A stretch of 40,562 bases of DNA from Lautropia sp. SCN 69-89. GTDB taxonomy: Bacteria > Pseudomonadota > Gammaproteobacteria > Burkholderiales > Burkholderiaceae_E. Position numbers and translations under genes: made by a program. This document shows, in pieces, positions 1-40,562 of this stretch. Numbering within the stretch: position 1 is the stretch's first letter; each line of letters starts with the position of its first letter. Below the pieces are notes generated by a model. It was not told the DNA's origin and made no database searches. It was given only the letters and a program-made list of their open reading frames with translations. Location: NCBI GenBank assembly GCA_001724855.1, contig MEED01000029.1, forward strand, positions 1 through 40,562, read 5' to 3'.

Positions 1-1083
1 TGCCAGCGCGGCGCCGACATCGCGCCGGCGCTGCTGCGCGACATGTATGGCGTCGACGTCGAGTTGATGAATGCCGACATCGAATCGAACGTCGACGTCG
101 CGCGCTCGCGTGCCGAGAAGCTGATCGACGAGGGTGCGCAGGTCCTGATGGGGGCGTTCGACTCGGGTCCGACCGCCGCGATCGCGCAGGTGGCCGAGCA
201 GCGCAAGGTGCCGCTGGTGGTCAACATCGCCGCGGCGCCGCAGATCACCGAGCAGGGGTACAAGTACACGTTCCGCAACTTCCCCTCCGCGGGCGATCTC
301 ATCCGCAACGGCCTGGGGCTGACGCGCGATCTCTTCCAGGCGACCAGCGCCGCGCCGCGCACCGCGGTGTTCATGCACGTGAACGACACCTTCGGCATGT
401 CGATGGCCGGGGGCATCAAGGCGATCCTGCCCAGGCTCGACTACCTGCCGTTCAAGGTCGTCGACACGATCTCCTACGACCGCGATGCGCGCGACCTGTC
501 GGTGGAGGTCGCCAAGGCCAAGGCCACCAACGCCGACTTCATCCTGCTGGTGAGCCGCCTGAACGACGCGATCCTGCTGGTGCGCGAGCTGGTCAAGCAG
601 CGCTGGTCGCCGCAGGGGATCATCAGCCCGGGGTCGCCGGGCATGTACGAGGCGCAGTTCTACAAGGCACTGGGCAACAAGTACTCGGACTACTGCATCG
701 CCAACGTGCCCTGGTACAACCCGAAGGGAGCGCTCACGAAGCGCGTCGAGGCGCAATTCAACAAGCAGTTCCCGCAGGAAAAGCTGATGTTCCATGCGCT
801 GAACGTCGGCTTCACCTTCGAGGCACTGATGATCGCGGCCGACGCGTTCAAGCGTGCCGGCACCGCCAACGGCGCGCAACTGGCCGATGCACTGCGCAAG
901 ACGAACATCGCCGATCACATGATGATCGGCGGGCCGATCACCTTCGACGCCAAGGGGCAGAACACGCAGACCGCCTCGGCCTGCATCCAGAACCGCAACG
1001 GCCAGCCGATGGTGGTGCTGCCCAAGGATGCGGCGCAAATGGCGCCGGTGTATCCGGTGCCGGGGTGGGGGCAGCGGGGCTGA
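1..1083 (+). CDS. Branched-chain amino-acid-type ABC transporter substrate-binding protein, 5' truncated
   Basis: Periplasmic type-I solute-binding protein that would hand its ligand to the LivHMGF transporter encoded from 2927. The reading frame is open from base 1, so the signal peptide and first lobe start lie outside the window; the ATG at 43 is internal. What remains (360 codons) reads as the Leu/Ile/Val-binding fold: a stretch like GAFDSGPTAAIAQVAEQ for the first ligand lobe, then FRNFPSAGD, the Asp/Arg-rich hinge SYDRDARDLS, and a C-terminal part with NVGFTFEALMIAADAFKRAG typical of Peripla_BP_6 proteins. Ligand cannot be read: these proteins bind amino acids, amides, urea or aromatic acids. 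Two PEP-CTERM genes separate it from the permease genes. Family call is strong, substrate unknown. Confidence 0.9.
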   Translation, partial: CQRGADIAPALLRDMYGVDVELMNADIESNVDVARSRAEKLIDEGAQVLMGAFDSGPTAAIAQVAEQRKVPLVVNIAAAPQITEQGYKYTFRNFPSAGDLIRNGLGLTRDLFQATSAAPRTAVFMHVNDTFGMSMAGGIKAILPRLDYLPFKVVDTISYDRDARDLSVEVAKAKATNADFILLVSRLNDAILLVRELVKQRWSPQGIISPGSPGMYEAQFYKALGNKYSDYCIANVPWYNPKGALTKRVEAQFNKQFPQEKLMFHALNVGFTFEALMIAADAFKRAGTANGAQLADALRKTNIADHMMIGGPITFDAKGQNTQTASACIQNRNGQPMVVLPKDAAQMAPVYPVPGWGQRG

Positions 1084-1098
1084 AACAGTGTGGGCGGA

Positions 1099-1130
1099 CG
1101 GGTTGCGCCGCTCCTGCGCGGAGCAACCCG
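1099..1130 (+). terminator. Inverted repeat after the binding-protein gene
   Basis: An 8-bp arm CGGGTTGC (1099-1106) pairs with GCAACCCG (1123-1130), with an inner CTCC/GGAG stem. It starts 15 bases after the stop codon. There is no T-run, so this is a possible RNA-stabilising or weak termination hairpin, not a proven intrinsic terminator. Confidence 0.4.
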
Positions 1131-1239
1131 CTGCAGCCCGGAATGTCATGTCGGGAATTCTTACATATCTTTCACCATTCGATGCCCCAAGCCTGTCCGT
1201 ACGGTTCTAACCATATGATTTAATGGTGATTTATAGATC

Positions 1240-1255
1240 TGGCCCGAATCTTGCT
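1240..1255 (+). promoter_or_regulatory. Sigma-54 (-24/-12) promoter for first PEP-CTERM gene
   Basis: TGGCCCGAATCTTGCT matches the sigma-54 consensus TGGCACG-N4-TTGCW with one mismatch. The invariant GG (1241-1242) and GC (1253-1254) are 10 bases apart, as required. Transcription would begin near 1266, 23-32 bases before the likely start codon. It lies downstream of the ATG at 1223, which argues against that start. An AT-rich stretch with the inverted repeat ACCAT-N8-ATGGT (1210-1227) lies just upstream. Confidence 0.7.
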
Positions 1256-1288
1256 TGGTTCTTGTCGCCAAATCCTTTTACTGAGTGG

Positions 1289-1873
1289 ATGGAAACAGTG
1301 ACAAAGAACCTGATTCGAACCGGTCTCGCATCCCTTGCGCTGATCTGGACTGCTACCGTCGGTGCAGTGCCGCAGGCCACGGTAGGCAGCGTCGATGACC
1401 TGATCGCCTCGACCTACCTTGCAACGTCGTCGGAGGCCGCGGAACAGGGCTTCATAGACAGCATCCTGGGTTCCGGTTACACCCTGACCGGCAAGTTCGA
1501 CAGTGCCGAGGCAAATTGGCAGGCGGTCGATGGCGAGCCTGGTGGCTACGCCTTCCATTTCGCGGACGGAACCTGCGGAAATGGCTTCCAGGACACCTGC
1601 TCGAACTCGCCGGATTACTTTCTGATCAAGCTTGGCACGGGCGGCTCGCCCAAGGACACGAAGAACTACTATCTGTTCGAGAATCTGGCGTCCATGGATT
1701 GGGCTCACGTGCTGCTTTCGCAATTCCCGGGCGTCTCGAACATCAACATCGGTCGTGTCAGCCATATCAGTGTCGGTGGCGGCGGCACCACCGTGCCGGA
1801 GCCGGCCACGCTCGCGCTTCTCGGCGTTGCGGCCGCCGGCCTCGGGTTTGCGTCGCGGCGACGCGGTCGCTGA
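1289..1873 (+). CDS. PEP-CTERM sorting domain protein
   Basis: Secreted protein of about 194 residues with an N-terminal Sec signal peptide (TKNLIRTGLASLALIW core, probable cleavage after VGA) and a C-terminal PEP-CTERM tripartite tail: VPEP, a hydrophobic helix LALLGVAAAGLGFA, then RRRGR. That tail is the recognition signal for an exosortase (EpsH/XrtA type), which removes it during export in exopolysaccharide-producing bacteria. The central domain is not recognised; it holds a Cys pair (DGTCGNGFQDTC) and a glycine-rich linker before the tail. I chose ATG 1289 because the sigma-54 promoter at 1240-1255 excludes the longer frame from 1223. GTG 1298 is equally plausible, since it has a GGATGG purine box at better spacing. 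No exosortase gene is in the window. Confidence 0.85.
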   Translation: METVTKNLIRTGLASLALIWTATVGAVPQATVGSVDDLIASTYLATSSEAAEQGFIDSILGSGYTLTGKFDSAEANWQAVDGEPGGYAFHFADGTCGNGFQDTCSNSPDYFLIKLGTGGSPKDTKNYYLFENLASMDWAHVLLSQFPGVSNINIGRVSHISVGGGGTTVPEPATLALLGVAAAGLGFASRRRGR

Positions 1874-1896
1874 CCGGTTCCCGCGAACGACCTTCG

Positions 1897-1927
1897 ACCG
1901 GGCCTCCGCGCGATGCGGCGGCCCGGT
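1897..1927 (+). terminator. GC-rich hairpin after first PEP-CTERM gene
   Basis: Arms ACCGGGCC (1897-1904) and GGCCCGGT (1920-1927) pair, with an inner CCGC/GCGG stem. It starts 24 bases past the stop codon. Only a short, interrupted T-rich stretch follows, so termination is likely but not certain. Confidence 0.45.
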
Positions 1928-1981
1928 TATCCGGGGTTCTCGTTCCGGCGCTCTCCGCGCCGCGAGTTGTCGGCTGTTTTT

Positions 1982-1996
1982 ACACCAAGGTGGTGT
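1982..1996. promoter_or_regulatory. Inverted repeat upstream of second sigma-54 promoter
   Basis: ACACC-N5-GGTGT forms a 15-bp dyad centred about 60 bases upstream of the -24 element at 2049. Sigma-54 promoters need an enhancer-binding activator upstream, and this is a candidate binding site. A TGTCGSGA word overlapping its right end recurs upstream of the first PEP-CTERM promoter (near 1149-1156). The assignment is inference. Confidence 0.3.
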
Positions 1997-2048
1997 CGCG
2001 AGATTTGCCCATCGCCCAACGCATTGATTTTCCGGAAATTCCCGGAAC

Positions 2049-2064
2049 TGGCGCGCGTCTTGCA
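2049..2064 (+). promoter_or_regulatory. Sigma-54 (-24/-12) promoter for second PEP-CTERM gene
   Basis: TGGCGCGCGTCTTGCA matches the sigma-54 consensus with a single mismatch. GG (2050-2051) and GC (2062-2063) are 10 bases apart. Predicted transcription start is near 2075, giving a leader of about 45 bases to ATG 2120. It shares TGGC-N-CG-NNTC-TTGC with the promoter at 1240. Confidence 0.75.
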
Positions 2065-2119
2065 TGAGTCTGCTCCGGCGGCAGGTAGTCCTGCCAACGC
2101 AACGACTGGAGTGTCCACA

Positions 2120-2782
2120 ATGACAGCCACCCGCACCCTCACAACGGTAGCCGCAGCCATCGCGGCGGCGCTTTTCGCAGGTTCCGCCGGTGCCGCTTTG
2201 GTCACAGACCCCGACAGCGGCCTGACCCTCGACACGGCGCCGGGCGTGTCGTATCAGCAAACGCTCGACGATCCCTGCGTGATCGGCGGGCCGGACTGCA
2301 GCAACCCGGCCGGCTTCCCGCAGACCACTGCCGCTGCCGGCGGCGGCGGCACGAGTTCCGACTACTCGAGCCCGACGTACTCGATCGCCCAGATTCTCGG
2401 GGTCATCGGGACCACCAATGCGTTCACGGTCGGACTCGATTACAACGACACGAGCGTGCCGCAGGAGTTGCGCCGCTTCGAGGCGGTCTACGACAACGGT
2501 TCCGGAACCACGAGCAGCCAGGTCTTCGACGTCGTCACCAGCCTGAAGACCGTCTACAACGGCACCGGTTTCTCCGACTTCCTGATGAGTGGATTCCTGC
2601 TGCCGTATACGACCGGCACGGTGAAGTTCCACGCAGCCTGGTTCAACAACGACGGGCGCGACAACTACTTCCTGATCGGCGCGGAACCGACCATTCATGT
2701 GCCCGAACCGGCGATGCTGGGTCTGCTCGGGCTGGGCGCAGCCGCGCTCGGGTTTGCTGGTCGGCGCCGTCGCACAAGCTAG
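2120..2782 (+). CDS. PEP-CTERM sorting domain protein
   Basis: Secreted protein of 220 residues. The signal peptide is MTATRTLTTVAAAIAAALFA with likely cleavage near AGAA. The C-terminus carries the exosortase tail: VPEP, hydrophobic helix MLGLLGLGAAALGFA, then GRRRRTS. The mature domain is unrecognised; it has a Cys pair (DDPCVIGGPDCSNP), a Gly/Ser linker, and beta-rich repeats ending FHAAWFNNDGRDNYFLIG. The frame is open further upstream to 1913, but ATG 2120 has a GGAG (2108-2111) at good spacing and begins the signal peptide, and the sigma-54 promoter at 2049 lies inside the longer version. Similar architecture and promoter to the gene at 1289 suggest co-regulation as biofilm or exopolysaccharide-associated surface proteins. 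Confidence 0.87.
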   Translation: MTATRTLTTVAAAIAAALFAGSAGAALVTDPDSGLTLDTAPGVSYQQTLDDPCVIGGPDCSNPAGFPQTTAAAGGGGTSSDYSSPTYSIAQILGVIGTTNAFTVGLDYNDTSVPQELRRFEAVYDNGSGTTSSQVFDVVTSLKTVYNGTGFSDFLMSGFLLPYTTGTVKFHAAWFNNDGRDNYFLIGAEPTIHVPEPAMLGLLGLGAAALGFAGRRRRTS

Positions 2783-2837
2783 GGGGCACGACGCCGACTC
2801 GGGTCGCGGCCGACGCCGCCAGCCCGCCGGATCATGG

Positions 2838-2868
2838 AAACGCCGGGGTTCCCCCGGCGTTTCTTTTT
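2838..2868 (+). terminator. Intrinsic terminator after second PEP-CTERM gene
   Basis: An 11-bp perfect stem (AAACGCCGGGG with CCCCGGCGTTT), a 3-base loop and a T-run (CTTTTT). This is a clear rho-independent terminator that separates the PEP-CTERM gene from livH. Confidence 0.93.
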
Positions 2869-2888
2869 GGCTATGCTCGCGGCTGGGT

Positions 2889-2912
2889 CAAATACTTATT
2901 ATTCATAACGAT
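2889..2912 (+). promoter_or_regulatory. AT-rich candidate promoter region before livH
   Basis: Between the strong terminator and the livH ribosome-binding site there is an isolated AT-rich stretch (CAAATACTTATTATTCATAA) in an otherwise GC-rich sequence. It includes TATTAT, resembling a -10 box. No convincing -35 is seen. livH needs its own promoter here because of the terminator just upstream. Confidence 0.3.
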
Positions 2913-2926
2913 CCGGAGACCTCCGC

Positions 2927-3793
2927 TTGCCCCTCGACGCCATCGCCAACATCGTCATCAGCGGCCTGCTGACCGGCCTGGTCTATGGTCTGATGGCGCT
3001 CGGCCTGTCGGTGATCTACGGCGTGGTGCGCATCGTCAACTTCGCGCACGGCGAACTGATGACGGTGGCGATGTACGTGGCGGTGTTCGCCTTCGCGCTG
3101 GCCGGACTCGACCCGCTGTGGATCCTGGTGCCGGTGGCGCTGGCCTTTTTCGGGGTCGGCTACCTGCTGCAACGCGGAATCGTCAACCCGTTCATCGATC
3201 GTCCCGAGCATTCGCAGTTCATCCTGCTGCTGGCGTTGGCGCTGGTGCTGGTCAACGCGCTGCTGATCGCCTTCGGCCCCGATGCGCGCAACGTACAGGT
3301 CGATTACGCGCTCGATTCCTACCAGATCGGCCCGGTGCTGGTGGACAAGGTGCGCGTGATCTGCGCCGTGGTCGCGCTGGCGGCCTGCGCGCTGCTGTTC
3401 GCGATCTTCCGCTACACCGCGTTCGGCAAGGCGATCCGTGCCTGTGCCGACAACCTGCTCGGCGCCCAGGTGGTCGGCCTGAACGTCAGGCACCTGTACG
3501 CGCTCACCTTCGGGCTCGGCACGGCCTGCGTCGGCGTCGCGGGGTGCCTGCTCACGCTGCTGGTCGACGTGACGCCGATGTCCGGGCCGGCCTACACGCT
3601 GCTCGCGTTCGTGATCGTGATCATCGGCGGGCTCGGCTCGATGGTCGGCGCGCTCGCCGGCGGCGTGCTCATCGGCGTCTCCGAGTCGGTGGCCGGCCTG
3701 CTGATCACTCCGTCGGCCAAGAGCATGCTCTCGTTCGCGCTGCTGATCCTGGTGCTGGCGTTCCGGCCCCAGGGCCTGTTCAAGGGCAAGTAG
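2927..3793 (+). CDS. livH: ABC transporter permease LivH
   Basis: Inner-membrane permease of the hydrophobic amino acid uptake (HAAT) ABC family, 288 residues, a normal size for LivH. Typical LivH sequence is seen from the start: NIVISGLLTGLVYGLMALGL, then YGVVRIVNFAHGELM, and near the C-terminus IGGLGSMVGALAGGVLIGV, the EAA-like coupling region. About eight membrane segments are evident. The start is TTG at 2927, with CCGGAG (2913-2918) 8 bases upstream; the next ATG would remove the first helix, so TTG is preferred. Four bases separate its stop from livM, indicating one operon with livMGF. Partner of the binding protein at 1-1083, although two PEP-CTERM genes and a terminator lie between. 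Confidence 0.95.
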   Translation: MPLDAIANIVISGLLTGLVYGLMALGLSVIYGVVRIVNFAHGELMTVAMYVAVFAFALAGLDPLWILVPVALAFFGVGYLLQRGIVNPFIDRPEHSQFILLLALALVLVNALLIAFGPDARNVQVDYALDSYQIGPVLVDKVRVICAVVALAACALLFAIFRYTAFGKAIRACADNLLGAQVVGLNVRHLYALTFGLGTACVGVAGCLLTLLVDVTPMSGPAYTLLAFVIVIIGGLGSMVGALAGGVLIGVSESVAGLLITPSAKSMLSFALLILVLAFRPQGLFKGK

Positions 3794-3797
3794 GCGG

Positions 3798-4793
3798 ATG
3801 GAGCGTTCGCGGGTCGCGCTGTTGGTGCTGCTGGCGCTGCTGCTGGTGGCGCCGCTCGCGCTCGACCGCTACATGCTGTCGGTGATGATCCTCATCCTGT
3901 ACTTCGCGTTCGTCGGACAGGCATGGAACATCATGATGGGCTTTTGCGGGCAGCTCTCGCTGGGCCACGCGCTGTTCGTCGGGCTGGGCGCATATACCGC
4001 CGCGGCGCTCTACCAGCACTTCGGCGTGATTCCGTGGGTGGGGATGGTGGCGGCGGTGGCGGTGTGTGTGGCGGTCGCCTCGTTCATGGGTTGGCTCGCC
4101 TTCCGCTTCGGTATCGGCGGCACCTATTTCGCGCTGCTCACGATCGCTTTCGCCGAGTTCGCGCGCATCGGCTTCGACCACTTCGACTGGGTCGGCGGCT
4201 CGGGCGGTTTCTTCCTGAAGGTGATCCAGCAGGATCGCGTCGACCTGGTCAACCTGCGCGGCAACCCGCTGCTGTTCTATTACCTGTCGCTGGGGCTGGC
4301 TGCGCTTGCCTTCCTGCTCTCGGCCTGGCTGCTTCGCGGCCGCCTCGGGTTCTACTTCCGCGCGATCCGCGACAACGAGGAGGCCGCCAGCGCCGCCGGG
4401 GTCGACGTCTTCCGCTACAAGATGTACGCGGTGCAGATCTCCGCGGCGATGACCGCGCTGGCGGGCGTGTTCTTCGCGTTCTATTACAACAACCTCTTTC
4501 CCGAGCAGATCTTCCACATCAGCCGTTCGATCGAGATCATCCTGGCGCCCATCATCGGCGGCATCGGCACGCTGTTCGGCCCGATCCTCGGCGCAGCGGT
4601 GCTCACTGCCCTCTCCGAGAGCATCACCACGCTGCTGACCCTGTCCGGTTACGAGATTCCGGGCGCCAAGCAGATTCTCTATGGCGTGGCACTCGGGCTG
4701 GCGATCATGTTCATGCCGAACGGCATCTGGCCGGCGATCGCGAACCGGCTGGGATTCCGGCGCCAGGACGGAGGCGGCGATGACGACGCCTGA
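3798..4793 (+). CDS. livM: ABC transporter permease LivM
   Basis: Second inner-membrane permease of the HAAT transporter, 331 residues, forming the channel with LivH. Family marks include GFCGQLSLGHALFVGLGAYT in the N-terminal third, FGIGGTYFALLTIAFAE, the cytoplasmic RGRLGFYFRAIRDNEEAASA loop that contacts the ATPases, and GGIGTLFGPILGAA near the C-terminus. About nine or ten membrane helices can be seen. ATG 3798 follows livH by four bases, and its own stop lies inside the start of livG (14-base overlap), so translation is likely coupled. Confidence 0.95.
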   Translation: MERSRVALLVLLALLLVAPLALDRYMLSVMILILYFAFVGQAWNIMMGFCGQLSLGHALFVGLGAYTAAALYQHFGVIPWVGMVAAVAVCVAVASFMGWLAFRFGIGGTYFALLTIAFAEFARIGFDHFDWVGGSGGFFLKVIQQDRVDLVNLRGNPLLFYYLSLGLAALAFLLSAWLLRGRLGFYFRAIRDNEEAASAAGVDVFRYKMYAVQISAAMTALAGVFFAFYYNNLFPEQIFHISRSIEIILAPIIGGIGTLFGPILGAAVLTALSESITTLLTLSGYEIPGAKQILYGVALGLAIMFMPNGIWPAIANRLGFRRQDGGGDDDA

Positions 4794-5547
4794 AACGCGC
4801 GGCGCGGGAGCGCAGGCGGGCGCCCCGATGCTCGACGTCGCAGCGGTGTCGAAGAGTTTTCGCGGGCTCAAGGCGGTCGCGTGCGCCTCGCTGTCGGTGG
4901 CGCGCGGCGAGATCGTCGCACTGATCGGGCCCAATGGCGCCGGCAAGACCACGCTGTTCAACCTGGTGGCCGGGGCCTTGTCGCCCGACGAGGGCACGAT
5001 CCGCTTCCTCGGCGCCGACATTGCCGGCGAGCGACCCGACCGGGTCTGCGCGGCCGGCATCGGGCGCACTTTCCAGATCGTCAAGCCCTTCGCCGACATG
5101 ACGGTGCTCGAGAACGCGATGGTGGGCGGCTTTCGCGGCACCTCCGACCGCAAGCTCGCGCGCTCGCGCGCCGAGCGCGCGCTGCGCTCGCTCGACATGT
5201 GGCTGCAGCGCGATCGCCCGGCCTCGGCGCTGACGCTGCCCGATCGCAAGCGGCTCGAAGTCGCGCGCGCACTTGCCACCGAGCCGACGCTGCTGCTGCT
5301 CGACGAGGTGATGGCCGGCCTGCGCCCGACCGAGACCGACCAGATGGTCGCTGCGTTCCGGCGTCTGAACGCCGAGCACGGCGTCACCATCCTGCTGATC
5401 GAGCACGTGATGCGCGCGGTGATGGCGCTCGCGCAGCGCGTCTATGTGCTGCATCACGGCGAGATCATCGCGTCGGGCACGCCACAGCAGGTCACCTCGG
5501 ACCCGCGGGTGCTCGAAAGCTACCTCGGCACCGGCACGCCGCACTGA
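4780..5547 (+). CDS. livG: ABC transporter ATP-binding protein LivG
   Basis: Cytoplasmic ATPase of the HAAT transporter, 255 residues. Walker A is GPNGAGKTT (about 50-58), Walker B is LLLLDEVMAGL, and the switch His is in LIEHVM. The signature loop reads LTLPDRKRLE instead of LSGGQ; I recall this variant from one LivG subgroup, so it need not mean loss of function. ATG 4780 overlaps the livM end and has GGAGG (4770-4774) 5 bases ahead. The frame is open further upstream, but that part lies inside livM. Substrate is set by the binding protein and is unknown. Confidence 0.94.
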   Translation: MTTPETRGAGAQAGAPMLDVAAVSKSFRGLKAVACASLSVARGEIVALIGPNGAGKTTLFNLVAGALSPDEGTIRFLGADIAGERPDRVCAAGIGRTFQIVKPFADMTVLENAMVGGFRGTSDRKLARSRAERALRSLDMWLQRDRPASALTLPDRKRLEVARALATEPTLLLLDEVMAGLRPTETDQMVAAFRRLNAEHGVTILLIEHVMRAVMALAQRVYVLHHGEIIASGTPQQVTSDPRVLESYLGTGTPH

Positions 5548-5548
5548 C

Positions 5549-6253
5549 ATGCTCGAAATCCGCGACCTGTCGGTGTTCTACGGCGATGCACAGGCGCTCG
5601 ACGGCGTGAGCCTCGCCGTGGGCGCCGGGCAGGTGGTCGCGCTGGTCGGCGCCAACGGCGCCGGCAAGACCTCGCTGATCCGCACCGTCGCCGGCATCCT
5701 GAAGCCGCGCGGCGGCTCGATCCGCTTCGACGGCCGCGAGATCGGCGGCCTGGACAGCCACCGGGTCTGCGATCTCGGCGTGGGCCAGGTGGCCGAGGGC
5801 CGGCAGGTCTTCCCTTCGATGAGCGTGCTCGAGAACCTGCAGGTCGGCGCGATGCTGCCGCGTGCGCGCGCGCAGGCCGCGGTGACGCTCGAGCGCGTGT
5901 TCGCGATGTTCCCGCGGCTGAAGGAGCGCGCCGCACAACTGGCCGGCACCCTGTCGGGCGGCGAGCAGCAGATGCTCGCGATCGGCCGTTGCCTGATGGG
6001 TGCGCCGCGAATGATCATGTTCGACGAGCCTTCGCTCGGCCTGTCGCCGGCGCTGGTGGGCGAGGTATTTCGAACCATCCGCGAACTGCACGCGCAAGGC
6101 ATGACGATCCTGCTGGTCGAACAGAACGTGGCGGCATCGCTGCAGTTGGCCGACCGCGCCTACGTGCTGGAGAACGGCAGCATCGTGCTCGAAGGCAGCG
6201 GTGCGGCGCTGCTCGACGACCCACGGGTCCGGGAAGCGTACCTGGGGCTCTGA
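5549..6253 (+). CDS. livF: ABC transporter ATP-binding protein LivF
   Basis: Second ATPase of the HAAT transporter, 234 residues, pairing with LivG on the inner face of the membrane. Walker A GANGAGKTS, signature LSGGEQQML, Walker B IMFDEPSLGLSP and switch LVEQNV are all intact. The frame is open further upstream, but that part lies within livG; ATG 5549 is one base past the livG stop and gives the normal LivF N-terminus MLEIRDLSVFYGDAQALDGV. Last gene of the livHMGF operon. The transpeptidase gene starts two bases later, so it may be co-transcribed. Confidence 0.95.
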   Translation: MLEIRDLSVFYGDAQALDGVSLAVGAGQVVALVGANGAGKTSLIRTVAGILKPRGGSIRFDGREIGGLDSHRVCDLGVGQVAEGRQVFPSMSVLENLQVGAMLPRARAQAAVTLERVFAMFPRLKERAAQLAGTLSGGEQQMLAIGRCLMGAPRMIMFDEPSLGLSPALVGEVFRTIRELHAQGMTILLVEQNVAASLQLADRAYVLENGSIVLEGSGAALLDDPRVREAYLGL

Positions 6254-6255
6254 AC

Positions 6256-7209
6256 GTGCGTCGCGGTTGCGCCCCCTTGCTGCGCAGCGTGCGCGCGGCG
6301 GCTGGCTGCACGCTCGTCGCGGCGATGCTGCTGGCGGCGATGTCGTCGTCGGCGGCAGGCGTCCACCCCGATCCGATCGTCGACCGCTCGACGGAGCACG
6401 TAGTTGCGCGAGGCGACAGCCTGGTTTCGATCGGCGCGCGCTACGGTGTGTCGGTGCAGCTGATCGCCCGGCAGAACGGGCTCGATCCGCGCAAGCCGTT
6501 GCGGCCCGGCCAGGTCTTGCAGGTGACCGCACGCCACGTGGTGCCGCAGCCGCTCGACGAGGGCATCCTGATCAACCTGCCGCAGCGGATGCTGTTCCTG
6601 TTTCGCGGCGGAAGGCTCGCGAGCGCTTATCCGGTGGCGGTGGGCCGCGCCAGCTGGCCGACACCCACCGGCCACTTCAAGGTGCTCACGCGAGAGACCG
6701 ACAAGACCTGGATCGTTCCGGTCTCGATCCAGGAAGAGATGCGACGCGAAGGCAAGCCGGTGCTCACCCGGGTGCCGCCGGGCCCCGAAAACCCGCTCGG
6801 GCGCCACTGGATCGGACTGAGCCTGCCGGCCATCGGCATCCACGGGACGATCGCTCCGGCCAGTGTGTACGGTTTTCGTTCGCACGGCTGCATTCGCGTG
6901 CACCCGGACGACGTTGCGCAGCTGTTCGATCGGGTGGCCATCGGCGAGCCCGGCCGCATCGTCTACCTGCCCTTGCTGATCGCGCAGGGCGACGACGGCC
7001 GGATCTGGTTCGAGGCGAGCCCGGACGTCTACCGCAAGGGGGCGGGAACGCTCGACGACGTGCGCACGATGGCGGTCGAACGAGGTATCGCGCCGGACTC
7101 GATAGACTGGCGGCGGGTCGAAACCATGCTGCGCGCCCGCGACGGGCTGGCCCGTGAGGTCGGCGTCGATCGTGACGGCGGTGCAGGACGAAACGCAGGG
7201 GGTGGATGA
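6256..7209 (+). CDS. LysM / YkuD L,D-transpeptidase
   Basis: Periplasmic enzyme of 317 residues that forms 3-3 (mDap-mDap) crosslinks or attaches protein to peptidoglycan. Order: signal peptide (about 1-34), LysM peptidoglycan-binding domain (about 46-92, HVVARGDSLVSIGARYGV), then a YkuD catalytic domain with His196 (GIHGT) and the catalytic SHGCIRVHP with Cys212. The extra C-terminal region (about 240-317) is not recognised. The start is GTG 6256, two bases after the livF stop; longer versions of the frame run inside livF and lack a signal peptide. Its stop overlaps the start of the M15 peptidase gene, so the two are probably translated together. LdtABCD-type (YbiS-like) by domain order; the precise role (crosslinking or lipoprotein attachment) is not readable. 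Confidence 0.9.
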   Translation: MRRGCAPLLRSVRAAAGCTLVAAMLLAAMSSSAAGVHPDPIVDRSTEHVVARGDSLVSIGARYGVSVQLIARQNGLDPRKPLRPGQVLQVTARHVVPQPLDEGILINLPQRMLFLFRGGRLASAYPVAVGRASWPTPTGHFKVLTRETDKTWIVPVSIQEEMRREGKPVLTRVPPGPENPLGRHWIGLSLPAIGIHGTIAPASVYGFRSHGCIRVHPDDVAQLFDRVAIGEPGRIVYLPLLIAQGDDGRIWFEASPDVYRKGAGTLDDVRTMAVERGIAPDSIDWRRVETMLRARDGLAREVGVDRDGGAGRNAGGG

Positions 7210-7784
7210 TGGTCAGGATGCCGTTTCGCCGGCAGTTGTTCCGCATGGGGGTCGGAGCCGTGTTCGGCGGTGCCGCTGCGAGAGGCGCCCTGGCGAGTAC
7301 GCGCCGCCCCGAATCAGCCATCGACGAGGTCGCGCGGCTGGCATTCGTGAATACGCATACCGGCGAATCGCTCGACGTCGTCTACCGCGAGCGCGGCCGC
7401 TACCTGACCGACGCGATTGCCGAGATCGACCGGGTGCTGCGCGACCATCGCAACGGCGAAGTCTTCCCGATCGACCGCGCGCTGCTCGACCAGCTCGATC
7501 GGCTCGGCGCGCTGCTCGGCACCGGCACGCGGCCGTTCCACGTGATCTCGGGGTACCGGTCGCCCGCGACCAACGCAATGCTCCACGCGCGCAGCAACGG
7601 AGTCGCCACGCGCAGCCTGCACATGTCGGGCCGCGCGATCGACATCCGGATGCCCGGCGTGCCGCTGGCGACGCTGCATCGCGCGGCGCTGTCGATGCAG
7701 GCGGGCGGCGTCGGGTACTACCCCGGGTCCGACTTCGTCCACGTCGACACCGGGCGTGTCCGCAGCTGGGGCGCGAGGACCTGA
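7206..7784 (+). CDS. MepK-like M15/DUF882 peptidoglycan endopeptidase
   Basis: Zinc peptidase of 192 residues in the YcbK/MepK family (DUF882, M15-like), which in E. coli cuts 3-3 crosslinks in peptidoglycan. Likely zinc ligands are visible: His139 (SLHMSG), Asp146 (AIDIRMPG) and His179 (DFVHVDTG). SGYRSPATN (115-123) is the usual substrate-loop motif. The N-terminus has a twin-arginine-like sequence (FRRQLFRMG) before a hydrophobic stretch, consistent with Tat export as known for YcbK. ATG 7206 overlaps the transpeptidase stop by four bases; ATG 7209 is an alternative. Its stop abuts the stop of the convergent oxidase gene with no spacer. Confidence 0.9.
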   Translation: MMVRMPFRRQLFRMGVGAVFGGAAARGALASTRRPESAIDEVARLAFVNTHTGESLDVVYRERGRYLTDAIAEIDRVLRDHRNGEVFPIDRALLDQLDRLGALLGTGTRPFHVISGYRSPATNAMLHARSNGVATRSLHMSGRAIDIRMPGVPLATLHRAALSMQAGGVGYYPGSDFVHVDTGRVRSWGART

Positions 7785-9236
7785 TCAGCCAGGCGGCAGC
7801 ACTTTCCCGGGATTCATGATCCCCAGCGGATCGAGCGCCTGCTTGACCCGCCGCATCAGCGTCAGTTCCACTGCCGACTTGTAGCGCGCCGACTCGTCGC
7901 GGCGCAGCTGGCCCAGGCCGTGCTCGGCCGAGATCGAGCCGCCGAACGCGTGTACCGCGTCGTGTGTCACCAGGTTGATCGCAGGCTGCAGCGCGAGAAA
8001 TTCCGCCTCGTGCTCGGGGCCGCAGCGATCGACGGCCGGCGAGACGTTGTAGTGCAGGTTGCCGTCGCCCAGGTGTCCGAAAACCACCATGCGGATGCCG
8101 GGAAAGCGCCGCTGCAGCTCGGCGTTGGTGCGTTCGACGAACTCGCCGATCGACGAGATCGGCACCGATACGTCGTGCTTGATGTTCTTGCCGGTGAGGG
8201 CCTGCGCGTCCGAGATCAGTTCGCGCAGCGCCCAGAGCGCGCGGCTCTGCGCGCCCGAGGTGGCGACCACCGCATCGCGCACGATGCCGGCGTCGATCGC
8301 GCGCTCCATCAACGCTTCGAACATCGCGGCGGCATGCGCCTCGCCTTCGCTGTCGGAGGTCTCGAGCAGCACGTAGTAAGGGCTCGGCTGCGCGAACGGC
8401 CGGCGATGCTCGGGGAAGTGCCTTGCCACCAGTTCGAGGCAGAGGTCGGAGATCAGTTCGAACGCGGTGAGCGACGAACCGAGCGCCGACTGTGCCTGCT
8501 CCAGCAGCAGCAGCGCCGCCTGCGGGTCGTCGACGGCGGCCATCGCGGTGATCTGCGCCGCCGGCGGCGGGTACAGCTTCAGCGTCGCCGCGGTGATCAC
8601 GCCCAGCGTGCCTTCGGCGCCGATGAAGAGATCGCGCAGGTCGTAGCCGGTGTTGTCCTTGCGCAGTCCGCGCAGGCCATGCCAGACGTCGCCGCCGGCG
8701 GTCACCACTTCCAGCCCCAGGCACAGTTCGCGCGCGTTGCCGTAGCGCAGCACGGCGACGCCGCCCGCGTTGGTCGACAGGTTGCCGCCGATGGTGCAGG
8801 AGCCCTCCGAGGGCAGGCTCAGCGGAAACAGCCGGCCCGCGGCCTCGGCGGCGGCGCGCACTTCGGCCAGCGTGCAGCCCGCCTCGACCGTGATCGAATT
8901 GTTGACCGTGTCGACCGCGCGAACCCGCTTCAGGCGCGCGAGCGACAGCACGATCGAGCGGCCGCCGTCGTCGGGCGTGGCCGCACCGGCCAGGCCGGTG
9001 TTGCCGCCCTGGGGGACGATCGCGATGCGATGTCGTGCGCACCAGCGCACGACGGCGGCGACGTCGTCGGCGGAATCCGGCATCGCGACCGCGAGCGCGC
9101 GGCCGAAGTAGCGGCGGCGCCAGTCGACGAGGAACGGTTCGAGGTCGACGGCGTCGGTCAGCAGGCGACCGCTGAAGCTCGCGCGCAGCGACTCCGTGTC
9201 GGCGGGGGGAACGGTGTTCGAACTCTTGGTGTCCAT
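7785..9236 (-). CDS. FAD-binding oxidoreductase, GlcD / D-2-hydroxyacid dehydrogenase type
   Basis: Flavoenzyme of 483 residues in the vanillyl-alcohol-oxidase fold family that oxidises D-2-hydroxyacids such as D-lactate, glycolate or D-2-hydroxyglutarate. The FAD-binding motif is PQGGNTGLAGAATP in the N-terminal third, followed by the pyrophosphate loop region GGNLSTNAGG. The FAD-oxidase C-terminal domain has GHLGDGNLHYN (metal/substrate His residues), EHGLGQ and the common ending DPLGIMNPGKVLPP. Single-domain layout without a Fe-S module, so it resembles D2HGDH or Dld2-like enzymes; exact substrate cannot be decided. Start ATG 9236 is the first in frame. Its stop touches that of the MepK-like gene. 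Confidence 0.88.
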   Translation of the reverse strand: MDTKSSNTVPPADTESLRASFSGRLLTDAVDLEPFLVDWRRRYFGRALAVAMPDSADDVAAVVRWCARHRIAIVPQGGNTGLAGAATPDDGGRSIVLSLARLKRVRAVDTVNNSITVEAGCTLAEVRAAAEAAGRLFPLSLPSEGSCTIGGNLSTNAGGVAVLRYGNARELCLGLEVVTAGGDVWHGLRGLRKDNTGYDLRDLFIGAEGTLGVITAATLKLYPPPAAQITAMAAVDDPQAALLLLEQAQSALGSSLTAFELISDLCLELVARHFPEHRRPFAQPSPYYVLLETSDSEGEAHAAAMFEALMERAIDAGIVRDAVVATSGAQSRALWALRELISDAQALTGKNIKHDVSVPISSIGEFVERTNAELQRRFPGIRMVVFGHLGDGNLHYNVSPAVDRCGPEHEAEFLALQPAINLVTHDAVHAFGGSISAEHGLGQLRRDESARYKSAVELTLMRRVKQALDPLGIMNPGKVLPPG

Positions 9237-9294
9237 CGGCAGATCTTACCGCCGGAAAATACCCCGCCAGCCGATCATGGGCAGCGGTCGGTCT

Positions 9295-9843
9295 TCAGAG
9301 ATCCGCCACGATCTCGTCGGCGGTGGCCAGCTTCGCGAACAGCCCGTTGATGCCGGCCAGGAAGGACTCGTGCACCTGGGCGGCCGGGATCGACTTGCCG
9401 TCGAGCACCAGCGCGCGAGTGGCACAGGCGTCGTGGACCAGCGTGCAGGCGTAGCCCAGGTCGAAGGCGGCGCGCACGGTGGAGTCGATGCACATGTGGG
9501 TCATCATGCCGACGATCACCAGCCTGTCGGCGCCGACCGATTCCAGGTGCTCATGCAGGTCGGTGCCGCGGAACGAGTTCGGCGTGTGCTTGACGATCTG
9601 CTTCTCGCTGGCCTGCGGCGACACCGCGTCGTTGATCCCGGCCCCCTGCGTATCGGGAAGGAAGAAGGTGGCGCCCGGCCGGGTCGAGATGTGCTGCACA
9701 TGGACCACCGGCAGGCCCCTGGCGCGAAAGGCCGCCAGCAGCTTCGCCGCGTTGGCGGCTGCCTCGGGGCTGCCTTCGAGCGGCATCGCGCCGCCCGGGA
9801 AGTAGTCGTTCTGGATGTCGACGATGACCAGGGCCTGGGTCAT
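9295..9843 (-). CDS. Isochorismatase-family cysteine hydrolase
   Basis: Cytosolic hydrolase of 182 residues. The catalytic triad is Asp9 (VIVDIQNDYF), Lys85 (KHTPNSF) and Cys118 (MTHMCIDST), preceded by the family's cis-peptide segment GMMTHM. Members hydrolyse isochorismate, nicotinamide, N-carbamoyl compounds or biuret. FFLPDTQGAGI and KHTPNSFRGTDL place it in the general YcaC/PncA-like group without naming a substrate. It lies 22 bases downstream of the ffh stop on the same strand and 58 bases before the FAD oxidase start, so it could share the ffh transcript. Nothing in the context identifies its substrate. Confidence 0.88.
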   Translation of the reverse strand: MTQALVIVDIQNDYFPGGAMPLEGSPEAAANAAKLLAAFRARGLPVVHVQHISTRPGATFFLPDTQGAGINDAVSPQASEKQIVKHTPNSFRGTDLHEHLESVGADRLVIVGMMTHMCIDSTVRAAFDLGYACTLVHDACATRALVLDGKSIPAAQVHESFLAGINGLFAKLATADEIVADL

Positions 9844-9865
9844 TCGATGCGTCTCCGTGCCTTCG

Positions 9866-11221
9866 TCAGCGCATGCCGGGCAGCATGCCCTTCATGCCGC
9901 GCATCATCTTCGCGAGCCCGCCCTTCTGCATCTTCTTCATCATCGACTGCATCTGGTCGAACTGGGCGAGCAGGCGGTTGACCTCCTGGACCGACACGCC
10001 GGCGCCGGCGGCGATGCGTCGCTTGCGGCTGGCCTTGATCAGTTCGGGCTTGGAGCGCTCGGCGCGGGTCATCGACTGGATGATCGCGTGCATCCGGCGC
10101 ATCTGCCGCTCGGCCTGCGACATGTCGGCGCTGGCGGCAGCCTGCTGCAGCTGTGACGGCAGCTTGTCGAGCAGCGACGACAGGCCGCCCATCCGGTTCA
10201 TCTGGCCGAGCTGCGAGGCGAAATCGTTCAGGTCGAAGCGGTTGCCGGCCTTCAGCTTCTCGGCCAGCGCCTTCGCCGCCTTCTCGTCGACCGCCTTGTG
10301 CGCCTCCTCGACCAGCGACACGATGTCGCCCATGCCGAGGATGCGATTGGCCATCCGCTCGGGGTGGAAGCCTTCCAGCCCCGACAGCTTCTCGCCGACG
10401 CCGACGAACTTGATCGGCGCGCCGGTGACCGCCTTCACCGACAGCGCGGCGCCACCGCGGGCGTCGCCGTCGAGCTTGGTGAGCACCACGCCGGTGAGCG
10501 GCAGCGCCTCGCGGAAGGCCTTCGCCGTGTTGACCGCGTCCTGCCCCTGCATCGCGTCGACGACGAACAGGGTTTCGATCGGCCGCAGCTGCGCGTGCAG
10601 CGCGGCGATCTCGCGCATCATGTCTTCGTCGATCGCCAGCCGGCCCGCAGTGTCGACCAGCAGCACGTCGTGGTAATGGGTGCGCGCCCACTGCAGCGCC
10701 GCTGCGGCGATGTCGGCCGGCTTCTGGTCGGGGGTGGACGCGAAGAAGTCGGCGCCCGCCTGGGCGGCGACGGTGCGCAGCTGCTCGATCGCGGCCGGGC
10801 GGTAGACGTCGCACGAGACGGTGAGCACCTTCTTCTTTTTCGTCTCGCGCAGCCACTTCGCGAGCTTGCCGACCGTGGTGGTCTTGCCGGCGCCCTGCAG
10901 GCCTGCCATCAGCACGACCGCTGGCGGCTGGCTGGCGAGGTCGAGCTCGGCGGTCTTGCCGCCCATCAACTCGGTGAGCTCGCGATGCACCACGCCTACC
11001 AGTGCCTGGCCCGGCGTCAGGCTGCCGACGACCTCCTGGCCCAGCGCCTTCTCGCGGATCCGGGCGATGAAGTCGCGCACCACGGGCAGCGCGACGTCGG
11101 CCTCGAGCAGGGCGACGCGGATTTCGCGCAGCATCTCCTGCGTGTTGGCCTCGGTCAGCCGGGCCTCGCCGCGCATCGTCTTGACGACGCGCGACAGGCG
11201 TTGTGACAGGTTCTCGAGCAT
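9866..11221 (-). CDS. ffh: Signal recognition particle protein Ffh
   Basis: GTPase of the bacterial signal recognition particle, 451 residues, binding 4.5S RNA and signal sequences of membrane proteins and docking with FtsY. N domain (1-about 90), G domain with G1 GLQGAGKTTT (107-116), DTAGR (188-192) and TKLDGDARGG (246-255), then a methionine-rich M domain from about 300 (RIAAGAGVSVQEVNRLLAQF, MMKKMQKGGLAKMMRGMKGM). Length is typical for the family. ATG 11221 is 22 bases from the divergent ccsA-like gene, so promoters of both must overlap each other or the coding ends. Confidence 0.98.
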   Translation of the reverse strand: MLENLSQRLSRVVKTMRGEARLTEANTQEMLREIRVALLEADVALPVVRDFIARIREKALGQEVVGSLTPGQALVGVVHRELTELMGGKTAELDLASQPPAVVLMAGLQGAGKTTTVGKLAKWLRETKKKKVLTVSCDVYRPAAIEQLRTVAAQAGADFFASTPDQKPADIAAAALQWARTHYHDVLLVDTAGRLAIDEDMMREIAALHAQLRPIETLFVVDAMQGQDAVNTAKAFREALPLTGVVLTKLDGDARGGAALSVKAVTGAPIKFVGVGEKLSGLEGFHPERMANRILGMGDIVSLVEEAHKAVDEKAAKALAEKLKAGNRFDLNDFASQLGQMNRMGGLSSLLDKLPSQLQQAAASADMSQAERQMRRMHAIIQSMTRAERSKPELIKASRKRRIAAGAGVSVQEVNRLLAQFDQMQSMMKKMQKGGLAKMMRGMKGMLPGMR

Positions 11222-11243
11222 GGCCTTGGGGTAAACTGGATCG

Positions 11244-12053
11244 GTGCAGATTCTACTGGTTATCGTTCACCTGCTCGCCGCGCTCGCCTACCTCGTCGCC
11301 TGGCGGGCACCGGCACGGTTCGCGGGTGCACTGATGCTGGTCGGACTCGCGCTGCACGCCGGCACGCTGTATGCGGCCATCTATGGCGAAGGCGGCTGGC
11401 ACTTCGGCTTCGCGCCGATCCTCTCGGCCACGCTGTGGATCGGGGTCGCCGTGATGTGGATCGAAGGCCTGTCGGTGCGGGTCGAGGCGCTGCGCAGCGT
11501 CGTGCTGCCCGTCGCGGCGCTATCGGTGCCGCTGCCGCTGCTGTTTCCGGGTCTCGACCTCAGCGCGCAGGCCACGCGCCCGCTGTTCCTGCCGCACCTG
11601 CTGATCGGAACGCTCGCCTATGGCGTGCTGGCGATGGCGGCGCTGCACGCGCTGCTGATGACCGCGGCCGAGCGCGCGCTCCACGGCGGGGCCCGCGCCG
11701 CCGGGGCGGGCGGTTCGCCGTTCGCGCGCTTCCTCGAAGACCTGCCGCCCCTGCTGGTGCTCGAGCGCATCCTGTTCCGCTTCATCGGCCTGGGCTTCGC
11801 GCTGCTCACGCTCACTGCGTTCAGCGGCGTGCTGTTCTCCGAGGAGATCTTCGGCCAGCCGCTGCGCTTCGACCACAAGACCGTGTTCTCGCTCGTCGCA
11901 TGGACCGTTTTCGCGGTGCTGCTGCTCGGCCGGCGGCTACGCGGCTGGCGCGGGCGCACTGCGTTGCGGCTCACCTTCGGCGGCTTCGTGCTGCTGCTGC
12001 TCGCCTATGTCGGCAGTCGCCTCGTGCTCGAAGTGATCCTGCACCGCCACTGA
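11244..12053 (+). CDS. CcsA/HemX-like cytochrome c assembly membrane protein
   Basis: Polytopic inner-membrane protein, 269 residues with about eight hydrophobic helices, matching the YpjD/CcsA-like cytochrome c assembly family often found beside ffh in betaproteobacteria. His residues at helix ends (LPHLLIGTLAYG, MAALHALLM, FDHKTVFSLVAW) are candidates for haem ligation, but the classic WWD signature of CcsA/CcmC is not visible, so a role in haem handling is inferred from the family. The start is GTG 11244; TAAACT at 11232-11237 could be a -10 box, which would leave almost no leader. Its stop overlaps the next start by one base (TGATG). Confidence 0.85.
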   Translation: MQILLVIVHLLAALAYLVAWRAPARFAGALMLVGLALHAGTLYAAIYGEGGWHFGFAPILSATLWIGVAVMWIEGLSVRVEALRSVVLPVAALSVPLPLLFPGLDLSAQATRPLFLPHLLIGTLAYGVLAMAALHALLMTAAERALHGGARAAGAGGSPFARFLEDLPPLLVLERILFRFIGLGFALLTLTAFSGVLFSEEIFGQPLRFDHKTVFSLVAWTVFAVLLLGRRLRGWRGRTALRLTFGGFVLLLLAYVGSRLVLEVILHRH

Positions 12054-12358
12054 TGGGCAAGCTGCTGTTCTGGCTGGCGCTGGTGGCGCTCGCGTTCCTG
12101 GCGATGAAGCTGGCCGCGATCAGTCAGCGCAAGCGCGAGGCGGCGCAGCGGGAAGGCGCTGCGCCCGGTGCGCAGCCGACCGGAGCGCGCTCCGGCGCCA
12201 GTGCGCGGCGCGCAGGCGAGCTGGCCGGCGAGATGATGGTCCAGTGCGAGCACTGCGGCGTGTTCCTGCCGGCTTCCGACGCGTTCGTCGACGGCGGGCA
12301 CAGTTTTTGCGATCGGGCGCACCGCGACGCCCATCGGGCGCGGCAGCCTCGTCGATGA
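12053..12358 (+). CDS. PP0621-family small membrane-anchored zinc-ribbon-like protein
   Basis: Small protein of 101 residues: an N-terminal membrane helix (LLFWLALVALAFLAMKLA), a basic and Ala/Gly-rich linker, and a C-terminal metal-binding-like motif MVQCEHCGVFLP followed by Cys and His residues (HSFCDRAHRDAHR). This is the layout of the PP0621 family, of unknown function. ATG 12053 overlaps the ccsA-like stop by one base, and its stop overlaps the pilS start by four bases (ATGA). The frame is open upstream, but that part overlaps the ccsA-like gene in another frame. It is probably translationally coupled with both neighbours. Confidence 0.85.
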   Translation: MGKLLFWLALVALAFLAMKLAAISQRKREAAQREGAAPGAQPTGARSGASARRAGELAGEMMVQCEHCGVFLPASDAFVDGGHSFCDRAHRDAHRARQPRR

Positions 12359-13995
12359 GCGGCGGCCGCGCCCCGGTTTCGATCCCGGATCCCGCGGCCG
12401 CTCCTGCCGACTCGTATCGCGCGGCCCTGCGCTGGCTGGCGGCCAGCCGGGTCGCGGTCGCGCTGACGCTGCTCGCGTTCGTGCCGCTGCAGGATGCCGG
12501 TCGCTTCGCGGCCGAACTCGGCGACCCGGTCTGGTTCGAACGGGTCGTCGTCGTCTACCTGCTGGCCGCGATCCTCTACCTGTCGACGCTGCACCGGTTC
12601 TACCGTCACTTCGACGCGATGCTGGCGGTGCACGCGCTGACCGACCTGGTCGCGCTCACGGCGCTGATGCACGCGGCGGGCGGGCTGCGCAGCGGCGTGG
12701 TCGTGCTGCTGATCGCGGCCCTGGCGGGAGCGGCGGTCGTCTCGACGCGGCGCATGGCGGCATCGTTCGCAGCCGCGGCCACGCTGCTGGTGCTCGCCGA
12801 AGCGGCCTGGCCGATGCTGCGCGGCGCCGGCGAGGCCGGGATGACGATGACCGCGGGCCTGGTTGGCATTGCCTGTTTCGCGACCGCGATGACGGTGAAC
12901 TGGCTCGCGATCCGGCTGCACGCGCAGGAGGAGATCGCACGGCGCCGCGGCGAGGACCTGCGCCGCCAGCTGGCGGTCACCTCGCAGGTGGTCGCCGAAT
13001 TGCAGCAGGGGGTGCTGGTCGTCGGCGCCGACGGCGAGGTCACGACGATGAACCCGGCCGCGCGCACGCTGCTCGGCATCGGGGCCCAGCCGCCGTCGCT
13101 GGCGGCGGGCGCGCCGCCGGCCGGCGGTGCGACCTGGACGTCGTTGCGGCGCGCGTATGCGCGCTGGCGGGAAGGCGGCAGCGCGGCGCATGACGAAACC
13201 GAGCTGAGCCTGCCCGCACCCGGCGGCGGCACGGTGCGCATCCGGCTGCGCTTCATGGGGGGCGACGGCAACGGTGACGTGGTGGTGATCCTCGAGGACC
13301 AGCGCCTGGTCGAGGATCGCGCGCAGCAACTCAAGCTCGCTTCGATGGGCAGGTTGTCGGCGTCGATCGCGCACGAGGTGCGCAACCCGCTGGCGGCGAT
13401 CCGCCATGCCAACAGCCTGCTCGCCGAGCGCATCGACGAGCCCGCGCTCGCGCGGCTGGCCCGCATCGTCGAGGACAACACGGTCCGCATCGACCGGATC
13501 GTCGAGGACGTGCTGTCGATCGCCCGTCGCGAGCGCGCGGCCGACGAGTCGATCGACCTGCGGGCCTTCCTGAAGGGCTTCCTCGCGGAATTCGTCGTCG
13601 CGTCGGGCGCCGACCCGCGGCGCATTGCGGTGCGGATCGAGACCGACCGGCCGATCCGCTTCGATTCGAACCACCTGCGGCAGGTGCTGCTGAACCTGCT
13701 GGGCAACGCGTTGCGCTACGCGACCGGCGCCGAAGGCGCGGTCATGATCGGCTGGCGCGAGCGCGAGCCCCATCGATTAGAATTGACCGTCGCCGACGAC
13801 GGGTCCGGCCTGCCCCCCGAAATGCTGGAACACGCTTTCGAACCCTTTTTCACGACCGACAGCCGCGGCACCGGCCTCGGCCTGTACCTGGCGCGCGAGT
13901 TGTGCAGCGCGAACGACGCGACGATCCGCTACGAGACGGCCGCGCCGTCCGGGCGCTATCGCAGCGCGTTCGTCATCGAGCCGAAAAGGGGCTAG
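12355..13995 (+). CDS. pilS: Sensor histidine kinase PilS
   Basis: Inner-membrane sensor kinase, 546 residues. The N-terminal third has about six hydrophobic helices (residues 25-190). A PAS-like domain follows (VVAELQQGVLVVGADGEV). The HisKA domain has the phosphoacceptor His340 in SIAHEVRNPLAAIRH, and the ATPase domain has NLLGNALRYA (N box), ADDGSGLPP (G1) and GTGLGLYLARELC (G2). PilS controls type IV pilin transcription through PilR, the next gene. ATG 12355 overlaps the preceding stop by four bases; more upstream ATGs lie within the PP0621-like gene. No pilin gene is in the window. Confidence 0.92.
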   Translation: MSGGRAPVSIPDPAAAPADSYRAALRWLAASRVAVALTLLAFVPLQDAGRFAAELGDPVWFERVVVVYLLAAILYLSTLHRFYRHFDAMLAVHALTDLVALTALMHAAGGLRSGVVVLLIAALAGAAVVSTRRMAASFAAAATLLVLAEAAWPMLRGAGEAGMTMTAGLVGIACFATAMTVNWLAIRLHAQEEIARRRGEDLRRQLAVTSQVVAELQQGVLVVGADGEVTTMNPAARTLLGIGAQPPSLAAGAPPAGGATWTSLRRAYARWREGGSAAHDETELSLPAPGGGTVRIRLRFMGGDGNGDVVVILEDQRLVEDRAQQLKLASMGRLSASIAHEVRNPLAAIRHANSLLAERIDEPALARLARIVEDNTVRIDRIVEDVLSIARRERAADESIDLRAFLKGFLAEFVVASGADPRRIAVRIETDRPIRFDSNHLRQVLLNLLGNALRYATGAEGAVMIGWREREPHRLELTVADDGSGLPPEMLEHAFEPFFTTDSRGTGLGLYLARELCSANDATIRYETAAPSGRYRSAFVIEPKRG

Positions 13996-13998
13996 CGC

Positions 13999-15483
13999 GT
14001 GCCGGCCACCGACCCCGTCGATCCGGCGCGCATGCCCGACGCCCGCGTTGCCGGCCGCCCGCCGCGCGTGCTGGTGGTCGACGACGAGGCCGATCTGCGC
14101 GAACTGCTCGAACTCACGCTGGTCGGAATGGGGCTCGACGTCGATTGCGCGGGAAGCATCGCCGAAGCCGGCAGCCTGCTCGAGCGCCAGGCCTACGCGC
14201 TTTGCCTCACCGACATGCGCCTGCCCGACGGCGACGGCCTCGGGCTGGTGGCGACGATCAATCGCCGCTTTGCGCAGACGCCGGTGGCGGTGATCACCGC
14301 CTATGGCAGCGCCGAGAATGCGGTCGCCGCGCTGAAGGCGGGCGCTTTCGACTACCTCGCCAAGCCGGTGGCGCTCGACGCGCTGCGCAGCCTGGTGCGC
14401 TCGGCGATCCAGCTCCCGGCCCAGCAACCGGCCGCGCACGCAGCGGCCGCACCCGATCCGGCCTGGCAACTGCTGGGCGAGTCGGCGGCGATGCAGGAAG
14501 TGCGTGCGCAGATCCAGCGGCTGGCGCGCAGCATGGCGCCGGTGTCGATCGCCGGCGAGTCCGGTTCGGGCAAGGAACTCGCCGCGCGCCTGATCCACCT
14601 GTCGGGGCCGCGCGCCGCGCAGCCGTTCGTCGCGGTCAACTGCGGAGCCATTCCCGAGGCGCTGATGGAGGCCGAGTTCTTCGGCCACCGCAAGGGGGCG
14701 TTCACCGGCGCCGACCACGACCGCGAAGGCTTCTTCCAGGCAGCCAGCGGCGGCACGCTGTTCCTCGACGAGGTGGCCGACCTGCCGCTGGCGATGCAGG
14801 TGAAACTGCTGCGCGCCATCCAGGAGAAGCGCGTTCGCAAGGTGGGCGCCACCATCGAGGAAGCGGTCGACGCACGCATCATCAGCGCCACCCACCAGGA
14901 CCTCGCGCAATGCGTCGCGGCGGGCCGCTTCCGCCAGGATCTCTACTACCGGCTCAACGTGATCGACCTGAAGCTGCCCGCGTTGCGCGAGCGTCTCGAA
15001 GACATCCCGGTGCTCGCCGAAGCGATCCTCGCGCGGCTCGCCCGGCGCGCGGGCATGGGGCAGGCGCCGCGGCTCGCGTCGGTCACGCTGCGCTACCTGC
15101 AGAGCTACCGCTTCCCGGGTAACGTGCGCGAGCTCGAGAACATGCTCGAACGTGCGCTCGCCTTCTCCAACGGCGAGGTGCTCAACGTCGAAGACCTCGG
15201 ATTGAAGCCCGCGGTCTCCGATGTCGACGAGAACGAGCGTGCCGAACCGGCCACCGAGGCCGACCCGCCGCCCGCCACGGCCCATGCGGCCGAGCGCCGC
15301 CCGGTGCGCGTCTCCGAAGACGGCGTTCCCGAGTCTCTGCCCGATTACCTCGACCAGGTCGAGCGCGACGCGATCCAGCGCGCGCTCGACAAGACGCGCT
15401 ACAACCGCACCGCGGCGGCACGGCTGCTCGGCATCACGTTTCGCGCGCTGCGCTACCGGATGCAGCGCCTCGGGCTGAACTAG
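13999..15483 (+). CDS. pilR: Sigma-54-dependent response regulator PilR
   Basis: NtrC-type activator, 494 residues. The receiver domain (about 24-135) has phosphoacceptor Asp72 in TDMRLPDGDG. The AAA+ domain has Walker A GESGSGKE (186-193) and the sigma-54-contacting GAFTGA loop (233-238). A Fis-type helix-turn-helix sits at the C-terminus (NRTAAARLLGITFRALRYRM). It activates sigma-54 promoters, classically pilA, when phosphorylated by PilS. The start is GTG 13999, three bases after the pilS stop; ATG 14032 is a possible alternative that keeps the receiver domain. Two sigma-54 promoters occur in this window (1240, 2049), but PEP-CTERM genes are normally linked to PrsK/PrsR, so a PilR link is speculation. 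Confidence 0.93.
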   Translation: MPATDPVDPARMPDARVAGRPPRVLVVDDEADLRELLELTLVGMGLDVDCAGSIAEAGSLLERQAYALCLTDMRLPDGDGLGLVATINRRFAQTPVAVITAYGSAENAVAALKAGAFDYLAKPVALDALRSLVRSAIQLPAQQPAAHAAAAPDPAWQLLGESAAMQEVRAQIQRLARSMAPVSIAGESGSGKELAARLIHLSGPRAAQPFVAVNCGAIPEALMEAEFFGHRKGAFTGADHDREGFFQAASGGTLFLDEVADLPLAMQVKLLRAIQEKRVRKVGATIEEAVDARIISATHQDLAQCVAAGRFRQDLYYRLNVIDLKLPALRERLEDIPVLAEAILARLARRAGMGQAPRLASVTLRYLQSYRFPGNVRELENMLERALAFSNGEVLNVEDLGLKPAVSDVDENERAEPATEADPPPATAHAAERRPVRVSEDGVPESLPDYLDQVERDAIQRALDKTRYNRTAAARLLGITFRALRYRMQRLGLN

Positions 15484-16040
15484 TGCCGGCCGCGCCGGGC
15501 TGGATCGCCGGCGCCCGGCGCGCGCCTTCGCCGAACTTCGACGCACGCCCGGCCGGTGTGGCGATCGACCTGCTGGTGGTGCACCACATCAGCCTGCCGC
15601 CGGGGCGATTCAGCGGCGATGCGATCGAGCAGCTGTTCACCAACCGCCTCGATCCTCGTGGCGACCCGTCGTTCGACACGCTGCGCGACCTGCGCGTCTC
15701 GGCGCACTTCCTGATCAGGCGCCGTGGGGAGTTGCTGCAGTTCGTCGCCACCGACGATCGTGCATGGCACGCGGGCGCGTCGCGCTTCATGGGCCGCGAG
15801 CGCTGCAACGACTTCTCGATCGGCATCGAGCTCGAGGGCGATGGAGAGCATCGCTTCACCGAGCCGCAATATCGTCGACTCGCGAGGCTGATCGAGCTGC
15901 TGCGCGCGCGGTATCCGTTGCGCTGGATCGCGGGGCACAGCGACATTGCGCCGGGGCGCAAGCACGATCCGGGGGCGTTCTTCGACTGGGAGCGCGTACT
16001 GGCGTTGCCCGAGGCGGGCGGGCTCGTGCGGCCGTACTGA
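15483..16040 (+). CDS. ampD: AmpD 1,6-anhydro-N-acetylmuramyl-L-alanine amidase
   Basis: Cytoplasmic zinc amidase of 185 residues that cleaves the muramyl-L-alanine bond of anhydro-muropeptides during cell-wall recycling, which also keeps AmpR-type beta-lactamase induction low. Zinc ligands follow the AmpD pattern: His34 (LVVHHISLP), His152 (GHSDIAPGRK) and Asp162 (HDPG). Glu116 (IGIELEG) and Lys160 fit the catalytic positions. The start is GTG 15483, whose G is the last base of the pilR stop codon (TAGTG), implying coupling. Together with mpl at 30413 it supplies two steps of peptidoglycan recycling in this window. Confidence 0.95.
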   Translation: MPAAPGWIAGARRAPSPNFDARPAGVAIDLLVVHHISLPPGRFSGDAIEQLFTNRLDPRGDPSFDTLRDLRVSAHFLIRRRGELLQFVATDDRAWHAGASRFMGRERCNDFSIGIELEGDGEHRFTEPQYRRLARLIELLRARYPLRWIAGHSDIAPGRKHDPGAFFDWERVLALPEAGGLVRPY

Positions 16041-16217
16041 CGAGGGCGCGCCTCGGCTGGCGCCGGCCCGCTGCCGACGGCCGCTCTGGCAGCGTCGGTG
16101 ATGCTCTCGTTGCATCCGTCGCACTGCGACATCGCTGCTCGGTTGACGCCGCGCAATTGTTGTCGCGCACTCGCCGTCGCGAAATCGCCATTGCAGCATC
16201 GCTCGCGAAATTCCTGC

Positions 16218-16246
16218 TTGCTGCCGGGCGGATGCACCACTAGAAT
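16218..16246 (+). promoter_or_regulatory. Sigma-70-like promoter of nrdA
   Basis: TTGCTG (16218-16223), a 17-base spacer and TAGAAT (16241-16246; five of six matches to the -10 consensus). The predicted start is near 16253, giving a leader of about 120 bases. The NrdR-like box lies just downstream of this start. Confidence 0.5.
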
Positions 16247-16266
16247 TGGGCAAAACTTCCGCACAA

Positions 16267-16282
16267 GCGCTACATATAGTGT
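16267..16282. promoter_or_regulatory. Candidate NrdR box upstream of nrdA
   Basis: GCGCTACATATAGTGT matches the 16-bp NrdR consensus ACACWATATATWGTGT at 13 positions. NrdR is the zinc-finger/ATP-cone repressor of ribonucleotide reductase genes and usually binds two boxes about 31 bases apart. A degenerate candidate second box (CTAGAATTGG, 16240-16249) lies 30 bases upstream and overlaps the -10 element. Placement at and just after the promoter fits repression. Confidence 0.6.
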
Positions 16283-16375
16283 TCACGCCGGAGCGCCCTG
16301 CAGCGCGTCGAACCGGCGCTGCACGTCCCCGCGGGCGCAGGGTTCCACGACGACGATTCTCCGGAGGATGCACGC

Positions 16376-19300
16376 ATGACATGGGTGGCCGAAAACGCGC
16401 AGCGGACTCCGATCGACCCATCGCCGCAATTTTCGGTGGCCGGGCAGGCCGCTGCAACGATGTCTTCCGCGCGCGCCGACTGCAAGGTGATTCGCCGCAA
16501 CGGTGCGGTGGTCGGATTCGAGCCCTCGAAGATCTCGATCGCGATGACCAAGGCGTTTCTCGCCGTCAACGGCGGGCAGGGCGCCGCGTCGGCGCGCGTG
16601 CGCGAACTGGTCGAGCAGCTCACGCAGTCGGTGGTCGCGGCGCTGCTGCGCGGCAAGCCCGGCGGCGCGACCTTCCACGTCGAGGACATCCAGGATCACG
16701 TCGAGCTTGCGCTGATGCGCTCGGGCGAGCACGAGGTGGCGCGCGCCTACGTGCTCTACCGTGAGCGCCGTGCCCAGGAGCGGGCGGCGAAGCTGCGCGA
16801 GCGCAACGAGGCCGTGCGGCCCGCGCTGCACGTGGTGGCCGACGGCGTGCGCAAGCCGCTCGACCTCGAGGCGCTGCGCGCGCTCGTCGAGTCGGCCTGC
16901 GAAGGGCTGGGCGAGGTCGTCTCGGCCGACGCAGTGCTGGGCGAGACGGTGAAGAACCTCTACGACGGGGTTCCGATCGAGGAGGTGCACAAGTCGGCGA
17001 TCCTCTCGGCGCGCGCGCTGATCGAGAAGGACCCCGCCTACAGCCAGGTCACCGCGCGCCTGCTGCTGCACACGGTGCGCCGCGAAGTGCTCGGCGAAGA
17101 AGTGCCGCAGGCCGCGATGGCCGGGCGCTACGCCGAATACTTCCCCGGCTTCGTGCGCCGCGGCGTCGACGCCGGGCTGCTCGATCCCGCGTTGCTGCAG
17201 TTCGACCTGAAGCGGCTGGGCGCAGCGCTGGCGGCCGGGCGAGACCTGCAATTCGGCTACCTCGGCCTGCAGACGCTCTACGACCGCTACTTCCTGCATG
17301 TGGGCGACCGGCGCATCGAGTTGCCGCAGGCGTTCTTCATGCGGGTGGCGATGGGGCTGGCACTGCGCGAGATCGACCGCGAAGCGCGCGCGATCGAGTT
17401 CTACGAGCTGCTGTCGAAGTTCGACTTCATGAGCTCGACGCCGACGCTGTTCAATTCGGGGACCCAGCGCTCGCAGCTGTCGTCGTGCTACCTCACCACC
17501 GTTTCCGATGACCTCGACGGGATCTTCGAGGCGATCAGGGAGAACGCTCTGCTGGCCAAGTACGCCGGCGGACTGGGCAACGACTGGACGCCGGTGCGCG
17601 CGCTCGGCGCGCACATCCGCGGCACCAACGGCAAGAGCCAGGGCGTCGTGCCGTTCCTGAAGGTGGTCAACGACACTGCGGTCGCAGTGAACCAGTGTTT
17701 TGCGCCCGACACCGGGGTGCACACGCAGGCGGGCGTGCGCGCGATTCGCGATGTCGCGCCGGGCGACCTGGTGCTCGGCATCGACGGCGAATATCGTGAA
17801 GTCACGCAACGAATGGTCTACAACCAGACCGACCCGATGGTCGAGGTCCGGGTAAAGCATGCGATCGAGCCGCTGCGCGTGACCGCTGGCCATCCTGTCT
17901 GGGCGATCCGCGGCGTGCCTCTCGAGCAGAGCGTCGAGCGCACGATGGCCTGGCTCGAACGCGGCAAGCTTGCGCCTGCCTGGGTCGATGCGGGAATGCT
18001 CGCACGCGGCGACTACGTCGCGCAGGTCGTCCCTCAGGAGGTCGTTCCGGTGGCGGGCTTCGACGAGGACGACGCACGGATGTACGGGATCCTGCTCGGC
18101 GACGGCCATCTGTCGAAGGGCGGGCGGCAATTCGGGGTCTCGGGCAATCCGAAGCGCGACGCGCATCTGGTCTTCGTGCGCAGCTATCTCGATCGTCGCG
18201 GCATTCACTACTGGGAAACCGGCCGCGGCGAGAGCTATTGCCAGATTCACTGGTCGGCAGGCCTGGGGGTGCGGCGTGACGCGACCACCGGCCGCATTGC
18301 CGGCTCGATCGGCGCGTCGATGCCGTTCACCCGTGACGACCTCTACGCTGCCGACGGCAGCAAGGCCATCGCTGCCCGTTTCGCTCACCTGCCGCTCGCG
18401 CAGGCGCTGCGCATCGTGCAGGGCCTGGTCGAAACCGACGGCAACGTCTCGCGCGGCAAGGAGATCAGCGTCACGAGCGGCTCGCGCGCGTTGGTCGAGG
18501 GCTTGCGCTACCAGTTGCTGCGCCTGGGCGTTCCGACCGCGGGCCAGCATCGCGAGCGCGCCAACGGGCATTGCGGGAAACGCACGGACGGCAGCCGCGT
18601 CCGCTTCGACGGGGTGACGCGGTGCTGGGACCTGCGCATCCCGGCGGTCACGGAGATCGCGACGCTGGTCGGGGCGAAGCCGCTCACGAAGCGCAACTGG
18701 CTGCGCGTGGGTCGGCACCTGTTTTCACGGGTTCGCTCGGTAAGGCCGATCGAGCCCGCGCCGTTCGTCGTCGACCTGAAGGTCGACGGGGTGCGTTCGT
18801 ACATGACGACCAGCGCATTGGCGCACAACGGCGGCAAGCGCAAGGGCGCGGTCTGTGCCTACCTCGAGACCTGGCATCTGGACATCGAGGAGTTCCTCGA
18901 GCTGCGCAAGAACACCGGCGACGACCGGCGGCGCACGCACGACATGAACACCGCCAACTGGATTCCCGACCTCTTCATGAAGCGGGTGATGGAGAACGGC
19001 GAGTGGACGCTGTTCTCGCCGTCGGACTGCCCCGACCTCCACGACCTGTACGGCAAGGCCTTCGAGGCGGCCTACCTGCGCCACGAAGCGCGCGCAGCCA
19101 GCGGCGAACTGAAGCTGTTCAGGAAGGTGCCTGCCGTGCAGCTGTGGCGGCGGATGCTGTCGATGCTCTTCGAAACCGGGCATCCGTGGATCACCTTCAA
19201 GGACGCCTGCAACCTGCGCTCGCCGCAGCAGCACGTCGGCGTGGTGCACAGCTCGAACCTGTGCACCGAGATCACGCTGAACACCAGCGATACCGAGATC

Positions 19301-20389
19301 GCGGTCTGCAACCTGGGCTCGGTCAACCTGGCCGCGCATATGCGCGAGGAAGACGGGCGCTTCACGCTCGACCACGAGAAACTGCGGCGCACCATCCGAA
19401 CCGCGATGCGCATGCTCGACAACGTGGTCGACGTCAACTACTACGCGGTCGGCAAGGCGCGCAACTCCAACCTGCGGCATCGGCCCGTGGGTCTGGGCAT
19501 CATGGGCTTCCAGGATTGCCTGCACCTGATGCGCACGCCGTTCGCCAGCGCCGAGGCGGTCGAGTTCGCCGATCGCTCGATGGAAGCGGTCTGCTACCAC
19601 GCGTACTGGGCGTCCACCGAACTGGCCGAGGAGCGCGGCCGGTATTCGAGCTTCGGCGGTTCGCTCTGGGACCGCGGCATCCTGCCGCACGACACGCTGA
19701 AGCTGCTGGCCGAGGAGCGCGGCGGTTACCTCGAGGCCGACGCTTCGGAAAGCCTCGACTGGGAGGCGTTGCGCGAGCGCATCCGCCAGCACGGGATGCG
19801 CAACTCGAACTGCGTGGCGATCGCGCCCACGGCGACGATCTCGAACATCATCGGCGTGTCGGCCTGCATCGAGCCCACCTACCAGAACCTCTACGTCAAG
19901 TCGAACCTGTCGGGCGAGTTCACGGTGGTCAACGACTACCTGGTGCGCGACCTGAAAAAGCTCGGCCTGTGGGACGAGGTGATGATCGCCGACCTCAAGT
20001 TCTTCGACGGCTCGCTGGCGAAGATCGATCGCATTCCGGCCGAACTCCGCGCGATCTACGCGACCGCGTTCGAAGTCGACCCGAGCTGGCTGGTCGAGTG
20101 CGCAGCGCGTCGCCAGAAGTGGATCGACCAGGCGCAGTCACTGAACATCTACATGGCCGGCGCATCGGGGCGCAAGCTGCACGACACCTACACGCTGGCC
20201 TGGCTGCGCGGACTCAAGACCACCTATTACCTGCGCACGCTCGGCGCGACCAGCGCCGAGAAATCCACCACCGACAAGATCGGTCAACTGAACGCGGTGT
20301 CGGCCGACGGCGCGATGAGCGCGGGCTTCTCGTATGCGGCGCCGAAGGCCTGCGCAATCGACGATCCCGACTGCGAGGCATGCCAGTGA
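16376..20389 (+). CDS. nrdA: Class Ia ribonucleoside-diphosphate reductase alpha subunit, intein-containing precursor
   Basis: Catalytic subunit that reduces ribonucleoside diphosphates to deoxyribonucleotides, using the radical from NrdB. The 1337-residue precursor contains a 378-residue intein (441-818); the joined exteins are 959 residues, normal for this NrdA type. N-terminal ATP-cone allosteric domain (CKVIRRNGAVVGFEPSKIS), first redox Cys in QLSSCYLTT, then after the intein the active-site NLCTEI (radical Cys), PTATISNIIG, and the C-terminal redox pair Cys1333/Cys1336 (DCEACQ). Both exteins are intact with no frameshift. ATG 16376 follows GGAGG by 8 bases. The intein splits the segment VNDTAVAVNQ/GGKRKGAVCAYLE between Gln and Gly. 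nrdB follows 215 bases later with its own candidate promoter. Confidence 0.96.
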   Translation: MTWVAENAQRTPIDPSPQFSVAGQAAATMSSARADCKVIRRNGAVVGFEPSKISIAMTKAFLAVNGGQGAASARVRELVEQLTQSVVAALLRGKPGGATFHVEDIQDHVELALMRSGEHEVARAYVLYRERRAQERAAKLRERNEAVRPALHVVADGVRKPLDLEALRALVESACEGLGEVVSADAVLGETVKNLYDGVPIEEVHKSAILSARALIEKDPAYSQVTARLLLHTVRREVLGEEVPQAAMAGRYAEYFPGFVRRGVDAGLLDPALLQFDLKRLGAALAAGRDLQFGYLGLQTLYDRYFLHVGDRRIELPQAFFMRVAMGLALREIDREARAIEFYELLSKFDFMSSTPTLFNSGTQRSQLSSCYLTTVSDDLDGIFEAIRENALLAKYAGGLGNDWTPVRALGAHIRGTNGKSQGVVPFLKVVNDTAVAVNQCFAPDTGVHTQAGVRAIRDVAPGDLVLGIDGEYREVTQRMVYNQTDPMVEVRVKHAIEPLRVTAGHPVWAIRGVPLEQSVERTMAWLERGKLAPAWVDAGMLARGDYVAQVVPQEVVPVAGFDEDDARMYGILLGDGHLSKGGRQFGVSGNPKRDAHLVFVRSYLDRRGIHYWETGRGESYCQIHWSAGLGVRRDATTGRIAGSIGASMPFTRDDLYAADGSKAIAARFAHLPLAQALRIVQGLVETDGNVSRGKEISVTSGSRALVEGLRYQLLRLGVPTAGQHRERANGHCGKRTDGSRVRFDGVTRCWDLRIPAVTEIATLVGAKPLTKRNWLRVGRHLFSRVRSVRPIEPAPFVVDLKVDGVRSYMTTSALAHNGGKRKGAVCAYLETWHLDIEEFLELRKNTGDDRRRTHDMNTANWIPDLFMKRVMENGEWTLFSPSDCPDLHDLYGKAFEAAYLRHEARAASGELKLFRKVPAVQLWRRMLSMLFETGHPWITFKDACNLRSPQQHVGVVHSSNLCTEITLNTSDTEIAVCNLGSVNLAAHMREEDGRFTLDHEKLRRTIRTAMRMLDNVVDVNYYAVGKARNSNLRHRPVGLGIMGFQDCLHLMRTPFASAEAVEFADRSMEAVCYHAYWASTELAEERGRYSSFGGSLWDRGILPHDTLKLLAEERGGYLEADASESLDWEALRERIRQHGMRNSNCVAIAPTATISNIIGVSACIEPTYQNLYVKSNLSGEFTVVNDYLVRDLKKLGLWDEVMIADLKFFDGSLAKIDRIPAELRAIYATAFEVDPSWLVECAARRQKWIDQAQSLNIYMAGASGRKLHDTYTLAWLRGLKTTYYLRTLGATSAEKSTTDKIGQLNAVSADGAMSAGFSYAAPKACAIDDPDCEACQ
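17696..18829 (+). mobile_element. LAGLIDADG intein inside NrdA with Gly at the +1 position
   Basis: In-frame protein-splicing element of 378 residues (NrdA residues 441-818). Block A starts with Cys1 (CFAPDTGV) and continues with IRDVAPGDLVLGIDG. Block B is RVTAGHPVW with Thr63 and His66. The homing endonuclease has both LAGLIDADG helices: YGILLGDGHLS (Asp136) and VQGLVETDGNVS (Asp248). Blocks F and G are PFVVDLKVDGVRSYM and TSALAHN, ending in His377-Asn378. The next residue, first of the C-extein, is Gly (GGKRKGA), so the usual +1 Cys/Ser/Thr nucleophile is missing. Removing the insert restores the expected NrdA sequence. Boundaries are therefore well fixed; splicing ability is uncertain. 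It resembles A-type bacterial intein-like domains in lacking the +1 nucleophile, but carries an apparently intact endonuclease. Confidence 0.93.
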
Positions 20390-20502
20390 AGCGCGTTCGG
20401 CAATGCAGCTTGACAGTCGCGCGTGAAAGTGCTCATCGATGCGATGTGTTGCGTCAACGCCGACAAAACATCGGCGGAGTCAAGCCGAATGTCGCCCGAT
20501 CG

Positions 20503-20531
20503 TTGCAAGCAATCAACATGGGCCGTAAGAT
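20503..20531 (+). promoter_or_regulatory. Sigma-70-like promoter of nrdB
   Basis: TTGCAA (20503-20508), a 17-base spacer and TAAGAT (20526-20531). Predicted start is near 20538, giving a leader of about 67 bases. The perfect palindrome at 20528-20557 begins inside the -10 box. Confidence 0.45.
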
Positions 20532-20557
20532 CCCGCTTGTGAATAACAGCGGGATCT
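20528..20557. promoter_or_regulatory. Perfect 10-bp inverted repeat over the nrdB promoter
   Basis: AGATCCCGCT (20528-20537) and AGCGGGATCT (20548-20557) are exact inverted copies around a 10-base spacer. It overlaps the -10 element and the predicted transcription start, so it looks like an operator. As RNA it would also fold into a hairpin in the nrdB leader. No T-run follows. It does not match the NrdR consensus. Confidence 0.55.
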
Positions 20558-20604
20558 CGCGGCAATACAGGTAGTTACCTGAAAGTATTGAAGCGAGACG
20601 TCAG

Positions 20605-21807
20605 ATGCTGTCCTGGGACGAACCCATTTCCGCCGCGCCGGTTCGGCCGGTGCCAACCAGAACTCCGGGCCTTCCGGTCGATGCTGCATCTGCACCGGCC
20701 ATCGCGGAAATCGCCCTCTCGCCAGTGGCCTTCTCGCAGGCCGCCTCCGACGTACGCCGCCATGGCCGTTCGCAGTCCTCGCAGAGCACGCGCCGCGTGC
20801 GCGTCGAGGACAAGCGGATCATCAATGGCGGCGCCGACGTGAACCAGCTGGTGCCGTTCAAGTACAAGTGGGCCTGGGACAAGTACCTCGCGACCTGCGC
20901 AAACCACTGGATGCCGCAGGAAATCGCGATGAGCCGCGACATCGCCCTGTGGAAGAATCCCGCGGGGCTCACCGAGGACGAACGTCGCCTCGTCAAGCGC
21001 AACCTCGGCTTCTTCGTCACCGCCGATTCGCTCGCCGCGAACAACATCGTCCTCGGCACCTATCGCCACATCACCGCGCCCGAATGCCGGCAGTTCCTGC
21101 TGCGCCAGGCGTTCGAGGAGGCGATCCACACGCACGCGTACCAGTACATCGTCGAGTCGCTCGGGCTCGACGAAGGCGAGATCTTCAATGCGTACCACGA
21201 GATCGAGTCGATCCGTGCAAAAGACGAATTCCTGATCCCGTTCATCGACACGCTGACCGATCCGGCTTTCGTCACCGGCACGCCGGAGAACGACCGGAAG
21301 CTGCTGCGCTCGCTGATCGTGTTCGCGTGCCTGATGGAAGGGCTGTTCTTCTACGTCGGCTTCGTGCAGATCCTCGCGCTCGGGCGCCAGAACAAGATGA
21401 CCGGCGCCGCCGAGCAGTACCAGTACATCCTGCGCGACGAGTCGATGCACTGCAATTTCGGCATCGACCTGATCAACCAGATCAAGCTCGAGAACCCGCA
21501 CCTGTGGACGCCGCAGTTCCGCGACGAGGTGCGCGACCTGTTCCACCGCGCGGTCGAGCTCGAGTACGCGTACGCCGAAGACACGATGCCGCGCGGGGTG
21601 CTCGGCCTGAACGCGCCGATGTTCAAGGGCTACCTGCGCTTCGTCGCCAATCGGCGCGCGCAGCAGATCGGTCTGGACCCGCTGTTCCCCCAGGAAGAGA
21701 ACCCCTTCCCGTGGATGAGCGAGATGATCGACCTGAAGAAAGAACGCAATTTCTTCGAGACCCGCGTGATCGAGTACCAGACCGGCGGCGCGCTGGCCTG
21801 GGACTGA
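20605..21807 (+). CDS. nrdB: Class Ia ribonucleoside-diphosphate reductase beta subunit
   Basis: Di-iron tyrosyl-radical subunit, 400 residues, that generates the radical used by NrdA. Iron-ligand regions are recognisable: helix [23 protein letters not shown] (Glu and His), [10 protein letters not shown], and [11 protein letters not shown] long, poorly conserved N-terminal extension (about 75 residues, Pro/Ala/Arg-rich) precedes the conserved [21 protein letters not shown] 20605 has only a weak purine stretch (AAGCGAGA) upstream. An in-frame ATG at 20761, with no obvious better ribosome-binding site, is an alternative. A strong terminator follows at 21941. Confidence 0.95.
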
Positions 21808-21940
21808 CGGAGGCGGGCTGTCATGAAACAGGATCCGAATTGAGGTCGATCGCAGAAATCGGGGGTGTGCAGTCGGCGACGACGACGCGGCACCGCGTGC
21901 CCGCGGGGCCCAGTTCCCCCGAGCGCATCGACTTCGCAGC

Positions 21941-21972
21941 AACGCCGAGCCTTCGGGCCCGGCGTTTTTTTT
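21941..21972 (+). terminator. Intrinsic terminator downstream of nrdB
   Basis: AACGCCG pairs with CGGCGTT, with an inner GCC/GGC stem and a TTCG tetraloop. An eight-T run follows (21965-21972). Clear rho-independent terminator ending the nrdAB region. Confidence 0.95.
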
Positions 21973-21996
21973 GCGCCGAATTCATTAGCGCAGGAA

Positions 21997-22012
21997 CGGC
22001 AACACGCTTGCA
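21997..22012 (+). promoter_or_regulatory. Weak sigma-54-like motif before the H1-like gene
   Basis: CGGCAACACGCTTGCA keeps the essential GG-N10-GC and the TTGCA of a -12 element, but deviates in the -24 half (CGGCAA for TGGCAC). Predicted start near 22023 would leave a 90-base leader. Chance occurrence is possible. Confidence 0.25.
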
Positions 22013-22035
22013 CCATGTTCTTGCGCCGATGAATA

Positions 22036-22076
22036 GCCCGTACCGCACCTGCCTTCGGGCAGCCGGGCACGGGTTT
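22036..22076 (+). other. Structured 5' leader hairpin before the H1-like gene
   Basis: CTGCC-TTCG-GGCAG (22049-22062) forms a tetraloop hairpin, with outer CCCGT/ACGGG pairing available on either side. It lies 50 bases before ATG 22114. It could stabilise the mRNA or be the end of a small transcript; no T-run follows directly. Confidence 0.35.
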
Positions 22077-22113
22077 CCATCATCGCAACATTCCTGAGTA
22101 AAGGAGATCCCTC

Positions 22114-22554
22114 ATGGCAACCGCCAAGAAAGCTGCCAAGAAGCCGGCAGCGAAGAAAGCTGCGAAGAAGCCCGCCGCCAAGAAAGCGGTGAAGAAGGCC
22201 GCCGCCAAGAAGCCCGCCGCCAGGAAAGCGGTGAAGAAGGCTGCTGCGAAGAAGCCCGCCGCCAGGAAAGCGGTGAAGAAGGCTGCTGCGAAGAAGCCCG
22301 CCGCCAAGAAAGCGGTGAAGAAGGCCGCGAAGAAAGCCGTCAAGAAGGCCGTCAAGAAGGCCGTCAAGAAGGCCGCCAAGAAAGCCGCCAAGAAGCCCGC
22401 CGCCAAGAAAGCCGCCAAGAAGCCCGCCGCCAAGAAAGCGGCCAAGAAGAAGGCGGCCAGGAAACCGGCTGCTGCCAAGCCTGCGCCTGCGCCGGCGGCC
22501 AAGCCGCTGAGCCCGGCCGCTGCATGGCCGTTCCCGACCGGCAGCCGCCCGTAA
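22114..22554 (+). CDS. Histone H1-like Lys/Ala/Pro-rich nucleoid protein
   Basis: Highly basic low-complexity protein of 146 residues, almost entirely Ala, Lys, Pro and Arg in KKAAKKPAAKKA-type repeats, like eukaryotic H1 tails and bacterial AlgP/HctB-like proteins. It would bind DNA non-specifically through charge. Three 14-residue tandem units (PAA[RK]KAVKKAAAKK, residues 20-61) are encoded by near-identical 42-bp repeats at 22171-22296. The tail (AKPLSPAAAWPFPTGSRP) differs from the rest and resembles a tail I recall from betaproteobacterial H1-like proteins. ATG 22114 has AAGGAG (22101-22106) at ideal spacing. A terminator follows at 22615. Repeats make length variation likely. Confidence 0.88.
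   Translation: MATAKKAAKKPAAKKAAKKPAAKKAVKKAAAKKPAARKAVKKAAAKKPAARKAVKKAAAKKPAAKKAVKKAAKKAVKKAVKKAVKKAAKKAAKKPAAKKAAKKPAAKKAAKKKAARKPAAAKPAPAPAAKPLSPAAAWPFPTGSRP
22171..22296 (+). repeat. 42-bp tandem repeats in the H1-like gene
   Basis: Three consecutive 42-bp units encode 14 residues each. The second and third units are essentially the same at the DNA level, and the first differs by synonymous changes and one Lys/Arg swap. Low-GC codon choices (GCTGCTGCG) are shared by units two and three, which points to recent duplication. Confidence 0.75.
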
Positions 22555-22614
22555 GCCTTCGCGCTTGCGCCGCGCGCGGCGCCGTCCCTGCGGGGCGGGG
22601 CCGCGGCCGACCCG

Positions 22615-22655
22615 GAATCCCGCGCGTGCCGAACAGGCGCCGCGGGATTCTTTTT
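22615..22655 (+). terminator. Intrinsic terminator after the H1-like gene
   Basis: GAATCCCGCG (22615-22624) pairs with CGCGGGATTC (22641-22650), with a further inner stem, followed by TTTTT. It separates the H1-like gene from the yggT-like gene 39 bases later. Confidence 0.93.
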
Positions 22656-22693
22656 CCTGTGCGAGAATCCTCCGCGATTCCCGATCGGACCCC

Positions 22694-23266
22694 ATGCACC
22701 AGGCACTCTGGCTCCTGCTCGACACGCTCGGCAGCCTGCTCGCGACGGCGTGCGTGCTGCGCGCATACCTGAACTGGCTCGGGCTCGGTCCGCGCAACCA
22801 GATCGGGCAGTTCGTCATCGCGATCACCGAATGGATCGTCCGTCCTTTGCGCGGCGTGCTGCCCGCTGCCCGCAAGGGACCGCGCAGCGTCGACTGGGCG
22901 AGTCTTGCCGCGGCGCTGCTGCTGGCGATCGTGCTGGCGGCGATCTGGGTCATGATCTTCGGACGCGGGCGCGCGCCGGCCTTCGGGGCCGTGGTTCTGC
23001 TCGCGCTGGTGTGGCTGGTCGAGTGGTCGCTGTGGCTGCTCACCGCGCTGGTGCTGCTGCTGGCGGTGCTGTCCTGGGTCAATCCTCACGCGCCGATCGC
23101 GCCGACGATCGACGCGCTGACGCAGCCGTTCCTGTCGCCGATCCGTCGCGTCGTGCCGCTGATCGGCGGCGTCGACCTTTCGCCGCTGGTGCTGATCCTG
23201 CTGCTGCAGATGCTGCTCACGCTGCTGAAGTCGCTGACGCCGTCGATCATCGCGATCGCCGCCTGA
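22694..23266 (+). CDS. YggT-family integral membrane protein
   Basis: Inner-membrane protein of 190 residues with the duplicated YggT layout: two copies of a unit made of a long hydrophobic helix, a loop, then an amphipathic segment ending in a positively charged motif (ITEWIVRPLRGVLP and LTQPFLSPIRRVVPLIGG). SWVNPHAPI is a typical YggT motif. Function is unproven; family members have been linked to osmotic tolerance and cell-division/SepF-like contexts. ATG 22694 starts the first helix and sits after a terminator. The frame is open upstream but crosses that terminator. The yggU-like gene follows 8 bases later. Confidence 0.9.
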   Translation: MHQALWLLLDTLGSLLATACVLRAYLNWLGLGPRNQIGQFVIAITEWIVRPLRGVLPAARKGPRSVDWASLAAALLLAIVLAAIWVMIFGRGRAPAFGAVVLLALVWLVEWSLWLLTALVLLLAVLSWVNPHAPIAPTIDALTQPFLSPIRRVVPLIGGVDLSPLVLILLLQMLLTLLKSLTPSIIAIAA

Positions 23267-23274
23267 GCGGCGCG

Positions 23275-23613
23275 ATGAGCGCACACGGGTGCCGCGCGCA
23301 GCCGCTCCTTTCCGGCTGGCTGAGCGGCGCGCCGGGCGCGTGGCGGATCCGCATCGCGGCGCAGCCGGGCGCGGCGCGCTCGGAAGTCGTCGGCGAGCAC
23401 GACGGATGCCTGAAACTGCGGGTGGCCGCGCCGCCCACGGATGGCCGCGCCAACGAGGCGATCGTTCGATTCCTGGCCGAAAGGCTCGGCGTGCCGGCGC
23501 GCTCGGTACGGCTCGTCGCGGGACACGCCGCGCGCCGCAAGCTGGTCGAGGTGGCGGCGTCGCTCGAAGCGGGCGCGCTCGCGGCGCTGCTCTACCAGGG
23601 CGCGCGGCCGTAG
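23275..23613 (+). CDS. YggU / DUF167 family protein
   Basis: Small soluble protein of 112 residues in the DUF167 (YggU) family. The conserved core is visible: IRIAAQPGAARSEVVG, LKLRVAAPPTDGRANEAIV, FLAERLGVPARSVRLVAGHAARRKLVEV. Structure of the family is known but its biochemical role is not. It usually travels with yggT, as here. ATG 23275 is the first after the yggT stop. Its last 22 bases overlap the 3' end of the convergent PfkB gene. Confidence 0.9.
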   Translation: MSAHGCRAQPLLSGWLSGAPGAWRIRIAAQPGAARSEVVGEHDGCLKLRVAAPPTDGRANEAIVRFLAERLGVPARSVRLVAGHAARRKLVEVAASLEAGALAALLYQGARP

Positions 23614-24545
23614 GCCTGCGTGTAGCGGCGCGCGACTTCTTCGCGATCGATGCGATGGTTCTGCGCCCCCTGGTGCTCGATCTTGATCGCGCCCATCACG
23701 CTGCCCAGTCGCGCGGCGTCGACCCAGTTCGCGCCGTCCGCGAGCGCATACAGCAGTCCCCCGCGATACGCGTCCCCGCAGCCGGTCGGGTCGACCGCGC
23801 GCGAGATCGCCGCCGGCGCGACTTCGGTCATGCGCCCCGGCTCGTAGACGCGCGAGCCGTGCGCACCGCGCGTGACGATCAGCGCCTGCACGTGCTCGGC
23901 GATCTGCGGCTCGGTCCAGCCCGTGCGCTCGACGAGCAGCGACGCCTCGTAGTCGTTGACCGCGACCGCGGCGGCGGCGGAAATGAAGCCGCGCAGCGCC
24001 TCGCCGTCGAACATCGGCAGTCCCTGGCCCGGATCGAAGATCCAGGGCACGCCGGCTTCGGCGAACTCGCACGCATGCTGCAACATCGCGTCGCGGCCGT
24101 TCGGGGCGACGATGCCGAAGGCGGCCGGCTCGCCGGCGCGTTGCGCGCTCGCCGCCGACACCGCATGTGCGTCGCTCATCGCTCCCGGATGGAAGGCGAT
24201 GATCTGGTTGTCCGAGAGGTCGGTCGTGATGAACGCCTGCGCGGTGTAGTGCTCGTCGAGCCGACGCACCTGCGAGACGTCGATGCCCAGCGTGCCCAGT
24301 CGCGCCAGGTAGTCGTCGCCGTCGCGGCCGATCGTGGCGAGCACGACCGCGTTGCCGCCCAGTCCGTTCAGGTTGTACGCGATGTTGGCGGCGCATCCGC
24401 CGTATTCGCGCTTGAGCTTCGGCGCCAGGAAGGCGACGTTGAGCATGTGCACCCGGTCGGGCAGGATGTGATCCTTGAAGTGGCCTTCGAACACCATGAT
24501 CGTGTCGTAGGCGACCGAACCGCTGATCAGCACGCGTCGTGACAT
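23592..24545 (-). CDS. PfkB/ribokinase-family sugar or nucleoside kinase
   Basis: Cytosolic ATP-dependent kinase of 317 residues. N-terminal substrate motif GGCAANIAYNLNGLGG, and the C-terminal anion-hole/catalytic motif DPTGCGDAYRGG with the base Asp258. Closest in feel to the adenosine-kinase-like proteins of betaproteobacteria (ISGSVAYDTIMVFEG start, DHIL segment), but the substrate cannot be fixed from sequence. ATG 24545 is followed directly by this N-terminus; a longer open frame runs into the neighbouring DUF3426 gene. Its end overlaps the yggU-like gene by 22 bases, tail to tail. It lies 14 bases after the DUF3426 gene, at the end of the aroQ-accBC-prmA run. Confidence 0.9.
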   Translation of the reverse strand: MSRRVLISGSVAYDTIMVFEGHFKDHILPDRVHMLNVAFLAPKLKREYGGCAANIAYNLNGLGGNAVVLATIGRDGDDYLARLGTLGIDVSQVRRLDEHYTAQAFITTDLSDNQIIAFHPGAMSDAHAVSAASAQRAGEPAAFGIVAPNGRDAMLQHACEFAEAGVPWIFDPGQGLPMFDGEALRGFISAAAAVAVNDYEASLLVERTGWTEPQIAEHVQALIVTRGAHGSRVYEPGRMTEVAPAAISRAVDPTGCGDAYRGGLLYALADGANWVDAARLGSVMGAIKIEHQGAQNHRIDREEVARRYTQAYGRAPW

Positions 24546-24559
24546 CGTGACTCCCGGAA

Positions 24560-25855
24560 TCAAGGGTAGAAGAGGACGACCGAGTAGCCGGCCGGCTGCA
24601 GGTCGTCGGCCTCGAGTGCGAGCCGCACCGGCCATTCCGCGCGCGGCGGCAACCCTTCGCCACCGCGCGATTCGCGCAGGTAGTCGTCGGGGCCGAGCAC
24701 CTTGCGAACCAGCACGCGATTGCCTGCATCGGTGAGCGTGAGCTGCATCGACGGCCACTGCACGCCGTAGTCGGCGCGGTTGCGCAGCAGTGCCGACATC
24801 GCCAGCACGCCCGGAGTGCCCGAGGCCCGCAACTCGAACGACTCGATCGTGAGCGAGCCGAGGTCGCGCGGCAGGCCGATCTCCAGTCCGAAGGGCGCCA
24901 GCACCGTCGACAGCGCCGGCGCGACGGCCGGCACGCGCGCCGCGATCATCGAGCGTTCGGCGATCGTCCACTGCGCGCCCAGCAGCAGCGCCAGCAGCGC
25001 CGCGATGGCCAGTGCGAGCGGGCCGTGCCGGTCGACGAAACCGATTCCGCGGCGAGCCGAAGAGAAATAGTCGATCGCCGATTCGTCCTCGACTTCGTCC
25101 GGCATGGCGTCGGACGCGGCGAGGGTCGCTGTCGCGGTGCTCGGGGCAGCGTGGCGAACCCGCAGGCGATCGTGCTCGGTGTCTGCGGCGTCGATCTCGG
25201 CGAACCCGTCCGGCGTCGTCGCGGTGAGCGATTCGACCTGTTCGCGCTCGCCCTGTACCGGTTCCACCGTTCCCGACCCCCATGCGACGATCGCATCGGC
25301 GGTGCTGCCGGTCTCCTCGAACGGACCTTCGCCCATGCCGGCGACCGTGCCCTCGCCGGCTTCGAATCCGGTCGGCGGCGGCGATTCCAGCGGCGTCGTC
25401 GGCGGGAGCCGATCGGCGTGGAGATCGACCTCGGCAGTTCCGGCACCCGGGCCATTCGCGTCGGCCCTGGATTCGACGGTCGCGGATTCATTTGCAGCGG
25501 CGTAGCCCGCGGCTGCATCGGGCGACTCCGCTTCGGGCGTCGGCGGCGGGGGCATCCCTGCATCGTGCGTTCGCGGCGGCGACGGCATCCCTGCCTCGGG
25601 CGCGACGGGTGGCGTGGCCAGGATCGTCTCGGGCAGGAAGAAGGCGGTCTGCAAGCTTTCGCCGGCACCCTGCATCGTCGCGGCGGCGGCGTCGGGCCGC
25701 GCCTGCTTCGATTCGTCGACGTAGCGCAGGAAGTCGATTCCCGAGAACACGTGCTGGCAGGCGCCGCAGCGCACCAGGCCGCGGCGCAGCTTCAGCTGGT
25801 CGGGGACCACCTTGAAGCTGGTCTTGCACTGGGGGCAGGTGGTCGCGAGGGCCAT
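24560..25855 (-). CDS. MJ0042-type zinc-ribbon / DUF3426 membrane protein
   Basis: Protein of 431 residues. The N-terminal zinc ribbon has Cys7-x-x-Cys10 and Cys30-x-x-Cys33 (TTCPQCKTSF, VRCGACQHVF). A long acidic, Pro/Ala-rich low-complexity linker follows (about 50-270). One membrane helix (about 278-296, LALAIAALLALLLGAQW) leads to a C-terminal DUF3426 domain with SFELRASGTPGVLAMSALLRN. Probably anchored with the ribbon in the cytoplasm. Function unknown; the family commonly sits next to prmA and accBC in betaproteobacteria, as here. The linker is longer than I would expect, about half of the protein. Confidence 0.88.
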   Translation of the reverse strand: MALATTCPQCKTSFKVVPDQLKLRRGLVRCGACQHVFSGIDFLRYVDESKQARPDAAAATMQGAGESLQTAFFLPETILATPPVAPEAGMPSPPRTHDAGMPPPPTPEAESPDAAAGYAAANESATVESRADANGPGAGTAEVDLHADRLPPTTPLESPPPTGFEAGEGTVAGMGEGPFEETGSTADAIVAWGSGTVEPVQGEREQVESLTATTPDGFAEIDAADTEHDRLRVRHAAPSTATATLAASDAMPDEVEDESAIDYFSSARRGIGFVDRHGPLALAIAALLALLLGAQWTIAERSMIAARVPAVAPALSTVLAPFGLEIGLPRDLGSLTIESFELRASGTPGVLAMSALLRNRADYGVQWPSMQLTLTDAGNRVLVRKVLGPDDYLRESRGGEGLPPRAEWPVRLALEADDLQPAGYSVVLFYP

Positions 25856-25909
25856 CGATCTCGGTGTCTCAGCGGGTCGTTCGCGCGATGCTCGCGCGCC
25901 CGGCTCCGA

Positions 25910-26833
25910 TCATGACCGGCGCACTCCTGCGAGACAAGTCCAGCCTTCGAGCGAGCGCCAGGCTTGCAGCGCAATGGCCGGGTAGCAGGCGGCGATTTCC
26001 CGAGCCTGGCGATCGAGCAGGCCGGCGAGCACCAGCCGTCCGCCCGGGGCGACCAGCGCGCAGAGCAGCGGCGCGAGGATGCGCAGCGGGTTGGCGAGGA
26101 TGTTCGCGACCACCACGTCCGCGGGTTCGGGCTGCGAATCGCCGGTTGCGCGGATGTCCAGTTTCACCGCGTTGACGGCGGCGTTGCGCCGCGCGCTCTC
26201 GAGCGCCTGCGGGTCGATGTCGATCGCGCAGACGCTGGCCGCGCCGAGCCGTGCGGCCGCGATCGCCAGGATGCCCGAGCCGCAGCCGTAGTCGATCACG
26301 CGCTCGCCGCCGCGCAGATGCTCGTCGAGCCATTCCAGGCAGAGCCGGGTCGTCGGATGGCTGCCGGTGCCGAACGCGAGGCCCGGGTCGAGCACGATTG
26401 CGTGCCGGCCATCGACCGACGGCGGCGCCGCTGCGCCAGCGTCGTGCCCCCCGGGCAGGTGCCAGGACGGCGTGATCCAGAGCCTGCGCCCTACCGGGAT
26501 CGGAGCGAATTGCGATTGCGTGGCCTGTACCCAGTCCTGGTCGGGCACCTCGCGCAGATCGAAGGCGGCTGGAGCCGGGCGCGCGCAGATCGCTGCGGCG
26601 CGCGCGAGCAGCGCGGGCGCGTCGGTGTCCGCAGCCACCAGCGCGGCCAGTCGCGTGCGTTGCCAGCCGCTGGCCGGCGCCGGCTCGCCGGGTTCGCCGA
26701 ACAACGCCGCCTCGTCGCCCGAATCGGCGTCGGCGTCCTCGGCCTGAACCGAGGCGGCGCCGGCCTCGAGCAGCGCGTCGGACCACGCGTCGACCGCGTC
26801 GCGCTCGACGACGAAGACGATCTCCGACCACAT
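25910..26833 (-). CDS. prmA: Ribosomal protein L11 methyltransferase PrmA
   Basis: SAM-dependent methyltransferase, 307 residues, that trimethylates ribosomal protein L11. The family motif GLAFGTGSHPTT (151-162) and SAM-binding VIDYGCGSGILAIAAARLGA (179-198) are clear, with DIDPQALESARRN for the ribose contact and NILANPL at the catalytic NPPY-like position. N-terminal L11-recognition domain begins WSEIVFVVERDAVDAWSDAL. An acidic/low-complexity patch (30-58) is the only unusual part. It lies 27 bases after accC on the same strand, part of the aroQ-accB-accC-prmA run. Confidence 0.95.
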   Translation of the reverse strand: MWSEIVFVVERDAVDAWSDALLEAGAASVQAEDADADSGDEAALFGEPGEPAPASGWQRTRLAALVAADTDAPALLARAAAICARPAPAAFDLREVPDQDWVQATQSQFAPIPVGRRLWITPSWHLPGGHDAGAAAPPSVDGRHAIVLDPGLAFGTGSHPTTRLCLEWLDEHLRGGERVIDYGCGSGILAIAAARLGAASVCAIDIDPQALESARRNAAVNAVKLDIRATGDSQPEPADVVVANILANPLRILAPLLCALVAPGGRLVLAGLLDRQAREIAACYPAIALQAWRSLEGWTCLAGVRRS

Positions 26834-26860
26834 GGGAGCTTCGCGTTGCGCCGCTGCGGC

Positions 26861-28210
26861 TCAGGTGCCGCGCAGCGCGAGCTTCTGTTCGAGGTAGTGG
26901 ATCGAGGTGCCGCCGGTCACGAAGCGGGCATCGGCCAGCAATTCCCGATGCAGCGCCAGGTTCGTCTGGATGCCCTCGACCGCCATCTCGGAGAGAGCGA
27001 TCCGCATGCGCCGGATCGCCTGCTCGCGGGTGTCGCCATAGGCGAGAACCTTGGCGATCATCGAATCGTAGTTCGGCGGCACGAAGTAGTTCGTGTAGGC
27101 GTGCGAATCGACGCGGATCCCAGGGCCGCCGGGCGGGTGCCAATGGGTGATGCGCCCCGGCGAAGGGGTGAACTTGTACGGATCCTCGGCGTTGATCCGG
27201 CACTCGATCGCATGGCCCTTCAGCGCGATGTCGCGCTGGCGGAAGCGCAGCTTCTCGCCGGCGGCGATGCGGATCTGCTCCTGGACGATGTCGATGCCGG
27301 TGATCAGTTCGGTGACCGGGTGCTCGACCTGCACCCGCGTGTTCATCTCGATGAAGTAGAACTCGCCGTTCTCGTACAGGAACTCGAAGGTGCCGGCGCC
27401 GCGGTAGCCGATCTTGCGGCACGCTTCGGCGCAGCGCGACCCGATGCGCTCGAGCTGGCGCCGCGCGATGCCGGGGGCCGGGCCTTCCTCGATGATCTTC
27501 TGGTGGCGCCGCTGCATCGAGCAGTCGCGCTCGCCCAGGTAGACCGCATTGCGGTACTCGTCGGCGAGCACCTGGATCTCGATGTGGCGCGGGTTCTCCA
27601 GGAACTTCTCGAGATAGACCGACGCGTTGTTGAACGCGGCCTTCGCCTCGGTGCGGGTCATCGTCACTGCGTTGAGCAGCGCCGCCTCGGTGTGCACCAC
27701 GCGCATGCCGCGCCCGCCGCCGCCACCGGCCGCCTTGATGATCACCGGATAGCCGATGGTGCGCGCGATGCGCAGCACCTCCTTCGGGTCTTCCGGCAGC
27801 GCGCCCTCGGAGCCCGGCACCACCGGCACGCCGGTCTTGGTCATCGCCTCCTTGGCCGACACCTTGTCGCCCATCAGGCGGATCGACTCGGGGCGCGGGC
27901 CGATGAAGACGAAGCCGCTCTTCTCGACACGCTCGGCGAAATCGGCGTTCTCGGACAGGAAACCGTAGCCGGGGTGGATCGCCTCGGCGTCGCTGACCTC
28001 GGCCGCGCTGATGATCGCCGGCACGTTCAGGTAGCTGTCGCGCGACGGTGGCGGGCCGATGCACACCGACTCGTCGGCCAGCTTCACGTACTTGGCCTCG
28101 GTGTCGGCCTGGGAATGCACGACCACCGTCTTGATGCCGAGCTCGCGGCAGGCGCGCTGGATGCGCAGCGCAATCTCGCCGCGGTTGGCGATCAGCAGCT
28201 TTTCGAACAT
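26861..28210 (-). CDS. accC: Acetyl-CoA carboxylase biotin carboxylase subunit
   Basis: ATP-grasp enzyme, 449 residues, that carboxylates the biotin of AccB in the first step of fatty-acid synthesis. Visible motifs: N-terminal [21 protein letters not shown], glycine-rich ATP lid [28 protein letters not shown], and the catalytic [14 protein letters not shown], followed by [12 protein letters not shown]. Length is standard. ATG 28210 lies one base past the accB stop, so the two are co-translated, as in most bacteria. Confidence 0.98.
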
Positions 28211-28211
28211 G

Positions 28212-28673
<462 letters not shown>

Positions 28674-28678
28674 GGCAA

Positions 28679-29164
28679 TCAGCCTTGTTTCGAAGAGCGT
28701 CGCCCGGCCGGGGCAGCCGCGTCGCCCTGAAGCGACTCGATGGCGGCCTGCACAGCGAGGCGGTAGCCGGTCGCGCCCAGGCCGACGATGACGCCGGCAG
28801 CCAGGTCGGACAGGTACGAGTGGTGCCGGAACGGTTCCCGGCGATGGATGTTCGACAGGTGCACCTCGATGAACGGCACACCCGTCGCCGCCAGCGCGTC
28901 GCGCAGCGCCACGCTGGTGTGGGTGAATGCGGCCGGATTGATCACGATGAAATCGACGCCCGCGGCGCGTGCCGACTGGATCCGGTCGACGAGCGCACCC
29001 TCGTGATTCGACTGGAAGCTCTCCAGCCGGCAGCCGGCGGCTTTTGCCGTCGCGGCGAGGCTCGCGTCGATCTGCTTCAGTGTGGTCGCACCGTAGATCG
29101 CGGGCTCGCGCTCGCCGAGCAGGTTCAGGTTCGGGCCGTGGATGACCCAGAGCAATCTCGACAT
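28679..29164 (-). CDS. aroQ: Type II 3-dehydroquinate dehydratase
   Basis: Third enzyme of the shikimate pathway, 161 residues, a dodecameric type II dehydroquinase. Active-site loop [14 protein letters not shown] with the catalytic Arg19 and Tyr24, then [33 protein letters not shown], and the catalytic His in [14 protein letters not shown] 29164 gives this canonical N-terminus; the open frame extends upstream but without family sequence. No good ribosome-binding site is seen. First gene of the minus-strand aroQ-accB-accC-prmA-DUF3426-pfkB series. aroE (36143) is also in the window. Confidence 0.96.
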
Positions 29165-29204
29165 CGTCAGGTTAGTGGCAATTAGGCGAACTTGGGCGAA
29201 ATTG

Positions 29205-29240
29205 TGCGCCTTTATACGCCTGTTCCGTGAGGAACGCCAG
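29205..29240 (-). promoter_or_regulatory. Candidate promoter of the aroQ-accBC run
   Basis: On the minus strand, TATAAA (29216 down to 29211) in a GCGTATAAAGG context resembles a -10 box, about 50 bases before aroQ ATG. The -35 is weak (TGGCGT at 29239-29234, 17-base spacer). A small GTTCC-GTGA-GGAAC hairpin (29222-29235) lies in the spacer. Confidence 0.35.
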
Positions 29241-29265
29241 AATTTTCGCGCCGCGAGGTCGCGCC

Positions 29266-29793
29266 TCAGAGGACGCGCTCGATGGCTTGCCGGAGATCGG
29301 CGGTCTTGAAGCGCCCGAGCGTTCGCCATGTGACGCTGCCGTCACGGGCCAGAACGACGGTGAAGGGAAGGGCGCCCGCAGTGTTGCCCAGCCGGCGTAC
29401 CAGTTCGAGCCCGCTGTTGCCGGCAACGACCAAAGGATACCGCATCGGGGTCTTGCGTGAAAATTGCCCGATGTTGGACGCGGAATCGATGCCGATGCCG
29501 ATGACCTGCAATCCGCGGCTGCGGAACTCGTCGCCGATGTCCGACAACTCCGGCATTTCTTCCACGCACGGTGGGCACCAGGTCGCCCAGAAGTTCACCA
29601 CCGTGGGCTGGCGGCGCAGCGTGGCGAGTGCCACTGGGCGGCCTTCCGAGTCGGGCAGCGTGAGCCCGTAGAGCAGTTCGATCGCCTCGCTGTCGGCGTC
29701 GCCGATCGCGTAGCGGCGCGAGGCCACCCAGGCGCCGAAGCCGCCGAAGCCCAGCGCAAACGCCCCCAGTGCGAGCCAGCGCCTGCGGTTCAT
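29266..29793 (-). CDS. TlpA/ResA-like thiol:disulfide oxidoreductase
   Basis: Membrane-anchored periplasmic thioredoxin-fold protein, 175 residues. An N-terminal anchor ([20 protein letters not shown]) is followed by an AhpC/TSA-Redoxin domain with the redox motif Cys73-Pro-Pro-Cys76 ([17 protein letters not shown]) and the cis-Pro segment [12 protein letters not shown]. Such proteins reduce disulfides, for example in cytochrome c maturation. ATG 29793 begins the anchor and overlaps the preceding gene's stop (ATGA), indicating coupling. The partner substrate cannot be inferred. Confidence 0.92.
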
Positions 29794-30377
29794 GCGTGCG
29801 CGAGCCGTTCGAGCAGCGCCTTGCGGTCGCCGCGCTCCGCGCCGGCCGGTCCGCCGCGCAGCGCGCCGCGCAGGTCGTCGTGCCCGTACAGCGACAGCAG
29901 CACCGGTGCGTCGTCGAGATAGAAGCCGATCGCCTCGATCTCGGCGCCGCTGCGGAAATGCGGCACCGTCGATACTTCGAAGTCGACCCCCTCGTTCAGC
30001 AACTCGATCTCCACGTCCTTGGGATTGTCGTGGAACAGCTGCAGATGGATCGGCGCGTGCTCGGTGACGATGCCCTTCCAGACCGCCCCGGTGAGGTAGG
30101 GGTGGAAGGCCTGCAGCCGCTGCATCAGCGCCGCCGCGGTGCGCCGCCTTTGCACGACCCGCTGTGCATGATCGGCGTCGAACAGCTCGAGGTGTTCGCG
30201 CAACGCGGCGTCGATCTCGTCGTTGTCGGGGATCGAGCCCTTGGGCGCCGGGCGGTCGCCGAGCACCTGGCGCAGCGCCTTCTTCTTGGCGCCGACGTAA
30301 TCGAGGCCGGAGTCGGCGATCAGCCGGGCAGCGGCGGCCGCGAGCTCGAGCCGCAGGGGGTCGGGAGCTTCGTGCAT
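29790..30377 (-). CDS. Conserved hypothetical protein next to mpl
   Basis: Soluble protein of 195 residues with no motif I can name. The N-terminus (RLELAAAAARLIADSGLDYVGAKKKAL) is helical. The middle has a basic segment (AQRVVQRRRTAAALMQRL). The C-terminal half reads LTGAVWKGIVTEHAPIHLQLFHDNPKDVEIELLNEG, which recalls a nucleotidyltransferase-like fold (acid pair in DVEIELL), but that is only an impression. I recall homologues beside mpl in Burkholderiales sometimes labelled as muramate ligases by neighbour transfer, which this sequence does not support: no P-loop is present. Divergent from mpl with 35 bases between starts, and overlapping the redoxin gene by four bases. Confidence 0.75.
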   Translation of the reverse strand: MHEAPDPLRLELAAAAARLIADSGLDYVGAKKKALRQVLGDRPAPKGSIPDNDEIDAALREHLELFDADHAQRVVQRRRTAAALMQRLQAFHPYLTGAVWKGIVTEHAPIHLQLFHDNPKDVEIELLNEGVDFEVSTVPHFRSGAEIEAIGFYLDDAPVLLSLYGHDDLRGALRGGPAGAERGDRKALLERLAHA

Positions 30378-30412
30378 GTCTGTAGAATCCGTGGCTCGCC
30401 ATTATCGCTCCG

Positions 30413-31774
30413 ATGCACATCCATATCCTCGGCATCTGCGGCACCTTCATGGGCGGCATCGCCGCGATCGCCACCCAGGCCGGCCACCGCGTCACCGGCT
30501 GCGACGCCAATGTCTACCCGCCGATGAGCGACCAGCTGCGCTCGCTCGGCATCGAGCTGGTCGAGGGTTTCGACGCGTCGCAGCTGGCGATCCGCCCCGA
30601 CCTCTGGGTGGTGGGCAACGTCGTCTCGCGCGGCAACCCGCTGATCGAGGCGATCCTCGATGCTCGCGAGCCCTACACTTCCGGCCCGCAATGGCTCGCC
30701 GAGCAGGTTCTGCGCGGAAAGTGGGTGCTCGCAGTCGCTGGAACCCACGGCAAGACGACCACCGCGTCGATGCTGGCCTGGATCCTCGAGGCAGCGGGGC
30801 GTGAACCGGGATTCCTGATCGGCGGCGTGCCGGTGAACTTCCCGGTGTCGGCCCGGCTGGGCGCGAGCGAGTTGTTCGTGATCGAGGCCGACGAATACGA
30901 CACCGCGTTCTTCGACAAGCGCTCGAAGTTCGTGCACTACCGGCCGCGCACTGCGGTGCTGAACAACCTCGAGTTCGATCACGCCGACATCTTCCCCGAC
31001 CTCGCTGCGATCGAGACCCAATTTCATCATCTGGTGCGCACCGTGCCGCGCAACGGCCGGCTCTTGGTCAACGCGGCCGAACCTGCGCTGGAGCGCGTGC
31101 TGGCGCGAGGGCTGTGGAGCGAGCGCGAGGATTTCCTGTCGCCGCAGGGCTGGTGGCTCGACCGGATCGAAGAACGGCCGGAGGCGACTTCGTTCGACGT
31201 GCGCTTCGGCGAGCGGCATTTCGGTCGATGCAGCCTCGCCCTGCCAGGCGCACACAGTCGGGCCAATGCGCTCGCGGCGATCGCCGCCGCGCGTCACGCG
31301 GGCGTCGAGCCGGCGCGTGCCATCGAGGCGCTGGCCGGATTCGGCGGGGTGCGCCGCCGGCTCGAATGGCGGGGCCGCGCGGGCGGCGTCGCGGTGATCG
31401 ACGACTTCGCCCACCATCCGACTGCGATCGCGACCACGCTGGCGGGCCTTCGCGAACGCCTGGGGCCGTCGGCGCGCATTCTGGCGGTGCTCGAGCCGCG
31501 TTCGAACACGATGAAGCTGGGCACGATGGCGGCGCAGTTGCCGGCCAGCCTGGCCGCGGCCGACCAGGTGTTCTGCTACAGCGGCGGGCTGGGCTGGGAC
31601 GTCGCAGCCGCGCTGGCACCGCTCGGCGCGCGGGCGTTGGTCGAGCCCGATTTCGAGCGGCTGGTCGCGGCCGTCGTCGCGGCGGCGCGGTCGGGCGACA
31701 CGATCCTGGTGATGAGCAACGGCGGCTTCGGCGGCATCCACCAGCGCCTGCTCGACGCGCTGGCGGGGCGCTGA
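30413..31774 (+). CDS. mpl: UDP-N-acetylmuramate:L-Ala-gamma-D-Glu-meso-DAP ligase
   Basis: Mur-ligase family enzyme, 453 residues, that joins recycled tripeptide to UDP-MurNAc. N-terminal Rossmann start IHILGICGTFMGGIAAIA with GCDANVYPPMSDQL, central ATP-binding loop AGTHGKTTT (109-117), and FVIEADEYDTAFFDKRSKF, distinctive for Mpl as against MurC. C-terminal domain has VIDDFAHHPTAIATTL and LEPRSNTMKLG. Start ATG 30413 is 35 bases from the divergent gene. Functionally downstream of AmpD (15483): AmpD frees the peptide that Mpl reuses. Confidence 0.96.
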   Translation: MHIHILGICGTFMGGIAAIATQAGHRVTGCDANVYPPMSDQLRSLGIELVEGFDASQLAIRPDLWVVGNVVSRGNPLIEAILDAREPYTSGPQWLAEQVLRGKWVLAVAGTHGKTTTASMLAWILEAAGREPGFLIGGVPVNFPVSARLGASELFVIEADEYDTAFFDKRSKFVHYRPRTAVLNNLEFDHADIFPDLAAIETQFHHLVRTVPRNGRLLVNAAEPALERVLARGLWSEREDFLSPQGWWLDRIEERPEATSFDVRFGERHFGRCSLALPGAHSRANALAAIAAARHAGVEPARAIEALAGFGGVRRRLEWRGRAGGVAVIDDFAHHPTAIATTLAGLRERLGPSARILAVLEPRSNTMKLGTMAAQLPASLAAADQVFCYSGGLGWDVAAALAPLGARALVEPDFERLVAAVVAAARSGDTILVMSNGGFGGIHQRLLDALAGR

Positions 31775-31775
31775 G

Positions 31776-32399
31776 ATGCGCGCGAGCGCGCCGCAGCGCC
31801 TCGTCTATCTTCACGGGTTTCGCTCGTCGCCGCGGTCGTTCAAGGCGCGGCTGCTCGCGGAGCGGCTCGCCGGGCTCGGGCTCGCCGAGCGCTTCGCCTG
31901 CCCGCAGTTGCCGGCCTCGCCGGCCGCTGCGGTCGACCTGATCCTGGACGAAATCGCGCCCGGGCCCGACGACACGCTGGTAGGCAGTTCGCTGGGCGGC
32001 CATTACGCGACCTGGCTCGCCGAGCGCAGCGGCTGCCGCGCGGTGCTGCTCAATCCGGCGGTCTTTCCTGCGCGCGACCTCGCCGCCCACACCGGCGCGC
32101 AGCGCATGTACCACAGCGACGACGAGTTCGTGTTCGAGCCGCGCTATCTCGACGAGCTGGCGCAGCTCGAGGTCGGCGCGCCGAGCCGCCTGCAGCGCTA
32201 CCTGCTGATCGCGGCAAAGGGCGACGAACTGCTCGACTGGCGCGAGATGGTCGCGAAGTACCGCGGCGCCCCGACGATCCTGCTCGAAGGCGGCGACCAC
32301 GGGCTGTCGGAGTTCGCCCCGCTCGTCGACCGCGTGCTGGCGTTCGCGGGCATGGTCGGCGGCCCAATCGATTCGAACCCTCCTGCGGAGCAGACATGA
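31776..32399 (+). CDS. YqiA/YcfP-like alpha/beta-hydrolase
   Basis: Small esterase-type hydrolase of 207 residues. N-terminal oxyanion segment [16 protein letters not shown], nucleophile elbow Gly70-Ser-Ser72-Leu-Gly ([15 protein letters not shown]), an acid in [10 protein letters not shown], and the catalytic His in [10 protein letters not shown]. Substrate unknown; YqiA has weak esterase activity on short acyl esters. ATG 31776 is one base past the mpl stop. Its stop overlaps the next start by four bases (ATGA), so mpl, this gene and the SDR gene are one operon. Confidence 0.91.
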
Positions 32400-33136
32400 G
32401 ACTGAAGGACAAGGTGGCGATCATCACCGGGGCGACCGGCGGGATCGGGATGGCGACGGCGCGCAAGTTCGCGCGCGAGGGCGCCCGCGTGGTGATCGCC
32501 GACCTCGACGCCGGTCGCGTCGAGGCTGCCCGCGCGGAGATCGCCGAAACGGGCGCGCACGCGCTGGGCGTGCAGCTCGACGTGACCGACGCAGCCAGCG
32601 TCGCGGCGATGGTCGACGCGGTGAAGACGGCCTGGGGCCGCATCGACTGCCTGCTGAACAACGCCGGCATCACGCAGGACGCCAGGCTGGTGAAGATGCG
32701 CGCCGAGCAGTTCGACCGCGTGATCGACGTGAACCTGAAGGGGGTGTTCCTGTGCACCCAGGCGGTCGCCGACACGATGATCGCGCAGGGCTCGGGCGTG
32801 ATCCTGAACGCCTCGTCGGTGGTGGGCCTGTACGGCAACTTCGGGCAGACGAACTATGCAGCCACCAAGGCGGGGCTGATCGGCTTCACCAAGACCTGGG
32901 CGCGCGAACTGGGCCCGAAGGGCGTGCGCGCGATCGCCGTGTGCCCGGGCTTCGTCGTTACGCCGATCCTCGACTCGATTCCGCCGGCGGTGATGCAGAA
33001 GATGGTCGAGAAAGTGCCGCTGGGCCGCCTCGGGCAGCCCGACGAGATCGCCAACGTCTACGCGTTCCTCGCTTCGGACGAGGCGTCCTACATCAACGGC
33101 GCGGTGATCGAGGTCTCGGGCGGGATCATGCTGTAG
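32396..33136 (+). CDS. FabG-like short-chain dehydrogenase/reductase
   Basis: NAD(P)H-dependent SDR of 246 residues, most like 3-oxoacyl-ACP reductases. Cofactor loop TGATGGIG (11-18), NNAG (88-91), catalytic Ser141, Tyr154 and Lys158 (NASSVVG, NYAATK), and [14 protein letters not shown] after the catalytic helix. It lacks the fab-cluster context (fabD, acpP, fabF), so it may be a paralogue used for another acyl chain, for example polyhydroxyalkanoate or beta-oxidation. ADLDAG after the second strand leaves NAD against NADP open. ATG 32396 overlaps the esterase stop. In the gene orders I remember for this block the esterase is followed directly by the RNB ribonuclease, so this gene looks inserted. 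Confidence 0.9.
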
Positions 33137-33182
33137 GGCCGGACGGTCCGAGCCGGGCGACCGGGCGCGCCGGCGAACCGGT

Positions 33183-33229
33183 CGGCCGGTGACCGGCCGG
33201 CGACGGACGCCCCGGCCGGCGGGCCGGCC
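33183..33229. repeat. Two GC-only palindromes between the SDR and ribonuclease genes
   Basis: CGGCCGGT-G-ACCGGCCG (33183-33199) and GGCCGGC-GG-GCCGGCC (33214-33229) lie 14 bases apart, just before the ribonuclease -10 box. They could form strong RNA hairpins ending the mpl-SDR transcript or stabilising its 3' end. There is no T-run. Confidence 0.5.
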
Positions 33230-33234
33230 GCCTC

Positions 33235-33240
33235 TATAAT
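33235..33240 (+). promoter_or_regulatory. Consensus -10 box very close to the RNB ribonuclease start
   Basis: TATAAT is a perfect -10 hexamer ending 10 bases before ATG 33251. The expected transcription start (33246-33248) would give a leader of only 3-5 bases. No ribosome-binding site is present in the gap. No clear -35 is seen in the GC-only sequence upstream. Confidence 0.5.
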
Positions 33241-33250
33241 CGATCGCCTG

Positions 33251-35206
33251 ATGAAGCACCTCCTGTTCGACGACAACGGCGAGTTCAAGGCGGGTTCGAC
33301 CCTGTCCGAGGCGGGCGCCAGCCTTCAGGTCGAACTGGCCAGCGGCAAGCGCGTCAAGATCAAGTCGGCACAGATCGTGCTGCGGTTCGACGCGCCGGCC
33401 CCCGATGCGCTGCTGCCTGCCGCGCGCAGCCTGGCCGAGGACATCGACACCGATTTCCTCTGGGAGTGCGCGCCGCAGCAGGAATTCGGCTTCGAGGAAC
33501 TCGCGCGCGACTACTTCGGCCACGCGCCCGGGCCGGTCGAGGCGACCGCGTTGCTGCTGAAGCTGCACGGCGCGCCGGTGTACTTCCACCGCAAGGGCCG
33601 CGGCCGCTTCCGGCCCGCGCCGCCCGAGACGCTGAAGGTGGCGCTGGCGGCAATCGAGCGACGGCGCCAGCAGGAAGAGACGATCGAGGCGCAGGCGCAG
33701 GCGATGGCGGCCGGCGAGTTGCCGCCGGAGATCGCGGCGCAGGCCGCGCAGCTGGTCGCGCGCCCCGACAAGTCCTCGCTCGCCTGGAAGGCGTTCGATC
33801 GGGCGCTCGCGCTCACGCGGCAGACGCCCGAGCGGCTGCTGCTGTCGCTCGGCGCCTTCGATTCGCCGCGCAGCCTGCACGTGGCGCGCTTCGCCGCCGA
33901 GTACTTCCCGCACGGTTTCGGTTTCGCCGCGTACGGCGACGCGCTGGCCGGTGCGGCGGCGCAACTCGGCGCGCTGCCGCTGGCCGAGGTCGAGGCGTTT
34001 TCGATCGACGATTCGACCACCACCGAGATCGACGACTGCCTGTCGGTGCAGCCGCTGGCCGACGGGCGCTGGCGCGTCGGCGTGCACATCTCCGCGCCGG
34101 GGCTGGCGATCGCGCCGGGCAACGGCCTCGATGCGCTGGCGCGTGAGCGCATGTCGACGATCTACATGCCGGGCGACAAGGTCACGATGCTGCCCGAGGC
34201 AGTGATCTCCGCGTTCTCGCTCGACGCCGGCCGCGAGGTGGCGGTGCTGTCGCTCTACGTCGACCTGGATGCGCAGGGCGAGCGCATCGTCTCGCGCTTC
34301 TCGCGCGCCGAGCGCATCCGCGTCGTCGACAACCTCCGGCACGACCTGCTCGACGGTGCGCTGGGCGAGCAGGCGCTCGACGAGGATGCGCTCGGGGGCG
34401 ACGCGCCGATCGACCACCCGCAGGGCGAGGCCCTGCGCGTGCTCTGGCGCCTGACACTGGCGCTGGGCGCGCAGCGGGAGCGTGTGCGCGGCAAGCCCGA
34501 GCCGCGCGCCAGGGCGGATTTCAACTTCTACGTGGAGCGCGCCAACGGCGACGAGCGCGTGCGCATCGTTCAGCGCCGCCGCGATGCGCCGCTCGACCGC
34601 ATCGTGGCCGAGATGATGATCCTCGCCAACAGCGAGTGGGCGCTGACGCTGGCCGACCACGGCGTGCCCGGCGTCTTTCGCTCGCAGCAGGCCGGGCGCG
34701 TGAAGACCGGCACGCACCCGCTGCCGCACCAGGCGCTCGGCGTGCAGCAGTACATGTGGACCACCTCGCCGCTGCGCCGATACGCCGACCTGGTCAACCA
34801 GCGGCAGCTGCTCGCGGTGCTCGCCGGCGAGAAGCCGCCGTTCGGCCAGAACGACGCCGGACTGTTCTCGGTCATCAGCGCGTTCGAGGCGCGCTATTCC
34901 GCGTACCTCGACTTCCAGCAGCGGATGGAGCGTTATTGGTGCCTGCGCTGGGTCGAGCAGGAGGGCTTGCGCCGCGTCGAGGCGGTCGCGGTGCGCGACG
35001 ACCTGGTGCGGCTCGCCGATGTGCCGCTGTACTTCAGGCTGCCGGGCGCGCCGGAGATCGCGCCGGGGCGCCATATCGTGGTCGACCTGCTCGCCACCGA
35101 CGAGGTCGACCTGTCGGTCGAGGCGCGCTTCGTCGAATTCGGCGCCGCGCCCGGCGCGGGCGGGCCGCTCGACGACGAGGATGCGCTCGTCGAGCAGGTG
35201 GCATGA
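33251..35206 (+). CDS. RNB-domain (RNase II/R family) exoribonuclease
   Basis: 3'-5' exoribonuclease of 651 residues. The N-terminal region (MKHLLFDDNGEFKAGSTLSE) fits the betaproteobacterial subgroup. The RNB catalytic domain carries the metal-binding acids in FSIDDSTTTEIDDCLSV, then GVHISAPGLAI, YMPGDKVTMLPE, NFYVERANGDERVRI, and LRRYADLVNQRQLLAVL near the C-terminus. It is shorter than RNase R and resembles the RNase-II-like proteins that accompany aroE/mtgA in this group. The start is fixed by family sequence, yet there is no Shine-Dalgarno site and a perfect -10 box sits 10 bases upstream, so it may be leaderless. Its stop overlaps a 10-codon minicistron that leads to the TonB-like gene. 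Confidence 0.93.
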   Translation: MKHLLFDDNGEFKAGSTLSEAGASLQVELASGKRVKIKSAQIVLRFDAPAPDALLPAARSLAEDIDTDFLWECAPQQEFGFEELARDYFGHAPGPVEATALLLKLHGAPVYFHRKGRGRFRPAPPETLKVALAAIERRRQQEETIEAQAQAMAAGELPPEIAAQAAQLVARPDKSSLAWKAFDRALALTRQTPERLLLSLGAFDSPRSLHVARFAAEYFPHGFGFAAYGDALAGAAAQLGALPLAEVEAFSIDDSTTTEIDDCLSVQPLADGRWRVGVHISAPGLAIAPGNGLDALARERMSTIYMPGDKVTMLPEAVISAFSLDAGREVAVLSLYVDLDAQGERIVSRFSRAERIRVVDNLRHDLLDGALGEQALDEDALGGDAPIDHPQGEALRVLWRLTLALGAQRERVRGKPEPRARADFNFYVERANGDERVRIVQRRRDAPLDRIVAEMMILANSEWALTLADHGVPGVFRSQQAGRVKTGTHPLPHQALGVQQYMWTTSPLRRYADLVNQRQLLAVLAGEKPPFGQNDAGLFSVISAFEARYSAYLDFQQRMERYWCLRWVEQEGLRRVEAVAVRDDLVRLADVPLYFRLPGAPEIAPGRHIVVDLLATDEVDLSVEARFVEFGAAPGAGGPLDDEDALVEQVA

Positions 35207-35235
35207 CGGCAGGCCGCGAGGCACGCGCGCGATGA
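35203..35235 (+). other. Ten-codon minicistron bridging the ribonuclease and TonB-like genes
   Basis: ATG 35203 overlaps the ribonuclease TGA (ATGA), encodes MTAGREARAR, and stops at TGA 35233-35235, which overlaps the TonB-like ATG at 35232 (ATGA again). This could relay terminating ribosomes across the 25-base gap. It may be a chance arrangement. Confidence 0.25.
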
Positions 35236-36146
35236 GACTCGTCCTGGTCGACTGGCCGCGCCGCCTGGCGCCGTCCGCGCTGTGGACCCGCGACCCGCTT
35301 GCGTTCGCGATCGTCGTCTCGGTGCTGCTGCACGCGCTGGCGCTCACGCTGCGCTTCGCGCCCCCGGCGCCGCTGAAGCTCGCGCCGATCGATCCGCAAC
35401 TGGAAGTGATCCTGCTCAACGCGCGCACCGACACCAGGCCCCTGCAGCCCGAAGTGGCGGCACAGGTGAGCATGCAGGGCGGCGGCGACCGCGACACCGG
35501 GCGCGCGCGCTCGCCGCTGCCGGCCGAATTGCAGGCGCGCGACGGCGACGACCTGGTGCTGCGCCGCAAGCGCGTCGCCGAGCTCGAGGCGCAGCAGCGC
35601 AAGCTGCTGGCGCTCGCGCGCGGACCCCAGGCCCTGGTGCGCGAGGGCGAGCGCTCCGACGAGCCGCGCGCGGCCGCCTCCGGCGACGACGACCGCGACG
35701 TCGATGCGGTGATCGCCCGGCTTCAGGCGCAGATCGACCGGCAGGTCTCCGACTACAACAAGCGGCCCAGGCGACTCACCTACGGCGTGAACGCGGTGGG
35801 CGTGAGCTACGCGCGCTACGTCGACGACTGGGCCGCGCGCATCGAGAAGCTGGGCACCGAGCGCTATCCGCCGGAGGCGCGCGGACGCATGTACGACTCG
35901 CTGATCATCACCGTGGAGATCGACAAGCACGGCAACGTGGTCGACGTGATCATCAACCGCAAGTCGAAATACGAGGTGCTCAACCGGGCGGTCAGGCAGA
36001 TCGTCCATGCAGGCGCGCCTTACGAGCGCTTCACGCCGGAGATGGCACGCGAAGGCGACATCCTTCAGGTCGTGCGCACCTGGACCTTCACCAACGACAC
36101 GCTGGAAACCGCGTCGCTGCGCCCCTCCGGGGCCGGACACCGATGA
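35232..36146 (+). CDS. TonB-like C-terminal domain protein
   Basis: Envelope-spanning protein of 304 residues. A cytoplasmic start and membrane anchor (FAIVVSVLLHALALTLRF, about 27-44) are followed by a periplasmic linker with a predicted charged coiled region (LRRKRVAELEAQQRKLLALA), then a C-terminal TonB fold: WAARIEKLGTERYPPEARGR, LIITVEIDKHGNVVDVIINR, with the ending FTPEMAREGDILQVVRTWTF. The linker is not the Pro-Glu/Pro-Lys repeat of true TonB, and no ExbB/ExbD genes are near, so it may have a structural envelope role. The SVLLHALAL helix with its His is TonB-like. ATG 35232 follows the minicistron; longer versions overlap the ribonuclease. Stop overlaps aroE by four bases. Confidence 0.88.
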   Translation: MRLVLVDWPRRLAPSALWTRDPLAFAIVVSVLLHALALTLRFAPPAPLKLAPIDPQLEVILLNARTDTRPLQPEVAAQVSMQGGGDRDTGRARSPLPAELQARDGDDLVLRRKRVAELEAQQRKLLALARGPQALVREGERSDEPRAAASGDDDRDVDAVIARLQAQIDRQVSDYNKRPRRLTYGVNAVGVSYARYVDDWAARIEKLGTERYPPEARGRMYDSLIITVEIDKHGNVVDVIINRKSKYEVLNRAVRQIVHAGAPYERFTPEMAREGDILQVVRTWTFTNDTLETASLRPSGAGHR

Positions 36147-37081
36147 CCGATCGCTACGCGGTCATCGGGAACCCGGTCGCGCACAGCCGTTCGCCGTCGA
36201 TCCACGCGCGCTTCGCCAGGCAGACCGGGCAGGACATCGAGTACGGGCGGCTGCTCGCGCCGCTCGACGGATTCGTCGCGGCGGTCGAACGCTTTCGCGA
36301 CGCGGGCGGACGCGGCCTGAACGTCACGCTGCCGTTCAAGCTCGAGGCCTTCGCGTGGGCGGCGCGGCGCAGCGAGCGCGCGCGGATCGCCGGCGCGGTC
36401 AACACGCTGCGCTTCGATTCCGACGGCGCCTGGGGCGACAACACGGATGGCGCGGGCCTGGTGCGCGACCTCGAAGACCGGCTCGGCCTGGCGCTCGCGG
36501 GCCGCTCGGTGCTGATCCTCGGCGCAGGCGGCGCCACGCGCGGCGTGATCGGTCCGCTGCTCGACGCGGGCGTGGCCCGGCTGACGATCGCCAACCGCAC
36601 GCCGACGCGCGCGATCGAGCTGGTCGACGACTTCCTGCTGGCGGCCGCAAGCCGCGGGCCGGCCGAGGGTGCGAGTGCGTCGCCCGGAGCGGCGCCCGGA
36701 GCGCGATCCGGAGCGCGATCCGGAGCGCCGCCCGAGGGGGTGCCGGCGGGCGGTCGGCTGCGCGGCTGCGGCTTCGGCGACGCCGGCGACGGCCATGAGC
36801 TGGTGGTGAATGCGACCTCGGCGGGGCTCGCCGGCGAACGGCTGGCGATCGCCGACGCGCTGCTCGCCGGCGCCGTCCTCGCTTACGACATGTTCTACGC
36901 GGCGCGCGAGACCGCGTTCGTCGCGCAGGCGCTGGCGGCCGGTTGCCCGCGCGCCTGCGACGGGCTCGGCATGCTGGTCGAGCAGGCGGCCGAGTCGTTT
37001 CTCGCCTGGCGTGGCGTGCGTCCGCTCACCGCCCCGGTCTACGAGGCGCTGCGCGCCGAACTCGCGGCCGAGGCCGCCTGA
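36143..37081 (+). CDS. aroE: Shikimate dehydrogenase AroE with low-complexity insertion
   Basis: NADP-dependent enzyme of the shikimate pathway, 312 residues, about 30 longer than usual. Substrate domain: AVIGNPVAHSRSPSIHARFA, catalytic Lys66 in NVTLPFKLEAF, and Asp102 in GDNTDGAGLVRDL. Cofactor loop: LILGAGGATRGVI and the NRTPTRA NADP clamp. C-terminal NATSAGLAGE and ACDGLGMLVEQAAESF. Residues about 171-204 (between the clamp and NATSAG) are an Ala/Gly/Ser/Pro-rich insertion containing four four-residue repeats encoded by 12-bp units. ATG 36143 overlaps the TonB-like stop. All catalytic residues are retained, so activity is expected. Confidence 0.95.
   Translation: MTDRYAVIGNPVAHSRSPSIHARFARQTGQDIEYGRLLAPLDGFVAAVERFRDAGGRGLNVTLPFKLEAFAWAARRSERARIAGAVNTLRFDSDGAWGDNTDGAGLVRDLEDRLGLALAGRSVLILGAGGATRGVIGPLLDAGVARLTIANRTPTRAIELVDDFLLAAASRGPAEGASASPGAAPGARSGARSGAPPEGVPAGGRLRGCGFGDAGDGHELVVNATSAGLAGERLAIADALLAGAVLAYDMFYAARETAFVAQALAAGCPRACDGLGMLVEQAAESFLAWRGVRPLTAPVYEALRAELAAEAA
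36685..36732 (+). repeat. 12-bp tandem repeats inside aroE
   Basis: Four adjacent 12-bp units begin with CGGAGC; the middle two are identical (CGGAGCGCGATC). They encode GAAP-GARS-GARS-GAPP inside the AroE insertion. Unit length is a multiple of three, so copy-number change keeps the frame. Confidence 0.85.
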
Positions 37082-37089
37082 GCCCCGCG

Positions 37090-37812
37090 GTGGCGCGACG
37101 CGCGACGCGGTTGCCGTGGCGGCGCGTGCTGCGCGTCGCCGCGATGACGGCGCTGCTGGGCGTGACCGCGGTGCTCGCGCTGCAGCTGTGGTTCTTCGCG
37201 CACGTGCTGTGGTGGAACTACTTCGACCCGGGGCAGACGCCGTTCATGAGGCGCGAACTGGCGCGCCTGCACGAGGCCGACCCGCGCCGCACGCTGCGTC
37301 ATCGGTGGGTGCCCTACGCGCAGATCTCGGTGAACCTGAAGCGCGCGGTGATCGCCGCCGAGGACGCGAATTTCACGGTCCACGACGGCGTCGACTGGGA
37401 CGCGATCGAGCGCGCCTACGAGCAGAACCGGCGGCGCGGGCGCGTGGTGCGGGGCGGCTCGACGATCACGATGCAGCTCGCCAAGAACCTGTTCCTGTCG
37501 GGCGAGCGCAGCTACCTGCGAAAGGGCCAGGAGCTGGTGATCACGTACATGATCGAGACGGTGATGACCAAGCGCCGCATTCTCGAGCTCTACCTCAATG
37601 TCGCGGAATGGGGCGTCGGCGTGTTCGGCGCGGAGGCCGGCGCGCGGCACCATTTCGGCGTGTCGGCGGCGCAACTGGGGCCGTGGGAGGCGGCCCGGAT
37701 GGCGGCGATGCTGCCGCGCCCGCGCTACTATGACGCCAACCGCGGATCGCCGGCACTCGCCCGGCGCACCGCGATCGTCGGCCGCTGGATGGGTTCGGTC
37801 GATCCCCCCTGA
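37090..37812 (+). CDS. mtgA: Monofunctional peptidoglycan glycosyltransferase MtgA
   Basis: GT51 enzyme of 240 residues that polymerises lipid II glycan strands without a transpeptidase domain. N-terminal anchor (VLRVAAMTALLGVTAVLALQLW, about 13-34). Catalytic Glu91 in AVIAAEDANFTVHDGVDW, then GGSTITMQLAKNLFLS, RKGQELVITYMIETVMTKRRILELYLN, and WGVGVFGAEAGARHHFG. The start is GTG 37090, 8 bases past the aroE stop, giving the usual short basic N-terminus; ATG 37144 would lie within the anchor. mgtE starts 11 bases after its stop. Confidence 0.95.
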   Translation: MARRATRLPWRRVLRVAAMTALLGVTAVLALQLWFFAHVLWWNYFDPGQTPFMRRELARLHEADPRRTLRHRWVPYAQISVNLKRAVIAAEDANFTVHDGVDWDAIERAYEQNRRRGRVVRGGSTITMQLAKNLFLSGERSYLRKGQELVITYMIETVMTKRRILELYLNVAEWGVGVFGAEAGARHHFGVSAAQLGPWEAARMAAMLPRPRYYDANRGSPALARRTAIVGRWMGSVDPP

Positions 37813-37823
37813 CTGCGCGATCC

Positions 37824-39347
37824 ATGGCCGATCAAGACGTCGACTTCCGGGCTGACCTGGCCGAACAACGTCCCGACGAAGCGCCGGCCATCCCGCAGCC
37901 GCGCGATCCGGAGCAGGCGTCGCGCGCGCTCGCCGAGGTCCAGGAGCTGCTGCGCCGCCACGACCTGGCGCTGGACGCGGCCACCCGGCAACGCCAGGGC
38001 GAGGCCGAAGAGGGTCCCGCGACGGTCGAGCCGCTGCTCGAGCGCCAGCACCTCGACGGGCTGCGCGCGCGGCTCGACGCGCTGCACCCGGCCGACGTCG
38101 CGTTCATCCTCGAAGCGCTGCCGTTCGCGCAGCGGATGATCGTCTGGGACCTGGTCAAGGCCGAGCGCGACGGCGAGATCCTGCTCGAGGTTTCCGAGTC
38201 GGTGCGCGAGTCGCTGATCCGCTCGATGGATCGCGAGGAGCTGGTCGATGCGGTCGAAACGCTCGACGCTGCCGATATCGCCGAGCTCGCGCCCGACCTG
38301 CCGACCGACGTCGTCGAGGAGGTCCGCCGCGGGCTCACGCAGGAAGAGCGCGAGCAGTTGCGCGCATCGATGTCGTTCCCCGAAGGTTCGGTGGGCGAGT
38401 TGATGGACTTCGAGGCGATCACCGTGCAGCGCGGCTACACGCTCGACATGGTGCTGCGCGAGTTGCGCCGACTCGAAGAGCTTCCCGACCACACCGACCA
38501 GGTCTACGTGGTCGACGAGCGCGGCGAACTGGTCGGCGGGCTTGCGCTCGACCGGCTGCTGATCAACCAGCCCGACGTGCTGGTCGAGGACGTGATGCGC
38601 CGCGACCTGCTGACGCTGCAGCCGCTGGACGACGCCAGCGAGGCGGCGCACGCGTTCGAGCGCTACGACCTCGTGTCGGCGCCGGTGGTCGATCCGCGCA
38701 ACCGCGTCATCGGTCGCGTCACGGTGGCCGAGGTGCTCGACCTGATCCGCGAGGAAGGCGACTCCGAGATGCTCGCCAAGGCCGGCCTGCGCGAGGAGGA
38801 AGACCTGTTCGCGGGCGTCTGGGCGTCGGCGAAGAACCGCTGGCTGTGGCTGGCGCTGAACCTGTGTACCGCCTTCTTCGCGTCGCGCGTGATCAGCGCC
38901 TTCGACGGCACGATCGAGCGCGTGGTGGCGCTCGCCACGCTGATGCCGATCGTCGCCGGCATCGCCGGGAACTCGGGCAACCAGACGATGACGCTGATCA
39001 TCCGCTCGATCGCGCTGGGGCAGGTCACGATGTCCAACGCGCGCCGGCTGCTGCTGAAGGAGCTCGCGATCGCGGCGCTCAACGGGCTGGTCTGGGGCGG
39101 CGTCGCGGGGCTGGTCGCCTGGCTGCTCTATCGCGATACGCCGTACGGCGTGCTGCTCGGCCTGACGATGACGATGGCGATGGTGCTGAACCTGCTGGTC
39201 GGAGCGCTGATCGCGCTGGCCGTGCCGATGGTGCTCGAGCGCTTCGGCCGCGACCCGGCGATCGGCTCCTCGGTGCTGCTCACCTTCAGCACCGACAGCA
39301 TGGGGTTCCTGATCTTCCTCGGGCTGGCGACGCTGCTTTTCCGGTAG
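37824..39347 (+). CDS. mgtE: Magnesium transporter MgtE
   Basis: Mg2+ channel of 507 residues. The cytoplasmic N domain contains the MgtE helical repeats (LDALHPADVAFILEALPFAQ, LDAADIAELAPDLPTDVVEE). Two CBS domains follow (VGELMDFEAITVQRGYTLDM, VLVEDVMRRDLLTLQPLDDA). The membrane domain from about residue 335 has five helices and the selectivity-filter region IVAGIAGNSGNQTMTLIIRS, the MgtE family's hallmark. The first about 45 residues are a charged extension. ATG 37824 is the first after mtgA. Last plus-strand gene; it faces the protease gene across a short repeat tract. No M-box type riboswitch is visible in the small gap upstream. Confidence 0.96.
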   Translation: MADQDVDFRADLAEQRPDEAPAIPQPRDPEQASRALAEVQELLRRHDLALDAATRQRQGEAEEGPATVEPLLERQHLDGLRARLDALHPADVAFILEALPFAQRMIVWDLVKAERDGEILLEVSESVRESLIRSMDREELVDAVETLDAADIAELAPDLPTDVVEEVRRGLTQEEREQLRASMSFPEGSVGELMDFEAITVQRGYTLDMVLRELRRLEELPDHTDQVYVVDERGELVGGLALDRLLINQPDVLVEDVMRRDLLTLQPLDDASEAAHAFERYDLVSAPVVDPRNRVIGRVTVAEVLDLIREEGDSEMLAKAGLREEEDLFAGVWASAKNRWLWLALNLCTAFFASRVISAFDGTIERVVALATLMPIVAGIAGNSGNQTMTLIIRSIALGQVTMSNARRLLLKELAIAALNGLVWGGVAGLVAWLLYRDTPYGVLLGLTMTMAMVLNLLVGALIALAVPMVLERFGRDPAIGSSVLLTFSTDSMGFLIFLGLATLLFR

Positions 39348-39406
39348 CGTCCAGCAGCCCCGGGCCGCCGGCGCGCGCGGCCGCGACGCGGCGCACCCGC
39401 GTCACC

Positions 39407-39448
39407 GCACACCGCACACCGCACACCGCACACCGCACACCGCACACC
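39407..39448. repeat. Six perfect tandem copies of GCACACC
   Basis: A 7-bp unit is repeated exactly six times (39407-39448), with a degenerate partial copy before it. It lies between the convergent stops of mgtE (39347) and the protease gene (39454), ending 5 bases from the protease stop. It is too short and spacer-free to be a CRISPR. It should be prone to replication slippage. Confidence 0.93.
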
Positions 39449-39453
39449 GCGGC

Positions 39454-40260
39454 TCAGCGCTGGCAGAACACCGGCGTGGTGAAGGCGCGGGCGGTGTCCG
39501 CGACTTCGAGGTTCGACAGCGTGCGTGCGTCGGCGCGGCCGGTCGCGTAGCGCACGCCGTGCGCGTCGAGCAACGCCTTCAGCGGGGCGAGCTTGATCGC
39601 AAAGTTGATGTTCTGCGGGATGTCGCCGGTCATCTGCGCGACGCGCAGCGCGTTCAGCTTGGCGACGACCACGCCGACGACCTGCCCGCGCCGGTCGAGC
39701 AGCGGTCCGCCGCTGCTGCCGGGCTGCACCGGCACGTCGATCTGCAGCTGGCCGGGGTTGTCGCGCAGGCCGGCGAGCGCCGACACCATCCCTGCGCCGA
39801 GCTGCCCCGAGGACGACAGCATCCCCTGCAGCGGAAAACCGTAGGTGAGCACGTCTTCGCCCTGGCGCGCATCGGGCGCCGCGCGCAGCAGTGCCGCGTC
39901 GGCCACCGGTGGTCCGTGCAGCAGCGCCAGGTCGTTGTTCGGGTCGCTCGCGAGCAGCACGAGCGCGGCGCCGTCGCCGCGGGCGATGCGCTTGCAGCCG
40001 TCGATCACGTGGTGGTTGGTGACGAGGTGCCCGTCGACGGTGACGTAGAAGCCGCTTCCGCTGGACAAGCGGCGCTGCGCCGGCGCGGCGGGCGCAGCGC
40101 CGCGTGCGGCGGAGGCGCCGCGATCGAGCAGCGAACCGGGCACGGGCTGCGGCGCCGCGGGCAGCGCGGTGCCGCCCTGTCCCTGCGCGGGCAGCGCACA
40201 GCACGCGAACGCGGCGGCGAGCGTGAGGGCGGCGAGCGAGGGCTTCATCGCGACGAGCAT
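39454..40260 (-). CDS. Trypsin-like serine protease, HtrA/Do-like without PDZ
   Basis: Exported S1C-like protease of 268 residues. Signal peptide MKPSLAALTLAAAFACCALP with likely cleavage near AQG, an Ala/Pro linker, then a trypsin-fold domain with the triad His84 (TNHHVIDGC), Asp110 (SDPNNDLALLH) and Ser183 (QPGSSGGPLLD). No PDZ domain follows; the C-terminal about 50 residues (NINFAIKLAPLKALLDAHGV) close the HtrA fold. ATG 40260 is the first in frame, but ATG 40248 begins the classical signal peptide and may be the real start; neither has a strong ribosome-binding site. Likely periplasmic. Two extra Cys (Cys89 and the one near the C-terminus in VFCQR) could pair. Confidence 0.88.
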   Translation of the reverse strand: MLVAMKPSLAALTLAAAFACCALPAQGQGGTALPAAPQPVPGSLLDRGASAARGAAPAAPAQRRLSSGSGFYVTVDGHLVTNHHVIDGCKRIARGDGAALVLLASDPNNDLALLHGPPVADAALLRAAPDARQGEDVLTYGFPLQGMLSSSGQLGAGMVSALAGLRDNPGQLQIDVPVQPGSSGGPLLDRRGQVVGVVVAKLNALRVAQMTGDIPQNINFAIKLAPLKALLDAHGVRYATGRADARTLSNLEVADTARAFTTPVFCQR

Positions 40261-40269
40261 AGACCAGCC

Positions 40270-40301
40270 GCGCGTGACCCGGTGCGCAACCGGTCACGCG
40301 C
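40270..40301. promoter_or_regulatory. Strong hairpin just upstream of the protease gene
   Basis: GCGCGTGACC (40270-40279) and GGTCACGCGC (40292-40301) are exact inverted copies, with a further GGT/ACC inner stem. It lies 9 bases before the protease ATG and 57 bases after the next upstream gene's stop. It could be an operator, an attenuator-like leader hairpin, or a terminator lacking a T-run. Confidence 0.45.
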
Positions 40302-40357
40302 CGGGGTGCGGGCGGGAGGCAGGAGCGGCGATCCGGAGCGGCAAGCCAGGGCGCCGA

Positions 40358-40562
40358 TCAGGCGCGCGGCAGCCGGCGCGCGGCGGCGCCGCGCAGCCGA
40401 TGCACCATCCACGCAGCGACCACTGCCGCGGCCAGCGCGGCGAAGAACGCAGCGGCCTTCGACTCGTAGCGCACCAGCAGAGTGGTCAGCGCGAGAAAGA
40501 AGGCGGTGAAGCCGATCAGGCCGTTGGCGAAACCGCGCAGCAGGCTGATCGTCGCGGGCCGG
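40358..40562 (-). CDS. Small membrane protein, 5' truncated by the window edge
   Basis: The minus-strand frame is open from the right edge to a TGA at 40358-40360, giving the last 67 residues. Two hydrophobic helices are evident (GLIGFTAFFLALTTLLVRY and AFFAALAAAVVAAWMVHRL) separated by a short charged loop (ESKA), with a basic Arg-rich C-terminus. I do not recognise the family. The start lies outside the window. It is in the same direction as the protease gene, 97 bases upstream of its start. Confidence 0.55.
   Translation of the reverse strand, partial: RPATISLLRGFANGLIGFTAFFLALTTLLVRYESKAAAFFAALAAAVVAAWMVHRLRGAAARRLPRA

What the first reader, a model, noticed from the sequence alone, without database searches (positions are those of the whole stretch)
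17696..18829. NrdA intein with Gly where the +1 nucleophile should be
Sequence shows a complete 378-residue intein (Cys1, TxxH, His377-Asn378) inserted between Gln and Gly of VNDTAVAVNQ/GGKRKGA. The first C-extein residue is Gly, not Cys/Ser/Thr. Canonical splicing needs that side chain for transesterification. A-type bacterial intein-like (BIL) domains lack this nucleophile and are reported to give some splicing plus N- and C-cleavage. Here the host is an apparently essential enzyme, so splicing must work by a non-standard route, or two cleaved halves must reassemble. I recall an Azotobacter vinelandii RNR intein labelled BIL-like, which may share this site; unverified.
Basis: partly seen in the sequence, partly recalled or inferred. 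Interest (0 to 1): 0.85.

Follow-up and report, generated by a model that had tools for sequence, protein, structure and literature searches.

The report
Intein missing its usual splicing residue
A self-removing protein segment sits inside an enzyme that makes DNA building blocks; it lacks a residue thought necessary for clean removal, yet the same arrangement is kept in many distantly related bacteria, some with no other copy of the enzyme found, which suggests that it splices by a less familiar chemical route.

Summary
Window 17696-18829 is a complete 378-residue Hint + LAGLIDADG intein (Cys1, TxxH, block F Asp, His-Asn) placed exactly between Gln and Gly of class I NrdA; +1 is Gly. It is neither an error nor a relic. 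All 83 distinct relatives examined (five phyla by record title, Azotobacter vinelandii included) have Cys1 and Gly+1; 80 of 83 end in His-Asn. The intein is under purifying selection, shows horizontal transfer, and sits in allosteric loop 2, where the host residue is Gly. In three draft genomes scored 99-100% complete (one is Thiofilum flexile DSM 14609) this NrdA is the only ribonucleotide reductase detected, so working enzyme very probably comes from it. Best explanation: a mobile homing intein with A-type-BIL-like chemistry: thioester at Cys1, Asn cyclisation, then attack of the freed Gly amine on the thioester, perhaps helped by the NrdA barrel. Splicing itself was not shown; cleavage with reassembly is the main rival, and BILs tested by others mostly cleave. 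Seven IMG/VR contigs carry uninterrupted Gly+1 inteins at this site; two carry apparent natural split inteins there. New variant of a known kind: the chemistry is precedented; I found no description of this family in the open papers searched.

The parts
16376..17695 (+). NrdA N-extein (440 aa: ATP cones, all-alpha domain, start of barrel), ending ...DTAVAVNQ
17696..18829 (+). 378-aa intein, Hint splicing domain with an inserted LAGLIDADG endonuclease
   Evidence: AlphaFold2 mean pLDDT 89.9; Foldseek: TliVMA and PI-SceI inteins
17696..17698 (+). Cys1 (acyl-shift nucleophile), 84 of 84 rows of A2 (83 relatives and the window)
17882..17893 (+). Block B T63-x-x-H66 (T 83 of 84, H 84 of 84)
18101..18103 (+). 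LAGLIDADG motif 1 Asp136 (82 of 84)
18437..18439 (+). LAGLIDADG motif 2 Asp248 (83 of 84)
18773..18775 (+). Block F Asp360 (taken as F:4), 84 of 84
18824..18829 (+). His377-Asn378 (81 and 84 of 84), Asn cyclisation
18830..18832 (+). +1 residue Gly (84 of 84), first residue of the C-extein, in RNR loop 2
18830..20389 (+). NrdA C-extein (519 aa + stop), starting GGKRKGA
20605..21807 (+). nrdB, small subunit, 400 aa, uninterrupted

Best explanation
A working, mobile (homing) intein that splices without a +1 side-chain nucleophile. Inferred steps: (1) Cys1, helped by T63, H66 and D360, takes the Gln-1 carbonyl in a thioester; (2) transesterification cannot occur; (3) Asn378 cyclises with help of His377 and frees the alpha-amine of Gly+1; (4) that unhindered amine, still next to the thioester, attacks it and forms the Gln-Gly bond directly. 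I propose that the NrdA barrel, which both extein halves build together, holds the two ends close and so favours ligation over hydrolysis. Shown here: anatomy, conservation, selection, signs of mobility, hosts with a single detected RNR. Inferred: every chemical step and the role of the host fold.
For: Residues for steps 1 and 3 conserved in 84 rows (C1 84, T63 83, H66 84, D360 84, H377 81, N378 84). Gly+1 in 88 of 88 (83 distinct). Purifying selection: omega of the Hint parts against the five nearest relatives 0.07-0.23. No in-frame stop in the intein in 88 of 88 (the scan favours full-length members). Sole detected RNR in G074, G151, G305 (completeness 100, 99, 100) and in nine further genomes of unstated completeness, of 30 that I chose to search. 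Among 71 named loci with a complete C-extein, two carry a second intein there, and it has Cys+1 (L048) or Thr+1 (L050). Mechanism precedent proposed for A-type BILs: PMC4031507 passage.
Against: No biochemical or proteomic data. A-type BILs are reported to give mostly cleavage, one review says they cannot ligate (PMC7765530 passage), and the Magnetospirillum BIL did not splice until its Tyr+1 was changed to Cys. 13 of the 30 genomes searched have a second RNR gene, the window's host has one too, and so does A. vinelandii. The sole-RNR genomes with stated completeness are drafts of about 70 contigs. Model coordinates could not be read, so active-site distances are untested. Conservation of C1/HN would also be expected if only cleavage were selected. 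The split viral intein L114 starts with Ser, for which ester aminolysis would be harder.
Confidence: 0.7

Rival explanations
1. The intein only cleaves at both ends; the two NrdA fragments assemble without a peptide bond into a working enzyme.
For: Phage Aeh1 NrdA is made from two genes separated by an inserted endonuclease and is described as still functional (PMC3653736 passage). Two IMG/VR contigs carry NrdA as two genes broken at this very site. BILs mostly cleave.
Against: The break lies inside loop 2, between Gln288 and Arg293 (yeast/human numbers), described as crucial for substrate choice; cleavage would leave a carboxylate and an amine there. The full splicing anatomy is kept, and the split viral genes still code for both intein halves.
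Confidence: 0.15
2. Splicing passes through a branched intermediate on another nucleophile, in the intein or the extein, in place of the +1 side chain (class-3-like or new).
For: T371 and Y369 are nearly invariant close to the C-terminus (83 and 84 of 84), as is Lys+3 (83 of 84).
Against: The class 3 signature is absent: F:4 is Asp in 84 of 84, the residue at B:12 is never Trp and that at G:5 never Thr. No intein Cys other than Cys1 reaches 76 of 84. Lys+3 is a host residue.
Confidence: 0.08
3. The insert is inactive or decaying in this host; NrdA is dispensable because a class II enzyme, NrdJ, is present.
For: Own genome has an uninterrupted NrdJ.
Against: Intact frame, all catalytic residues, low omega for intein and exteins, intact nrdB, relatives with no second RNR detected.
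Confidence: 0.06
4. Ordinary class 1 intein with a misplaced junction or a sequencing error at +1.
For: None found.
Against: Boundary fixed by empty alleles and by zero slide; Gly+1 in 88 of 88 loci.
Confidence: 0.01

Closest known systems
A-type bacterial intein-like (BIL) domains, e.g. the BIL of PDB 2LWY
   Same: C-terminal His-Asn, no +1 nucleophile; proposed thioester + Asn cyclisation + amine attack (PMC4031507 passage). Weak match of family profile A1 to 2LWY over profile positions 2-75, E 0.0028.
   Different: BILs are described in non-conserved, variable proteins with mostly cleavage; here a LAGLIDADG endonuclease, a conserved site in RNR, empty alleles and signs of horizontal spread. 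The gp41-1 intein matches profile A1 slightly better (E 7.4e-5).
Class 1 homing inteins (PI-SceI/VMA, TliVMA)
   Same: Fold (7qsu E 6.2e-19), blocks A, B, F, G, LAGLIDADG domain, conserved insertion site.
   Different: Class 1 uses Cys/Ser/Thr at +1; here Gly in every member examined.
NrdA intein of Azotobacter (Avin_33290, Achr_15980)
   Same: The A. vinelandii CA member is in this family, same site, Gly+1; a NrdA intein in both species is noted in PMC4465626.
Aeh1 phage NrdA-a/NrdA-b (genes in pieces)
   Same: Interrupted NrdA described as functional (PMC3653736 passage).
   Different: An inserted mobE endonuclease gene and no self-splicing element according to that text; break position not checked here.

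Membership tests
Class 1 intein | Cys/Ser at position 1, block B TxxH, C-terminal Asn | tested here: met
   C1 84/84, T63 83/84, H66 84/84, N378 84/84
Class 1 intein | Cys, Ser or Thr at +1 | tested here: not met
   Gly in 88 of 88 loci (83 distinct) and in the window
Class 2 intein | No nucleophile at position 1, attack by +1 Cys | tested here: not met
   Cys1 present, +1 is Gly
Class 3 intein | No nucleophile at position 1, Cys at F:4 (WCT motif; the positions of W and T are recalled) | tested here: not met
   C1 present; F:4 Asp 84/84; B:12 F/L/V/I/M; G:5 A/V/N
A-type BIL | C-terminal His-Asn without +1 nucleophile | tested here: met
   HN in 85 of 88 (80 of 83 distinct), +1 Gly in 88 of 88
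A-type BIL | Sits in non-conserved, variable host proteins | tested here: not met
   Loop 2 of NrdA; exact empty-site DNA pattern in 170 of 369 class genomes
A-type BIL | Gives some splicing plus N- and C-cleavage | not testable with these tools
   needs expression
LAGLIDADG homing intein | Two LAGLIDADG motifs with acidic residues | tested here: met
   Pfam LAGLIDADG_3; D136 82/84, D248 83/84; fold
LAGLIDADG homing intein | Empty alleles and horizontal transfer | tested here: met
   Empty sites; intein/extein identity mismatch, clearest in L035, 67-70% versus 44-46% in the eight most extreme pairs
LAGLIDADG homing intein | Cuts the empty site | not testable with these tools
   needs a cleavage assay
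Class I NrdA | ATP cone, all-alpha and barrel domains, nrdB partner | tested here: met

The most novel reading that the evidence does not exclude
A widespread natural class of homing inteins has dispensed with transesterification altogether: at a site where the host residue is fixed as Gly, they splice an essential enzyme efficiently by aminolysis of the Cys1 thioester, with the host barrel acting as template. The same site in viral NrdA appears to have been invaded more than once, also by natural split inteins (one with Ser1), so natural trans-splicing without a +1 nucleophile exists.
Probability: 0.45. Interest if true: 0.8.

Novelty: new variant of a known kind. Interest (0 to 1): 0.62.

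Why it matters
It has been written that inteins are inserted before Cys, Ser or Thr and that this residue is required (PMC2814812 passage). A selected, mobile family at Gly, in some hosts with no other ribonucleotide reductase detected, makes directly testable whether splicing can be efficient without it and whether the host fold replaces the missing step. If it can, ligation at Gly without a Cys/Ser/Thr scar would be useful for protein engineering.

Tried and rejected
Misplaced junction and sequencing error: rejected. Class 2 and class 3 chemistry: rejected on signature residues. Phage collection: no tblastn match to the intein, though IMG/VR contigs hold relatives. PDB by single sequence: no hit; by profile A1, weak hits, gp41-1 (7.4e-5) before 2LWY (0.0028). 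HN|GGKRKGA DNA pattern over 398 phylum genomes: 1 match, the own genome, so the family is rare in random sampling; in the class search 9 of 369 genomes had a close member and 7 further genomes had only weak matches. Of the eight weak-match loci (L010-L017) I read the intein end of five, L013-L017, all Cys+1. Relatives of the two split viral inteins: none beyond the contigs themselves. Of the 21 stretches that the viral DNA pattern found, only eight lie in nrdA (L109, L114, L115, L118, L120, L121, L123, L126; L115, L118, L120, L121 are the contigs of L101, L104, L103, L105); the rest are chance hits. Active-site geometry: model coordinates are not exposed; VIA-align library absent. The scan kept 80 of 102 relatives, so decayed members may be under-counted. 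Selection values against L026 (omega 0.30-0.33 in the intein, 0.34-0.44 in the exteins) are less reliable because synonymous change is high.

Literature: ten searches ran, open-licence PMC only. Dassa 2009 (fractured genes), Friedrich 2007, Dassa 2004 and Aranko 2013 were looked up and are not held; Amitai 2003 was not looked up; all are known to me here only as cited by others. Papers were read as found passages, none in full.

Full report
WHAT IS THERE. The ORF at 16376-20389 (+) encodes a class I ribonucleotide reductase large subunit interrupted by a 378-residue insert at 17696-18829. The N- and C-parts match PF03477, PF00317 and PF02867; the insert matches LAGLIDADG_3 and Hint_2. Compared with P. 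aeruginosa NrdA (5im3) the protein breaks exactly after Gln442 and resumes with the next residue, Gly. The junction cannot be slid by one base, and the joined flank is identical to the empty site AACCAGGGCGGCAAGCGCAAGGGCGC of two genomes of the same order, G107 and G224. nrdB follows at 20605-21807.

THE FAMILY. A search of 369 genomes of the class gave 16 with a match, 9 of them (own included) close and full-length. A scan of a collection of 84,980 species genomes gave 102 relatives, of which the best 80 were kept, among them Azotobacter vinelandii CA, Halomonas, Thiothrix, Thiofilum, purple sulfur bacteria, Chlamydiota, Verrucomicrobiota, Nocardiopsis, Actinosynnema and an Omnitrophota MAG. 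By record title the 80 are Pseudomonadota 64, Chlamydiota 7, Actinomycetota 4, Verrucomicrobiota 3, Omnitrophota 1, unassigned 1; one of the four Actinomycetota (L025) is probably a binning error. All four Gly codons are used (63/12/8/5 of 88). In alignment A2 (83 relatives and the window) the residues that drive the N-terminal acyl shift and the Asn cyclisation are almost invariant: C1 84, T63 83, H66 84, D360 84, H377 81, N378 84 of 84; the endonuclease aspartates D136 82 and D248 83. 74 of 378 intein columns reach 83 of 84, so these residues lie in the best-conserved fifth, though relatedness inflates all such counts. None of 88 inteins has an in-frame stop, but the scan favours full-length members.

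SELECTION AND MOBILITY. Against the five nearest relatives (L021-L025) omega is 0.07-0.13 for Hint residues 1-115, 0.12-0.17 for residues 116-290 (endonuclease part), 0.17-0.23 for residues 291-378, and 0.05-0.15 for the exteins. The tree of 68 inteins (13 of the 80 named loci left out for short exteins; quick method) places phyla among each other: Pseudomonadota need 4 changes (3 forced by starred branches), Chlamydiota 3 (only 1 forced, so one origin is not ruled out), the two Nocardiopsis 1. Intein identity exceeds extein identity in 48 of 56 Pseudomonadota-Verrucomicrobiota, 262 of 392 Chlamydiota-Pseudomonadota and 36 of 56 Omnitrophota-Pseudomonadota pairs, which points to transfer; but only in 19 of 112 Actinomycetota-Pseudomonadota, 1 of 7 Chlamydiota-Verrucomicrobiota, 2 of 14 Actinomycetota-Chlamydiota and 0 of 7 Omnitrophota-Chlamydiota pairs, and in 0 of 21 within Chlamydiota and 153 of 1540 within Pseudomonadota (the window counted by me as Pseudomonadota, L041 left out). 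The clearest case is L035 (Fulvimonas soli): the eight most extreme pairs all involve it, intein 67-70% against extein 44-46%. Empty sites are common: an exact DNA pattern for NQGGKRKGA occurs in 170 of 369 class genomes, and G358 carries one occupied and one empty nrdA. These are the habits of a homing intein.

WHY GLY. The site is inside loop 2 of the enzyme: the Gln before the break is Gln288 of human R1 (alignment, a chain offset of 20 allowed for), loop 2 is given as residues 285-295, and Gln288 and Arg293 as crucial for substrate choice (PMC3483043 passages). The residue after the break is Gly in the P. aeruginosa and human proteins as well. The host thus dictates +1. Among 71 named loci with a complete C-extein, two (L048, L050) have a second intein there, and that one has the usual Cys+1 or Thr+1.

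DOES IT YIELD WORKING ENZYME? The window's own genome has a second RNR, a class II NrdJ on C15, without intein, and no NrdD match, so this host alone proves nothing. I searched 30 genomes of the family for PF02867 (the eight unnamed relatives and 22 of the 80 named loci, my choice): 14 have only this one gene, 13 have a second RNR gene, and G056, G097 and G383 show broken or extra pieces and are not counted. Of the 14, 12 have no match to class III NrdD (G375 and G378 have it), and in none does the monomeric class II model reach its cut-off; its weak matches lie in the NrdA (or, in the own genome, also NrdJ) genes. Three of the 12 have stated completeness: G074 100%, G151 99%, G305 100%, each a draft of about 70 contigs. 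In these organisms the interrupted gene very probably supplies active NrdA, so either ligation or functional reassembly happens.

HOW IT MOST LIKELY WORKS. With Cys1 and the Asn machinery kept and no +1 side chain, the route proposed for A-type BILs fits: thioester at Cys1, Asn cyclisation, and attack of the freed alpha-amine on the thioester (PMC4031507). Against it, BILs studied so far gave mostly cleavage, one review says that A-type BILs cannot ligate, and the Magnetospirillum BIL spliced only after Tyr+1 was made Cys. I suggest, as inference, that here Gly is the least hindered amine possible and that the two halves of the NrdA barrel hold the ends together. Reassembly of cleaved halves remains possible, since phage Aeh1 NrdA is described as working in two pieces, but here the nick would lie in the loop that governs specificity.

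VIRAL RELATIVES. IMG/VR contigs hold the same arrangement: L101-L104, L109, L123 and L126 are uninterrupted inteins before GG[KR]R.GA; L109 is reduced to about 258 residues and L103, by eye, lacks the block F stretch. L105 and L114 are different: NrdA is encoded by two adjacent ORFs broken at this site, the first ending in an N-intein and the second starting with a C-intein that ends ...VHN|GGKR. AAGGA, a ribosome-binding-like sequence, precedes the second start codon in both. They look like natural split inteins lacking the +1 nucleophile; L114 even has Ser1. The viral searches fixed HN|GG or NGGKRKGA, so Gly there is partly a selection effect, and that the site was invaded more than once is judged by eye, without a tree.

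FILING. By chemistry it resembles A-type BILs; by lifestyle and fold it is a class 1-like homing intein. It fails the +1 test of class 1, the position-1 test of class 2, the F:4 test of class 3 and the host-site trait of BILs. I therefore call it a new variant of a known kind. Azotobacter NrdA inteins are in print, and an InBase label for one as BIL is recalled, not seen. I found no description of the Gly+1 family, its loop 2 position, its sole-RNR hosts or its split forms in ten searches of open-licence papers; four key papers looked up are not held, so they may contain part of this.

Noticed in passing
L105:3167-6135 (IMG/VR UViG_3300008448_000002): NrdA encoded as two adjacent ORFs with N- and C-intein halves at the same loop 2 site; Cys1, Gly+1: apparently a natural split intein without +1 nucleophile.
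   Followed up: partly
L114:9402-11784 (IMG/VR UViG_3300035635_000049): Second, dissimilar split NrdA intein at the same site, with Ser1 and Gly+1; the fetched locus ends inside the C-extein.
   Followed up: partly
L048 (Thiofilum flexile) and L050: NrdA carries a second intein downstream, with canonical Cys+1 (L048) or Thr+1 (L050).
   Followed up: partly
L090, L093, L094: Penultimate His replaced by Ser (L090) or Arg (L093, L094) in three purple sulfur bacteria.
   Followed up: no
L025: Record titled Actinomycetes MAG holds a nrdA/intein 86-87% identical to the window's, whose other near relatives are Burkholderiaceae; probably a binning error.
   Followed up: no
G375:C1:2201790-2203586: NrdD match with one in-frame TGA inside; nature not examined.
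   Followed up: no
G056:C6:188939-190292 and G383:C9:154473-157195: NrdA C-extein frame is broken near its 3' end (G056) or shortly after loop 2 (G383); real or assembly error not decided.
   Followed up: no
window 12244-16040: PilS-like kinase (12244-13995) and sigma-54 response regulator (13999-15483) upstream of nrdA, then an Amidase_2 protein at 15483-16040.
   Followed up: no
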